Assembly: GCA_033032175.1 (NCBI GenBank)
Contig: CM065332.1
Span: forward strand, 1,907,501 to 1,971,500
Reading direction: 5' to 3'
Source of the DNA: Saturnia japonica
Taxonomy: Eukaryota; Arthropoda; Insecta; Lepidoptera; Saturniidae
DNA: 64,000 nt
Below the pieces are notes generated by a model. The model was given only the letters and a program-made list of their open reading frames with translations. It ran no database searches and was not told where the DNA came from. Position numbers and translations under genes: made by a program. Positions 1-64,000 of the stretch are shown here, one piece after another; position 1 is the stretch's first letter; each line of letters begins with the position of its first letter.

Positions 1-544
1 TAGACGTAAAAAAATGGTATGAAACATTACATAAATAATTACAATACGTTCAAACTTGATGTAATCATAAAATGTGTCTCTTGATTTAAAATTAACAGTA
101 AACATAGCAATTAATATGAAACTTATTTTGAAAGTTTAACGACATCTATTGCCCTTTTATACAACCATGTCTACAAGTTTAAATGTCTTTTAACTTTCTC
201 GTGGGCGCTAAATAAATAGTTTTCCTATAGATGGCAGGTAAAACGACAATAGCTACTTTAAATCCTAAACAATTTTTAATTAAATTTCCGTCTTGACTGG
301 AACCACAAAAAAGCTGACTTTTATATTTAAATTCCCCTTTGGAAGAATTAAATATGTACATAATGCTAATTAATTTTTATGTCTATTTACCTTGACTCTA
401 CTTATTTTCATTAAGTATTTTATTAATATTGCTAGGTAGCAATAATTATAACTTAATTATATATAATCTACAAAGCATGAAGTAACACTTTCTCCACGAA
501 GTACCTACCAAAAAAGTAAAGATTTTACGTATTGCTTTTAAAAA
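1..544. other. AT-rich DNA, no gene recognised
   Basis: AT-rich sequence with only short open frames that lack codon bias or recognisable motifs. I see no repeat with a partner in the window. Confidence 0.6.
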
Positions 545-790
545 ATTAAATTATTTTTTTATTCGATTTCAATAGAAGACGAGAGGTTATCTACCAATTC
601 GAATGTTTTGTTTTAAATGGATTTTCAGCCATAACTTCTTTGTTTATTAACCAATTTGAATGATTCTTTTATTTTGTAGGATAGAGGATACATCTAGGGT
701 GGTCCCATTTTAATTTCATTGGCACTGGACCTTCAACTTCGAGGATACACAAGGGAAATATTAAAAATCATTAAGTTGGTTTTCTTTTCT
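545..790 (+). repeat. Interspersed repeat, family alpha, copy 1
   Basis: Holds the blocks gggtggtcccattttaattt and cttcaacttcgaggatacac. Both recur with the same spacing at 39296-39545 and 49604-49950, and inverted at 43500-43640 and 60240-60510. It has no coding capacity. Family alpha is a local name; the sequence style is common in moths and butterflies. Ends are approximate. Confidence 0.6.
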
Positions 791-1789
791 ATTAAAAATT
801 GTCTTGTCTATTTTATTATTTCCGCATCATTATTTAAAATAATTTGACAAATCAAAGGTCCTACTAATTTGAAAACTGAAAATTAATTCTCCGACATTCA
901 CTATATAATGTGATAAGGTTTCCTTAAACAGTGCTGTCACTTTTACCTACGTTATAAGAACTGACGGAACGTAACCTTTTTTTAAAAAATGTTTTTGTTT
1001 CCTTTCACGATTTCTTATTAATTTGCTAAGCTACAATAACAAGCGTGTTTGTCACAACTTTTATTTATGGTATTTAGTCACTAATAATATTTATTCTAAA
1101 TTGCTATAGCAAACCTTAACAAAACACACCGTGTAAAATACGATCAAAATTACTATATTATATAAGTGTTAGGATTTGCAGCCGAATTCAAAAGCTTTCA
1201 TTAACATATAATATTTAATTAATAACAATAAAACATAGCCTTTAAAACCATATCAGGCTGAACATACCTTGTTATCAGTGTAAGACCACCATTCAAACAT
1301 AGTGTCTTGAGAACGAGATCACAAATTCCTAGGTTTTGCAAGATCTTAAATAGGTACAGTAAATAATATTATTGCATCTACTCTAGCAGTGTTTATACTT
1401 GTAATAGGTAGTCTAGAACCCGAGTATTTTCATTGTTTTTTTTTTTCTATCTTGGTTTTTATTGTAGTGAAAACTGCATTGTCTGCGGTGAACGATTTTT
1501 GGTAGGGGAAAACTTATGGGTTCGCGTCACTGATAACCTTCGTGTCACCGATGACCTCGACATGCTTGTTACGTATTGCGCTTGCGTCAGACTAGCGACG
1601 CGTTGTATAGCGTCCTGTATACATATATATGCATATATTATGCACTAATGCATTCTATGTATCATATGTTTGATTTATTCGATGGATAAAATCTTGCGAT
1701 TTCGCGTCACCGACATGATTTAAAAATTCAAAATTAAGTTTTCACTTCTATCGGCAGTTCACAAGACTGCCTCTGTTTCTTTTTTTTTT
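791..1789. other. AT-rich DNA, no gene recognised
   Basis: Only short open frames, the longest at 1433-1648 with no recognisable motif. A moderately GC-richer patch lies at about 1500-1620, but I find no splice-flanked exon or repeat partner for it. Confidence 0.5.
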
Positions 1790-1973
1790 AAGTGAAACTT
1801 TTATTAGATCGTCTCAAACTTTTTGGTCTGTGTGTTGCATGTCGCGTGATGGTCGGCCGCGGAGTAGGGATAAAGTGAAAGGCGCTCGCCGGAGCAGCCA
1901 AGGCCAATAATTAATGGAATATTATTCCAAAATTTTTTAGTTAAATGTCTATAATGTGAAAAAAGTTTCACTT
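1790..1973. mobile_element. MITE with 13-bp terminal inverted repeats
   Basis: Begins aagtgaaactttt (1790-1802) and ends with its reverse complement aaaagtttcactt (1961-1973). The 184-bp interior is GC-richer (a ctcgccggagcagccaag block) and non-coding. The first ~27 bp recur at 10902-10933 without the rest. This fits a non-autonomous DNA transposon; the superfamily is not assigned. Confidence 0.55.
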
Positions 1974-3204
1974 TTACCGTGGTTTCATAAAACCACACAA
2001 TCTTTTTTTTCTTTTGAAGCAAATAAACTATTGTTGATGAACTTTTACAAATAAATAAAATTTTCACAAACTTTACATAACTACCTTTTTAAAGTTATTT
2101 ATTTACCTTTTTATTAGTAACACTAGTTGTGCTCAACGGGTTCACTTCCCGTACTTGCCTACAGCTTTCTTTCTCCAGTTACCACACCGTTTCATAGAGT
2201 CTTTGCGTGAAGTTTATATAGCATATGGATTCTCAATAAACCAGGCTATGAAAAACAAAAATATTTTTTTGCTTGGTTCGCATTGGGCGGCCGAGGTTAT
2301 GAATCACATGGCTCATTCGCGCAGTACTATAGCTAAAGACCCGAGTCGAGTATTAAATTATTTAATTTTCCATAATCTAAACTACATATGTGTCCAAATA
2401 ACATGCTAAGGGCAAAGCTTAAGTTTATAAAGTTGTCTTTATAATGCAGTACTTTAGTTTGGACGGGTTAATATGCCTTGCTCATAAATTACATTTCAAT
2501 TTTCAATGTCACAAAATTCCTCATTAAGGCTTATTTATATGAGATAGGCTTGGTATCGCGGACCGATTACCGTGAAAATTGGTAGATCTAGGTTTTTTAT
2601 GAATGTGATAGGTGGCGCTACGGTCATGTTATTGCATACAAAAAAGTATGGTAGTAATACAGTATAAATGAAAATAGCGTGTGTGAATTATAAAAACAGT
2701 GCGTGAAAAATACTTGACAACCCTAATGTCTGTACACAGTCACAAATTACACAGAGAAGTCATTTGTGCTAAAAAATACATAGCGAAAATAAACAAGCTT
2801 GTGCACTCAACGAATTGAACCATATACCTACTTATTCTTATATGTTTATACAAGCACGGTAAAAAGAATGTGCTTTGATGGTATATGTATGTATTTATTA
2901 TCACAAGAGCCATCGTCAATGTTAGAGCTGGCTTTATGTAGATGTAACTCGGTCAGTTACCCTAGTGACCAGGCCACGCATTGCAACTTACTGTTGCGTC
3001 TTGATCTAAGCATTAATCGCATAAATGTACAACTATAAGTACTTAAAAATAAGGGGAAAAATAAAGAGTTGGATTTGTTACTGTCAAAAGTTTATTAAAG
3101 GGTGGAATTATTATGTACATCCAATAATTAATTAATGTAGTTATTAACTGTAAATAACTATTATTTGTACAGATAAAAAAAAAACACAAAAGAAATAAAG
3201 AACC
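1974..3204. other. Intergenic DNA, no gene recognised
   Basis: Open frames at 2155-2409 and 2799-3038 encode 79-84 residues with no recognisable domain and no coding-like base composition. No repeats recognised. Confidence 0.5.
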
Positions 3205-3325
3205 CTATAGAGTATCTTGCCGTCTCATCTCGTTATCTGAGATGATTTCCGAAACAGAAGTAATTTAACGTTCACAAGTACCTTCTTATAGCCTAAACTG
3301 AATAAAGAACTTTTTGGTTTTATTT
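3205..3325 (+). repeat. LINE 3' tail (Daphne/CR1-like), copy 1
   Basis: Matches the 3' UTR signature seen after the RT remnant at 48022-48490: acgttcacaagtaccttctt, then a ctgaataaa polyadenylation-like signal, then a T-rich end (ctttttggtttta). It is a 5'-truncated insertion with no coding part left. Confidence 0.5.
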
Positions 3326-3530
3326 GTGACTAGATGTTCTCGTGACTGAGTTTACGTAGATTACAAAATGCCATCGAACAGGCACACGGCACACTATCGA
3401 GTATGTTTTAAAGATAAAATGCTTATTATAGGTGAGCCTTAGAAGATATACACTATTACACTTATTAATACAATATGCTCTCGCTGACTTTTTGTCTGAA
3501 CTACATTAATTTGATATAACTCTTTTGGGT

Positions 3531-3838
3531 TACTCACCATATGACATTTAAACGCCCGAATTGATTCACCTTGACTAGTTTTTTCTTATATGTGTGGAAC
3601 CCTAATTCTTATTCTAAAATAAAAGTAGCTTAAGTTACTCCTTATAACATCAGCTATCTGCCAGTGAAATTCCAGTTAAAATCGGTCCAACTCTTTCGGA
3701 GATTACTCGACACAAAGAGACAGACAGATAAAAGTTTTAACAATTGGTGTCTTGTTCTAAGTACCGATATACTTTCATATACATTTAGTAAACAGCTGTT
3801 ATTTTGACATTACAAACAGACACTTCAATTTTATTTAT
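3531..3838 (+). repeat. Interspersed repeat, family beta, copy 1
   Basis: Shares with 24535-24850 a run of blocks in the same order: gaattgattcacc, taaaagtagcttaagttact, tttcggagattac, gacagacag, and gctgttattttgacattaca. Shorter pieces recur at 12130-12265 and 42090-42230. Non-coding. In moths such blocks often lie near the end of Helitron-like or RTE elements; I do not assign a class. Confidence 0.5.
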
Positions 3839-4191
3839 TGCATAGGCTAGTACTGTGACAGTTATAACCATGTTGGTCAAGTTGGTTTAGCTAAAGCTAC
3901 TGGTTAACTAAATATACAGTGAACAGACGACCACATTGTGAGTTACTCTGAGAGGTTCTCACAACATTTGTAGTGATCTAACGACTCGATATCTTTTCCT
4001 TCAATCCTCAGAGAAGGGTTGGGACGTCTCGATTTGTTCGATCTTCTCCCACACACCTTTCTTACTTCAATAATAACATTGAAGCAGCTTATTCTTCTTC
4101 CTAACTTGGCAACTGGTCCTCTTTAATGAAGACAATTACTGCCATTATCAAGTGAATATATTGTACTACTATATTATGATGATTTCAGTAT
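3839..4191. other. Intergenic DNA, nothing recognised
   Basis: AT-rich, no open frame of note and no repeat partner in the window. Confidence 0.5.
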
Positions 4192-4345
4192 CCTAACAAG
4201 ATGGCGCCTCCCTTATTAGAACTTTTGTAGGGAATTTTTGTGGGTTCCCAGAAAGCATACTTTCAGTTTTTCTTTATAATCCACTTCACTTATGCACAAA
4301 AACCGAACTATATCACGCAAAACGCCACTAATATTACATAACATA
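4192..4345. repeat. Interspersed repeat, family gamma, copy 1
   Basis: Contains aagatggcgcctccctt, cacttcacttatgcacaa and aaacgccactaatattacat. A diverged partner with the same order lies at 37270-37450 (aggatggcgactccctt, cttcacttgtgcacaa). Part also recurs inverted near 62675-62735. No coding capacity. Confidence 0.45.
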
Positions 4346-4649
4346 TGGTCAAAATCTAAGTAAATGAATTAAAAATAAAAACCACAACATGTCACTTCAA
4401 GATCCCGCCGAAAACTCCACTGAAGCAGCTGTTCTGAATTATCTGTGACTTTGTAATTTTCTTTAATTACATAGTCCTGTTTTTCTTACCGTAATTTCTA
4501 GAGTTTTTAGGTTAATTTCAAAAGTTGTTCTTAATTACAATTCAAATAATAATAATAGATGAACAATTTCACAGACGGCCATATTGAAATTGCAGTTGAA
4601 AAACATAGTCAGCACCAGGAAGACAGTGTAAATCTGAATAATCTTTTTT

Positions 4650-4760
4650 ATATTACATAGGTGGCAAACAAGCATACGGCCTGCCTGATGGTAACCGGCT
4701 ACCATTGCCTATGGATGCTACAAGGTACAGGTATCACTAACGCGTTGTCGATATTGAACC
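4650..4760. repeat. Interspersed repeat, family delta, copy 1
   Basis: The block gcatacggcctgcctgatgg, followed by taaccggctaccattgcc and aggtatcactaacg, recurs at 62490-62600. This motif is widespread in lepidopteran genomes (from memory). Non-coding. Confidence 0.5.
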
Positions 4761-4836
4761 CCCCTAATACAAGGAGCTTTGGAAACCCTTCCTAACTTTA
4801 TAAAGTGCAAGAGATTGTTAGATCTTTTATTTATTT

Positions 4837-5127
4837 GAGCTGTGCCCCACGGTTTCACCCGTGTAAGATTCATTTAACGCATTCGTGTAGCCTATGACCG
4901 CTGTTATCACTGCCTGTACTTGTTTACAACTTGCCCGGCAGCTTGACGTGCGTAGTTATTACTCCGCTCTTTAAGATCATAGCGCAAAGTTAAATAGCTT
5001 TATAACTTTCATCAATAAATATTCTATGAAATTTAAAGATAATTTTTCAAGTCTGTTTGTTAGTTCTAGAGTTTAGCGCAGTCAAACAAACAAACAATAG
5101 CTTGACCTTTATAATATTAGATCTAGA
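4837..5127 (-). mobile_element. Degraded Lep1-like Helitron
   Basis: Read on the - strand it starts TCTAGATCTAATATTATAAA, has a (GTTTG)n block, and ends near GGGTGAAACCGTGGGGCACAGC, where the canonical terminal CTAG has decayed to CTCA. The same ending with intact CTAG is seen at 39984 and 40593. It has no Rep/helicase coding and is non-autonomous. Helitron assignment rests on end structure and my recollection of the Lep1 family. Confidence 0.5.
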
Positions 5128-5241
5128 TTATTCCATGGATATTTACTTCATGACTGGCAAATGACATTATAAGTAACTCCATGACATCGGGTCCTTTAAG
5201 CGTACGTAACGTTAAGAGATATTTATGTAGGCCGGCAAGAG

Positions 5242-5325
5242 ACAGCGGTGACCACCGAGAGATCTAAATCTATCGGTGGTCGCTGTTGTGATTGGACTTA
5301 CCATCAGAGACAGTACCGTCAAGGT
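5242..5325. repeat. Hairpin-forming MITE-like repeat
   Basis: The arms acagcggtgaccaccga (5242-5258) and tcggtggtcgctgt (5273-5286) pair around a short loop, followed by ttaccatcagagacagt. The same stem-plus-tail, more diverged, lies at 14862-14960. Non-coding. Confidence 0.5.
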
Positions 5326-5654
5326 ACCGAGTTATTATTTAAAAAAAAAAAACATTTTGAAACAGACAAAAGTTTTAATTGCAAAATACTTGTTGTCTAA
5401 TGATAACATAGAAGTCATTTAATAAAGAAAGCCGAGCAAAAATATGCCACGGTGCGACAGCAATTTATATAACAGTACAAGTCAACTTTCTTTATTTAAA
5501 AACACAGAAATGCAGCAAACCTAATGTTTCGTTGAGGTAAGTACTGCATTGCGCAAATATTCAACAAAGCCTTTAGAAATGGGACAAGAAACTCTCAAGA
5601 AACGTTCACCCCCGCTTGAGGCCAGGTTTAACCTGTATATACTTTTATTGCCAG

Positions 5655-5725
5655 ACAGTGGAAAGATATAGGGTTTAGAGGAAGACCGAAAAGGGTATGG
5701 ATGGATTTTGTGAAAAATGGTATGT
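5655..5725 (+). pseudogene. Tiny RTE-type RT C-terminal remnant
   Basis: One frame reads GRPKRVWMDFVKNGM. This resembles the basic GRP..W.D.V tail near the C-terminus of RTE-clade reverse transcriptases, as also seen at 47221-47402. It is too short for certainty, with no start or intact frame. Confidence 0.3.
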
Positions 5726-5727
5726 GA

Positions 5728-5960
5728 AGTAATAGTTCAGTGGTACAGTACACAGACTCCGCGTCGATAGACGTGAGTTCGAATTCCTACAACGTCTCTG
5801 ACCTTTCGGTGAAGGAAAACATCGTGATGAAACCATAGCATGGTGGTAGGATTTTCTAATACCAATTGGTATGTTCCGGCAGCTGCACTTGTGAACCAGT
5901 TTCCACTAGACTTAGATTGGGGTCATAACGATAAAAAAGACCTCTAGGTAGCTATTCCAG
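5728..5960 (+). repeat. tRNA-derived SINE, family 2
   Basis: An A-box-like tagttcagtggtacagta is followed about 35 bp later by a B-box-like gagttcgaattcct, the spacing of a pol III internal promoter. The body (ggtgaaggaaaacatcgtga, ccggcagctgcacttgtgaa) recurs, whole or in part, at 16646-16765, 35925-36125, 48580-48760 and 51065-51165. This is a SINE, not a functional tRNA gene: the tRNA-like head has no matched acceptor stem. Confidence 0.55.
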
Positions 5961-6062
5961 TATCTACAATTTAAATGTCGTATCAAGGAAATCTCTTTTT
6001 AATAGCCCAATTTACAAGCCAGATGGCGGTAGGACCGACGGGTTCTACATAGTTATGCGAAT

Positions 6063-6350
6063 CAAAAACAAAAAAAAATACTTTATTTAATTTAAGCCTT
6101 AAAAAGGCACTTATGAACGTCAGAATACTGCCACCAGTTCGGAAAGAGGAACCAACGAGAAACCATCGGTTTTTTTTCAACTGTATAAATAATAATATAG
6201 AGAGAGTCACTTCCAGACATCACTATCATTCACATAATGATCCACCCTATAAGAACCTTTTGACAGTGTCCTTCATCATATTATTCAGCAAATCAGTAAT
6301 GTGCTTCGGGATCTTATTAGAGAACCTAACAGAATTACCTGAAAACTTTT
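6063..6350 (-). pseudogene. LINE 3' end with RT C-terminal remnant
   Basis: On the - strand a frame reads VRFSNKIPKHITDLLNNM followed by TVKRFL and a stop, then a 3' UTR with gacgttcataagtgcctt, a taaataaag polyadenylation-like signal and an AT-rich tail. The VRFYN..P segment and the L-stop-GGS ending match the remnant at 48022-48490, so both derive from one LINE family (Daphne/CR1-like by its C-terminus). It is a 5'-truncated dead copy. Confidence 0.5.
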
Positions 6351-6360
6351 ATTATTATTA

Positions 6361-8279
6361 ATCTTACTAAGTCTAAAACACGGTACGACTAATTTATATC
6401 TATTTTAGTATTAAAACTGTGCCGTTCTTGTTAAAGTTTTTAAACGTTGCACATCCTTAACAGGCAGAGTCCAGAAGCTTTAATACCATATTAAGTGCAC
6501 TCTCAAACAAATTTGAATTTTATTACCAATATTATTAAGTATCATTCTCATATGAAACATAAGAGTTTGACAAATGACATTAAAAGACGAACAGTATTAT
6601 ACCGTGAATGAAAAAAAAACCCTTCTGGATCTTCACTATCGGTAAAATAACATCTCCTAAATCGGTCCCCATAGTAACGAAGTAAAATTTTAAAATGAAG
6701 CAATCAGAATCGATTCCCAATCGAATTATCACTTGCAAACGTCACAATTGGCGCGTAAATGTCAAACGTCATGCGCCATCTTGTCGCAGCTTATTGGCGA
6801 GGAACAGGGTAGTTTTCACACCGTCACGACATAAGTATACCCGTCCCGTTCACGCACAGTTACATAATACGGATGTAGGTGAACAGTGTTACGTTTTGAA
6901 CGGAGTTCCGCATGCGGACAGCCGCCGTGGGTAGATATTGATTTTTCTTGGAGTTTGCTGCAGTCGCCTAGCACGCCGGTGTCCAGCGTGAAAAACGGCC
7001 AAGCCGGGCTCGGTTTTTTCGATTAAAAATATATAATAAAAAAATAACAAACGAAATTCAAAATCTAACAAATTCTAAAAGGAATTTTCGGTAATCGACA
7101 CGCGTTTTACTCGTTTAGTGTGCTTTAAGTGCTGGGATATCTCTTTCGTAAGTAGAAAATTATATCATATTATCTCTTCGATGACACGTCTTCGATCAGT
7201 TTTTATACCAACTACGTACATTTTAGTCTATCATTGCACCATTTACTAACGTATTTAAATCCATTATATTCTTTTTAGAATCATTCCGAAAATATTATCT
7301 GCAATCAGCTGATATTTTGCACGCCCTATATTACAAACATCAACATGTAATAAAAAAACGAGTACGTTTTTAATTACCCTGAAATTAAATATGTCATTTA
7401 CGTCAATCCTCGGAACAGATTAAAAAACTCACCAATTTGATCATTGCCAGTGGACGTCGAAAAAGTTTCGCTCTTCCTACAGTATGGTGTATATTCATTT
7501 TTCTTCTTTTTTCTGTTTATTTCTATTATTTTTTTAAATAATTGTCACACGTTCAAATCACTCCAACTGCAGACGACCACTGATTTCATTTCCATGATCC
7601 GTATACATCACTGCCTCTATATCTAAGACCATTCTACATATTATTAATCGATAGCGAAATGTATAACGAAGGATCTCTTCGAGATGTGGTGACGTCATGG
7701 ATCGTTAACACCATGGATAGTGACGTCATGCGTCCTTCTTAACCTCCCATAAAACGCCATAAGGACCCATTAGGCAGTGCAATTAATATTATTAGAATTT
7801 TATGATAATATCTGCACTTTATATATTTGTGATCTCGTGGCAATTTCCTCTATGGAAAATTCTGGACATTTAAACGCTCATGATAAGTGACAATTGATAA
7901 ATTAACAAATCAAAAATAAATAAGAAAATTTCGAAGAGATACTTGCGGCGGAGAGAACAAGGTATGTTGCATTCGCAGTGCGTAAGATTCGCCAGTTAAC
8001 AAATATTGATACTGCTGCTAGGATAGTCTACTCCGCTCATCAAGAAAGTTTAATGTCTGCGGTATTTTACCATACATTCAACAGCTGAGGTAGATACCAT
8101 ATAATATGTACTACAAAAACGGTCAGTTCGAGCAATTTATAACACGAGACCAAAGAATACATTATAAAAAATTAATGTTTGTAAAAATTTAATTTTGAAC
8201 TTATAAATGACAAGAACAATTGCAATGCTACAAATAAATTTATAATAGTTATTTTAGGTCGAATTTTATTGTCGAACGG
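6361..8279. other. Intergenic DNA, no gene recognised
   Basis: Open frames at 6695-6934 and 7444-7626 show no recognisable protein. A GC-richer patch at 6760-7010 could be an untranslated exon or regulatory DNA, but I see no convincing splice or start signal. The twin CRE-like sites at 7690 and 7721 are listed separately. Confidence 0.45.
7690..7728. promoter_or_regulatory. Two perfect CRE palindromes 31 bp apart
   Basis: TGACGTCA occurs at 7690-7697 and again at 7721-7728, separated by a segment that itself contains ccatgg. TGACGTCA is the full consensus of CREB/ATF-type bZIP factors. Two copies three helical turns apart in AT-rich DNA are unlikely by chance, but no transcription unit is visible beside them. 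Confidence 0.35.
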
Positions 8280-8520
8280 ATTACTATAGAGTGAATCATT
8301 ATATAATGTCTGGAAGTGATTCCCTCTCCGTATATCAATTTAAAAAGACAATAACTATAGAGTTTAAAAAATCTAAGAAAATACAATATTGATAAACTAG
8401 TTTCTTGCGAACTCTTCGCGATGACTGGGATGTTTACCGAACCGGTGATAGTGTTTTGACGTTCATAAGTGCCTTTTTATGAACTTAATAATTGAATAAA
8501 ATATTTTACTTTGATTTGAA
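8280..8520 (+). repeat. LINE 3' tail, Daphne/CR1-like, copy 3
   Basis: Same tail family as 48022-48490 and 50070-50195: cgatgactgggatgttta, accgg.ggtgatag, ttgacgttcataagtgcctt, attgaataaa, then a T-rich end. The 5' part (gtctggaagtgattccctct) aligns with the inverted copy at 6180-6240. No coding frame remains. Confidence 0.5.
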
Positions 8521-10901
8521 CTTTCGATGAAGAAAATCTTCGATGAACAATCATTGTGCTAGGGTTCGCTTCCAGTGTTTGCTTGCTTAGCTGACATCTC
8601 AGGTCTGTCAATAATTATAAGATGATACATGTTGAAGGCCGGTGGTTTTAAAAGGATTTTTCTATCAAGAGTGCTAGCGATCAATTAAAGTACGCTTTCT
8701 ATCCCTTGTAAAACTACTGAATAAGCTTAAACTCTTGTTTAGGGTTGCGAGGAAAAATTCCACCAATCGGATTACTTTATTTTCCAAGTCTCATTTAGTG
8801 CATCTCTGGTGGAAAAGGGCTAGCGGAGCTAGATATTTACCAATACAAAAAAGCGAGAGATGTAGTTAAGCGAGGAACGTGTGCGAAAGATGCCGCCGCT
8901 TGCGTCTCAGTTGAAAAGAATCAGCTACGTATCTTCGTAATACTCGGCTCTACACACCGTTTCACAGCATAGCAACGTAAGGTTCTCGCAAAGCTTTGGT
9001 GGAAGCTATTACACCGTTTCACAGCGTCGATACACATCCTCGCATCGTTTATCTACCACGCAAATATCTTGTGAGAACGTAGCCCAAGGCCAAACTTCCA
9101 ATTCTATGGTTAGCCTGAGCTACTAATGAAGGAATTGATCTCAATGCTACTGTAGATATTATGCGTTCTAAAATTTTCTAAAGTTAAGCTGCAATTTGCT
9201 GGGTCAAAAGTCGTGAAAATTATGTGCAAAACTTTTTAGTTCATGCCGAGATGAAGGTTACCGTAAAACTGTGACTATAAAGCCTAGCGTGTGCAGTTCT
9301 TTTCTTTGATAGTTATTTTAAATGAAATGGATTGTTGATCTTTATAAACAAACCGTGTCACCGTGTTACCGTGTTTGTTCAATTGGCTACTCTTAGGAGG
9401 CCTTTATTGCATGATTTCCGTGCTACCATCAAATCGATATTTAACATTAGGTGAGATTGTCCCCAAACCTCAAACCTATGGTTTTCTAATTCCTTTCCAC
9501 TTCTTCAGTATAGTTTGTTCTTCTGTAGTGGACAGACTATCCTGCTCTAGGCTTAGTGAATGTAATACCTCTTACAAGCTCTATATTGTCATTATCTGCC
9601 ATCTAATTGTCAATAATTTTCAACAATTTGACAACAATATGTCAACAATTTTAGATGTTCCGTAATAATAATTTATAGGGGTAAATCTTACACGGTCATT
9701 TGATTTCAAGCTAAGCATAGTTTATACTGTGGTAACCAAATAGCTTACATATGTCGCAGCCAATTAGCTTAATTAGCCTTTCCATTACCAGCTTAGCCTC
9801 ATTATTAAACAGCGTTTGTCAACAAACAGCGTCAATATTTTCCGCCAATGCGTTTATTACAACTATAGTGAATATATAGTGAGATATATTTATATGGCAA
9901 CCCAGACATACCTGACAATCAGGCTGATCACAAAAATGTCCGTCGTGTGCGCGAACGTTTGGCTTATTAGTAGGTATTATTTATCTCTGCTCTATGAAAC
10001 TTCTATTCCTCACTGTAATAAAGATTTGAGAATTCAACTAAACACCTTCTTTTTTTTAAATTTAGTCCCTCAAAATGATTTTCATTTGTACTTGATTGTA
10101 AGAACAGTAATTACCCGACTACGGCGAAGCGAAAAGGAGGGTTATTTTTAAGATAGATTTCTCCGAAAACATATTTCATAGTCAAACTTGCGCTGTCATG
10201 GTTCTAAATTGTCTTCTAAAATCTATAATAAGGACGCGCTCTCACAAAGTGTACATTTTTTTTTTTGGTACCGATTACAACCAAACTATTGAACTTTGAT
10301 AATATATAACGGGTATCTAGGTACAGGTAAATTGTAACTTTGACAACAACATAGCTAAAACATTTATAGATTTTCATAGAAAACAGTAAATTTTCCGTAG
10401 CCCTCTCACGCGATTCACGGTTAATTCAGGTAGAAAAATCAATAAATAAATAGTTTTCAAAGTAAAAAGAAAGAAACCCCAGTATACTACTTATACTCAA
10501 GTTTACTTCAGCTAATAAAAGAATCCGTAATAATATGTTAGAGATATCTAATATCACACTGCCTGAGGAAAGATAAGAATTTATTAAATTCTTTGTTTAT
10601 GCCGACACGGATACTTCCGTGAAGCTATTGCTTTATCCATCAACCCGTAAGATTCTCTAATCAAAAAGAGATGCTTAAAAAACTACTTCACAGTATCGCA
10701 ACAGTGTAAAAATTCAGTCACATCCACTGTATGCTTATTAAACGTAGACAGAGAATGAATTAGACAAACAGATCGTATAACTGTGTGACATAGCGATAGT
10801 TTTATCATTTTATACAGTTTCCTTAAAATTTACCATTGTCACATGCATAAAACTCTGTTCAACATCACACGTACAATAAAATATTAATTTAATTTATTAA
10901 A
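8521..10901. other. Intergenic DNA with repeat scraps, no gene recognised
   Basis: Open frames at 9363-9665 and 9816-10151 (100-111 residues) lack motifs and coding-like composition. The 15-mer acaccgtttcacagc occurs twice, near 8953 and 9011. The segment atttaacattaggtgagatt (9439-9458) resembles the end of SINE family 2. The block cggcgaagcgaaaaggaggg (10121-10140) recurs in altered, inverted form near 19320. Confidence 0.45.
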
Positions 10902-10933
10902 TTGAAACTTTCATTAGATCGTCTCAAATTTTT
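10902..10933. repeat. Solo end of the 1790-1973 MITE family
   Basis: The run attagatcgtctcaaa (with tgaaactttc just before it) matches the left end of the MITE at 1790-1973 and then stops. It is a truncated copy. Confidence 0.4.
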
Positions 10934-12849
10934 TTTCTTTATAAGAATCACGACAAAACATTCTCAACCGCGACTATTTTGACAACTGTGGTGCTTTTAG
11001 CTCCAAAAGCGGTTAAACGATAGAGATAGAAAATCCATAGCGTTCTCTCTTTTGCTCTTCATATTTATTGTATTCCACTGTTTCAGTTCTTGATCCCAAA
11101 CTCTTTTAATTATACCCTGTGCGTTATAATAAGCACTGTGACGATTTAACCTGATTTTTCATCTTTTTTTGTCAGATGCATACAGGAAAACAAATAATGT
11201 AAACGAAAACAAACAGGTATAGTTACTAAAAGATTTAAACATAATAGACATAATTTTAACAATATAAATTGTAATATCTTACAAATCGATGTCGACTTGG
11301 CCGCGATCCACAAAACAGCTTCTGCGGTAAAAACAAACGAGATAGAACTATAAATTTGTAAACCCATCTCTTTCTAGAAGTATGGCTGTTTGTTTTCAAC
11401 TATTTCCAATGCTGACTGCATCCGTATGCGTCTTCCCGAGACATTAATGTTGATGGGATGTAAAAATTCCAAGTTGATCGAAAGAACGGAGTAAATTGGA
11501 TGCGTGCCAATATTTTTAGATTTTTCGCAATAGACAATGACTCATGCGGACGCTAGATGTTTTTCATTTTGCTTCGATAAGTATTGAAGGTGAAGTTTTT
11601 GTATTTGCAAGGTATAAGAAATAGTAATGCGCCATCCGTACATTCAGCCAGAAGACGTTAACTGCACAACATAGGCCTCCGCCAAATATCACCAAAACGA
11701 ACAGTCCTATACTACTCGCATCGAGCAGATTTTCACCACCTTCACAAGGTTGTCGGTCCACCTTTTAGTGGAAATTGAATTCCTCATTGCATCTTCCATT
11801 ACATTAAAAGTTTCATGACAAATGTCCATGTAACTCTCGTAAAGATCGGAGACTACATTTGAAGTTATTATTGTCTTTGTTTACCTGGGGCAAGCTATCC
11901 ATTTAGGCAAGTAGAGGGCTGCCGTCAAACTGGCTTTCCCCGGATTTGTCCTAGTTTGAAAAGCGTCCGAGGCGTCCGGACGGTTATAAAAGTGTCCGGG
12001 TAAAACTCAAAAACCACACCACTTTTGTGTCCAGATAAAATCGGGTTAATTGATTAGTAAACAAATAAAAGAAATTATATTTACAAACCAGCTGTTATAG
12101 TTTTTCCGAATTGACTTTCATTTACGCGGAACATCAGCTATCTGCCAGTGAAATCACAGACATTTTTTTGTCATAACTATCTTAAATAATTTAATATGCA
12201 TTTAGTAAAAAGTTATTATTTTGACATTTCAAATTAAATTTTATTGAAATTTGACACTTCAATGTTATTTATTTGTATAGATATAAGCCAATTTAACTGG
12301 ATGACTTATTATTGATTGATAATGATATGATTAAAATATTAATTAGCATAACTTTGCCATCATAGACAAATTTTATTTTTATTAAATTGAAGCCAAATAA
12401 AAGATATTCACTAATTACTTTACTTACTAGAGAATACCTTAGAATGTGTCTATAGTTTATTATACTATTAATATTTCTTTATTTTCTCGATGACAGTTCT
12501 AGTTTGATAGTTGTAGTGTTGTGACCAAATAAATAATGATATCGATCGCTTATATTTTATTATATTATGAACAAAGACAAATACAACAAAAACATTCAAA
12601 TATATTTTTTCAAGGTAGGAACACTCATTGGCCCACCGCCATTTTGTGTTTGTTTTAATCAGTCACTCGCAACAAGACAGTCGTGATAGTCACTACATTT
12701 CTGTTCGCTGAGTTTTTTCACATTATCCATACGTTACGTTGTGTATTTTGTGTTCCTCCGTGTTGATTGCTGCCCAGCTGTAAAATATCAAAATGCCGAA
12801 ATGATCTGTTCTGAAAAGGCAGGCGGAAAGAACTGGTGATCAAGGTTCG
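10934..12849. other. Intergenic DNA, no host gene recognised
   Basis: Open frames at 11146-11367 and 11564-11761 have no recognisable domain. A fragment of repeat family beta lies at 12130-12265 (acatcagctatctgccagtg ... gttattttgacatttca). Nothing at 12500-12780 could be identified as the left terminal repeat of the transposase pseudogene that follows. Confidence 0.45.
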
Positions 12850-14123
12850 TAATTAGTTTGAAGCAGAGTATCAAAATGGTGGTGCGCTATTACCACTGTC
12901 CACTGTCGCAAGTACGAGAGCGTGTTGCGGCCGCATTAGAATTAGTGGACCTACTGTTTCAAAAATTACTACCGAAGCTTACGGTACAAGCGGCATGCAG
13001 GAAAATAAGCGTCGTACGCCGAAGAAAAAACGCCAACCACGTCGTGTGACATCGGTTGACAACTTCGACGCTGATGCTATTCGCCGTCATATATATATCA
13101 CTATTACTTGCGCAAAGAAATTCCAACACATAAAAAACTTGTTGTTTCTTTACGTGAATGTGGTTTTTTCCTTGGCCAAAAATCGTCATTAAGCTTGGTT
13201 ATGAACGAAATTGGATTTTATTATAAAAAATCGGACAAACGTAAAATATTGATGGAGCGTCACGACATTGCTATGGCTCGCTGCGAATTTTTGAACGAAG
13301 CCAAAAAGATATCAGATTGGTCAAATGTTATTTTCAATTATGAGACTTGGTTAAATGTAAACCACATAGTATCTAAGAACTGGACTGACGACACCGCCGC
13401 TTCTACTAGTTCAGTGCCAATGGGAAAAGGGGAAGGCCTTATCATATGCCATGTAGGGTCTACGAAGGGATTCGTGTCTGATGCTTTACTGGCCCTAAAA
13501 TCCAAGAAAACAGTGGATTACCACGAAGAAATTAACGCAGAGATTTACGAAGGATGATTTAAAGAAATGGTGCAATCTCTGGAAGAATCGTCCATAATTA
13601 TTATGGACAACGCTACATATCACTCCAGACAAATTGATAAAATGCCGACGCATTCTAATAAAAAGCAAGAGATAATTGACTGGCTCCAACGTCATGGCGA
13701 AAATGTGGATAGTACTTTATTAAAAGTACAATTAGTGAATATTTTAAAATCGAAAAAAGCCTCTCTAAAAGATATGTTATCGACGAAATAGTTGCCGAAT
13801 GTGGTCATTGGGTTCTTCGACTTCCGCCGTATCATTGCCAGTACAATGCTGTAGAACTAATATGGGCACAAATCAAAGGACACGACGCTCGAAACAATAC
13901 CCATCCCCCTTTTACGGCAAACAAAATGTTAGATTTATTAAAAAATGCATGTGCGGAAGTAACTGCCGAAAACTGGAAAAAATTTATTAGAACAACCCAA
14001 AATATTATAGCGTCAGATTGGGAAATTCATGTGGCATTCGATAATATACAAGTACAGGAACTTATAATAAATGTTGGGGAGAGCTCATCGAGTGACAGTG
14101 ACGATTCATCAGATTTTGATTAA
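12850..14123 (+). pseudogene. Broken IS630/Tc1/mariner-type transposase, D-E spacing 82
   Basis: Fragments in three frames form one DDE transposase. An HTH-like part (RERVAAA, then ISGPTVSKITTEA after a shift) is followed by DADAIRRHIY, then LRKEIPTHKKLVVSL ... GFYYKKSDKRKILMERHDIA. The catalytic region has NYETWLNVNH where the family has DETW, so the first Asp is Tyr. Next come KGEGLIICHVGSTKGF, an in-frame TGA at 13555, IIMDNATYHS with the second acidic residue, a one-base frameshift near 13765, and YHCQYNAVELIWAQIKG with the final Glu. Allowing for the shift, 82 residues separate that Asp and Glu, the spacing I associate with the DD82E (Sailor-like) group. The C-terminus is acidic (SSSDSDDSSDFD), with AATAAA signals just after the stop. 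No TIRs found. Inactive. Confidence 0.75.
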
Positions 14124-14126
14124 AAT

Positions 14127-14640
14127 AAATAAATAAAGATTACCTGTCGTTATAATTATTTCGTTTCATTGTCGAGAACCTACCTATACCTACTTATTTT
14201 ACAACAGATTCGAAAATTTTGAAGATGTTGGCATTATCAACCAATAATTAATACGTGTAACATCTTCTAATTAAATATAATATTAGTTAATAAATTTGTA
14301 CATAAGTATCCGGCAGTAGTTTAGTTTCTTATATTTTGTAAAAAAAATATCGGGTTTCTTATCGTGTTACGTTTATCGATATAGCTCCATCCCTATCAGT
14401 TTCACCGACTCTGGTATAATCTTGTACGTGTGTAAACGTCATATTTTTATAAAATAATGTATACATAATGTAAAAAAGACGCACGTCCAAGTTTTCACAG
14501 GAGCTTTCGTCGAGAAAATAAAGAAATGGAAAAGGTATAACTATTAGTTACGTAGGTTTTTTTGCGATACTTAATTTTTGTTTTGCTGTTTTAGCGTTCT
14601 ATGTTGTTTAAATGAATAAAAATAATTTTGTTAGTACACC
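14127..14640. other. Flank of transposase pseudogene, nothing recognised
   Basis: AT-rich, no open frame of note. I searched for a terminal inverted repeat matching the region upstream of 12780 and saw none. Confidence 0.45.
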
Positions 14641-14960
14641 CTGCTGAGTTGGGGTGCAAGGGGTGTCGAAAGGTAACCTCACCTGAACGTGATGCACCCT
14701 GCTGAGCAACAAACGAGGAAATAGCGATAGCGGGGTGGTAGAGCTGTACAGCCAGACTGGGTCGCGACCACCGTGTATGTGGTGCACAAGTGCGTCATAG
14801 TGACTCGCTTTTACGACAACTTTCGGGATCAGCCTGTGCATATCCGGTTAAATTTATACAGTCCCGCATAACAGCGGTGACTGTCGATGGATTACAACCT
14901 CACGGTGGTCGCCGTTGTGTTTAGATTGTACTGTGCTTACCATCAGGGACAGTGCCGTAA
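14641..14960. repeat. GC-rich repeat fragment joined to a hairpin repeat
   Basis: Positions 14641-14840 are GC-richer, with a doubled caccctgctgag phrase (near 14637 and 14694). I do not recognise the source. Positions 14862-14960 carry the hairpin repeat also found at 5242-5325: aacagcggtgac pairs with gtcgccgttgt and is followed by ttaccatcagggacagt. Confidence 0.4.
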
Positions 14961-15361
14961 ATATTCCGATCAACCATAAAAACAAAAGTAAAAAAGAGGT
15001 TTTTTTGTTTAAGAAGTCCGGGGAAAAGCTCTATTTTTTCTCAAATGTCTGGGGATTTACAATGTATTAAACGGGCGCGGCGCGGCTTTAACAATTTAGG
15101 TAATGTTAGCCCTAAACCCAACTTCCAGAAAGAGATGTATCGTCGAATCCAGTTCAGTTGAGCTAGGATTGAGGCGTATTTATCGGAACAGGTTAAAATA
15201 ACAGATATTTACAAGTAACAGTTTGGAACTGTTATCTGTTATCAGAAAAAGCTGTTAATGAATACTAGGTACAACCTGTTCCACATACTAGTGAGGCGTA
15301 TTTATAGGAACAGATACAAAGTAACAGGTGTTTCAGAAAATAGCTCGGAACTGTTACGTCT
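14961..15361. other. Intergenic DNA, nothing recognised
   Basis: No coding signal. The phrase gaggcgtatttat.ggaacag occurs twice (15171 and 15292), each followed by a pair of gttac-rich inverted bits, suggesting a small local duplication. Confidence 0.4.
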
Positions 15362-15460
15362 AAAATGAATGACACTAACACTTTGCTCGACCTGGGAATC
15401 GAACCCAGGACCTCAAACATAGCGGTCGCGCTTACGACTAATAGGCTAATGAGGCAGTTA
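15362..15460 (-). repeat. tRNA-derived SINE, family 1, truncated copy
   Basis: On the - strand the tRNA-like head is clear: ttagcctattagtcgtaagc (A box) and cctgggttcgattcccaggt (B box with its own stem). It stops soon after ctttgctc/acactaac, so the body is missing. Fuller copies lie at 21270-21540, 38195-38400 and 46575-46825. Confidence 0.6.
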
Positions 15461-15890
15461 GATATAATAGTACAACACAAAAACAACAACAACTGTCAAC
15501 TGCCGAGAGAATAGTAATCCATCACCAGTGGTTAATGTCATGCTGACCTACAATCCAGTATATCAACTGGATATTAACTGCTCGATCCCGAAACGCGACA
15601 AATCAAAAAACAATTACTGTGTCTACTTTATTTCCAAGTGCATGACGGTGCAGTCGTATTTTCACTACAGCTGGATTAACAGAATGTGGTGTTTATTCCA
15701 GCAGCGAATGCCCCATCAGCCCAGCTTTGGTAGGGCGTAGAGTGAAGCCCCAAGATCAGCGAGCCTCCGAGGCAGACACCAGATGATCGGCTCATTTTGG
15801 AACTTGTGCCGCGCGTGCCCTTCCATGCCAGTTGACAAGGTAAGACACTTAGTTAATTATTACTGGTGTAGTATCATAGATTTAATATAA
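15461..15890. other. Intergenic DNA, nothing recognised
   Basis: The open frame at 15528-15740 has no recognisable domain. Slightly GC-richer sequence at 15700-15830 has no splice or repeat evidence. Confidence 0.4.
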
Positions 15891-16244
15891 CTATCGGTCG
15901 CTCAATGGTCGAAATTCGACCAGCGACTTTTTAATCATAGACTATTTTCTGTTTGACATTTGCAGTTATGAATCTAAACAATGAATATTATATCACATGC
16001 TGTCACTTTTCATTGAGTGACAATGTCAATATTTTGGGGGGGGTCTAATTTCAATGGCACTGGTCAGGTTAGAATTCGCAGTATTAATTTATTTTATTTA
16101 ATAACAGATATTATAGATAAATTTTAGCTTTCTGCACTCCTTCTCCATAAAAACTTTAATCGAGCCAAATCCCACAGTCTTCCGTACACGCGATACGCTT
16201 AAAAAGGGGTAAAATTTTTTTTGCTTCACGTATTAATGTAATGA
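15891..16244 (-). mobile_element. Non-autonomous Helitron, family epsilon, copy 1
   Basis: On the - strand it starts TCATTACATTAATACGTGAA and ends with a hairpin (ggtcgaatttcgacc) plus GACCGATAG, a one-base decay of the CTAG end seen in other copies. About 354 bp, no coding. Homologous over its length to 17462-17818, 62741-63099, the split copy 57936-59642 and the truncated 49024-49226. Confidence 0.65.
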
Positions 16245-16645
16245 TGTAGATCGGCAACTCGAAAGAGCAAGAGCATAGTATACACTTATGTTAGAACGAG
16301 ATAGGGATACGAGACCATTTTTATACGTGTTATAGGCCTGCATGAATCGTTTTCAAAACAATTCCTGCTTATTTTTGTACAATATAATTCAATGTTTCGT
16401 TTATTGTTCAATTATTATACTTACGTGTACTCCTCGTATTTATTTATTTATTGTCACATCAACGACACTTTTACAAAATATTACAATAACAAATACATCA
16501 CAAGTTGAGAACTGTGTGAAGTATCTTTACAGCAACAAAAACAAATTACAAATATCAATATCGCTATAAAGCATTATAAAGAGCAATGAAATATCTTAAT
16601 ATCAAAATTATTATATTAAAAAGTATAATAGGCACACATTGGTGT
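16245..16645. other. Intergenic DNA, nothing recognised
   Basis: The open frame at 16342-16569 has no recognisable domain; AT-rich. Confidence 0.45.
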
Positions 16646-16765
16646 ATTCGTTGTTGATCGATTTACCTTCATCGAAAGCTCAGGCTAACTTGAAGGGATT
16701 CGAACGTACGACGATCGACACTATCTCCGTACACGCTACTACTAAGCCATCATTTAGAATCTTTC
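16646..16765 (-). repeat. tRNA-derived SINE, family 2, head fragment
   Basis: On the - strand an A-box-like gcttagtagtagcgtgtacg is followed by a B-box-like acgttcgaatccct, and then ggtaaatcgatc. Truncated relative to 5728-5960. Confidence 0.5.
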
Positions 16766-17461
16766 ACCTTCCAAGTTTACCTAGATATGTGTTAATTTTT
16801 TTGCAAGAAACCGGATAGAAGTTCGGTTCGCCAAGATATTATTAATATTTATATGGTGAATTATCGATCGTGAACTCTGAGGTGGAATGAATTTTTTATG
16901 CCGACCGAAACTTAAGACGTTATACGGCTTCCTTGAACAGTTGACTGGATTAGATTTTAGGTCAATACACTGTTTACTTTTATAAACCAACTAGCTGATG
17001 TTGTTGGATTGTTTTATGCTTACGAATAGGTACAGTGCAGTGTCTTTGCCATGCTACGATATAGAATAGCTTATGCCTGCAGGTCTGCACGAATTTATCA
17101 CAGAGTAATTTCTTCATTTCGTATAATTTTTAATCATATTTTATTATTTCTGTAAGTATTATTGACTATTATTATAGCCTACCAATTAAGGAATGATATA
17201 AGTATAAGTCTCAGACCAAAAGATTAATACTCTTGGTCTTAAGCATAATTCTTACCTAAAGACATTTCTTTTAGCGAATCAATTGAAGAATGACATAAAT
17301 TTCCCGTGTACAAAATTTTATTAAAATTGGTCTAGCCGTTTTTGAATTAATTCAAAAATTACAGACAGATAGACAATATTTAAATATTTTATTCAAAATA
17401 GATATGTATCAAAAAATTTGGAAAAAAGTTACACGTATAGTTAACTACAAATTTATAAATA
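16766..17461. other. Intergenic DNA, nothing recognised
   Basis: AT-rich; the open frame at 16781-16990 (- strand) has no recognisable domain. Confidence 0.45.
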
Positions 17462-17818
17462 CTAGCGGTCGCCCTAAAGTCGAAATTCGACCAGCGACTT
17501 TTTGATCATAGACTATTTTCTGTTTGACATTTGAAGTATTCATGAACCTAAACAATGAGTATTATCTACATCACTTGCTGTCACTTTGCGTTGAGTGACA
17601 ATGTCAATATTTTGGGGGGGTCTAAGTTCAATGGCACTAGTCAGTTTAGGATTCGCAGTATTAATTTAATATATTAGTAACAGGTATTATAGATAAATAT
17701 TAGCTTTCTGCGCTCCTTCTCTATATAAACTTTAACCATGCCAAATATCACAGTCTTCCGTGCACGTAATACGCTTAAAAGGGGTACAAAGTTTTTGCTT
17801 CACGTATTAATATAATGA
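17462..17818 (-). mobile_element. Non-autonomous Helitron, family epsilon, copy 2
   Basis: The - strand reads TCATTATATTAATACGTGAA at the start and CTAG at the end (17462-17465), with the 3' hairpin gtcgaatttcgac upstream of it. The flanking bases are A before TC and T after CTAG, the A^T insertion pattern of Helitrons, and there is no target-site duplication. Length 357 bp, no coding. Confidence 0.7.
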
Positions 17819-19532
17819 TAATAAATAACTTAAAACTATAGCCAAGTTCAGTTCAAAAAGCAGATTTTTAAAGACTATATTTAACTTATTTCATTACGTT
17901 TTCATGAACGCTTTACTTATTTAATTTTGAACCTTTTTTAAATTGATATACTCAAATGTCCATCATGTGGATGAAAAGAATCTGTGACCTTAGGCTTGAC
18001 CTTTGGTTTTTATTAAAAACACTACTACCACTATACCAGGACCCTCGATCATGTTATTACTATCATTGTAAAGTTTTAAACCCGTAATCTAAAAGGAATT
18101 GAAACAAAGAAACTAAAGAAAGCATATTTTTTGAATATTTGAAATACCAAAAATCAATACCGGAAAATTCTGGTCGAATAATTTCGCAACCCGAATTCAC
18201 CAATACGGATAACCAATAAAACGTGACCTCACAAGATCGTGATTGGTCGGTCCGTCGCCGCGTTATAATATCGCTCGCCTATTGGTCTTCAGCGGAGGTC
18301 GGAGACCTCGTCTGGCATATTTCGCCTTGAACTTTTGACGTTTGAATAGTTTCCCTATCACCACCTTGCGCTGCGGTTATTTTCACACCGAAGCCTCTTT
18401 TCTCGGAACATGGTTTCAATAAATACCTACGTGATAGATTATCCATTTAACCGGATAATGAGTGTCACGTATAAACCGGATCGATATCGCCCGGTCCGTA
18501 ATAACTGGGACATCGTACAAAAATTTTTTGTTCAATATATTTAAAGAGTTATTATAATGGATGAAAATTAATATGAAAGCATAATAACTTTCGAAGAGAA
18601 AATATCAATACCGTTATTTAAGGGGTCTTGATAACAAAATAAAACTATAAATACCCATTTCTAGTCCGTCGCGTCGTACTAATCGAGTGATTTGGACCGA
18701 CAAAATATCGATTCGATAACCGTAGTTTTTATCAACGATTTTTTCGAAAATCACCTACATTTACTGATTCAAATTGGTAACACTATTGGCTGATGGCGAT
18801 GGAATAGGATCTTGTATTACCAATGTATATGAGGAAAATATTGATATCTCTGCGTTTATAATCGCCAACATTCCGAAGCCTTCCTTTTAGAAGAGGCCTC
18901 AGCCATGTAGTGAGACTCTTGCAGGCTGATATTATAATTCGCGATTCGTTTATAGAATTCGTTTTTATTTATTTCGAATATTTATTTATTATCGCACATC
19001 TCAACTATTCCAAATTATTCGCAAACACATTCACAGATATTTACTAGTCATGTTTAAAAGATTAGTTCGGATAAACAAACAATATTATTAAAAAGAAACA
19101 AAACCCGACTGCAACAAAAACGCTTAAGAAAAAATTTTTTTTTTCTATTTTTGCTTTTTATTTGATTCCCAGACTTCGTACTTAAATACTATATAGACTA
19201 TACCACTCCCTCAATTAAGACGAACATGACGACACCTCGTATGTTAAAGTCCATCTAGCCGTTTAGGCTAGAGAGCGTGCCAAAAATTAAACATACATAC
19301 ATACGCTCGAAAAAAATAACCCTCCTTTTTCGCATTCGGGTAAAAATGGATATCCAATAACCGGTATTAGGTACGATATTCGCCCGTTTTCCCCATATTC
19401 AGATAAATAAGAATGACTCCGCTATAAAATTTCCCCATATTCAGATAAAAATGACTCGACTATAAAACGTTGTACCGGGAAAAGGTTTTGTCATACCGTA
19501 ATCCCAACTCAGAGCAAATGACGTATAACAAA
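17819..19532. other. Intergenic DNA; CCAAT-box cluster, no gene recognised
   Basis: No convincing exon. Positions 18205-18290 hold three CCAAT/ATTGG motifs (accaataaaa, gattggtcgg, ctattggtctt) in a GC-richer stretch, compatible with a promoter or with repeat DNA. Positions 19230-19345 carry a repeat end with ctagccgtttaggctagaga and catacatacatacgctcgaa, a motif I recall from moth SINE/LINE tails. Confidence 0.4.
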
Positions 19533-19850
19533 CTAGCGGTGCCCCGCGGTTTCGCGCGGGTTTATTACGTAGTAATTATTTTCGTCTCGTAATTTTACTT
19601 TTACTCATGTTGTAATTTCATATAGGATATTAATTGAGAAACAAAATATTCTATCCGTTCAGAATTTCATCAAAATGGGAGATAAAAAAATTAAAAGTTG
19701 CTAGAAAGTCATAGAAATGTATACATATATGGAACAAATATCTTTATTTACTCTTTGAATAAAGATATTACTAAAACGGAAAAAAAACTCATTTTTAAAT
19801 TGCTTCTTATGTTTAAACTACCTACTCTAAGACAGCGAATATTCTAGTTA
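19533..19850 (-). mobile_element. Helitron-like end, degraded body
   Basis: On the - strand the element ends with ccgcgcgaaaccgcggggca followed by ccgCTAG and then T. This is a GC hairpin just before CTAG with a T flank, as expected for a Helitron 3' end. The body to about 19850 is AT-rich, and I cannot place its 5' end. Confidence 0.4.
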
Positions 19851-20279
19851 AGTACCTATGCTTTTAAATTTCATTCGTATAACGTTTTGTTTAGGTTTCA
19901 TTTGTGCTAAGTATTTTGTTTTTTGTATTATTAAATATCTTTAACTCTCTTTAGTTTAACCTAAGTAACTTTGTGATTATGCTAAGTAATTTTTAACTGG
20001 TTCCTCGCGATACAAGCGAAGTATAGTGCGGGGAAGCCTGCCAATATTGTTACAAACTATAAATGAAGATATGCCTACCTCTTTTGTCGCGTTTAGTAGA
20101 GGGTCAATTTGAGATATGCGCGCGCCACATGTAACGGAAGTGCGACATTATGAAGCTAGCTATTAGTCTATGATACATACATAAACGACGCCTCTTCCCC
20201 AATGGGATAGGCAGAGATATAGGAGTAGAGGGATAGGAAGATTTCTGGGATAAACTGGGAAAACAATACAATTTATCCA
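19851..20279. other. Intergenic DNA with repeat scrap
   Basis: Nothing coding. A fragment at 20166-20235 (catacataaacgacgcctct, aatgggataggcagag) resembles the 3' part of SINE family 1. Confidence 0.4.
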
Positions 20280-20760
20280 ACACCAGCTAAGGTGGCGTTG
20301 AAGTATTACGTAACGCAATTTATGGGGAGGGGGTAAAACGTTACGATGCGTTGCAGTTTCGAACAAGGCGTTACGTAACATTGTTTTTTTTTTTTTTAAA
20401 TAAATAACGAGGTAATTAAAATTACCCAAGATCGAAACCCTTGTCGTTTGTTTTACGGGGAATCCCTCGACTATATGGCTGGAGTCAGTGTTATTAAAGT
20501 GTGTTCATACTGTAATATCCTCAAAACAGGGAGATTTGCATCATCAGCTGTTCTTAGCTTATAAAAGCTTTCATGCAGATTTGCTGCCCTTGGATGTTAC
20601 GTAACGTTTGGGGGGGGGGGGGGGTACAGAGCAATGTTACATGTTACGGTGCGTTACATGGTGGGGGAGGGAGCCTCAAAAGTCTTCTAAAAGTTCGTTA
20701 CGTAATACTTGAACACCTCCGAACCTTAGGGATCTCAAAACTGCATTGGTTGAAAAATGG
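20280..20760. repeat. Repeat with four TTACGTAA palindromes
   Basis: TTACGTAA cores lie at about 20306, 20371, 20597 and 20698. They are embedded in two similar GC-rich halves, each with a G-run (ggggagggggt; a run of about 16 G near 20610) and a cgttac.atgcgtt or gttacggtgcgttac phrase. This looks like two degraded copies or ends of a DNA transposon. The open frames here are composition artefacts. Confidence 0.4.
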
Positions 20761-21269
20761 AACCTAATGCTAAATTTTTTTATTGGCGATTCAATAAAAA
20801 GTATGCCCAGACGGATGCAAACAATTTTGACAGCGAGAGGAGGTAATACTAATTACTAATTGTATCACCCATTATGAAAAAAAAAACAGTCTTTAGAACA
20901 ATACTTAGTTTTCATTATGTTAGATCAAAACTCCTTTATAATACTGAACCTCTAAATATTTTTCGTTTAGTCTATTTCTTTTTTTTGTGTTGAGAAATGT
21001 TAATTTAATTAAAATTTGAGTGCATGTTCACACGCGGTAGAAGAAAAACTTCTCTTTCTCTCTATCTCTCTCTCTCTCCCTCTCTTTGTTTATATTTCAA
21101 GTACATTAAGAATAGACGAAGGATAGAGAAACTATACAGAAACGCATTCTATCTCATTCTATCACAGCCTAAAATCTATGTATACATTTATAGCTTTTCT
21201 TTTAATAAAATCCAATTCACACCGTTCCAAAAGAAGTTTCACTTTAATATATTCTATTCAATGAATTTT
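20761..21269. other. Intergenic DNA with CT microsatellite
   Basis: A (TC)n tract lies at about 21052-21085 and is the source of the Ser/Leu-rich open frame at 21024-21317, which I do not regard as a gene. Confidence 0.5.
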
Positions 21270-21540
21270 AAAAGTTATACATACATACCATCACGCCTGT
21301 ATTCCCCGAAGGGTTAGGCAGAGGTGTACTAATGTACACCCACAGTTCGTCGAGTATGTTTTTACGTCCCATGTAATAGGGGGCGAGCCTATTGCTATTA
21401 ATCGGGCACGAAACCAAACTCCGACCTGCTGCTGAGAATTTCATAGGACAAACCCAATAACACTTTGCTCGACCTGGGAATCGAAACCCAGGACCTCGAT
21501 CATAGCAGTCGCGCTTACGACCACTAGGCTAACGAGGCAG
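21270..21540 (-). repeat. tRNA-derived SINE, family 1, near-complete copy
   Basis: On the - strand it runs from the tRNA-like head (gcctcgttagcctagtggtc, then tgggtttcgattcccaggtc as B box) through a body with gcaggtcggagtttggtttc and acctctgcctaacccttcgg to a tail with catgatggtatgtatgta-like repeats. Full-length style, ~270 bp, no coding. The A and B boxes provide the pol III promoter of the family. Confidence 0.65.
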
Positions 21541-21998
21541 ATAAAGTTATATTGTACAAATAATAGTATTATCAGTTTAATTTGCCCCTTTTTTATTGCG
21601 ATCCTCTAAATATGCCCATGAGTGTAGTTAATATTATAAGTTATTATTATAGAAACATACATTATAATTGTAGGTTACATGGATGTATCGTTCAAAGAGT
21701 CAGCATATAATAACATTTAAAATTCAATAAATATTTTACCTTCTTTATTATCTTTTGCGCTTCTGTAGACTTTAATTGCTATATAAAATAGGTTTCACAT
21801 AAGACCAATCCTAAAGCTCCGAATATATAGTTTAGAATTATTACGCCTTTGCAAGTAACGAAAATTTTAATCAATTGTGTAAATATAATTTAATGTTTAA
21901 ATGAACATTATTTTAATTTTATAATACTTCATCAATTTGTTGGCACTCAGGGTTTTTGGAGTTGTTTTGTTGCTCCAAAAAAATATACCTATTTTAGG
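21541..21998. other. Intergenic DNA, nothing recognised
   Basis: AT-rich, no coding or repeat signal seen. Confidence 0.45.
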
Positions 21999-22202
21999 TC
22001 GCGTATAGACAGGGCGAATGAATGTAAATGAACGCGAACCAACGTGAATGAACATGAACGAAAGCGCTGAGTGAATGTAGCCGATTAACACCACACTCTG
22101 TGTTATGGCGTTCGCTGTTGCCTCCCACAGAGAGTACGGTGTTTATCAACCCCGCCCACTAAGAGCCTTTATTCTCGTTCTTTCGCCCTGTCTCTACGTG
22201 GT
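21999..22202. mobile_element. MITE with inverted ends
   Basis: The ends cgtatagacagggcgaa (left, about 22002-22018) and ttcgccctgtctctacg (right, about 22183-22199) are near-perfect inverted repeats about 200 bp apart. The interior has cgaacg/cgttcg-rich internal repeats and no coding. Superfamily unknown (hAT-like style). Confidence 0.45.
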
Positions 22203-23470
22203 CAGATACAACAGCGAACGCGAACGAGTGTGTGCGGTGTCGCTAGCCACGCACACTCTGAGTCTTCGTTCGCGGTTCCTTTGCCATATGTGTACGTGGC
22301 ATTATGAGCGTACATATAATTTTCAGGTGTAGCATATTTATTCACATATTCTAAAAATATTATACCCCTATAAAACCCTAACTACAAATAATTTTTAGGT
22401 ACTTATACAAATTATATTACTTAGACTACTTCCGCCTGCAATAGATCGACTTCGACAGCAGTTTTCGTCTTTCTACAACATAAAAACGTATACGGAAACG
22501 TAACGCGTAACGCAGGTGAAAGTAGATAAGAAAATTTCGGATTAATTAATTTACTATGGATTTCCGCAAATGAACGCCTTCGTCAATCAAATATTACTTA
22601 TGCTTGTGTTCATATTCTTAGAAATTACAATTTTAATAATTTTGAGTTTTTCCTTATGGTTTCCGGAGTTTACAATAATATGGCAACACCGCTCATGATT
22701 GTTTTAAAATCGCTGAAATGATTATAATTAATTCTAATGACATCATCTATTGGACATCCTTGATATTAATTAATCTTCAAAAGTACGCGAAGAAAAAAAC
22801 AAAGTTATATATTTTTACAATGAACACACTTCTATCACATCTACATAAATTATTTTATCTAGATATAACATTAAAGAAGGCGCCGCCGGTCAGTGCGTGC
22901 GCCCTAGACTGTGGTATTGATCCCACTACCACCTGCCCGCTGCCGTCCACCACTCCCAAGCGATCCACTTAGACCTAGTCGGCCATCGCCCTGCGCCACG
23001 AAACCACTTAAAAACGAAACCGGAATAAATAACGAAAATATTAACTGACGAAACTGTCAAAAAAGTTTGCATTTGGAACGTTTGTGTAACATAATTTTTT
23101 TTTTTTTTTTTAAAGAAAAAAATCACGTAGGTAATTCAGATTTGTCAATTTTTATGCAAGTGTCGCGGGAAACATTATTGTGGTTTCAACAGTGCTATCG
23201 TAAAATGCGATTTGATGTTTCACGGCGACCTGAATCTTATCGTTAGACTTCATAATTTTGTTTCATAACTACTTTATAACGATACGATAGCTATTCAGTT
23301 AAGAACGGAACGTACACGCCGATTTAATATTTAAAATCAAAGCGGAACTAAAAATTTATTATATAAAATTACCGCTCTAACAGTAAAGTTAATTGGCAAA
23401 AAAAGTAGAAATTACAGACTTATCATATGCAAATCATTCCACTTATCTAGTCCCATAAAGATAGAGCGAG
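22203..23470. other. Intergenic DNA, no gene recognised
   Basis: A GC-rich island at 22876-23000 stands out in AT-rich DNA, and the open frame at 22718-22972 runs into it. I recognise no protein and see no supported splice site. It could be an exon on either strand. Confidence 0.4.
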
Positions 23471-23639
23471 AAGGGTGACGGTCGAGCCCGCTCTGACACA
23501 GTAATCCGATCGAGCGTATGAAGAGATTTTTCATAAAATAATTCTATAGAGCAATCGTCAGCTGTTCGCCTGCCGTCACAGATAAAAACATTTTATCAAG
23601 ATAGTGTAGAGAAAAATGCATGTAAATTTGCATAGCATC

Positions 23640-23943
23640 TCGTCATAGCTGGTTGCGAGCGGCAATACATGAAGTGAGTCAGACAAGTCTGCGACGCAGG
23701 CGCGGTACGGACGCGACCAATTTACACGTTCAAATAAATTCTAATCGTTTACGAAAACAATTTCCTAAATTCAAGACAGACTGCGATACGAAACGATAAA
23801 TTAAATTATCGTCTTTATTTTCGAAACGGTGTGTTTTTTTTTTGCTGTTATCGGTTTTTAGTGTATTATTCACGTGACCGGCATACAGTGTAGTGAGATG
23901 TGATTAAGTTTTTTCTTAATTTTCTACCCGTGCCGTTTACGAT
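23640..23943 (+). promoter_or_regulatory. Candidate promoter and 5' UTR
   Basis: The stretch is GC-richer than its surroundings around 23640-23730 and contains the E-box palindrome CACGTG at 23871-23876. It leads without interruption into the candidate first exon at 23944. There is no TATA box at a definite distance. The inference depends on that exon being real. Confidence 0.3.
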
Positions 23944-23997
23944 ATGACGGAGAGGAGTGTTTTGGCGGACCCGAGGCATATTCACTGGGCTTCTAAT
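23944..23997 (+). CDS. Candidate first coding exon of an unidentified host gene
   Basis: ATG opens 18 codons (MTERSVLADPRHIHWASN) that end exactly before a strong donor, GTAAGTATTT at 23998, so the exon would be phase 0. Base composition over the exon is clearly less AT-rich than the flanks, and the codons look coding-like (gcg, gac, ccg, agg). No upstream in-frame ATG of note lies nearby. I do not recognise the peptide and could not find the second exon in the window. If it is real, the first intron would contain or abut the antisense LINE copies at 25553-34928. It could still be a chance ATG with a chance donor. Confidence 0.4.
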
Positions 23998-24003
23998 GTA
24001 AGT

Positions 24004-24313
24004 ATTTAAGGCTGTATGTACGTTGACCTTTGACCTACCGTCGCGTGTAATAAATAAGTTTATATGACACGGCGGGAATTAAAAGTGAATGGCGAATGTT
24101 TTTTTTCGTGTATTTTTTTTTTGTTTGTCCGACAAAATAAATGTTATCTCTGTCCATTGTATTCTTTATCTTTAGCACAATGGCCGCAATCTGACACAAA
24201 ACCCATATTTATTTTAATGAGAATCTTGATTTATATTGTTTGGAAATCTGCTGAGTCCGTAATTTTATTACGAACATAGTAGAAATTTGAAATGTGTAAA
24301 ATCTTATTTAACA
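24004..24313. other. Possible intron start, nothing else recognised
   Basis: T-rich sequence; the open frame at 24064-24279 has no recognisable domain. Confidence 0.4.
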
Positions 24314-24860
24314 ACTAGCTATACCCGCGGCTTCGCTCACGTGGACTATAAATTACTATCGATCGGGCACACGCGCGAATCTTGCTCCCCCGCTCTCGGC
24401 TATTTTAAAGACAAAAATGCTTATTGTGGGTGTTTTTTAGGAGATAGGAATATAATACGGCCGACTTTTTTGTAGGTATTTTTAATGCCTACAATTATGT
24501 GGTACATTAATTTTCTTTATTTCTTATGGTTTACTCAGCCTAAGTCATTTTAGTGCTCGAATTGATTCACCATGACCTGCTTTTTTTTTTATTTGCTCGT
24601 AACCATAATTCTTTTTCTATAATAAAAGTAACCTAAGTTACTCCTTGAGCTTAATACATCAGCCAGTGAAAGTCCCGTCAGAATCATTCCAACTGTTTCG
24701 GAGATTACCCGGAACAAACAGACAGACAAAAGTTTTAAAAATTGATCTTTTGTTATAGGTATGTTACATGCCATATGTACTGTATATTTTTAGTAAAAAG
24801 CTGTTATTTTGACATTACAAACAGACACTTCAATTTTATTAATTTTATATGTACATAGAT
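24314..24860. repeat. Helitron-like end plus repeat family beta, copy 2
   Basis: Begins ctagctatacccgcggcttc. Inverted, this reads as a GC hairpin followed by CTAG and T, the style of a Helitron 3' end. From 24535 it matches 3531-3838 block by block (gaattgattcacc, gagattacccggaacaaaca, gctgttattttgacattaca). Non-coding. Confidence 0.5.
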
Positions 24861-25542
24861 TATTTTTATAACAATTATTATTAACTTTTTGCGATTCAAT
24901 TGCGGGTATGAATCTTAAAATCACCGTAAGAAGAGGGTCAAAATGTATCATACTATAAACATATCGTGTTGGTTCAATGAACTACTTTTTTGTTTTGTTT
25001 TAAAGATGAAACGCGGTCCAAAAGACATTTTAACGAAAATCATAACAGAATGATTGTGGCTATAAATAAAGAATTTTTTTTTTTATTTCCGTCTAGTTTG
25101 TTTGCCGGATATCTGATAACGCCGGAACAACTGGACAACATTAGTTGTTTTCGAAGTCTCTCCTTAAATTAATAATTAAATAAATAATTATTAATTTATG
25201 GAAAAAAAAAACAGTATCAAAAAAATAGGAAAATATCAGTGGAAGTTATAAATTGTATGATATAAAAATATTTGCAGTAGTGCCATTATCCCGGGTCGAA
25301 ACAGAGAAATCCGCCTGTATAGACTAAACCGCACCCAAAATTCTACTTACGGCCGTTTTTAATAACATATCTGAGTTTACTATCCCCGATTAGTATATAT
25401 TTGTAATAAATACTATCATTAACTTAAGACAGACATCGACTTCCCTCTTATCTATCCAAGCTATAGGATGTGGATATAAGATAGGTTATTAAATACGGCC
25501 CTTAAGCAGCATATAGACATATTTGAGCAGGCCGGCATGACA
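24861..25542. other. Flank of LINE copy A, nothing recognised
   Basis: The open frame at 24990-25172 has no recognisable domain. The left target-site copy of the LINE insertion starts at 25543. Confidence 0.45.
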
Positions 25543-25551
25543 GCGACAAAT

Positions 25552-25553
<2 letters not shown>
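25543..25553. repeat. Target-site copy 1 of stacked LINE insertions
   Basis: gcgacaaatgt lies directly before the poly(T) of LINE copy A. The same sequence recurs at 31554-31565, between A and B, and at 34929-34940, right of B. Confidence 0.8.
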
Positions 25554-25633
<80 letters not shown>

Positions 25634-25864
25634 CTGACTACACTGTTAGCCTTAGGGGCCCTAAAGCCGCTGCGGCTTTTACAGCTTCACCGGACTTGGG
25701 GGCGAGCGCAGAGGGCACTCAGCCGCGAAAGTTTTGTGGACGACTCGCACGAGGGTGCCAAAGTGGCCGGACCTCGGCTCGGGCGGTCGTCGCGTTCGCA
25801 AATAGGTCGCGATCTATTCGAATCCCTACACCTACGATTCGAGCTAACTAAATATACACATAGG

Positions 25865-25902
25865 CACGTTCCCTTCCTCCTGGGAGGAAGGAAGGAACCG
25901 TG
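25865..25902 (-). other. 3' UTR hairpin of the LINE family
   Basis: cacgttcccttcctcc pairs with the following ggaggaaggaaggaaccgtg (one bulge) around a two-base loop. The same hairpin is present in copies B (31856-31893) and C (51954-51991). Its retention in gag-only copy B suggests a role in recognition by the reverse transcriptase; that role is inference. Confidence 0.5.
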
Positions 25903-26134
25903 CGTATGTGTATTCAGTAATCGGAATGTTTCTACACTAACTAGCGCTAACTAACTAGCGTAAAAAAAGAAAAAAAAAGGTCCCTCACAGAACCTATGTA
26001 CCTGTGTGGTGTGCACGTGTGTATGTTCATACGTGTGTAGTGTTGTATGTAGGTAGCTAAGTGATGCACGTACAGTGTCACTTGTATCGCGCGGGCGGTT
26101 GCCTGACCCAAGGGTTTCACACCGAGGAACGGAC

Positions 26135-29029
26135 CTAGGCTTGGGTTACCGCTAGAGAGGGTGGACGTGACGGGTGTGCTGGAGCGAAATTGACCGCCCG
26201 CCCTCTGCGGAGAGAACGGTGGTTACGCGGGCGTGGGCGCTGGCACGCTCTGTTTGGAGAGACGGATGTGTAATATTTATTCGAATTTTCGATGTGATCG
26301 TCGGGATCAATAAAAATATTGCGCGGCCGGCGTTTGCACCGGATGTCCGTGGGTGCCGGAACATAAGTGGCGGCTGTTTTTATTAACGGATTCGCGTGGT
26401 TCGACGCGGTGTCGAAATACGAACGGGAGAGCTGTTTAACGTAGGCATGTATCGAAGGAAGCTCCATATCTCTATGGAGATCTACGCTTCGAACATACCA
26501 CGGGGCCCCGGTGAGACGATAGAGGAACCTATTCTGTATCGATTGTAACCGTTTGAAACTCGACTCGGACATATGTGCGAACACGGCGCAACTGTATGTC
26601 AAAATTGGTCGAATACACGTCTTGTAGAGCGTGAGCTTATGTCGCGTGGACATTTTACTCACCGAACACAACAGAGGATGCAACCGGCCCAGGACCCACG
26701 CGGCCCTGTTCCTAACCTTACGGATGTGGGGTCTAAAAGAGAGCCTACTATCTAGGGTTACCCCTAGATATTTGGTCTCTCTTACATACGGAATCGGATT
26801 ATCGTAGAGCTTAACAGGTTTAAGCTTCCACGGTATCTGTGACGAATCCGCATCGAAGAGCATCGCGGCGCTCTTCGAGGGATTAACGGCTATACGCCAC
26901 TCGTTAAACCACTTCCCGAGAGTGGTCACGGAGCGTTGGACTTTGTGTCTGAGGTGGGATCTATTCCTATCTGAGGCATATAAGACTGTATCGTCAGCGT
27001 ATAGCCCTACCTCGACCTCCGGTAGTCGAGGTAGGTCACTGACGTACAGGTTAAATAGGCTAGGAGCCAGGATCGAACCTTGGGGAACGCCTGAGCGTAT
27101 TGGACGGAGCGTGGACAATTCACCTTCTACTCTATAGCGAAAGGTGCGATCTGTTAGATAGTCGCGAATTATTTTAATTAGCCTATCGGGGACTTCAAAG
27201 TGATACAACTTGTAGATCAATCCCTCGTGCCAGACCTTATCGAAGGCCTTGGCAACGTCGAAAAAGACCGCAAGTGTACGGCGGGGTTTATATAATTCAG
27301 CAAAATTAAATGCAACGTGCTCCGTGAGGCGGTGCACTTGATGAGTGCAAGAATATCTAGCACGGAAACCGAATTGCTCAGGCGGATAGAGGTCTTTCTC
27401 CTCTATTACTGACTTGAGACGGTTCAGAAGGATCCGCTCGTACATTTTCCCTAAAGTATTTAGGAGACTGATCGGGCGATAGCTGTCGGGAAGCGACGCG
27501 CTCTTGCCGGGCTTACGGATACCTATGACTATGGCCTTTTTCCAGGCGGCTGGAAAATGGCAGTGGGCTATGGCTACATTGAAGATGCAGACCAAAAGAG
27601 CTATGAGGCGATCGGGAAGAAGTCTAAGTACTTCATTCCTGATCCCGTCGGGACCTGGTGCTTTTCTAAGCTTAAGGCTTTTTATAATGGAAAGAACCTC
27701 CTCAGACGTGACTGGGGACAGGGAGTCTGTCGCGGGGAGCTTATCCAGCTCCCGCACGCATCCATCGATACCCTCGACCCGGTCGGTATTTGCATCGACA
27801 CTGTTCGGAGAGCACTGGCTCTCCAAACAAGTGGCGAGGCACTCCGCCTTGTCGCTGCTATCGAAGGCGAGCGGTATACCGGGACCCCTCTCGAGGGGGG
27901 GCATAAGATAAGAAGCCTCTATTTTGAGGCTGTGAGCTAATTTCCAGTAAGCCAGATGCGACGGCCTTAGCCCTTCGACGAGGGCGTCCCATCTGTGACT
28001 TCTGAGTTCTAATATACGGGCTCTAACCGATCTTTGAAGTGCGCGTAAACGTGCGCGGTTTTCCTCGGTCGGATAGTGGTCGTGCGCACGAGTCGCCGCG
28101 TTCTTTTCCGTCAACAACGCCCGCACGTCGGCAGGGAGTACGAAGTGGCGATCGCTCGCCTCTTCGACCTCTCTCGAGGCCTCTCCGATGCCGGCCTGCA
28201 GGTGGTCGACCAGGGAATCGATCGCGAGATCTACGTCCGCAACGGACCCCAATACGTCCGGGATCCTATCTAAGCTGGACGAGGACGGCCTGTCCGCAAG
28301 ATAATGTTTTAGCTTGGCATAGTCAACCACTTGGACCGAAGGAGGGCTAGAGTCGTCTGGTTGACCTAGCTGCATGATGACCGGACGGTGGTCGGAGTCG
28401 AGCTCGTGTACGACCCGAATGAGTCGTAACCGAAGCGCGATACCTTTAATGAGAGCTACATCAAGCACTGTCGGCATACAGTTGTCTTGAAAGTGGGTGG
28501 GAGTGGGTGGCGCTATGACATCAAAGTTTAGCACGTTCGTTAGCTCTTCGAGTTTAACCCCGTTACTGGAGTCTCTCCAATTGCCAAACGAAGTGTGTCC
28601 ACAATTGAGGTCACCCGCTATAATGACCGATTCACCGAGCGAAAGTAGCTTTTCTAGGTCAGACCTGAGAGGCTCTTTCCTCGGCGAGAGATAAACTGAG
28701 ACTAACGTTATGGACGGGTGGTCGGTCATTCCTAGTCTACACACGGATACTTCCATATTGGTAAGTATCGGAGGATCTACCGGCGTACAATATAACGATC
28801 GTTTGTAATAAATGAGAGTGCCGCCCCCGCGGCCGGCCCGGTCATTTCTTACAATATTGTAGTTCGCGATTTTTGGATCACGTTTAGCACGCTTTAAGAG
28901 CGTCTCCTGCACTAAAAGAACATCTATTTGGTGATCTTTAAGAAAGGTCGCGACGAGATCACGCTGCGGATATAGGTTCCGTGCGTTAAAAAACGAAAGA
29001 TTTAACGCTTTCGGTTTAAACTTTGCCAT
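26135..29029 (-). CDS. LINE ORF2 of copy A: endonuclease and reverse transcriptase
   Basis: 964 residues, fully open. Residues 1-220 are an APE-type endonuclease: N15 in FFNARNL, E42 in QETLL, D140 and N142 in GDLNCGH, and S212-D213-H214 in the SDH motif. A linker follows. Residues 455-720 are reverse transcriptase: KAPGPDGI (455-462), YRPISLLN (517-524), D591 in FFDVAKAFDKVW, GVPQGS (647-652) and the YADD box with D679-D680. The C-terminal part (LTYSCAVFAHM ... LQSIQNRFLYRLTGAPWYVR) is typical of Jockey-clade ORF2. No RNase H and no cysteine knuckle at the end. It nicks target DNA and primes cDNA synthesis there. The start at 29029 overlaps the ORF1 end by 14 nt in another frame, so translation would need reinitiation or a termination-linked start. 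Confidence 0.95.
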   Translation of the reverse strand: MAKFKPKALNLSFFNARNLYPQRDLVATFLKDHQIDVLLVQETLLKRAKRDPKIANYNIVRNDRAGRGGGTLIYYKRSLYCTPVDPPILTNMEVSVCRLGMTDHPSITLVSVYLSPRKEPLRSDLEKLLSLGESVIIAGDLNCGHTSFGNWRDSSNGVKLEELTNVLNFDVIAPPTPTHFQDNCMPTVLDVALIKGIALRLRLIRVVHELDSDHRPVIMQLGQPDDSSPPSVQVVDYAKLKHYLADRPSSSSLDRIPDVLGSVADVDLAIDSLVDHLQAGIGEASREVEEASDRHFVLPADVRALLTEKNAATRAHDHYPTEENRARLRALQRSVRARILELRSHRWDALVEGLRPSHLAYWKLAHSLKIEASYLMPPLERGPGIPLAFDSSDKAECLATCLESQCSPNSVDANTDRVEGIDGCVRELDKLPATDSLSPVTSEEVLSIIKSLKLRKAPGPDGIRNEVLRLLPDRLIALLVCIFNVAIAHCHFPAAWKKAIVIGIRKPGKSASLPDSYRPISLLNTLGKMYERILLNRLKSVIEEKDLYPPEQFGFRARYSCTHQVHRLTEHVAFNFAELYKPRRTLAVFFDVAKAFDKVWHEGLIYKLYHFEVPDRLIKIIRDYLTDRTFRYRVEGELSTLRPIRSGVPQGSILAPSLFNLYVSDLPRLPEVEVGLYADDTVLYASDRNRSHLRHKVQRSVTTLGKWFNEWRIAVNPSKSAAMLFDADSSQIPWKLKPVKLYDNPIPYVRETKYLGVTLDSRLSFRPHIRKVRNRAAWVLGRLHPLLCSVSKMSTRHKLTLYKTCIRPILTYSCAVFAHMSESSFKRLQSIQNRFLYRLTGAPWYVRSVDLHRDMELPSIHAYVKQLSRSYFDTASNHANPLIKTAATYVPAPTDIRCKRRPRNIFIDPDDHIENSNKYYTSVSPNRACQRPRPRNHRSLRRGRAVNFAPAHPSRPPSLAVTQA

Positions 29030-30929
29030 TGAAAGGCCCTAAGTTATTATTACACGCCTCACGGTCGAGACGTTGTAGTGTCTCTGAGAGGCGGGGGAAC
29101 GCGCAAGCGGTCTTGATGAGACCGAAGCGCTCCAGATGGTCATTGTAGTCAATGAGCTCGCGGATATCGTGCTCGCGAAGGAGCAGTATCATTAAGTCGT
29201 TACTATTAACGACAGCGTTAGCGGGCGCGCGGGGCGCAGGCGCGCGGGGCGCGGGAATATCCATAGCCATAAGGGGCTGTGGATTGGGGCGACGGGGGCC
29301 CCATGCGTTCTGCGATGAACGCACGGGTTGCGGTTGCACCGCGCGGGGTACAGAGAGGCCGGCGGTGGCCGGGGACTGGCGCGGGACCGGCAGCGCGGGA
29401 AATTCCCCTGACGCCAGCGGGGGTTGCGCTTTGATGGCTGAGGTGGGGGGCGCCGCCCGGGGGGCCGCCTGCCTCTGCGTGCGTGGCCGCGTGGTACGCG
29501 GGGCCTTGGGGCAACCGCGATAGTTCGCGGGATGCCCCTCCTCCCCGCATAACACACAGCTCGGGGGGACCACGGAGTCACGCTCGCGCGTGCACTCCCG
29601 TGTGGGGTGGTCCTCTCGGCACTTTACGCACCGCGGACGAGAATGACAGTTACGGGCAGCGTGCCCGTACAGCTGGCAGTTGTGGCACTGCGCAGGCTGG
29701 TGGTTTTTGTGTGGGGGCTCCACGTTAATCCCGGAGAGCCCGCACACCGTCTCTAGCTGGAAGATGGCCTTTCCCTCGGGGGAAAGGTCCAATATGGCCA
29801 CTACCATTTGTAGTGGCCGCTTATCTTTACTGTACATCCGGTGTACTTCCCGGATGGGATAACTTTGCTCCTTGAGCGAGGAGCACACCTCCGACGGGTC
29901 GAGCTCCACCGGAATGCGGCGGATGACCACTCGGAGGACGCGCTCCTCCGCGAGCGAATACGTATAAAATTGCAGACCTTTCTGCCGGAGGAGGGTGGTT
30001 AGTTTACGGTGAGTTTCCGAAGAACTCACCGAAATAGAAATCCCATTGACTATGTTTCTAGCCTTGTGGTAGTCGAGTTTGAGTCTGCGCATCTCATTGC
30101 AGACTCCCATCCAGGCTGCCTTGTCCCGGATTATGATTGGAGGTGGGGCACGCTCTTTTTTCCCGCCGGCGGGCGCGGGGAGCTGGGAGGACGCGGGGGC
30201 GGCGGCGCCCCTGACTACTGCCTTAGCTATTACCTTAGGCGCCGGTTGAGCAGTCGGACTGCTACGCGCCGTTCGCTTACGCGACGCCACGACGGTGAAG
30301 CCGTCGTTCTCGGTATCCATCTCCGGAGATGGATCCGGATTCGCGGGCGAGTCTTGTTCGACCGGAAGGGCCGAAAACGAATTTTTCGTCTTTAACGCGG
30401 TTTCCGTGGATCGCGCGGGACGGACGTACGGACTATTTTTGGTAACCCTAGATTGTGACCGCGAATTTCGCGGCCCTCGCCTGACGGAGGCGGGGCTTGA
30501 CCCGCGCGATTGGCTAGTCGGGACAGGGGGCGTGGCCGTAGGCGCGGCCATGGCCCCGGATGACGCGGCGGACAGGCGCGTAACGCTGCGCGCGGGACGT
30601 TTGGGCGCGACGCCGACTGGCGCGGCGCCAGTGGATGTAACGGTCGCGGCCGTGACGTCATCGGCCGCCTTGCTACCTGAAGCGGCCGCCTCGCTACCTG
30701 AAACGGCCTCATGACGGGTCGCGGTCGCAGCGGTGCGACGCACGCAGGCGTTCTCAGGTAGATTACGGTATTCCTCGTCTAGAGAGGGACACCGTAATAC
30801 GACGAAATTTTGATAGCGCTGGTATTGAAACTCCAGCGCTTTCATCCTGGCTTGCAACTTGCCTATGCAAGTGGCCAGGTCGGCAACGTTATTTGCCATG
30901 GCGGCAGAAGAGGGAGGACAGTGGGACAT
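29016..30929 (-). CDS. LINE ORF1 of copy A: gag-like RNA-binding protein
   Basis: 637 residues. An N-terminal hydrophilic helix-prone part (1-60) is followed by a long Ala/Pro/Ser/Thr-rich low-complexity part (65-265). A conserved PRE_C2HC-type region follows at about 330-410 (VLRVVIRRIPVELD ... QLETVCGLSGINVE). Three zinc knuckles follow: C415-C418-H423-C428, C434-C437-H441-C446 and C458-C461-H466-C473. A Pro/Arg-rich tail ends the protein. Such proteins coat the element RNA and, in Drosophila relatives, help its nuclear delivery. Compared with copy C the end differs: an indel replaces the KN-stop ending by NNLGPFNGKV, extending ORF1 into the start of ORF2. Confidence 0.93.
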   Translation of the reverse strand: MSHCPPSSAAMANNVADLATCIGKLQARMKALEFQYQRYQNFVVLRCPSLDEEYRNLPENACVRRTAATATRHEAVSGSEAAASGSKAADDVTAATVTSTGAAPVGVAPKRPARSVTRLSAASSGAMAAPTATPPVPTSQSRGSSPASVRRGPRNSRSQSRVTKNSPYVRPARSTETALKTKNSFSALPVEQDSPANPDPSPEMDTENDGFTVVASRKRTARSSPTAQPAPKVIAKAVVRGAAAPASSQLPAPAGGKKERAPPPIIIRDKAAWMGVCNEMRRLKLDYHKARNIVNGISISVSSSETHRKLTTLLRQKGLQFYTYSLAEERVLRVVIRRIPVELDPSEVCSSLKEQSYPIREVHRMYSKDKRPLQMVVAILDLSPEGKAIFQLETVCGLSGINVEPPHKNHQPAQCHNCQLYGHAARNCHSRPRCVKCREDHPTRECTRERDSVVPPSCVLCGEEGHPANYRGCPKAPRTTRPRTQRQAAPRAAPPTSAIKAQPPLASGEFPALPVPRQSPATAGLSVPRAVQPQPVRSSQNAWGPRRPNPQPLMAMDIPAPRAPAPRAPANAVVNSNDLMILLLREHDIRELIDYNDHLERFGLIKTACAFPRLSETLQRLDREACNNNLGPFNGKV

Positions 30930-31553
30930 TTTTATTTAATTTTAAATTTAAAGGCCTCCCTGCCTTAGGGGCAGGGGGGTGCGCCAAAAAATTTAAAAGA
31001 CTATCGGAGTCGGCAAGAGACCTGTTGTCAAGGTGCAATGACACACAGGAAGGACCTATCAACCCTAAGGAGCCCTAACAAGCCCGGGGCCGAGGACGCA
31101 GACCGGTAATTAAACCGGGCTAGGCCCAAACAGGTTCCCGGGGATGGAGTGTGCAGGATCGGAAGGTTTGGCAGGAGACACCTGGGGCAAGACTATGCGA
31201 TAACCGCAAAGGCCTAGATTCCCAGGCCCGTCCGAGTCTGGCTGTTTGCCTCTGAAGGAGACAACCAGCGGGCTGCTCGGGTCACGCCCCACTTGCCTTC
31301 GTTGGCACCGTCAGGTATCCAGCAAGTGACCACAAAACCGTGGATTTACAAAAAAAAAAAAAAAAACAAGCAAGTCGCACCGAAAAGTGCGGTTTACCAC
31401 GCGAGCGTTAGACACCAGTTGGTTTACGTCGTAATTGCAACAATATATTTGAAATAAATTCCAAATATAAGATCGCAACAATTAAGTCACGTGATGGTCA
31501 AAATTGAAAACGGAGCGACACGTCCGTTCGCAACAGTGACCAAATCGGAACCC
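30930..31553 (-). promoter_or_regulatory. 5' UTR and internal promoter of LINE copy A
   Basis: About 620 bp between the element start and the ORF1 ATG. Close to the 5' end GGACGTG stands about +28, matching the downstream promoter element of TATA-less insect LINE promoters, and CACGTG follows. A stem of 7 bp is formed by 31290-31296 (cacttgc) and 31322-31328 (gcaagtg). In B and C the arms read cgctcac and gtgagcg, three compensated pairs. A second GC hairpin (ctgccttaggggcag) lies just before ORF1. Confidence 0.65.
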
Positions 31554-31563
31554 GCGACAAATG

Positions 31564-31565
<2 letters not shown>
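31554..31565. repeat. Target-site copy 2, between LINE copies A and B
   Basis: gcgacaaatgtc separates the 5' end of A (right border) from the poly(T) of B. It is identical to 34929-34940 and matches 25543-25553. Confidence 0.8.
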
Positions 31566-31622
<57 letters not shown>

Positions 31623-32313
31623 TCTGACTTCACTGTTAGCCTTAGGGGCCCTAAAGCCGCTGCGGCTTTTACAGCTTCACCGGACTTGGGGGCGAGCGCG
31701 GAGAGCACTCAGCCACGAAAGTTATAAGGACGACTCGCACGAGGGCGCCAGAGTGGCCGGACCTCGGCTCGGGCGGTCGTCGCGTACGCAAATAAGTCGC
31801 GAACTAACTGAATCCCTACACCTACGATTCGAGCTAACTAAATTATACACATAGGCACGTTCCCTTCCTCCTGGGAGGAAGGAAGGAACCGTGCGTATGT
31901 GTATTCAGTAATCGGAATGTTTTCTACACTAACTAGCGCTAACTAACTAGCATAAAAAAGAAAAAAAAAAGGTCCCTCACAGAACCTATGTACCTGTATG
32001 GTGTGCACGTGTGTTTGTTCATACGTGTGTAATGTTGTATGTGGGTAACTAAGTGCTGCACGTATAGTGTCACTTGTATCGCGAGGGCGGATGCCTGACC
32101 CAAGGGTTTCATACCGAGGAACGGACCTAGGCTTGGGTCACCCGCTAAGGAGGGTGAACGTATGGAGTGTGTGCGGGAGCGAATTTGACCGCCCGTCCTC
32201 TGCGGAGAGAACGGTGGTTACGCGGGCGTGGGCGCTGTCACGCTCTGTTTGGAGAGACGAATCGATATATTTTATTGTACATATGAGAATAAAACTTTTT
32301 GCGCGGCCGGTGT

Positions 32314-34305
32314 TTATGCCGGGTGGTCGCGTGTTTCGGAGTCGAGACGGTGTAACGTCTCAACGAGGCGGGGGAAGGCGCATATGGTCTTGACGAGACC
32401 GTAGCGCTCTAGGTGGTCATTGTAATCAATGACCTCCTGAATGCCGTGTTCACGAAGGAGCAAGATCATGATATCATTGCTCGCAACGTTGGAGGGAGCG
32501 CGGGGCGCGGAATTATCCATAGCCATACGAGGCTGTGGATTAGGGCGACGGGGCCCCCATGCGTTCGGAGCCGAACGCACGGGTTGTGATTGACCGCGAG
32601 GCGCGGGAGGGCCGGCGGCGGCCGGGATCTGGCGAGGGACTGGAAGCGCAGGAAATTCCCCTGGCGCCAGCAGGGGTTGCGCTCGGAGGGCTGAGGCGGG
32701 AGGCGCCGCCCGGGGGGCCGCCTGCCTCTGGTGCCGAGGCCGCGTGGTGCGCGGAGCTTTGGGGCAACCGCGATAATTCGCAGGGTGCCCCTCCCCTTCG
32801 CACAGTACGCAGCTTGGGGGGGTGGTGGAGTCACGCTCGCGCGTGCACTCCCTAGTCGGGTGGTCCTCTCGGCACTTGACGCACCGCGGACGAAGATGGC
32901 AGTTACGGGCGGCGTGCCCGTAGAGCTGGCAGTTGTGACACTGCGAAGGCATGTGGGTTTTGTATGGGGGCTCGACGGTGACGCCGGAGAGCCCGCATAC
33001 ATTTTCCAACTGAAAGATTGCCTTTCCCTCGGGGGAAAGGTCTAGAATGGCCACTACCATTTGTAGAGGCCGCTTCTCCTTGTTGTACATTCTATGTACC
33101 TCTCTGATAGGATAATCTTGCTCCGCGAGCGAGGAGCACACCTCCGCGGGGCTGACTTCCACCGGAATACGGCGGATCACCACGCGGAGGACGCGCTCCT
33201 CCGCAAGGGAGTATGTGAAAAATTGAAGCCCTCTCTCCCGGAGGAGGGCAGTGAATTTACGGTGAGTATCCGAAGAACTCACCGTAACGGAAATACCATT
33301 AAGGGTATTTCGAGCTTTGTGGTATGGCAGGTTAAGCCTGCGCAACTCATTTACCAGAGTCGTCCAGGCCGCTTTGTCCCGGACGATAATAGGAGGTGGG
33401 GGGCGCTCTTTTTTCCCGACAGCGGGTGCGGGGAGCGCGGAGGACGCGGAGGCGACGGCGCCACTGACCGTTTTCACGGTTTTTGTTGCGCGAGACGGTT
33501 GCGCAGTTGGACTAATACGCGACGGGCGTTTGCGCGACGCGACAACGGTAAAACCGTCATTTGGGGCCGCGGTATCCATCTCCGGAGACGAATCCGGGCA
33601 CGCGGGCGAGTCTAATTCGACCGGAAGGGCCGAAAAAGAATTGTTTGTTTTCACCGCGGTTTCTGTGGAACGCGCGGGACGGACGTATGGGCTATTTTTA
33701 GCCGACCTAGATTGGGACCGCGAATTGCGCGGCCCTCGCCAAACGGACGCGGGACTTGACCCGCGCGAATGGTTAGTCGGGACTGGGGGCGTGGCTACGG
33801 CCCCGGATGACGCGACGGATGGACGCGCGACGCTACCTACGTTTCTCCACGACGAAACGCGTGGAGGCGCGGCGCCGACGGGTGCCGCGTCAGTCGGCTT
33901 GACGGTTGCTACAGAGGGCGCATCGCTCGCAGAAGCGGCCCCCTGATTGGTCGCGGCGGACGGACGCGCGACGCTGCCTGCGTCTCTCCACGACGCGACA
34001 CGTGGAGGCGCGGCGGTTACTGGCGCGGCGCCAGTCGGCCCGGCTGTCCCGGCAGAGGGCGCACCGCTCGCATAAGCGGCCCCCTTATTGGCTGTGGTCG
34101 CAGCGGTGCGACGCACATTCGGAGTTTTCGTCAACGAGTCGAAAAACTCGTCTTCGGCCGTAGGGTAACGCACGAACATAAAGTTCCGATATTTTTGGTG
34201 TGCGAGTTCCATCGCTTGTATTCTGTCCTGTTGATCGCGAATGCAAGCAACCAGGTCTTGCATATTTTTTGCCATTTCGGCGGCATTGGGTGGGGTTTGG
34301 GACAT
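32314..34305 (-). CDS. ORF1 of gag-only LINE copy B
   Basis: 663 residues, fully open. Same plan as ORF1 of A but clearly diverged, most in the N-terminal half. The C2HC-associated region and all three zinc knuckles (CHNCQLYGHAARNC, CVKCREDHPTREC, CVLCEGEGHPANYRGC) are kept. It contains a tandem duplication of a 47-residue unit: residues 73-119 and 120-166, both with AAPPRV.SWR..GSVARPS. The stop codon falls at the deletion junction: the last codons (DHPA-stop) come from sequence that encodes DIRCK in ORF2 of A, read in another frame. An intact frame after this divergence suggests ORF1 function has been maintained. Confidence 0.88.
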   Translation of the reverse strand: MSQTPPNAAEMAKNMQDLVACIRDQQDRIQAMELAHQKYRNFMFVRYPTAEDEFFDSLTKTPNVRRTAATTANKGAAYASGAPSAGTAGPTGAAPVTAAPPRVASWRDAGSVARPSAATNQGAASASDAPSVATVKPTDAAPVGAAPPRVSSWRNVGSVARPSVASSGAVATPPVPTNHSRGSSPASVWRGPRNSRSQSRSAKNSPYVRPARSTETAVKTNNSFSALPVELDSPACPDSSPEMDTAAPNDGFTVVASRKRPSRISPTAQPSRATKTVKTVSGAVASASSALPAPAVGKKERPPPPIIVRDKAAWTTLVNELRRLNLPYHKARNTLNGISVTVSSSDTHRKFTALLRERGLQFFTYSLAEERVLRVVIRRIPVEVSPAEVCSSLAEQDYPIREVHRMYNKEKRPLQMVVAILDLSPEGKAIFQLENVCGLSGVTVEPPYKTHMPSQCHNCQLYGHAARNCHLRPRCVKCREDHPTRECTRERDSTTPPSCVLCEGEGHPANYRGCPKAPRTTRPRHQRQAAPRAAPPASALRAQPLLAPGEFPALPVPRQIPAAAGPPAPRGQSQPVRSAPNAWGPRRPNPQPRMAMDNSAPRAPSNVASNDIMILLLREHGIQEVIDYNDHLERYGLVKTICAFPRLVETLHRLDSETRDHPA

Positions 34306-34913
34306 GTTTTTAATTGAGGCCTCCCTGCCTTAGGGGCAGGGGGGTGCGCCAAAAATTAAATACGACTATCCGAGTCGGGCAAGAGTCCTGTGGTCAAGGT
34401 GCAATGACACACAGGAAGAACCTATCGGCCCTAAGGAACCCTAGCAAGCCCGGGACTGAGGACGCAGACCGGTAATTAAACCGGGCTAGGCCCAAACAGG
34501 TTCCCGGGGATGGAGTGTGCAGGATCGGAGGGTTTGGCAGGAGACACCTGGGGCAAGACTATGCGATAACCGCAAAGGCCTAGATTCCCAGGCCCGTCCG
34601 AGTCTGGCTGTTTGCCTCTGAAGGAGACAACCAGCGGGCTGCTCGGGTCACGCCCCGCTCACTTTAGTTAGCACCGTCAGGTATCCAGTGAGCGACCACA
34701 AAACCGTGGATTTACAACAAAAAAAACAGCAAGTCGCACCGAAAAGTGCGGTTTACCGCGAGCGTTTGACACCCGTTTGGTGTACGTTGATATTACCAAA
34801 GTATATTTGAAATAAAATTCCAAACATACAATCGTAAATAATAGTCACGTGATGGTCAAAATTGAAAACGGAGCGACACGTCCGTTCGCAACAGTGACCA
34901 AATCGGAACTCCC
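34306..34913 (-). promoter_or_regulatory. 5' UTR and internal promoter of LINE copy B
   Basis: Starts GGGAGTTCCGATTTGG with GGACGTG about 28-30 nt in. It carries the C-type version of the conserved stem (34656-34662 cgctcac with 34688-34694 gtgagcg). Overall near-identical to the 5' UTR of copy C, unlike ORF1. Confidence 0.6.
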
Positions 34914-34927
34914 CGCCAGGTAAGTAT
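34914..34927 (-). other. U1 snRNA 5'-end sequence fused to the LINE 5' end
   Basis: On the - strand these bases read ATACTTACCTGGCG, the first 14 nt of insect U1 snRNA as I know it, placed exactly between the element start (GGGAGTTCC) and the target-site copy, with one extra G (34928) outside it. Copies A and C begin at GGG/GGAG and lack this segment. A template jump of the reverse transcriptase from LINE RNA to U1 RNA, copied to its very 5' end, explains the position. On the + strand it reads cag|gtaagtat, a consensus splice donor. Confidence 0.6.
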
Positions 34928-34928
34928 C

Positions 34929-34940
34929 GCGACAAATGTC
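34929..34940. repeat. Target-site copy 3, right of LINE copy B
   Basis: gcgacaaatgtc, followed by unrelated genomic DNA (gatagaagcc). Confidence 0.8.
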
Positions 34941-35284
34941 GATAGAAGCCATTATTTATAGAGATCTACAGATCTCTCGGTTATCGCAGATGCTTTTTAA
35001 TAGTAATATGCCTACCGCCTGGTATAGAGACAGTAACTTTCTCGTAATTTAATTAAAACTCAATTACATTCACTACAAATTACTACAGATCACTACAATT
35101 TACTACAAATCACTACAAATTACTACAAACTACATCCAGCAACAAAGGAATCAAATACGCGACTTCCAAGAATGTTTTCTGATGACATAATTTCACACCC
35201 GTCCTTTTAATTACATTCTAAACAAAGTTCATTTTTATGATAACCAAACAGTTGATTTATTATACATATATGGATATTTAACAT
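34941..35284. other. Flank of LINE stack; short ACTACAA repeats
   Basis: Around 35083-35135 the phrase cactacaaattactaca repeats several times. Otherwise nothing recognised. Confidence 0.45.
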
Positions 35285-35400
35285 CCAGAAATACAACTGA
35301 CAATTATGCTCATAATACAAAAGTCATTCATGAGCGAGGATCGAACACGCGATCTCACGTAGTAGAGCTAACTACCTTTGTGCCACAAGATCTGTCATAT
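35285..35400 (-). repeat. tRNA-derived SINE, family 3
   Basis: On the - strand it has an A-box-like tgtggcacaaaggtag and a B-box-like gtgttcgatcctcg, then a short body ending gagcataattgtcag. A related copy lies at 57765-57890 and a scrap near 50740-50780. No matched acceptor stem, so not a working tRNA gene. Confidence 0.5.
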
Positions 35401-35519
35401 TCTTGATTAGTTAACATTAATTAAAAAGCTTTTTCCAAGCACCTACATATGTATAAACTTGAAATAATACTATAATAATCTCTTGTGGTGTGTATTTACG
35501 CGCTTGAACTCGATCTCAC

Positions 35520-35795
35520 TTGATAGTAAGTGCTGGATCTCGCTTACCTATCAGATGCCTATTCACTCTTCGCTTGAAGACTCCCAAGATGTATGGCGGA
35601 AAGACAGACGCCGCGAGTGAATTCCACTACATAGCCGATCGCATATTGAACGACAAAGTGAAGCGAGGTAATGTTTACCACATGAGGTTGGAAACCCTCA
35701 CGCTGTATGGTTGTCTTGTATTGAAAAAGGATGGGCGGTATTGGGACGAGCAATACTTGTACACAATCTCCGAAGCGTATACTATAAAACACTGA
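35520..35795 (+). CDS. Unidentified small open frame, 91 residues
   Basis: The part from MYGGKTDAASEFHYIADRIL to the stop (about 35588-35795) has less AT-rich, coding-like composition than its flanks. I do not recognise the product; there is no signal peptide or membrane segment, but an aromatic, charged C-terminal half. A weak polypyrimidine stretch ending in AG (cactcttcgcttgaag, about 35564-35579) precedes this part, so it could be a last exon. It could equally be a remnant of an unknown element. There is no polyadenylation signal close by. Confidence 0.3.
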   Translation: MIVSAGSRLPIRCLFTLRLKTPKMYGGKTDAASEFHYIADRILNDKVKRGNVYHMRLETLTLYGCLVLKKDGRYWDEQYLYTISEAYTIKH

Positions 35796-35924
35796 AGTTG
35801 AAAATCTGTCTTGAGAGCCATTTCTTAGACTAGGATTACTATGTTACTATGTTCTTTTTAAATTCCTTTAGCACACACACTTTTAGGTGCTTGGTGACAG
35901 ATTTTCAACTTAGGGTGGTCGCTA

Positions 35925-36125
35925 GAAGAAAATGCCCTACCTTCATGATTACGGTTACATCACGATGTTTTCCTTCGCCGAAAGCTCTAGACTTTTTGCA
36001 GGGATTCGAACTCACGTCGATCTACGCGATGTCCGTACGCGCTACCACTAATCCATCATTGCTTCCTCGTCATTATGGGCTAGATCATCATTTAACATCA
36101 AGTGAGATTGAGGTTAAACCCTAAA
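35925..36125 (-). repeat. tRNA-derived SINE, family 2, copy
   Basis: On the - strand: A-box-like attagtggtagcgcgtacgg, B-box-like tgagttcgaatccctg, then gagctttcggcgaaggaaaa and catcgtgatgtaacc. On the far side is the family end (tgatgatctagcccataatg, then ggtttaacctcaatctc on the other strand). Better preserved head than 5728-5960. Confidence 0.5.
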
Positions 36126-37264
36126 TGTATAAAAAATCATCTGAAAGGCTAGATTAGATACCTTACGTCAATCCTCTAGACTGTAGACTGAGCATTCTTT
36201 AAATTTAAGAGACAAATGTTACCATCTCTAAATATAGTTAATTAATTCAGTTGTAATTAGTTTCATCTTGATGATTTAGTTTTATTACGTATATATTCTC
36301 ATTATTTTCTTAAAATATATTATAATAATACTGCAATCTTTACGTAACTTATAATTTACTGTTATGAATATTTTACTATTTTAAGTTATTCATATTTATT
36401 TTGTTTGTGTTCGATGCTATATTCAGTTTATAAGCACTTCGCGTGGTTCGATTTATAGTAATTGAGGTAACACAAAGTAAAAAGTTGTAGTATTTCATAG
36501 AAACTTTTAGAAATTTGTTGGAAATTGTGTTAAAAGATAATATTATGCTAGCTGCATTTGGGAAACAGTCCTTTGTTACAGGTTTAGCGTGTTACCTACC
36601 ATCTTCAATGATAAAATCATGCTACTTCGTTAATATAACACAAATTCAACTTAATAAGTACTTAATTGTGGCTAACTATGTTCTGGACAGTTTTAACTTA
36701 ATACTGAACAAAAAATCATATTATACCTGTAACTTCTTGCGACATAAAACTAAAAAATAAAATAAGCAGAATATTACTTAAAAATCACTTAGTCCAATTT
36801 ATAAAGAACACATTGATGTAAGTTTTCTTTGTCTATCATAAAAAATAACTGATAAGCAATTTAATTACTGAACGCGTGCCTATTTCGCGAGACCGCCCTG
36901 AGGGGCCCAGACCAAGCTAACACAAACTAACATATCTTTGTTCCAAAATGATTTACGGTACACACTGCAGACCTTTTTTAGTACTTACATCTAAGTATTG
37001 CATTATATTGCTCAATATCTAATTATAATTATGTAAAGTGTATGCTAGAGAACGGTCTCTTGTTATTTTTTTTTTTTTTTGTCAAATATATTATTACTTA
37101 CCGTTTAATAACAAAATATATACAAAAAATTGGACAAACATTACATCTATGATTTTTTTTTTAAATCATGTAAGTCAGTTTAGTGTCTCTTGAGTTTTTT
37201 TTATGGCGGTTTAGGTTCATTCACAAATCTGCCAACGTCATTTGATTAGAATTTTTTTTTATTA
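36126..37264. other. AT-rich intergenic DNA, no gene recognised
   Basis: The open frame at 36515-36760 has no recognisable domain. A short GC-rich piece (cgcgagaccgccctgagggg, about 36877-36896) is isolated and unidentified. Confidence 0.45.
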
Positions 37265-37450
37265 TTCTTAGTATTATCAATTATAGCTTTAACAGGATGG
37301 CGACTCCCTTCTTAAATCTATCCAGGGAGTTTTTTTGGCAACTTAACTTCACTTGTGCACAATAATCAAACTACATGACGATAAATGCCGCCAGAATTAC
37401 ATAGTATAGTGACGAACAGCAAGTTTTAAATGAATATATTACCGACACTT
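37265..37450. repeat. Interspersed repeat, family gamma, copy 2
   Basis: aggatggcgactcccttctt and acttcacttgtgcacaa match 4192-4345 in order. Non-coding. Confidence 0.45.
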
Positions 37451-37854
37451 CACGATCTCGCCAAAAAAAACCATAGGATTTCTTCGAAGAGGTTATATTA
37501 TCGGTTCTCTATAGACAGACAGACACAAGCATAGATACGTCTTTTTTATAAAAAGAAATAATAATTCATTGATTTTTACCTCCTTTTCTTTTCGTCTAGA
37601 CATCTCACCTGTTTTGTAGTCCGATACTCGACTCGTTCGAAGTGGAATGTACTTCAGCGGCTACGTGACAAAACTGTCCTTTGACGCTCTTTAAGCTTAA
37701 AGGGATGTCTTTCAACCCTCTTGACGTATCGCTCGGATTAAGTTGAGCCCTCTCGGGGAACATTGTATGGCGTAATAAGAGCTCACTAATTATTGGATGT
37801 TTATTTTGCTTGTTTAGTATTTTAGTAAGTACTATTTTTTGCAGAGTTCTAAAG

Positions 37855-38036
37855 GTGGCCTCCCACGGAACGTGATATTGTGGATTCTCACGCACGGACG
37901 ACAAGCATGGAGAGCAACGCACCGAACATTAAGGCTACAGACTTGTCTGTGCTTCCACATACGACACCCTTCCCATGGTGCGTCAGTGCGAGCTGGTTAG
38001 CGTCTGTTTGCAATATCACGGACCGTGGGAGGCCAC
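37855..38036. mobile_element. MITE with 26-bp terminal inverted repeats
   Basis: The left end (37855-37880, starting gtggcctcccacgg) and right end (38011-38036, ending ccgtgggaggccac) are inverted repeats matching at 24 of 26 positions; both include the cgtgatattg core. The 182-bp element is non-coding. I see no clean target-site duplication, so the superfamily is open. Confidence 0.65.
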
Positions 38037-38194
38037 ATTAAAAATCGAACTATAAAAGAGGTTTTAGTATGAAAATTACCAGGAACAAGACAATTTTTAA
38101 AAGTTCAAAATCCAATGCTAATGAAATAAAGTGGTGTATTTTATTGTTTTAAAAAGCCTGATTTAGAGTTTATCGTTTTAATATTGATTGTTCA

Positions 38195-38400
38195 TAACTG
38201 CCTTATTAGCCTAGTTGTCCTAAACGCGACTGCTATGCTCGAGGCCCTAGGTTCGATTCCCAGATCGTGTAAAGTGTTATTGAGGTTTTCTATGAAATTC
38301 TTGAGTAGTAGTTTGGCTTTGTGGGTACACTTCGGGGATACAGGCGTGAAAGTATGTTATGCTGACCACCCGACTGCGACCGGTTTTAGTGAGAGGGATT
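38195..38400 (+). repeat. tRNA-derived SINE, family 1, copy
   Basis: Head: ttagcctagttgtcctaaac and aggttcgattcccagatc (B box); body: gtgttattgaggttttctat; then a jump to cttcggggatacaggcgtga, missing ~100 bp present at 21270-21540. An internally deleted copy. Confidence 0.6.
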
Positions 38401-39295
38401 TTCTTAGACCCGCGCGTAATTTTGAATTCATGATATCTTCTACGGTATTAATTTTAATGGAAAACAAGGACAATTTTAATCCAAAAATAAATGACCAAGT
38501 TAAATAACAAAACGTATTTGAATAAAGATTAATACTGAATTGAAGAAAATAACTTCGCATATTATGTTAATATTATGTGAAATTATTATGTTAAAGATAA
38601 AAATGGTTACTGTGAGTCAACCTTAGCAGATAGACATATGCTATCCCGGACTGTTCTCTAAGATTTTGGAAGAACTACAATACTTTACAACATTATTTTG
38701 ATGTATCTCTATAAGGTATTAGCCAACGTAACCCATGTAAGCGCCCAACTTGATTACAAATAAATAAATTTTCTCTACAATAAAAAAACTTCATTGGAAT
38801 ATATTGTATATATCGATATCGAGTCTGATTCGTGAAAAAACTAACGCCACTTTTAGTGAAAATCGATGGAGTAAATAATGATCGCAGGCGTACATAAGGA
38901 CAAAGAGTCGGCAGTATTAGACGACTTTACTTTTTATACTATATATAGATACAGGATTCTTTCTCGTATTCAGTCCTATTGATCTAAATACTATATTCAA
39001 ATTAGTTCATTAGTATAATTTTATTTATTTGCATAGAATATTATAGATGCATATGATGTTTTTCGCAAACTTGAATAATCAGTTACTAAATATTTTCCGT
39101 TTTTCAATTGTGGTCCATGGACCACAGAACGACTCATAATTATCAATACCACGGAACCGGTTCTAGTAACTTTATATTTAGGTAAATACATATAATTCTA
39201 GAATTAGGTTACATATCATACGAGGGTTGCGGCGCGGTGTCAAATATCAAATGTACACGTTTTCCAATTTGAAATCATACTTGACTTCAACATTT
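38401..39295. other. Intergenic DNA, no gene recognised
   Basis: AT-rich. The phrase tggtccatggaccaca near 39110 is a short palindrome. Nothing coding. Confidence 0.45.
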
Positions 39296-39545
39296 TTTTT
39301 TAACCGACTTCAAAATATAAGATAAATATCATGTTGTGTAATTGAAATGATCTAAGCGTACATAACTTTTTTGTTTATGAGAGCGGGAATTTGCGACTTA
39401 TTACTATTATTTATGGTTAAAGGATATCTTAAGGGTGGTCCCATTTTAATTTAATTGGCATAGGATCTTCAACTTTTAAAATACACCAGGGACCTCTTCA
39501 AAATCAATGCAGTTGGTTTTCGTCTTTGTTAAAAATTGTCTTGTT
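39296..39545 (+). repeat. Interspersed repeat, family alpha, copy 2
   Basis: Starts ttaaccgacttcaaaatata and contains gggtggtcccattttaattt, ataggatcttcaac and gcagttggttttcgtctttg, parallel to 545-790. Confidence 0.55.
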
Positions 39546-39599
39546 CAAAGACGTTATATTTACGAACAAGTAACTCGCTCGTGATTTAATTTGCTTTAA

Positions 39600-39984
39600 T
39601 CTATAATAATATTGTAAAGCTCAAGTGATTTTTTTTCATTTTTTTGTTTGCTTGTCTGTTTCAAAACTCTAATCTCTGGAACTATCAGTCATATAAAAAG
39701 TTCTTGTTGTACTCTTTAGCCTATTTATCGAGGAAGGTTATAACCTATAGGTTAAATAACTTCACGCTATGTATTTATTGAGCGAAGCGTCATAGGCATC
39801 AAATGAACTTCACGCTATGACCCTAATAAATTGAGTAGTCATACTATGAACGTTCAAGCAATTCTTGTTAAGCATGACTACGGAAGGTGAAAACAGCGAT
39901 AGGCTACACGGGTGCGTTGCGTATATGGTGGAATAAAATAAGTTATAACTTCTTTGTTGATGAACCGATTTGGGGCACAGCTAG
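39600..39984 (+). mobile_element. Lep1-like Helitron inside tandem unit 1
   Basis: Begins TCTATAATAATATTGTAAAG after an A, has the GTTTG-type block, the conserved ctaatctctggaactatcag core, and ends GGGGCACAGCTAG followed by T. A^T flanks and TC...CTAG ends fit Helitrons. The segment just before the end (cttctttgttgatgaaccga) looks swapped with a repeat-alpha phrase; unit 2 has the expected cgggtgaaaccgt there. Non-autonomous. Confidence 0.5.
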
Positions 39985-40317
39985 TTATATATGAAGTAGC
40001 AACTTACTGAGGATAACTTACGGGGCGAACGCATCCGTCGGCAGGATCAACACTAATTCTACATTGGCATTGGACCTCTCACCGTTTTACCTTCCGAAGC
40101 AGTATGCCAGGGACATTTCATTCAGTTATACAATTGAAGATAAATAAAATTACCAAATTCTTTTTACGTTAAATGAATTAAGTCTTCGAATTTCAATATA
40201 GAAACTATTTACTTACTACTGTAGCGGCATGCTAGTAACTCCCCGTGATTTGACATTTGCTCATAAAGTATTCGTATAAATTAATAACTTAGCTTTGAAG
40301 GAGCAAATTGCTGTTCT
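39643..40317 (+). repeat. Imperfect tandem duplication, unit 1
   Basis: About 675 bp repeated directly at 40318-40938. Shared landmarks in order: ctaatctctggaactatcag, cacagctagttatatatgaa, ggcaggatcaacactaattc, cagtatgccag, actactgtagcggcatgct, and gaaggagcaaattgctgttc. The units differ mostly by small insertions and deletions. Confidence 0.75.
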
Positions 40318-40938
40318 TTGTTTGCTTATTCTTGTTCTTCAACTACTCTAATCTCTGGAACTATCAGACAGATAAAAAAACCTTTTTTTACTCTTTAGCC
40401 TATTTATTGAGGAAGGTTATAGGCTAAATAACTTCACGCTATGACCCTAATAAGTTGAGTCTAAACTATGAACGTCAAGCAATCTGGATAAACATATACG
40501 GAAGGTGAAAACAGCGGTAGGCTACGCGGGTGCGTTGTGTATATGGTGGAATGAAATAAGTTTAACACGGGTGAAACCGTGGGGCACAGCTAGTTATATA
40601 TGAAGTAGCAACTTACTGAATAACTACGGGGCGAACGCATCCCCGGTCGGCAGGATCAACACTAATTCTACAAGGTTGGACCTCTCACCGTTTTACCTTC
40701 CTAAGCAGTATGCCAGTACATTTCATTCAGTTATACAATGAAATAAATAAAATTACCAAATTCTTTTTACGAAATGAATTAACTTTCGAATTTCAATTAT
40801 AGAAACTATTTACTTACTACTGTAGCGGCATGCTATGATGACCGTTTTGACGTTTGCTCATAAAGTTTCGTATAAATTAATAACTTAGTTTGAAGGAGCA
40901 AATTGCTGTTCTTTATTGTTATTCTTGTTCTTCAATAG
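40318..40938 (+). repeat. Imperfect tandem duplication, unit 2
   Basis: About 620 bp, shorter than unit 1 by many 1-5-base losses (for example agtttgaag against agctttgaag, gtttcgtat against gtattcgtat). It includes the end of the Lep1-like Helitron with CTAG at 40590-40593. Confidence 0.75.
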
Positions 40939-42059
40939 TTATTCATAAAATTTATTGAATGTAATAATTATAGGACACAAAATTAAGTTATTATAGTGAT
41001 TTCTAAACTGTAAATTTTATGGTCTAATTATATAATTTGGTTCCGCGAACAAATCTATTCACGTTTTACTAACAAAAAAAACAGTGCCGTTTCATATAAT
41101 CCATAATGGATTATAATTATTAGTGTACATATTAACCACACAACTCTGCAATTATGTATTTTAAAATTCGAAATTTAAAAAAATTACATCTAATACTACC
41201 GTCACATACCTTATAGGATCGCTGGCCAGTACAACTACGACTACTTACAGTGCTCAATGCAAAACAAAGCTATTTCATCTTGACGTATATAATTAGCTAT
41301 TGATTTTAGTCTATATTCAATATATATATAATCAATATTGTAGTCTAACTTGCTACATTATGAATGTAAGGTAGGTGAAAAGGAACAAATAAAAAATTAC
41401 AGAGTACCTTGTTTTCTTTTTTAAAATTATAGATTTGTGATAATGTTAATAAGATACAACAGTGTTATACTAAGTATGCCATATGTAGGTACCAACTATG
41501 TAATAATATATCACGGGAAAAGACTAGCGTTTGAGATACAGGCTCGGCCTAGTTCAGGCGCTAGGTTTCATTAATTGAGAATAAAACTATTGTATTTCCT
41601 AGAAAGAAGCCTCATATTTTTGTATCTTGTTATGGTCAAATAAAGTTATTATTATTTTTTATACAAAACTTCATGAGCAGACAAACGTCGAAACGGCCAT
41701 CATAGCGTGCCCTTGTTATAGTTACCGTTCATTTTGAAACAAAATATCTCTGGCCGGTTCTAATCAAATTACCTCTTTGCTCGATTATAAAGTTATGAGT
41801 ATATTATATACATACATAAATAGACATACGCAGACATTGTAATTAATGGCCCAGTTTTCTCGTTTATCAGCGCAACGAGAATTAATTGCTGTAGCACGCA
41901 CGCATGCCCCGTGTTATTGTCGGTTACCTATACATAATATGTCACACTGTGTATATCAAAACAGATTTAAGATAAAGTTTTGTTAGTTTTTTTTTTTATT
42001 TCAATACAGACTACAGAGTGTCGGCGGAATTGTGGAGACCCCGCTTTTTAAAGAAAAAA
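40939..42059. other. AT-rich intergenic DNA, no gene recognised
   Basis: No open frame of note and no repeat partner identified. Confidence 0.45.
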
Positions 42060-42235
42060 AATTGTTATTATTATATTTGAGCGGAACTCAAAATCTTTTT
42101 CTAAAATATAAGTAGCCTAAGCTACTTCCTATAAAATCAGCTATCCGCCAGTGAAAGTCCCGTCAAAATCGGCCCAACCGTTTCGGAGATTACCCGGAAC
42201 AAACAGATAGACAGACAAAAATTTTATAGGTATAT
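42060..42235. repeat. Repeat family beta fragment
   Basis: aagtagcctaagctacttcc, atcagctatccgccagtgaa, tttcggagattacccggaac and agacagacaaaaatttta match 3531-3838 and 24535-24740. Confidence 0.5.
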
Positions 42236-42239
42236 TTTT

Positions 42240-42640
42240 GGCTTTCTATCTATCCATCCATTCAATCATACGACGTACTGCTGGACGGACTGCAGGAGCA
42301 CATAAACCAGGTCGGCGGTCCACCTTGCGTTTTTCCGTGCATGACCACCACTCAAGAACTCTAGAGCCCCATCGGCCATTCCGTTCTACGTGCGATGTTA
42401 CCTACCCCCTGCCACATAAGTCTACCTATTTTGAGAACTATTTCAGTCACTTTAGTTCTTCTATGGATCTCCACATTTCTGATTCGATCATGCAGAGAAA
42501 TTCCGAGTCCATAGTCCTCTCCATTGCCCTTCGAGTGACCTTGACCTTTCCTATCAGACCTATCGTTAGTGACCACGTCTCAGTAACTCCAACTAAAAAA
42601 AAGTCACCACCGGCAAAACACACTGGTAAAAAACTTTCGT
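42240..42640 (-). pseudogene. RTE-clade LINE, RT C-terminal remnant
   Basis: On the - strand a frame reads DRIRNVEIHRRTKVTEIVLK, then KIGRLMWQGVGNIARRTEWP; after a shift it continues RVLEWWSCTEKRKVDRRPG. IRN.EI.RRT.V.DI, W...GH.ARR and LEW.P.TGKR..GRPP are hallmarks of the C-terminus of RTE-type endonuclease-reverse transcriptases common in moths. Here GH is GN, and stops and shifts are present. The opposite-strand open frame of 136 codons at 42238-42648 is a shadow of this remnant. Confidence 0.7.
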
Positions 42641-43370
42641 CTTGTTAATTTTGAAATTATTAATAAAATATAGTTTCTTATATTAAAATGTATTTTAACC
42701 TTCAACAAAATATGTAGATATTGCATGTAATTACGAAAGACAATGAATAAAAGTTTCAAGAATCATGATTTTAATTAAACAATAGGTACATTATTTTATT
42801 TCTAAATTAGTTTGGCGTAATCCTCACCTTTAAAGACTATGTTTTTTAACTTAATACAGTCGAAGTCCAGGGTATTTGAATATGTTAATTATATATTTAT
42901 ATTAATAAATATGTAGTTCTGTCAGTACATTTTTTTTTCTAATTTCCCGTTAGATTTCCTATATAAAGAATATTAAATACATAATCACGAATAATAAAAT
43001 AATTTTGTTTTTATGTAGGGAATTCATTCAAAAATGGCTTGAACTATTCTTATAAAATATTCCACTCGGGAGGCTGGAGGCATTTGATAGAGTATAACAA
43101 TTTTTAAAATTCAATACTTTTAGAAATCGATTTTGACGAAGTTATCTACACGAGAAACATAAGATATTCCATAGTTGATGTACTGTTAAACTGTTAAATG
43201 TATAAAAATTATTTTCGACCGATTTTGATGAAATTCTGTACACGGGAAGTATATAAAATTTTTCAATTGCATAATAGACTATATCATAGTCTGTATACTA
43301 TATTACTTATTATTTTAATATATACTATATTTAATAGATTATGACTACACTGTACAAAAAATATTCTCAA
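42641..43370. other. AT-rich intergenic DNA, no gene recognised
   Basis: A phrase (cgattttgatgaaattctgt and a variant, 43130 and 43210) repeats loosely. Nothing else seen. Confidence 0.45.
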
Positions 43371-43640
43371 CTAGTTGTTCCCGCGGTTTCGCTCGCGTGG
43401 ACGACAATAGAACGCGTAATTGTTATAAAAATCATAGTTTCTTGAAACTTCAATAACTTTATATTGAATGAAGACATAGTGACTTTTTTTATAAGGACCA
43501 AGTAGGTATCTAATTAACAAAAAGGAAACCACCTTCAATGATTTTGAAGAGTTCCTTGTGTATCTTCGAAATTGGAGGTCCAAAGCAAATGAAATTAGAA
43601 TTTGACTACTCTTGGGGTATCCCTCAGGTATCTTAAATTT
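43371..43640 (-). repeat. Helitron-like end next to repeat family alpha, copy 3
   Basis: ctagttgttcccgcggtttc at the left, read inverted, is a GC hairpin ending CTAG. From about 43500 the - strand carries the family alpha landmarks (aaggaactcttcaaaatcat style, cttcgaaattggaggtcc on the + strand). Confidence 0.4.
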
Positions 43641-44395
43641 TGAGTTAATTTTTAACGATTGGGAGTCAAAGGAATTAATATATTTAAGAAATAAATCTTG
43701 TAAACAGTTAACGACTATTATTATAATAGTTGATGTAGTAGTGTTGGCGACAGAACAGTTATTTTCGTGTCTCCTGTTAGGTTATTATGTGATATTATTG
43801 TGTTTATGTTTTATGTACTATGTGTTATGATAAAATAGATCGATATGGATAATGTTATAGAGAAATGTTAGCGACTACGCTACATTACAAGTTGCATGTT
43901 ATATATTAAGTTGTATATAAATGATTATGTATTGTGTGTCACATATATGAAAATAGAACTAATATAGAATAGATAAATGCATAGAGTAAGTCAATAGAGT
44001 AAGGATATACAATGTTATAGAAACTTTACGAACGGAAAACAGTGATGCCGCCCGTAAATTGCATTGTTTTTGGCTTATGTACGGAATATATATTTAATGT
44101 ATATTATATGTGAATATGTAATGGATAGGTAATACAACAAGGAACATTTTGATATATGACATGTGTAGATAAGATATATAATGAAAGAAATATAGAGAGA
44201 TTAACAGGGCAACCAAAGCGAAAACTAAAATTAAAACACGAAATAAAGTGGGGCTCTCTTTACGCTCATTCTCCGAACTACTTAATATCCAAGAGGCGCC
44301 GTATGGGGCACGGTGCAATTCAACGAGTACAAGTAACAACAAGAAGAAAGCTTTGGTCGTCCTGCGAACAATTAATTGAAGATTTCGACTTTCAT
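43641..44395. other. AT-rich intergenic DNA, no gene recognised
   Basis: The open frames at 43612-43830, 44094-44459 (-) and 44156-44398 have no recognisable domain. Confidence 0.4.
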
Positions 44396-44600
44396 TGAAG
44401 AACCGGCACCTCAAGCGGTCGTGCATTATTGCACCCCCGGACCCCCTCACTACTAACATCGCGTCCCACTGGCATCCGTACGGCGTCTACGAGACGGGCA
44501 TCCGGCGCAACAAAACGCCCGTCCAAACCGGGGAAACGTCACCCCCCCCCCCCCCCCCCCCCTCACGCAGAGGGGAAGTGACGCGTACCCAACAAGTAGT
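44396..44600. other. Isolated GC-rich block with a 21-C homopolymer
   Basis: A ~200-bp GC-rich island in AT-rich DNA, containing cacccccggaccccctcact, cccactggcatccgtacggc and a run of 21 C at 44542-44562. One frame reads HWHPYGVYETGIRRNKTPVQ before the C run, which encodes poly-Pro. I do not recognise the source; it could be a fragment of a GC-rich retroelement. Confidence 0.35.
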
Positions 44601-44809
44601 GATGGTTTAGTAGAAGACTAAAATTACTAAATTTCATATTATTCATACGGGACACTTATATTCCAAAAGTGCTACGGGTTAATGTTAAGCTTGAATCTTG
44701 AAACCTTCGGAATGTATTTTTACTTATTTATTTCAAATATAAAAATTCACCGTGAGCATAAACATTCGAAAAACTTCAAAACAAAAATCGTCCTAGAATA
44801 ATAATAATA

Positions 44810-46056
44810 GGTCGGGGAAAAAGTTTCTTCGTATTTTTATATGAAAATTCAAGACATTTTTTTCAAAGTGCCGATTTGTTCGATGACTTTCTACCATTTT
44901 GTAGGTAGAGACATGATCCTGTTGCTGTAGAAACTTTGGAACTTCTGATCAATTAACGCGACAAATAGTTTTGGCAGTCCTCTCTAGATGTTAACCTTAC
45001 AGAACCTAAAGAATTCTGAAGAGACCGAAACAGGTGAAAATCTAAAGATGCAAGATCAGGGCTATATGTTGGATGCACTAACACCTCCCAGCCAAACTCT
45101 CTTAATATTTGCTGAGTGGCTAAAGATGTGTGTGGTCTAGCGTTATCGTGATGAAAGACCACGCCCTTCCTGTTCATCAATTCCTGCCGCTTTCTCTCAA
45201 CCGCTTCCATTAATCTCATCAGTTGTTGGCAGTAGGATCCGAATCGATAGTTTTGCCGGGCGGTAAAAGCTCATAATGAACAATGCCCTTCCAGTCCACA
45301 CACACACACACACACACACAGCATCACCTTATTTCGAGTTACCCCAGGTTTAGCCACAGTCTGTAAAACCTGGCCAACCTTAGACCACGGCCTTTTTCGC
45401 ACGTTCTTGTCATACGTGGTCCAATTTTCATCGCTAGTTATCAATCTCTTCAAAAATGACTCGATTTCATTACGTCTCGATAGTGAATAGCAAATGAGTA
45501 CACGGTTCATTAGGTTTCTTTCAGTGAGCTCGTGTGGTACTCAAATATCGAGCTTTTTTGTATAGCCAGCTTTCTTCAAATGGGTTAAAACTGTTTGTGG
45601 TCCATATCCAGTTCTTCAGTTACATCGTAACTACTGATATGCCGATCTTGCTCCACTTTTTCAAAAATGGCGTCCATTTTATTCGTAACAGGGCGACCAG
45701 AGTGAGGTTCATCTACAACATCAAAATTTCCGGACTGAAAACGTTGGAACCGACTTTGTGCTACTCTTACTGGCACTGCATTAAGTCCATAAAAATCACA
45801 ATTTTTTCCCCTGCTTGAGTTGCATTTTTACCTTTTTTGTAATACTATTTTAAAATTTATCGAATTCCTTCATTCGATTCACTCATATTTACAGATATAA
45901 AAACAAATAAAAAATAGCGGGAAACAACTTTTTTTATTTTATTTATAATATAACCTTTTTAATGTTAACAAAACCACCCAGATACGAACAGTACAGCCAA
46001 AGAAATTTTATAACAAGTTTATACCTACGTTAAGCGAAAACACTTTTTCCCCGAAC
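44810..46056 (-). mobile_element. Inactive mariner element with TIRs and TA duplication
   Basis: The left end gtcggggaaaaagtttcttc and the right end, read inverted, gttcggggaaaaagtgtttt form ~25-bp imperfect TIRs. TA flanks both sides (44808-44809 and 46057-46058). At 1.25 kb it has the normal length of a mariner. The single transposase gene is broken (next entry). Confidence 0.85.
44950..45890 (-). pseudogene. Mariner transposase pseudogene (DD34D)
   Basis: Fragments in order on the - strand: ATQAGEKI near the N-terminus, then PVRVAQSRFQRFQSGNFDVV and DEPHSGRP, IESFLKRLITSDENW with the first catalytic Asp, the WWDW region replaced by CVCVCVCG from a CA microsatellite (45297-45320), WKGIVHYELLPPGKT after a shift, then GVVFHHDNARPHTSLATQQ with the second Asp and PTYSPDLASLDFHLFRSLQN with the third Asp. 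34 residues separate the last two Asp. At least three frame breaks. All three catalytic Asp persist, but the gene cannot be translated. Confidence 0.85.
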
Positions 46057-46058
46057 TA

Positions 46059-46574
46059 ACATAAATGATACAATCGTATGTTTTGCATTCTAAATACAGC
46101 TGTAATATTCACAAATACCTAAATATAATAAAATACAATTTAAATGGTTCGGATGTCCTTCAGTAAACTTTTTTAACCAATTTTCCTCTCTCCGTCAAAC
46201 AAGTCTATGTACTGTAATAACTCAATGCATTTTTATAGCGAACGTCACGAGCTACATTCGCTAAAAATTCAAAGCAACGCAATAAGCCGTCTCATTTCGC
46301 AACGAAGACCTTGGAGAATTGATAAACACACGCTCCATTGCACGCGGAGCTTTGAGATAGCGGTCTTTCAACATTCAGAACGTTGCCGCAGTAAAATAAC
46401 TTCCGATGGTACACTCTGCTGAGATCATCTACAGCACAGAAGTCAATTCCTATTTCCCATCAACGAAAATTTTAGAGTAATATGTTAGCGTAGTAAGGAC
46501 AAGTCATGAGGAGAGATTACAAGACTATTAAGTATGAAGGTGAACGGTTATAAGAGTAGAGGAAGCCATAGAAA
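46059..46574. other. Intergenic DNA, no gene recognised
   Basis: The open frame at 46207-46422 is moderately coding-like in composition, but I recognise no domain. Confidence 0.4.
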
Positions 46575-46825
46575 ATAACTTAACATACTATCACGCCTAT
46601 ATCCTCGAAATGTTAGGCAGAGGTGTACTAATGTGCACTCACAGTTCGCCGGGTATGGTAAAGGTCCCATGTAGTAGAGGCCATTAATCAAACACAAAGT
46701 TAAACTCCGAGCGGCTACTGAAAATTTCAAAGAAAACCCCAATAACACTTTGCTTGAACTGAGAATCGAACCCAGGACCTCGAGCATAGCAGTCACGCTT
46801 ACGACCATTATGTTAATGAGGCAGT
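46575..46825 (-). repeat. tRNA-derived SINE, family 1, copy
   Basis: On the - strand: head with gcctcattaacataatggtc and ctgggttcgattctcagttc, then body with gtagccgctcggagttt-like sequence, acctctgcctaac and cgaggatataggcgtgatag. More diverged than 21270-21540. Confidence 0.6.
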
Positions 46826-47220
46826 ATAAATAAAGGAAACAAATAATGAAAGAAACGAGGCCAAGTGAGCAATTTGCTATGCAAACAAAATAAGTACATC
46901 CATTGTGTATTAACTTTATTATTTTTAATTTTAACTTTAACTCGTAATAATGATAAAATATATACTTCGCAAGCGACCTCAAAGTACGGTCGAAAATACG
47001 ATATTGTTTTTTTTTTTTGATCATCTGTTTTAAATTATCTGTAAGGTTAGTCTGCAGATGGCAAAATGTACTATTGTAATACGTTCTGTGGTAACTAACG
47101 GTCTTGGAGTTTTTAACTGTGAAGTTCTTTTGTAATTAGGTTGATGGTTTGGAATACACTATGCAGACTTTTAATGGATCCATCTAGCTTCCATTTCTAT
47201 TAGATACTAGCTTTGCTTAC
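46826..47220. other. AT-rich intergenic DNA, nothing recognised
   Basis: No coding signal or repeat partner. Confidence 0.45.
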
Positions 47221-47402
47221 GCTGGTTTAGGCACGTGATGCGCAGAAGGGAAGACCAAAATATAATAACCCGACATGTTTTGAACAGAAAAGTAGGCAAA
47301 AAAGGTAGAGGCCGACCACCGACTATATGGATGCAAACCATCAATAATGATTTGCTGACGCCAGACTATGACTTAAACTAGTCAATAGTGGATGGCAAGT
47401 AT
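47221..47402 (+). pseudogene. RTE-type LINE, RT C-terminal remnant
   Basis: The frame starting CGC TGG reads RWFRHVMRRREDQNIITR, then HVLNRKVGKKGRGRPPTIWM and QTINNDLLTPDYDLN before a stop. W..HVMRR, KG.RGRP...W and a trailing DL match the end of RTE-clade reverse transcriptases. This subgroup is different from 42240-42640. Only ~55 codons remain. Confidence 0.6.
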
Positions 47403-48021
47403 CAGGATATCTGACCCTAAATAGGGAACAAGTTAGGAAATTGATTGATTAACTAGTTGTGCCCTATGGTTCCCTATGGCTTCCGGGTAGAGTGGAAGCT
47501 CGTAGTGGACCATCTAATTATAAGGTAACGGTCATGCAGGGTAATCAATTACACCGTCATATCGATCAGCTAAAGCGGAGAACTAGAAATTCTTTAGTTT
47601 GCCCAAACATAGGGCACATATGGACCGAGTAGAAGGATCGTAGCCGGAGTGGGCAAAAGAGAATGATAGTTCGCCGCCAGATTTAGACCAAAGTTCGGAA
47701 GCTACTCAGGAATCCCATTCTTGTCGCCACTGTAGTATTCCGTTACTTATCCAAACCGAAACACACGTGTACTCTCAAAGATTTATTTCAGACTGAACTG
47801 TATATTCGTCACCCAACACAACTGTTTATTTATTTCTATGCCCCACTTATACAATAATACAGTACAGGTTTTACCTGTATTAAATTTATTTGACCAACTC
47901 TTCATGACTTCAAATCTTCAGTGTAGCCTATCGTTATAATCACTTCCCATACTAACTACAGCGTGCCAAATTACTTGACGTCCATGGCTATTGCAAGCGG
48001 ACAATATGAACAATCTACAAT
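47403..48021. other. Intergenic DNA, nothing recognised
   Basis: The phrase gattaactagttgtgcccta (47446-47465) resembles an inverted Lep1-like Helitron end, but the body is not evident. Confidence 0.4.
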
Positions 48022-48490
48022 ATGAGATCCCGCGAAACACTAAAGAACAAGCCCCAGGAATTTAGTATTTTAACTTTGCCCTCCCAATACATCCATAACT
48101 TAATGTGTGTTCGTAAAAACTTAGACAAGCTAGATTTTGTTAAAGATCAACACAATGTTAATACTAGAAATAGTTATAGATTAGTCGTACCGTGTTTTAG
48201 ACTAAGTAAGACTAAAAAAAGTTTTTTAGTTAATAGTGTCAGGTTCTATAACGAGATCCGAGGCGGACTACAAGTTCAAGGACCATGTCAAGCGGGTTTT
48301 ACTGTCAAAACCTTGTTATAGGGTGGATCTTACGTGAATGATAGTGATGTCAAAGGTAAACCCGATCGAGTTTCTTACCGCTACTTCTGGATTACTTACA
48401 TATTTTCCGAACCCGCAGTAGTATTTTGATGTTCATAAGTACCTTCTTAGGGGCTAAATTGAATATAGAATTTTTGATTTTGATTTTTTA
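48022..48490 (+). pseudogene. LINE 3' end with RT C-terminus (Daphne/CR1-like)
   Basis: The frame contains TLPSQYIHNLMCVRKNLDKL, then NTRNSYRLVVPCFRLSKTKK and VNSVRFYNEI before a stop. This is the C-terminal tail typical of CR1/Jockey-group LINE RTs (..YI...L.FVRK..., HNTRN...L..P..RL.K...S....G..FYN..P). A 3' UTR follows with ttgatgttcataagtacctt, ttgaat and a ttttgatttt tail. It is the best-preserved copy of the tail family at 3205, 6063, 8280, 50070 and 61755. Confidence 0.65.
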
Positions 48491-48579
48491 TTACTCCACA
48501 ATTTGCGTAGCTAGCGAATCTTCTCAGGTGGACACCCAACCAGCTAATCAGCAGCTAAGCCGAATATTTTTCTCTTAAG

Positions 48580-48760
48580 ATGACAGTAATCGTGATAAAA
48601 CCAAAGTATGGTGGCTACCACTTTTAAGTCCACGTGTGCTCCGGCAGCTTGAGAGCTAAGTCTTCCACTAGGCTTAGAGTGTTACCATCTAGGGCCACAT
48701 CGTCACTTATGATCAAGTCAGATAGTGGTTATAACGATAAACCAATAACGATAAAAAAAT
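48580..48760 (+). repeat. SINE family 2 body fragment
   Basis: taatcgtgataaaaccaaag, atggtggctaccac, gtgctccggcagcttgagag, tcttccactaggcttagagt and catcgtcacttatgatcaag follow the order of the 5728-5960 body. The head is missing. Confidence 0.45.
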
Positions 48761-49023
48761 GATATAAGTATGTATTCCTTCAATATTGTCGGTTTTTTCG
48801 TACAATATAATTTGAGTTTAGAACCGATGGTTCAGTACTCACTAATTTAAAAAGAAAGCGTGAGGTTTTGTGACTATTACTTTGAGACAACAAAGATTTC
48901 CTTTTCATTATTTTTTGCTTACAGTTGTTAAATTCATTTTCACTAAATTTGAACGCTAATCGAAAAAAAAAAATACTTTATAAGAACTCGTTGCTACACG
49001 CTATTACACTTTTCTGATAATCA

Positions 49024-49226
49024 TCATTATATTAATACGTGAGAAGAAAACTTCGAACACCTTTTTAAGTATATTGCGTGCACGGAAGTCTGTGAGATTT
49101 GGTATGGTTAAAGTTTATATGGAGAAGGAGTGCAGAAAGCTAAAATTTATCTATAATATCTGTTACTAATATATTAAATTAAATAAATGAATACTGCGAA
49201 TCCTAACCTGAACAGTGCTATTGAAC
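49024..49226 (+). mobile_element. Helitron family epsilon, 5' half
   Basis: Starts TCATTATATTAATACGTGAG after an A, continues with aacttcgaacacctttttaa and ggagtgcagaaagctaaaat, and breaks off at ctattgaac. The 3' hairpin and CTAG are absent. Confidence 0.6.
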
Positions 49227-49603
49227 AACCAAGAACTCTCAAGTAATATTCAAAACGAATCAGGGATGTATTTTATACTTTGCCGATTTCTCATTTGGTA
49301 TCCGAAAGAATCATTTCATACATTGCCGGTTAGCTTCAGGCATTCTATACATTGCCTATAGCATATATATGTTAAAATTAAAATCTACAGTGTACACCGG
49401 TTAAATATATTCCAATCACAACCAATGAGCGTCACGGTTTTAGACAACACAATGGTTTTAGCGAAGACCCCGCAAACTTTCCCTAGGGCGGTGAAAACTC
49501 GAGAGTCCGCCATTATTATTATTTGTAATGGTATAATAAACAATGTACTTTCACTTTGTTTGTATCAAATAAATCCATGCTTGTTTAATGAACAATAATT
49601 TTT
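49227..49603. other. Intergenic DNA, nothing recognised
   Basis: No coding signal. A phrase with tttgccgatttctcatttgg and a similar cattgccggttagc suggest local repetition. Confidence 0.4.
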
Positions 49604-49950
49604 AACTGACTTCAAAAAAAGGAGGTTACTCAATTCGAATATATATTATACCAGCTGGTGCCCGCGACTTCGTCTGCGCAGAATTAGTACTTCGAGTAGC
49701 TTATCCATCCACACAAACTTTCGCGTTTATAATATTAGTAAGATTTTTTTTAAATGGTTTATCAGCCATAAATTACTTCTTTGTTTATGAACCTATTTAG
49801 ATAATTTTTTTTTTGTTTGGTAGGGGTTACCTCAAGGTTGGTATTATTTTAATATCATTGGTATTGGAACTTTGACTTCGAAGGTACACCAAGGAAAGGT
49901 TCAAAAAGTTGGTCTTCTTCGGTCAATAGATTCAATTTTTCAACGGTTGT
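49604..49950 (+). repeat. Repeat family alpha, copy 4, interrupted
   Basis: Starts aactgacttcaaaaaaagga; the second half (49756-49950) has ataaattacttctttgttta and the ggtattggaactttgacttc block. Between them (about 49653-49750) lies an inserted piece starting cagctggtgcccgcgacttc and ending taatattagtaagat, itself a Helitron-like or RTE-tail fragment. Confidence 0.45.
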
Positions 49951-50069
49951 CACTGTCATGCAAGCCTATAAAAGAGTCACTGTTATGAGCTTTTCGCAAT
50001 GTGTATGGTGGTCGCTAACCGGTCATATTGATGTTATTTTATAGTACAGAAAAAAAAACATAAATTCGA

Positions 50070-50195
50070 TCGAGTTTCTTACTGATTCTTCTCGATGGCT
50101 GGGATGTTTCCCAAACCGGTGGTAGAACTTTGACGTTCATAAGTACCTTCTTAGGACCTAAATTGAATAAAGACTTTTTGATTTTGATTTTTGAG
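50070..50195 (+). repeat. LINE 3' tail, Daphne/CR1-like, copy 5
   Basis: cgatggctgggatgtttccc, ttgacgttcataagtacctt, attgaataaag and a ttttgattttgatttttga tail. The same tail as 48430-48490. Confidence 0.6.
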
Positions 50196-50379
50196 TCGAG
50201 TACAAAATTAAATACCCAACCACACCGTTTATCTGGATATACACTAATTCCTGATTACGCGATACCCCTAAGCGTGCCACAATAACTGGTATTTATACCT
50301 GGTATGTGGTGGATGCAACTGAATCCTGTCGTACACAATTATTCTGTCCTAAAAACGAAATATGAGGGGATTTATTAAA

Positions 50380-51014
50380 TCTATACTAATCTAGAAGAAT
50401 TAAGATGAAGTGGAAGTGATGTGGGTGATGAAGTTTTTGTTTGTTTGTTTAAACACGCTTATCTTTGGAACTAACAGTCGGATTTGAAAAAATATTTTTG
50501 TATATGAAAGACTCACAAGAAATAGTATAGGCTATTTAAGATTAGGCTACAACTCTCAGTTAGCCTTAAATATTGATTTTTGTCAAGTAAGTCGGAAGTG
50601 CAAGCCCTCCCGAACTGCTTTATCCGCGTGCGCTGACGTAATGGTTAATGATACGTAAATACAATGTTCTATAAAAATATTAGTTGGCGATTGTATATGC
50701 TTAACTCTTATAGATAAACCACAATAAGGTAATTTGTGACAATCATTCATGACAATAAAAAAGTGATTCATGAGCATTATTTAAAGCATGGCATATTAAT
50801 CCTTACGGCCATAAGTTACTTCGTTATATAGACAATTTTATGAAGTTTAATTTTTTTTCTATTATTTGGACACATAGTTTGGGAGATAATGAAAAATTAA
50901 AATAATTTGTACTTACGGGAAGAAGAATTTTATTATGATAAGCTACACGAGTGCATTGGCGGTGCGACGTTTGTCACATAAAACTAACACGGGTGAAACC
51001 ATGGGGCACATATA
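50380..51014 (+). mobile_element. Lep1-like Helitron, degraded and interrupted
   Basis: Begins TCTATACTAATCTAGAAG after an A, has gtttgtttgtttaaacacgc, and ends gggtgaaaccatggggcaca with the final CTAG decayed to ATAG. About 50580-50800 is foreign, including a scrap of SINE family 3 (gcattatttaa/attcatgacaataaa). Non-coding. Confidence 0.45.
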
Positions 51015-51679
51015 GTATTGTATTATTTAAAAAGATGTTTTAACATCCGATAGACAACAATGAAGTGTTCCGGCACTTGAGAAGCAGACCCCTTTAGACT
51101 TAGCGAATTTTCGTCTAAATCCACATCGTCACTTAACATCAGATGAGATGGTATGGTAAACCACGTAATGACTAGGACGTAGCAAGCGATGTAATGATGG
51201 ACAATACGTTCTAGAGCTAAAAGTAAACATGTGTATACATATAAAAATCTTGTGTGCGTCTGTTAGTGATACTTGACGACTTGACCAATTGAGCTCATAT
51301 TTAGGTACTTACATAATATTGTGTTATGGGGACAATGATTCATATTTATGTTACAGTCCGATAGATCGCGTAGAAGTCGAGCCATTAAACTAGTGGAAAA
51401 GGTAGAAGAATGCCTGCCGGCCCAGCTAGTACCTACGTATATAGATAGATATTTAACGCAAAGACAAACTTCGTTGAGTTGACAACTTTTGGAAAATTAT
51501 ATTAAACACATTATATGTTGAAAATAAAACCTATGAATTTTTTTTATCCATTAATACACCACACCATAAAAGTGGTTGGTTGGTTTTTTATATAAAATAA
51601 AAATTGGCCACAAAAACGCGTAATTATGATCTCGTGACTCATTTTATATTTCATTTTCTATGATAACACTGACATATGT
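51015..51679. other. Flank of LINE copy C with SINE scrap
   Basis: Positions 51065-51165 match the end of SINE family 2 (gttccggcacttgagaag, catcgtcacttaacatcaga). The rest is AT-rich with no gene; ggcccagctagtacc at 51420 could be another Helitron end. Confidence 0.4.
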
Positions 51680-51690
51680 GACAACTTACG
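51680..51690. repeat. Left target-site duplication of LINE copy C
   Basis: gacaacttacg precedes the poly(T). It is repeated at 57634-57644. Confidence 0.85.
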
Positions 51691-51722
<32 letters not shown>

Positions 51723-52223
51723 CTGACTACACTGTTAGCCTTAGGGGCCCTAAAGCCGCTGCGGCTTTTACAGCTTCACCGGACTTGGGGGCGAGCGCAG
51801 AGGGCACTCAGCCGCGAAAGTTTTGTGGACGACTCGCACGAGGGTGCCAAAGTGGCCGGACCTCGGCTCGGGCGGTCGTCGCGTTCGCAAATAGGTCGCG
51901 ATCTATTCGAATCCCTACACCTACGATTCGAGCTAACTAAATATACACATAGGCACGTTCCCTTCCTCCTGGGAGGAAGGAAGGAACCGTGCGTATGTGT
52001 ATTCAATAATCGGAATGTTTCTACACTAACTAGCGCTAACTAACTAGCGTAAAAAAAGAAAAAAAAAGGTCCCTCACAGAACCTATGTACCTGTGTGGTG
52101 TGCACGTGTGTATGTTCATACGTGTGTAGTGTTGTATGTAGGTAGCTAAGTGATGCACGTACAGTGTCACTTGTATCGCGCGGGCGGTTGCCTGACCCAA
52201 GGGTTTCACACCGAGGAACGGAC

Positions 52224-55118
52224 CTAGGCTTGGGTTACCGCTAGAGAGGGTGGACGTGACGGGTGTGCTGGAGCGAAATTGACCGCCCGCCCTCTGCGGA
52301 GAGAACGGTGGTTTCGCGGGCGTGGGCGCTGGCACGCTCTGTTTGGAGAGACGGATGTGTAATATTTATTCGAATTTTCGATGTGATCGTCGGGATCAAT
52401 AAAAATATTGCGCGGCCGGCGTTTGCACCGGATGTCCGTGGGTGCCGGAACATAAGTGGCGGCTGTTTTTATTAACGGATTCGCGTGGTTCGACGCGGTG
52501 TCGAAATACGAACGGGAGAGCTGTTTAACGTAGGCATGTATCGAAGGAAGCTCCATATCTCTATGGAGATCTACGCTTCGAACATACCACGGGGCCCCGG
52601 TGAGACGATAGAGGAACCTATTCTGTATCGATTGTAACCGTTTGAAACTCGACTCGGACATATGTGCGAACACGGCGCAACTGTATGTCAAAATTGGTCG
52701 AATACACGTCTTGTAGAGCGTGAGCTTATGTCGCGTGGACATTTTACTCACCGAACACAACAGAGGATGCAACCGGCCCAGGACCCACGCGGCCCTTTTC
52801 CTAACCTTACGGATGTGGGGTCTAAAAGAGAGCCTACTATCTAGGGTTACCCCTAGATATTTGGTCTCTCTTACATACGGAATCGGATTATCGTAGAGCT
52901 TAACAGGTTTAAGCTTCCACGGTATCTGTGACGAATCCGCATCGAAGAGCATCGCGGCGCTCTTCGAGGGATTAACGGCTATACGCCACTCGTTAAACCA
53001 CTTCCCGAGAGTGGTCACGGAGCGTTGGACTTTGTGTCTGAGGTGGGATCTATTCCTATCTGAGGCATATAAGACTGTATCGTCAGCGTATAGCCCTACC
53101 TCGACCTCCGGGAGTCGAGGTAGGTCACTGACGTACAGGTTAAATAGGCTAGGAGCCAGGATCGAACCTTGGGGAACGCCTGAGCGTATTGGACGGGGCG
53201 TGGACAATTCACCTTCCACTCTATAGCGAAAGGTGCGATCTGTTAGATAGTCGCGAATTATTTTAATTAGCCTATCGGGGACTTCAAAGTGATACAACTT
53301 GTAGATCAATCCCTCGTGCCAGACCTTATCGAAGGCCTTGGCAACGTCGAAAAAGACCGCAAGTGTACGGCGGGGTTTATATAATTCAGCAAAATTAAAT
53401 GCAACGTGCTCCGTGAGGCGGTGCACTTGATGAGTGCAAGAATATCTAGCACGGAAACCGAATTGCTCAGGCGGATAGAGGTCTTTCTCCTCTATTACTG
53501 GCTTGAGACGGTTCAGAAGGATCCGCTCGTACATTTTCCCTAAAGTATTTAGGAGACTGATCGGGCGATAGCTGTCGGGAAGCGACGCGCTCTTGCCGGG
53601 CTTACGGATACCTATGACTATGGCCTTTTTCCAGGCGGCTGGAAAATGGCAGTGGGCTATGGCTACATTGAAGATGCAGACCAAAAGAGCTATGAGGCGA
53701 TCGGGAAGAAGTCTAAGTACTTCATTCCTGATCCCGTCGGGACCTGGTGCTTTTCTAAGCTTAAGGCTTTTTATAATGGAAAGAACCTCCTCAGACGTGA
53801 CTGGGGACAGGGAGTCTGTCGCGGGGAGCTTATCCAGCTCCTGCACGCATCCATCGATACCCTCGACCCGGTCGGTATTTGCATCGACACTGTTCGGAGA
53901 GCACTGGCTCTCCAAACAAGTGGCGAGGCACTCCGCCTTGTCGCTGCTATCGAAGGCGAGCGGTATACCGGGACCCCTCTTGAGGGGGGGCATAAGATAA
54001 GAAGCCTCTATTTTGAGGCTGTGAGCTAATTTCCAGTAAGCCAGATGCGACGGCCTTAGCCCTTCGACGAGGGCGTCCCATCTGTGACTTCTGAGTTCTA
54101 ATATACGGGCTCTAACCGATCTTTGAAGTGCGCGTAAACGTGCGCGGTTTTCCTCGGTCGGATAGTGGTCGTGCGCACGAGTCGCCGCGTTCTTTTCCGT
54201 CAACAACGCCCGCACGTCGGCAGGGAGTACGAAGCGGCGATCGCTCGCCTCTTCGACCTCTCTCGAGGCCTCTCCGATGCCGGCCTGCAGGTGGTCGACC
54301 AGGGAATCGATCGCGAGATCTACGTCCGCAACGGACCCCAATACGTCCGGGATCCTATCTAAGTTGGAAGAGGACGGCCTGTCCGCAAGATAATGTTTTA
54401 GCTTGGCATAGTCAACCACTTGGACCGAAGGAGGGCTAGAGTCGTCTGGTTGACCTAGCTGCATGATGACCGGACGGTGGTCGGAGTCGAGCTCGTGTAC
54501 GACCCGAATGAGTCGTAACCGAAGCGCGATACCTTTAATGAGAGCTACATCAAGCACTGTCGGCATACAGTTGTCTTGAAAGTGGGTGGGAGTGGGTGGC
54601 GCTATGACATCAAAGTTTAGCACGTTCGTTAGCTCTTCGAGTTTAACCCCATTACTGGAGTCTCTCCAATTGCCAAACGAAGTGTGTCCACAATTGAGGT
54701 CACCCGCTATAATGACCGATTCACCGAGCGAAAGTAGCTTTTCTAGGTCAGACCTGAGAGGCTCTTTCCTCGGCGAGAGATAAACTGAGACTAACGTTAT
54801 GGACGGGTGGTCGGTCATTCCTAGTCTACACACGGATACTTCCATATTGGTAAGTATCGGAGGATCTACCGGCGTACAATATAACGATCGTTTGTAATAA
54901 ATGAGAGTGCCGCCCCCGCGGCCGGCCCGGTCATTTCTTACAATATTGTAGTTCGCGATTTTTGGATCACGTTTAGCACGCTTTAAGAGCGTCTCCTGCA
55001 CTAAAAGAACATCTACTTGGTGATCTTTAAGAAAGGTCGCGACGAGATCACGCTGCGGAAGTAGGCTTCGCGCGTTAAAAAATGAAAGATTTAACGCTTT
55101 CGGTTTAAACTTAGCCAT
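52224..55118 (-). CDS. LINE ORF2 of copy C: endonuclease and reverse transcriptase
   Basis: 964 residues, colinear with ORF2 of A without gaps. About ten differences are visible, such as NARSLLPQ for NARNLYPQ near the N-terminus, CVQEL for CVREL and LKPVIE for LKSVIE. All endonuclease residues (N15, E42, D140, N142, D213, H214) and RT boxes (D591, GVPQGS 647-652, YADD with D679-D680) are present. The start ATG at 55118 is 9 nt downstream of the ORF1 stop, with no overlap, unlike copy A. This suggests reinitiation after ORF1 termination. Likely active by sequence; no obvious lesion. Confidence 0.95.
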   Translation of the reverse strand: MAKFKPKALNLSFFNARSLLPQRDLVATFLKDHQVDVLLVQETLLKRAKRDPKIANYNIVRNDRAGRGGGTLIYYKRSLYCTPVDPPILTNMEVSVCRLGMTDHPSITLVSVYLSPRKEPLRSDLEKLLSLGESVIIAGDLNCGHTSFGNWRDSSNGVKLEELTNVLNFDVIAPPTPTHFQDNCMPTVLDVALIKGIALRLRLIRVVHELDSDHRPVIMQLGQPDDSSPPSVQVVDYAKLKHYLADRPSSSNLDRIPDVLGSVADVDLAIDSLVDHLQAGIGEASREVEEASDRRFVLPADVRALLTEKNAATRAHDHYPTEENRARLRALQRSVRARILELRSHRWDALVEGLRPSHLAYWKLAHSLKIEASYLMPPLKRGPGIPLAFDSSDKAECLATCLESQCSPNSVDANTDRVEGIDGCVQELDKLPATDSLSPVTSEEVLSIIKSLKLRKAPGPDGIRNEVLRLLPDRLIALLVCIFNVAIAHCHFPAAWKKAIVIGIRKPGKSASLPDSYRPISLLNTLGKMYERILLNRLKPVIEEKDLYPPEQFGFRARYSCTHQVHRLTEHVAFNFAELYKPRRTLAVFFDVAKAFDKVWHEGLIYKLYHFEVPDRLIKIIRDYLTDRTFRYRVEGELSTPRPIRSGVPQGSILAPSLFNLYVSDLPRLPEVEVGLYADDTVLYASDRNRSHLRHKVQRSVTTLGKWFNEWRIAVNPSKSAAMLFDADSSQIPWKLKPVKLYDNPIPYVRETKYLGVTLDSRLSFRPHIRKVRKRAAWVLGRLHPLLCSVSKMSTRHKLTLYKTCIRPILTYSCAVFAHMSESSFKRLQSIQNRFLYRLTGAPWYVRSVDLHRDMELPSIHAYVKQLSRSYFDTASNHANPLIKTAATYVPAPTDIRCKRRPRNIFIDPDDHIENSNKYYTSVSPNRACQRPRPRNHRSLRRGRAVNFAPAHPSRPPSLAVTQA

Positions 55119-55127
55119 TGAAAAGCC

Positions 55128-57020
55128 CTAATTTTTATTACTACTCGCCTCGCGATCGAGACGTTGTAGTGTCTCTACGAGGCGGGGGAACGCGCAAGCG
55201 GTCTTGATGAGACCGAAGCGCTCCAAATGGTCATTGTATTCGATGAGCTCGCGGATATCGTGCTCGCGGGTGAGCAGTATCATTAGGTCGTTACTATTGA
55301 CGACAGTGTTAGCGGGCGCGCGGGGCGCAGGAGCGCGGGGCGCGGGAATATCCATAGCCATAAGGGGCTGTGGATTGGGGCGGCGGGGGCCCCATGCGTT
55401 CTGCGATGAACGCACGGGTTGCGGTTGCACCACGCGGGGTGCGGAGGGGCCGGCGGCGGCCGGGAGCTGGCGCGGGACCGGCAGCGCGGGAAATTCCCCT
55501 GACGCCAGCAGGGGTTGCGCTTTGATGGCTGAGGCGGGGGGCGCCGCCCGGGGGGCCGCCTGCCTCTGTGTACGTGGCCGCGTGGTACGCGGGGCCTTGG
55601 GGCAACCGCGATAATTCGCGGGATGCCCCTCCTCCCCGCATAACACGCAGCTCGGGGGGACGACGGAGTCACGCTCGCGCGTGCACTCCCGTGTGGGGTG
55701 GTCCTCTCGGCACTTTACGCACCGCGGACGAGAATGACAGTTACGGGCAGCGTGCCCGTACAGCTGGCAGTTGTGGCACTGCGCAGGCTGGTGGTTTTTG
55801 TGTGGGGGCTCCACGTTAATCCCGGAGAGCCCGCACACCGTCTCTAGCTGGAAGATGGCCTTTCCCTCGGGGGAAAGGTCCAATATGGCCACTACCATTT
55901 GTAGTGGCCGCTTATCTTTACTGTACATCCGGTGTACTTCCCGGATGGGATAACTTTGCTCCTTGAGCGAGGAGCACACCTCCGACGGGTCGAGCTCCAC
56001 CGGAATGCGGCGGATGACCACTCGGAGGACGCGCTCCTCCGCGAGCGAATACGTATAAAATTGCAGACCTTTCTGCCGGAGGAGGGTGGTTAGTTTACGG
56101 TGAGTTTCCGAAGAACTCACCGAAATAGAAATCCCGTTGACTATGTTTCTAGCCTTGTGGTAGTCGAGTTTGAGTCTGCGCATCTCATTGCAGACTCCCA
56201 TCCAGGCTGCCTTGTCCCGGATTATGATTGGAGGTGGGGCACGCTCTTTTTTCCCGCCGGCGGGCGCGGGGAGCTGGGAGGACGTGGGGGCGGCGGCGCC
56301 CCTGACTACTGCCTTAGCTATTACCTTAGGCGCCGGTTGAGCAGTCGGACTGCTACGCGCCGTTCGCTTACGCGACGCCACGACGGTGAAGCCGTCGTTC
56401 TCGGTATCCATCTCCGGAGATGGATCCGGACTCGCGAGCGAGTCTTGTTCGACCGGAAGGGCCGAAAACGAATTTTTCGTCTTTAACGCGGTTTCCGTGG
56501 ATCGCGCGGGACGGACGTACGGGCTATTTTTGGTAACCCTAGATTGTGACCGCGAATTACGCGGCCCTCGCCTGACGGAGGCGGGGCTTGACCCGCGCGA
56601 TTGGCTAGTCGGGACAGGGGGCGTGGCCGTAGACGTGGCCACGGCCCCGGATGATGCGGCGGACGGACGCGCAGCGCTGCGCGTGAGACGTTTGGGCGCG
56701 GCGCCGACTGGCGCGGCGCCAGTTGGTATAACGGTCGCGGCCGTGACGTCATCGGCCGCCTTGCTACCTGAAGCGGCCGCCTCGCTACCTGAAACGGCCT
56801 CATGACGGGTCGCGGTCGCAGCGGTGCGACGCACGCAGGCGTTCTCAGGTAGATTACGGTATTCCTCGTCTAGAGAGGGACACCGTAATACGACGAAATT
56901 TTGATAGCGCTGGTATTGAAATTCTAGCGCTTTCATCCTGGCTTGCAACTTGCCTATGCAAGTGGCCAGGTCGGTAACGTTATTTGCCATGACGGCAGAA
57001 GAGGGAGGACAATGGGACAT
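55128..57020 (-). CDS. LINE ORF1 of copy C: gag-like RNA-binding protein
   Basis: 630 residues with the same domain order as ORF1 of A: low-complexity N-terminal half, conserved C2HC-associated region, then three zinc knuckles (CHNCQLYGHAARNC, CVKCREDHPTREC, CVLCGEEGHPANYRGC) and a Pro-rich tail. It ends EASSNKN. Differences from A cluster in the low-complexity part and the tail. Expected role: binding of element RNA and formation of RNP with ORF2. Confidence 0.93.
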   Translation of the reverse strand: MSHCPPSSAVMANNVTDLATCIGKLQARMKALEFQYQRYQNFVVLRCPSLDEEYRNLPENACVRRTAATATRHEAVSGSEAAASGSKAADDVTAATVIPTGAAPVGAAPKRLTRSAARPSAASSGAVATSTATPPVPTSQSRGSSPASVRRGPRNSRSQSRVTKNSPYVRPARSTETALKTKNSFSALPVEQDSLASPDPSPEMDTENDGFTVVASRKRTARSSPTAQPAPKVIAKAVVRGAAAPTSSQLPAPAGGKKERAPPPIIIRDKAAWMGVCNEMRRLKLDYHKARNIVNGISISVSSSETHRKLTTLLRQKGLQFYTYSLAEERVLRVVIRRIPVELDPSEVCSSLKEQSYPIREVHRMYSKDKRPLQMVVAILDLSPEGKAIFQLETVCGLSGINVEPPHKNHQPAQCHNCQLYGHAARNCHSRPRCVKCREDHPTRECTRERDSVVPPSCVLCGEEGHPANYRGCPKAPRTTRPRTQRQAAPRAAPPASAIKAQPLLASGEFPALPVPRQLPAAAGPSAPRVVQPQPVRSSQNAWGPRRPNPQPLMAMDIPAPRAPAPRAPANTVVNSNDLMILLTREHDIRELIEYNDHLERFGLIKTACAFPRLVETLQRLDREASSNKN

Positions 57021-57633
57021 TTTTATTTAATTTTAAATTAAAGGCCTCCCTGCCTTAGGGGCAGGGGGGTGCGCCAAAAACTTAAAAAGACTATCGGAGT
57101 CGGCAAGAGACCTGTGGTCAAGGTGCAAAGACACACAGGAAGGACCTATCAACCCTAAGGAGCCCTAACAAGCCCGGGGCCGAGGACGCAGACCGGTAAT
57201 TAAACCGGGCTAGGCCCAAACAGGTTCCCGGGGATGGAGTGTGCAGGATCGGAAGGTTTGGCAGGAGACACCTGGGGCAAGACTATGCGATAACCGCAAA
57301 GGCCTAGATTCCCAGGCCCGTCCGAGTCTGGCTGTTTGCCTCTGAAGGAGACAACCAGCGGGCTGCTCGGGTCACGCCCCGCTCACTTTAGTTAGCACCG
57401 TCAGGTATCCAGTGAGCGACCACAAAACCGTGGATTTATAAAAAACAAGCAAGTCGCACCGAAAAGTGCGGTTTACCACGCGAGCGTTAGACACCAGTTG
57501 GTTTACGTCGTTATTGCAACAGTATATTCGAAATAAATTCCAAATATAAGATCGCAACAATTAAGTCACGTGATGGTCGAGAGCACAAACGGAGCGACAC
57601 GTCCGTTCGCGATCAAGACCAAATCGGAACTCC
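57021..57633 (-). promoter_or_regulatory. 5' UTR and internal promoter of LINE copy C
   Basis: Starts GGAGTTCC with GGACGTG 28-30 nt in. Covarying stem arms at 57380-57386 (cgctcac) and 57412-57418 (gtgagcg). Shares the stem region exactly with copy B. Confidence 0.6.
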
Positions 57634-57644
57634 GACAACTTACG
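57634..57644. repeat. Right target-site duplication of LINE copy C
   Basis: gacaacttacg, followed by caagtgtcta. Confidence 0.85.
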
Positions 57645-57764
57645 CAAGTGTCTAACCTTAATATTTCCTGAATGGTGACGTCACGTTTTCTAATCTGCGT
57701 TTCAAATCACGTGACGCGCATACAAAAAGGGAGCTTTTTATCTATAGACCTATATTTCTCAAAC

Positions 57765-57890
57765 ATGCAGTCAAATCGCGAATTATGCTCATTGCACAAA
57801 AGCCAGTCGTGTACGATGATCGAACACGTAATCTCTTGTTTAATAATAGAGTTTACTACCATTGCACCACGAGGCCTGTGACCATAATAA
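57765..57890 (-). repeat. tRNA-derived SINE, family 3, copy
   Basis: On the - strand: ctcgtggtgcaatggtagta (A box), cgtgttcgatcatcgtac (B box), then tgtgcaatgagcataattcg. Parallel to 35285-35400. Confidence 0.5.
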
Positions 57891-58089
57891 AAATTATGTC
57901 ATCCTTATCATTAAAATGTTTAACGAGACTGATTATCATTATATTAATACGTGAAGCAAAAACTTTGTACCCCTTCTTACTAAAATTGCGCGAGGTCTGT
58001 GAGATTTGGCATGGTTAAAGTTTATACGGATGAGTGTAGAAAGCTAAAATTTATCTTTATTAATATCTGTTACTAATATATGTATTAAA

Positions 58090-58784
58090 CTAGCAGGCCC
58101 GCCTAACTTCTTCGGCATCATGTAAGAGAGAGAGAGAGAGAAAGGGTTAGAGAGAGTGAGTCGTAGGCACTGTATTAGGTACCGCCCGCCTCCCACATTA
58201 TTCTGCGTAGTAAAATGCGCTCGCGGTAATTGATCATTATTTTGCTGCCGAGTTATTTTAAAACAGTGATATCTCCTAAGATATTAACTTAAATCAATTA
58301 CTGTAAAGGTGAAATTTTGTTCAAAATTAAATACTTGTCATGATTAACGTATTTATTTCGATAAAGATTAATACCATGTATATAAAAACACTTTCGCACA
58401 TAATTCATTATTTTAGAACAAATTTTATTACGATAAAAAAGGTTATATTGAGTAAACCTTAAAAGATAGACATGCTATCGCGAACTTTTTAAGAGAAACA
58501 ATTCCGTCACACACGGTTGATGCGTAACTTTAACCATTGATGCGCAGCGCACGCAGTGGAAGCTTTCAAAAGGAATAAATTTTCCACGTTTTTGAAACAT
58601 TTTTTATTGATGTTCCGCATCTATTAGTCGTAGCGTAATGGTACATAGGCTAAAGCCTTCTGCGATAAATGACCTATCCAACACTGAAACATTTTTTCCA
58701 TTCTAACCAGTAGTTCCTGAGATTAGCGTGTGCAACCAAACAAACAAACAAACAAACTCTTCAGCTTTGTAATATTAGTATAGA
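58090..58784 (-). mobile_element. Lep1-like Helitron nested in Helitron epsilon
   Basis: On the - strand it begins TCTATACTAATATTACAAAG, carries a (GTTTG)n block, the core ctcaggaactactggtta, and a (CT)n tract (about 58122-58142), and ends gggcctgCTAG. Flanks are A before TC and T after CTAG, with no duplication: the Helitron insertion pattern, confirmed by the uninterrupted host copy at 62741-63099. Non-autonomous, ~695 bp. Confidence 0.7.
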
Positions 58785-58934
58785 TTAAATAAATTAATTC
58801 TACGAATCCTAACCAGACCAGTGCCATTGAACTTGACCCCCCAAAATAATTAGATTGTCACTCAATGAAAAGTGACAGCAAGTGATATAATATTAATTGT
58901 TTAGGTTCAAACTGCAAATGTGAAACAGAAAATA

Positions 58935-59588
58935 CAGTGTAAACTCTTTATAACGTTATTCTTTATAACGATAAACTCCATATAACGTTGAAGTGAGCCT
59001 AACTTGGTTGGTTTGCGTTAAAACACACATATTGAAACACTCTTTATAGCGATACGCCATTCTCTATTACGAAGAAATGTGTTCATATTTTTAGACAGTA
59101 AATATTTATTATCGGTATTATTGTTTATTATCAGGTAACAAAAGACTTTGAAGCTCCGAAACATCCGAGGTCCGGTCTAGTTTTTGTTATCCTTAATTGC
59201 CTTGAACACGTGCAGTATGACGCATTGTTTTCTCGGAAGTGATGGTCTTCGACCAAGCATACTGGGTACCTATCGTATTATCAGTCGTAAACCTACTTTG
59301 AAACTGTTAACATGGCCAGTAAACGGAAAGCGATTAGTGTTACATTAGATATGAATAGAATACATAAAATAATACAAAACAAGTACTGGCATAGCAAAAA
59401 ACGTCAGACAAAGTTATCAGACTATATGTGTAAACAATAATTTATAAGCATTTTTTATCTAAGACATACATATTATAAATTCTTGTTAATTTGGTTGTTT
59501 TTTTTTTGGTCACTCCATATAACGATAACTCTCTATAACGACAAAAAATGCCCAGTTCCTTGAGTTTCGTTATAAAGAGTTTACACTG
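58935..59588 (+). mobile_element. Tigger/pogo-like element with 21-bp TIRs
   Basis: Perfect inverted ends start CAGTGTAAACTCTTTATAAC and close with the reverse complement. TA flanks on both sides (58933-58934 and 59589-59590), and the uninterrupted Helitron copy has a single TA at this point. 654 bp, an internal deletion derivative. Sub-terminal repeats of the tctttataacga type occur near both ends. Confidence 0.8.
59312..59440 (+). pseudogene. Fused ends of a Tigger/pogo-type transposase
   Basis: 42 codons from ATG to TAA: MASKRKAISVTLDMNRIHKI, then ..QTKLSDYMCKQ. MASKRKAIS is the usual start of Tigger/pogo transposases (the CENP-B-like DNA-binding head), and a K.QTK..DY/F motif is common at their C-terminus. 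The whole DDE core and HTH body are gone, so the frame is a deletion remnant that happens to stay open. Confidence 0.5.
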
Positions 59589-59642
59589 TAGTCTATGATT
59601 AAAATGTCGCTGGTCGAATTTCGATCATGGGACGACCGCTAG

Positions 59643-59966
59643 TTATGACAAAATTGCTGCTTTTAAATATTTAATTCAACACACTTGCTCATAAAGTGGC
59701 TCTAATATCACCGCAATTAGGCACATAATGACACCTGTAATCAAACTGTGACTTTTTCATTGCTATTATTTACAAGTGAGTTATAGAGTATCATTGAAAA
59801 TTATTATATTCATTCGAGCAATGACATAAGCGCATAAAAGCTTTAAAATTACATAATTTTACTAACTGCACATTTACTAATTGTTTCTCTAAATAAACTT
59901 TTTATGTACTAAATAAAATGATTTTTTATTATTATTTTCTTCACAAGTGTGTTGAAAAACGTCGTA
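59643..59966. other. AT-rich intergenic DNA, nothing recognised
   Basis: No coding signal or repeat partner. Confidence 0.45.
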
Positions 59967-60091
59967 TGATACACGTGTGTATTGGTGATTACCGTCCTCG
60001 GCTCTCTTAAGACCCTCACGGCCTCACCTAACGGCTCGGGTCTCAATGGCGCCTCAGCGGTAATCACCAACATTACACACTTGTACCATAA
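59967..60091. mobile_element. Palindromic MITE, GC-rich loop
   Basis: acacgtgtgtattggtgatt (from about 59971) pairs with aatcaccaacattacacac (from about 60062). The loop ccgtcctcggctctcttaag ... aatggcgcctcagcgg also has complementary edges. ~125 bp, non-coding. I recall this motif as widespread in Lepidoptera. Confidence 0.5.
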
Positions 60092-60239
60092 TGTAATATT
60101 ATAAGAAAATTGTGACGGCTCAATGACTTTATCGACTTTACAGATGAAGTAAACTTATCCAAATTCTGTTTCTTATGCAAGGGGTGCTTAATTTATTCCC
60201 GGTATCAGTATGAAAAACAACTCGAATTGAATGAAATTC

Positions 60240-60510
60240 AATTAAATTTTTTTTATAATACAATATAGTTTTTAACAAAACTTAAAATCAACTTCAGTGA
60301 TTTTCAAGAGTTCCCTTGTGTATCTTCGAAGTTTAAGGTCCAATGCCAATTAAATTAAAACGGAACCACCCTTGAGGTATCCCCTATCCAACGAAAGAAT
60401 AATCATTCAAATCGGTTTGTAAACAAACAAGTTATGGTTGAATAACCATAAAAAAAATACATTCCAATTGAATACACCTCCCAACTTTTGTTGAAGTCGA
60501 TTAAAAAATA
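60240..60510 (-). repeat. Interspersed repeat, family alpha, copy 5
   Basis: On the + strand: aacttcagtgattttcaaga, gtgtatcttcgaagtttaag, aaacggaaccacccttgagg and tgaagtcgattaaaaaata at the far end. It is the inverted equivalent of 39296-39545. Confidence 0.55.
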
Positions 60511-60600
60511 CAAGTAAATAATACAAATAGAAATATTTGAATTTCAGTTATATCGCAAGTACTAGGTCCATTTTTACTTGACAAAAATTATCATTGTAAG

Positions 60601-60714
60601 AGCCGATTTTTCAATCGATATGTAACTTTATATAAGGAATAGTTTTTAATATTTGACAGGTTTTCCATACATTATCTGTCAAAATAAAGTTACCCGACGA
60701 TCGAAAAATCGGCT
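60601..60714. mobile_element. Palindromic MITE with 30-bp arms
   Basis: The left arm 60601-60630 (agccgatttttcaatcgata start) and the right arm 60685-60714 (ending tcgaaaaatcggct) are inverted repeats with a few mismatches. A 114-bp element; a related half lies at 60843-60885 (gccgaattttcagccgtctg ataacttta). Confidence 0.55.
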
Positions 60715-60842
60715 TTAAACTAAAAAAAGAATATCATCGTTTTAATTTAATTACTTACAATTTTAAAATTTTTAATTGTAATCATTTTAAATATACTTAT
60801 CGCTCAATTTATATTTGAATCTTGATGCCAAAAAATATTAAG

Positions 60843-60885
60843 GGCCGAATTTTCAGCCGTCTGATAACTTTATTTGTGTGTCAGA
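60843..60885. repeat. Solo arm of the 60601-60714 MITE family
   Basis: gccgaattttcagccgtctg followed by ataactttatttgtg matches one arm of the neighbouring palindrome with substitutions. Confidence 0.4.
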
Positions 60886-61754
60886 AAATCGTGTCTATGA
60901 GATTATTTAAAAGAAGAAAAGATGTGTCATAGCAACGAGATAATGGGTTTCGAAAGTAGTCACAAATACGTGGAAAATAAAATAACTGAAAAGAATGAAG
61001 AGATGCCGCGCGCTAGCAACAGTAATCATGCTCTGGGGCCCGTGAGCTATATAAACAGACAATGATGGGCTTGAAGGATAATTCTTGCTGGAGCCGCATC
61101 GCAACATGAATATCGTTAATATTGAATCAAGATTGTTCGAGGCAATCCACTGAGTCGGAACGCGATGAGAAGATCATTCTGGTTGGAGCTTGTCAGATTA
61201 TGAGGATGATCAAGATTAGTTACCAGGTCACTTACGGACAGCGATAACATTAAACGTGTGAGGCTTGGGGTGGCTATTTATGGGAGGTTGGAGGTCACTT
61301 GGTGCAACCTCAAATAAACAGACATACATCATTCTTACATGGGTTGTCGGACTGAGTACATACAGTGCTTGCACTTAACCCTGATTACACCCACAAGATT
61401 TATAATTCCGTAATGAAGATATCAAGGAAAATCCTTGAGAGTCTACGATAGTCTATCTGATGTCTCCCTCTTCGACATGTGGAATAAATTTTAAATTATG
61501 ACAGTATTTCAACACATTATCCATTAAAACGACCAATTCTTCTGTTCTATTCCTAGTTTACGATGTTACTTATATTTGCTATCGATATTACAGGAGTGAT
61601 GATCTGTTTTTTTTAAATAATATCAAGCTTCAAAAGTTAAATCGTGACATTACTAATTCTGTTATAAATGGCTGTGTAAGAAAAATTCCTTTGTGACCTT
61701 TTAATAATTTGAAACATTTGTTTGTAAAATCGGTTATTGCACGCGGGTAAATTG
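60886..61754. other. Intergenic DNA, GC-moderate, no gene recognised
   Basis: Positions 61000-61330 are less AT-rich (ggggcccgtgagctatataa, ggaggttggaggtcacttgg) but broken by stops in all frames. The source is unidentified. Confidence 0.4.
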
Positions 61755-61835
61755 CCTACAAATTCAGTTTAGGTCTTAAGATAGCACTTATGAACGTCAA
61801 AACACTACTCCTACAAAAAACTATATAGGTATAAT
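61755..61835 (-). repeat. LINE 3' tail, Daphne/CR1-like, short copy
   Basis: cagtttaggtcttaagatag followed by cacttatgaacgtcaaaac is the inverted form of the tail at 50120-50170. Only the core remains. Confidence 0.4.
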
Positions 61836-62484
61836 CAAATTAAAACCAGGTCACAGACGTAGAGTGTCACGTTACAAGCTCGACATCTGTAGAGTGCTTT
61901 CAGAAGGAAACGAGCGTGCGAAGAGCCCTCTAACCTATCTAACGGCCTTCTTTGAGTCTTATCATTTAATTTTAAACCAAGATACAACTATACCGATATA
62001 GTTTATATATTTATTTGGACACTTACATAATAAACAATAAAACAAGTAAAGAAAAATAGATAGAGAACATTGCTTAGTGCTACTATAATTAAAAGTGTAA
62101 ACATCATGATAAATAGAATATAACGAGTAACAAGAAACAGAAGAGAAAGCAGATTCAAAGGTAATAAACAAATAAACGACTTAAATTCTTATAATTGCTA
62201 AACTACTGTATCAATATTACTCTTCTGAGTAAAATATTTCTTTATTGCAGTAACGTAGACGTATAAAATGTCTAGCGATGTGTTATAGCACGTAATTAAA
62301 ATATTCTGTTTTTCTTTATCCATCTCGTCAAAGTAACTTATCAAGAATAACTATGAACGGCTATCGATCAACCACTGCATTAACAACTCGATTTTTTTAC
62401 GTTTAAAGAGAGGTAAGACACAGAGTTTTTTTGGAGATTTCTCTCTACTTGGTCTAATATATTCACAAAACAGAAGACCGCATA
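61836..62484. other. AT-rich intergenic DNA, no gene recognised
   Basis: The open frame at 61962-62171 (-) has no recognisable domain. Confidence 0.45.
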
Positions 62485-62600
62485 CCTATGGTATCACAAG
62501 GTGACAAACATGCATACGGCCAGCCTGATGATAAGCGGTTACTGTAGTCAATGGACACTCGTAATACCAGAGGTATCACTAACGGTGATGCTGAATTTTT
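62485..62600. repeat. Interspersed repeat, family delta, copy 2
   Basis: gcatacggccagcctgatga, taagcggttactgtagtcaa and aggtatcactaacg match 4650-4760. Confidence 0.5.
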
Positions 62601-62740
62601 TGGAGGAATCTTGAAGTGACTTGTCGTGGTTTTTATTTTTAATTAATTAACTCAGGTTTATTGACCCTAGGTATATTAAGTATTATTGGTAGCGTTTTGC
62701 GTGATATAGTTTGGTTATTGTATATAAGTGAAGTTGATTA

Positions 62741-63099
62741 TCATTATAATAATACGTGAGAAGAAAACTTCGGACACCTTTTTAAGTATATTACGTGCAC
62801 GCAAATCTGTGAGATTTGGCATGGTTAAAGTTTATATGGAAAAGGAGTGCAGAAAGCTAAAATTTATCTATAATATCTGTTATTAATATATTAAATAAAA
62901 TTAATTAATACTACGAATTGTAACCCGACCATTGCCATTGAACTTAGATCCCCCAAAATATTGACATTGTCACTCAATGAAAAGTGACAGTAAGTGATAT
63001 AATTATTCATTGTTTAGATTCATACTGCAAATGTCAAGCAGAAAATAGTCTATGATTAAAAAGTCGCTGGTCGAATTTCGATCATTGGGCGACCGCTAG
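62741..63099 (+). mobile_element. Helitron family epsilon, intact non-autonomous copy
   Basis: 359 bp. Starts TCATTATAATAATACGTGAG after A; ends with the hairpin ctggtcgaatttcgatca and GGGCGACCGCTAG followed by T. No target-site duplication. No coding. It provides the reference for the split copy 57936-59642, showing its empty sites for both insertions. Confidence 0.75.
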
Positions 63100-64000
63100 T
63101 AAATGTATATTGGTAAATCATGCATTTTGAAATGTCACCAATAACTCCTTAAATAGTTCTAACAAGAGAGCCAACATCTTGTCAGAACTTCCCACTTTGT
63201 ATATTGGAAATTTTTACGAAGGATTACAACATTGACACTGGCAAGTGCTTTCTGCGGCGCCAAAACAAGAAGAAAAAGAAGTAGAACGTGGTTCCGTCTT
63301 TGAACCCTATTCCACAAGGAGCTCTACTCACTGCAGGAAAACAACACAAGATTCTTTGGCTGCGTTCTTCTGTAAGGTGAAATTATTTCACCAGTCGGGC
63401 TGCCCCAAGTAGAGAGACATTTCTCTATGATTTCTCTATGCCCTATCTCTCAAAGCCTCTCTTACACGTAAAATATAAATTATACTACATTTTTTATAAG
63501 CTTCGTGATCTAAAGATATAATGTCCCAGCAGACTTTCTAAAATCTAGAGCCAATTACGACAACGTTTAATAGGTAACAAGTTTTCTTGTAACATAAAAG
63601 TATATGGATATGATATATCGTTTTCCGGCACTTGGATTTTGTAACGCAAAAGTGATTGCAGTTTGATAGAAAATATCTCAACTACCGGTGCGGCGGATAC
63701 GAAAGCGAACCGCTAGTGATGTGACTCTTGTTATCGAAGAGCCGTAGATGTCGATAAAAAAGCGCCGTTAAAACTTTAATAATGCGTCACGTAAAATGGA
63801 GTCATCGATATTACAAAAACTTCTATTTATAGTTAAAAATTATAATGAGCAAAAAATCTACTACTATTAGCAACAAAAAACTATTATTTGCCGAAGATTT
63901 TTAATGTTTCATTTTGTGAAGTCATTAAATAGTCTCTTGAACATCGTCTCATAAACAGAAAAATGACACAATTAATATAATATATGTTGATTTTTCACTA
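63100..64000. other. Intergenic DNA, no gene recognised
   Basis: No long open frame. Positions 63230-63340 are slightly GC-richer (tgctttctgcggcgccaaaa, gaaccctattccacaaggag) without recognised motifs. A palindromic tcatcgata/tatcgat-type sequence occurs near 63750-63810. Confidence 0.4.

Follow-up and report, generated by a model that had tools for sequence, protein, structure and literature searches.

A propagating gag-only half-LINE and its full-length relatives appear to share one insertion rule downstream of TATA boxes

Three related non-LTR elements (A, B and C) were found on the minus strand of the window, the whole 64-kb stretch of DNA analysed here, by ORF listing, domain search and alignments. 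Element B is a single member of a gag-only half-LINE lineage that propagates. The half-LINE and the full-length LINE look to follow one rule, namely insertion some 31 nt past a TATA box on the sense strand, and this shared targeting is the larger point, beyond the half-LINE itself. Taken together, the data make it quite likely that a gag-only lineage with its Gag under purifying selection is copied in trans by endonuclease (EN) and reverse transcriptase (RT) of the A/C type, one TATA-plus-31 rule serving both.

Gag-only LINEs are few, and the reason for keeping Gag is a standing question. Both the half-LINE and the full-length form are young, with stretches of near-identity and one sharp target rule in common, which makes the Gag question testable. 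A LINE with TATA-plus-31 targeting, if true, would explain how a LINE borrows promoters and would be a steady source of promoter insertions. The targeting and the U1 graft described below are additions to the first-pass annotation of this DNA.

Elements in the window

31566..34911, minus strand: half-LINE copy B, LINE part (poly(A) tail, 3'UTR, ORF2 remnant, ORF1, 5'UTR)
31566-34927, minus strand: whole B insertion including extra 5' bases, with target copies on both sides
31566-31619: B poly(A) tail, reading as T on the plus strand
32130..32325, minus strand: ORF2 C-terminal tail remnant fused to B ORF1 (boundaries approximate)
32314-34305, minus strand: B ORF1 (Gag), 663 codons, with PRE_C2HC
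25553..31553, minus strand: full-length LINE A, stacked behind B (ORFs, alignments)
29016-30929 and 26135-29029, minus strand: A ORF1 and A ORF2 (ORF listing)
51691..57633, minus strand: full-length LINE C, with target copies GACAACTTACG at 51680 and 57634
55128-57020 and 52224-55118, minus strand: C ORF1 and C ORF2 (ORF listing)

The first-pass annotation described B as having the 5' and 3' ends of the A/C family, a complete 663-residue ORF1 and a direct join to the end of ORF2, and this description holds. The ends align to those of A, ORF1 is open throughout, and the alignment and domain search place the join at the last ~60–70 ORF2 codons, EN and RT being gone. Domain search detected PRE_C2HC in ORF1 of all three elements; the B protein has three CCHC-like motifs as read by eye. 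ORF2 of A and C, 964 codons long, carries EN and RVT_1, both of which are missing in B. PRE_C2HC in ORF1 combined with APE-type EN and RT in ORF2 fits the Jockey type, and the domain search found no RNase H in A, B or C.

Two of the ORF1 relatives returned by protein search bear transposon X-element names. Animal-named sources accompany 11 of the 23 ORF1 relatives, and all of these sources are species that we take to be moths or butterflies. The better named ORF2 matches are also from moths or butterflies, bar one record filed under a bacterium; weak ORF2 matches name ant, fish and frog as well. The host is most likely a moth or butterfly. Rfam at the gathering score gave no match anywhere in the 64-kb window, and contig scans found no relatives among viral contigs.

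Copies sharing the deletion junction

The first-pass annotation proposed searching the source genome for the ORF1–ORF2 junction. The search (580 Mb, 402 contigs) showed that the junction is shared by other loci. With a 301-nt junction probe, at least 40 matches at 96–100%, B itself included, were obtained among 708 first-look candidates; within the best 40 of these, the top score at 100% is common to 15 loci, B among them. An independent Gag probe, the 5' half of B ORF1, does not depend on the junction. It recovered the junction in 34 of the 40 matches listed; three are unreadable (L080 and L089 have no element sequence there, and L099 ends short) and three unchecked. Seventeen of these 40 loci were already on the junction list, 20 of the other 23 were fetched, and 17 of those 20 further copies of B-type Gag carry the same junction. 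None of the 34 readable loci among the 40 matches listed has B-type Gag running into ORF2; a rarer full-length form with B-type Gag may lie below the listed matches.

In the old ORF2 frame, translation of the B tail meets two stops and lacks the DPDD stretch, the net frame being kept. The DD pair is kept in 24 of 26 untruncated ORF2 relatives (23 by pattern and P0025 by eye) and missing in P0046 and P0050; P0034 is truncated. Odd-length indels had been considered as proof of decay of the ORF2 tail and were dropped, since the translation shows the net frame kept. Splicing was likewise set aside as a source of the join, since inspection of A by eye turned up no plausible donor/acceptor pair at the two edges.

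Insertion downstream of TATA boxes

34954..34960, minus strand: TATAAAT, the TATA box; it begins 33 nt upstream of where the B target site ends

In flanks aligned on the insertion point, the one clear signal is a sense-strand TATA box at a distance of ~31 nt upstream; the cut itself has no strong consensus. In the strict test, a match had to start between -36 and -29, and related targets were merged by BLAST, reducing 72 flanks to 58 targets. A strict TATA box precedes 32 of these 58 independent targets in the union of half-LINE and full-length copies (background mean 5.4, p 2e-18). The half-LINE contributes 17/28 (background mean 2.3) and the full-length element 17/33 (3.3). With one mismatch allowed, 50 of 58 targets match against a mean of 19.7. 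Twenty-six targets have no strict TATA box in range, and 8 of the 58 lack even a one-mismatch match. Looser merging had given 18/30, 19/34 and 36/63, the last replaced by 32/58 under stricter merging. A fixed TATA offset on one strand is thus found across independent targets.

The half-LINE flank set comprised 40 copies and window element C, of which 35 rows entered the looser 18/30 count. Left out were L010 and L018, which lie behind a full-length element, L019, with no readable 5' flank, and L020, which is damaged; L021 and L030, both with a TATA box, were counted in the final 58-target set. The element start was taken as the insertion point in the absence of a good target duplication, and 3 of 38 ends of the full-length set were excluded as stacked. 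Full-length copies from the ORF2 probe gave a TATA box at 5 of 11 (background 0.08, p 0.001); in this set, 13 of the 40 matches listed had the 5' end where expected, and 2 of the 13 were stacked, leaving 11. Target duplications are 9–15 nt long, mostly 11–13, and end at this ~31-nt distance from the TATA box.

The signal could reflect survival or expression of the copies, or a preference for A+T, with a domain of EN/RT reading an A+T-rich bend ~20–30 bp from the cut. This explanation seems unlikely. The targeting has been read from sequence alone, A+T content peaks at the place of the TATA box (0.82 vs. 0.63–0.66 far upstream), and we know of no protein contact for the targeting of these elements, all of which would suit it. 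However, dead 5'-truncated copies show the TATA box as often as complete ones (9/13 and 9/16), and the signal is strand-specific, with TATA at 0/23 in the mirror position on the opposite strand. These two results point to targeting at the time of integration rather than to expressed copies having survived. Furthermore, a 4-mer scan from -60 ranked TATA at -33 first, and the ~31-nt offset is the textbook distance from TATA to start. Targeting at integration is therefore the reading followed below. The targeted places are presumed to be Pol II start sites and active promoters.

Occupied, empty and stacked sites

One target is a high-copy repeat with 787 candidates, the best 40 of them at 99–100%. 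The repeat probe stops ~12 nt before the insertion point and contains no LINE. Twenty of the 39 non-query matches were fetched, mostly in listed order; 6 of these 20 sites hold a LINE of the A/B/C kind and 14 are empty. The known occupied site of L145 is outside the 20, and L177 adjoins a previously known Gag match. Five of the six LINEs start within ~3 nt of one place, ~31 nt after the start of the TATA box; in the sixth, L177, which is 84% similar, some ten additional bases come first. Truncation at the 5' end affects four of these LINEs, including L169, which is just 86% similar. A further target, with three hits, precedes by ~207 nt an ORF matching DUF7041, which we read as a retrotransposon gag. 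With a high-copy repeat among them, some targets are repeats; others may be gene promoters.

Elements A and B share one target site, with one copy to the left of A, one separating A from B and one to the right of B:

25543..25553: third copy of the A/B target site, beyond A (core match)
31553-31565: target copy CGCGACAAATGTC between A and B (sequence reading)
34928-34940: target copy CGCGACAAATGTC on the promoter side of B (sequence reading)

The site core GCGACAAATGT has three occurrences in the window (25543, 31554 and 34929). B would have inserted after A if the promoter-proximal place is the target, the reverse order also being compatible; if B came second, the first base of A would form part of the 13-nt duplication of B. 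A full-length-type element lies directly upstream of the half-LINE at L010 and L018 and directly downstream at L021, L027 and L030, and several further half-LINE loci have element pieces nearby. Stacked 5' ends of full-length copies make up 2/13 in the ORF2-probe set and 3/38 in the full-length set.

Proposed mechanism

EN and RT of the A/C type most likely mobilise B in trans, as suggested by the shared ends, the shared target choice and the stacking. TATA-to-start spacing and the extent of the open bubble have textbook values. With the TATA box starting near -31, the ~12-nt duplication covers about -12 to -1 relative to the presumed start. The simplest reading of this offset would be docking on TBP or the preinitiation complex.

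As a tentative model, to which we give somewhat less than even weight, the Pol II preinitiation complex may serve as the address of the element. The RNP would be brought to the site by TBP or the preinitiation complex, with Gag or EN binding TBP or a neighbour. Cuts would fall close to -12 on one strand and close to +1 on the other, matching the two borders of the bubble. The new copy would be left at the start site, +1 of a ready-made, borrowed promoter, making a promoter of its own unneeded. The promoter would survive and the site could be hit again, giving head-to-tail stacks such as A/B, each new copy placed before the old ones as in HeT-A at telomeres. The satellite would keep Gag as the targeting part. 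Direct reading of a TATA-like bend by EN is possible.

Selection on Gag

Variation in ORF1 was followed in 40 copies (39 fetched and B), all carrying the junction, so the variation most likely arose in the short form. ORF1 is complete in 23 of the 40 and open in 14 of those 23. The reading frame is therefore far from broken in every other copy, an outcome which the first-pass annotation had named as refuting its reading of B as a gag-only LINE that moved as a short form. That Gag is under selection is borne out on all shared variants but not within the youngest cluster. Variants present in at least two copies comprise 31 nonsynonymous and 40 synonymous changes (p 6e-8 against a neutral nonsynonymous share of 0.742 by sites). 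Private variants comprise 137 nonsynonymous or stop changes and 71 synonymous ones, which differs from the shared class with a Fisher p of 0.0012. Restricting the count to 31 copies within 1.2% of B gives 14 nonsynonymous and 8 synonymous shared variants, indistinguishable from neutral (p 0.33). The youngest cluster being neutral-like, the selection signal stems from deeper splits.

Accordingly, the Gag of the half-LINE might be open merely through youth or recent descent from an intact form and be dispensable, as the neutral-like pattern in the 31 closest copies would allow. We regard this as rather improbable, in view of the deficit of nonsynonymous changes over all shared variants, of the variants confined to divergent copies (10 nonsynonymous, 17 synonymous, p 5e-5) and of the lack of B-type Gag fused to ORF2 in the readable Gag-probe loci among the matches listed. 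Purifying selection on Gag in the older part of the lineage is the preferred reading. Between B and A, ORF1 has a dN/dS of 0.26 and a dS of 0.72 over 618 codons; dN/dS for A vs. C is 0.49. Polarisation by outgroup assigns 32 residue changes to B and 29 to A/C.

Timing of the deletion

Identical target copies do flank B, as the first-pass annotation stated, but its conclusion that the deletion predates insertion does not follow from these alone, since they would survive a deletion arising inside an element already inserted. The order follows instead from other copies in the genome that share the junction. These copies have differing flanks and target duplications of their own, which bears out the earlier claim that the short form moved as a propagating lineage and, for the copies examined, rules out DNA-level duplication of one locus. 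That B is a full-length element which lost EN and RT by deletion in place and never moved as a short form, an event that would give identical-looking target duplications and ends and whose deletion edges have no known cause, is hardly credible, since dozens of further loci have the same junction together with separate flanks and target duplications. The junction matches, the junction in the Gag matches, the open Gag genes and the nonsynonymous-to-synonymous ratio of shared variants place B in a propagating half-LINE.

Comparison with known systems

To our knowledge, no promoter targeting has been described for HAL1, the half-L1 of mammals. B resembles HAL1 as a 3'-deleted LINE that kept ORF1 and multiplied as a family; HAL1 belongs to the L1 clade, whereas B is of the Jockey type (PMC4859970). 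The features of a HAL1-like half-LINE are present in B: ORF1 is whole, EN and RT are absent, and there are several insertions with a shared deletion and their own target duplications. Purifying selection on ORF1 is seen on all shared variants and not within the closest 31 copies.

HeT-A is a LINE with Gag and without its own RT, which is thought to be supplied by relatives; its Gag is conserved and used in targeting, and it forms head-to-tail arrays at the target (PMC5537684). The half-LINE similarly has Gag but no RT and piles up head-to-tail at its target. HeT-A is found at chromosome ends, whereas the half-LINE, A and C are at TATA boxes within chromosomes, and the relatives of HeT-A differ much in sequence, whereas the half and full forms here have near-identical ends (PMC5537684). 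Telomeric placement like that of HeT-A was not seen in our matches, which lie inside contigs of millions of bases and have two-sided flanks.

In Lepidoptera, Persaeus is a SIDE of the CR1 LINE Zenon and, like B, an internally deleted LINE with the 5' and 3' ends of its autonomous partner. The first described copy of Persaeus is 352 bp long and has the ORF start and end only, whereas B has a whole Gag under selection (PMC6740152). TRE5-A of Dictyostelium inserts 47+/-3 bp upstream of tRNA genes, its non-autonomous form behaves alike, and its ORF1 protein binds TBP in vitro (PMC5391098). TRE5-A and A/B/C are thus both non-LTR elements with a fixed promoter offset that extends to a non-autonomous form. 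Unlike TRE5-A, which uses the upstream side of Pol III promoters, the elements described here use Pol II-type TATA boxes and insert at the expected start (PMC5391098). The P and Mu elements, MLV and piggyBac also insert near Pol II start sites; these are DNA transposons or a retrovirus with a broad preference, whereas here a LINE has an offset fixed to a few nt (PMC7337890). Literature searches on gag-only LINEs pointed to HAL1, HeT-A and Persaeus. A literature search for LINE insertion at TATA boxes or start sites gave no case in titles and abstract openings of the open-licence literature, a scope that says little.

Element ends

34532..34651, minus strand: 120-nt 5'UTR block with one variable column or none among A, B and C

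B is 93.5% identical to A over the 3' part and 80.6% over most of ORF1. The 3'UTRs differ by 5.8% and the 5'UTRs by about 9% (90.9% identity in the alignment, 8.6% differing), both far under the dS of ORF1. Beside the conserved 5'UTR block there is a stem with three pairs changed on both sides, as judged from three sequences only. Informative sites of the 5'UTR fall in runs, with 11 consecutive sites of A=B vs. C and later nine of B=C vs. A; in 10000 shuffles, runs this long did not arise for either pattern. Lineage exchange and constraint may both shape the 5'UTR. Rows with the B tail misplaced were left out of the whole-element alignment. Both 5' variants are found among other full-length copies. 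The idea that the 5' end of A was copied from B-type RNA is weakened by several other full-length copies with the same 5' variant.

U1 snRNA graft at the 5' end of B

34912..34927, minus strand: 16 non-LINE nt between the B LINE sequence, which ends at 34911, and the target duplication
34914-34927, minus strand: first 14 nt of this genome's U1 snRNA genes (sequence identity)

The genome has 15 U1 matches, 12 of which were cut out; 11 of the 12 start with ATACTTACCTGGCG, and the remaining, low-scoring one differs by a single mismatch. Within the window the 14-mer is found at this one place, and allowing up to three mismatches adds no other. The start sequence of human U1 is quoted in PMC12527174. 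A U1 segment in sense orientation 5' of the LINE and within the target duplication marks B as an snRNA/LINE chimera; as B was being copied, RT probably passed beyond the 5' terminus of its template and continued on U1 snRNA. Chimeras of U1–U6 snRNA with LINE-1 occur in mammals and, like B, have sense snRNA at the LINE 5' end inside one target duplication (PMC13174262). B differs from them in belonging to another LINE clade and to an insect, and in carrying no more of U1 than its initial 14 nt, which stop precisely at the U1 5' end (PMC13174262). No second U1 graft was recognised in the listed half-LINE 5' ends. Extra 5' bases at other copies, in a listing that includes a few rows without a sure target duplication, are mostly none or few and mainly G; L022 has eight.

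Insertion targets

Among the genome flanks of loci L009-L047 and L060-L157, more than half of the independent targets carry a sense-strand TATA box that precedes the insertion point by about 31 nt, and this placement is common to half-LINE and full-length copies. The target of the gag-only half-LINE copy B has its TATA box in the window:

34954-34960, TATA box of the target of B

In a high-copy repeat, a LINE is found at nearly one position in six of 20 fetched copies (L158-L177).

5′ ends and 5′UTRs

In B, a segment corresponding to nt 1-14 of U1 snRNA (34914-34927) is sandwiched between the target duplication and the LINE sequence. The first ~65 nt of the full-length copies exist in two alternative forms, one of which is also found in the half-LINE. 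The 5′UTR ends of B and of the full-length LINEs A and C share common variants arranged as a patchwork. Strong conservation and strong folding characterize the 5′UTR core in these three sequences (30980-31360 in A, 34342-34720 in B, 57070-57440 in C), and one stem of the core contains three compensatory pairs among the same three.

ORF structure

The Gag of B contains an in-frame tandem duplication of 47 codons, with units at 33811-33950 and 33952-34091 that are 81% identical to each other; two genomic loci, L014 and L029, are 141 nt shorter at this position. A has a 14-nt overlap between ORF1 and ORF2 (29016-29029), and in C the two ORFs are separated by 9 nt (55119-55127). Among database relatives, the LINE ORF2 shows 52% identity to P0034, a protein recorded under Acinetobacter baumannii, which is probably insect DNA within a bacterial assembly.
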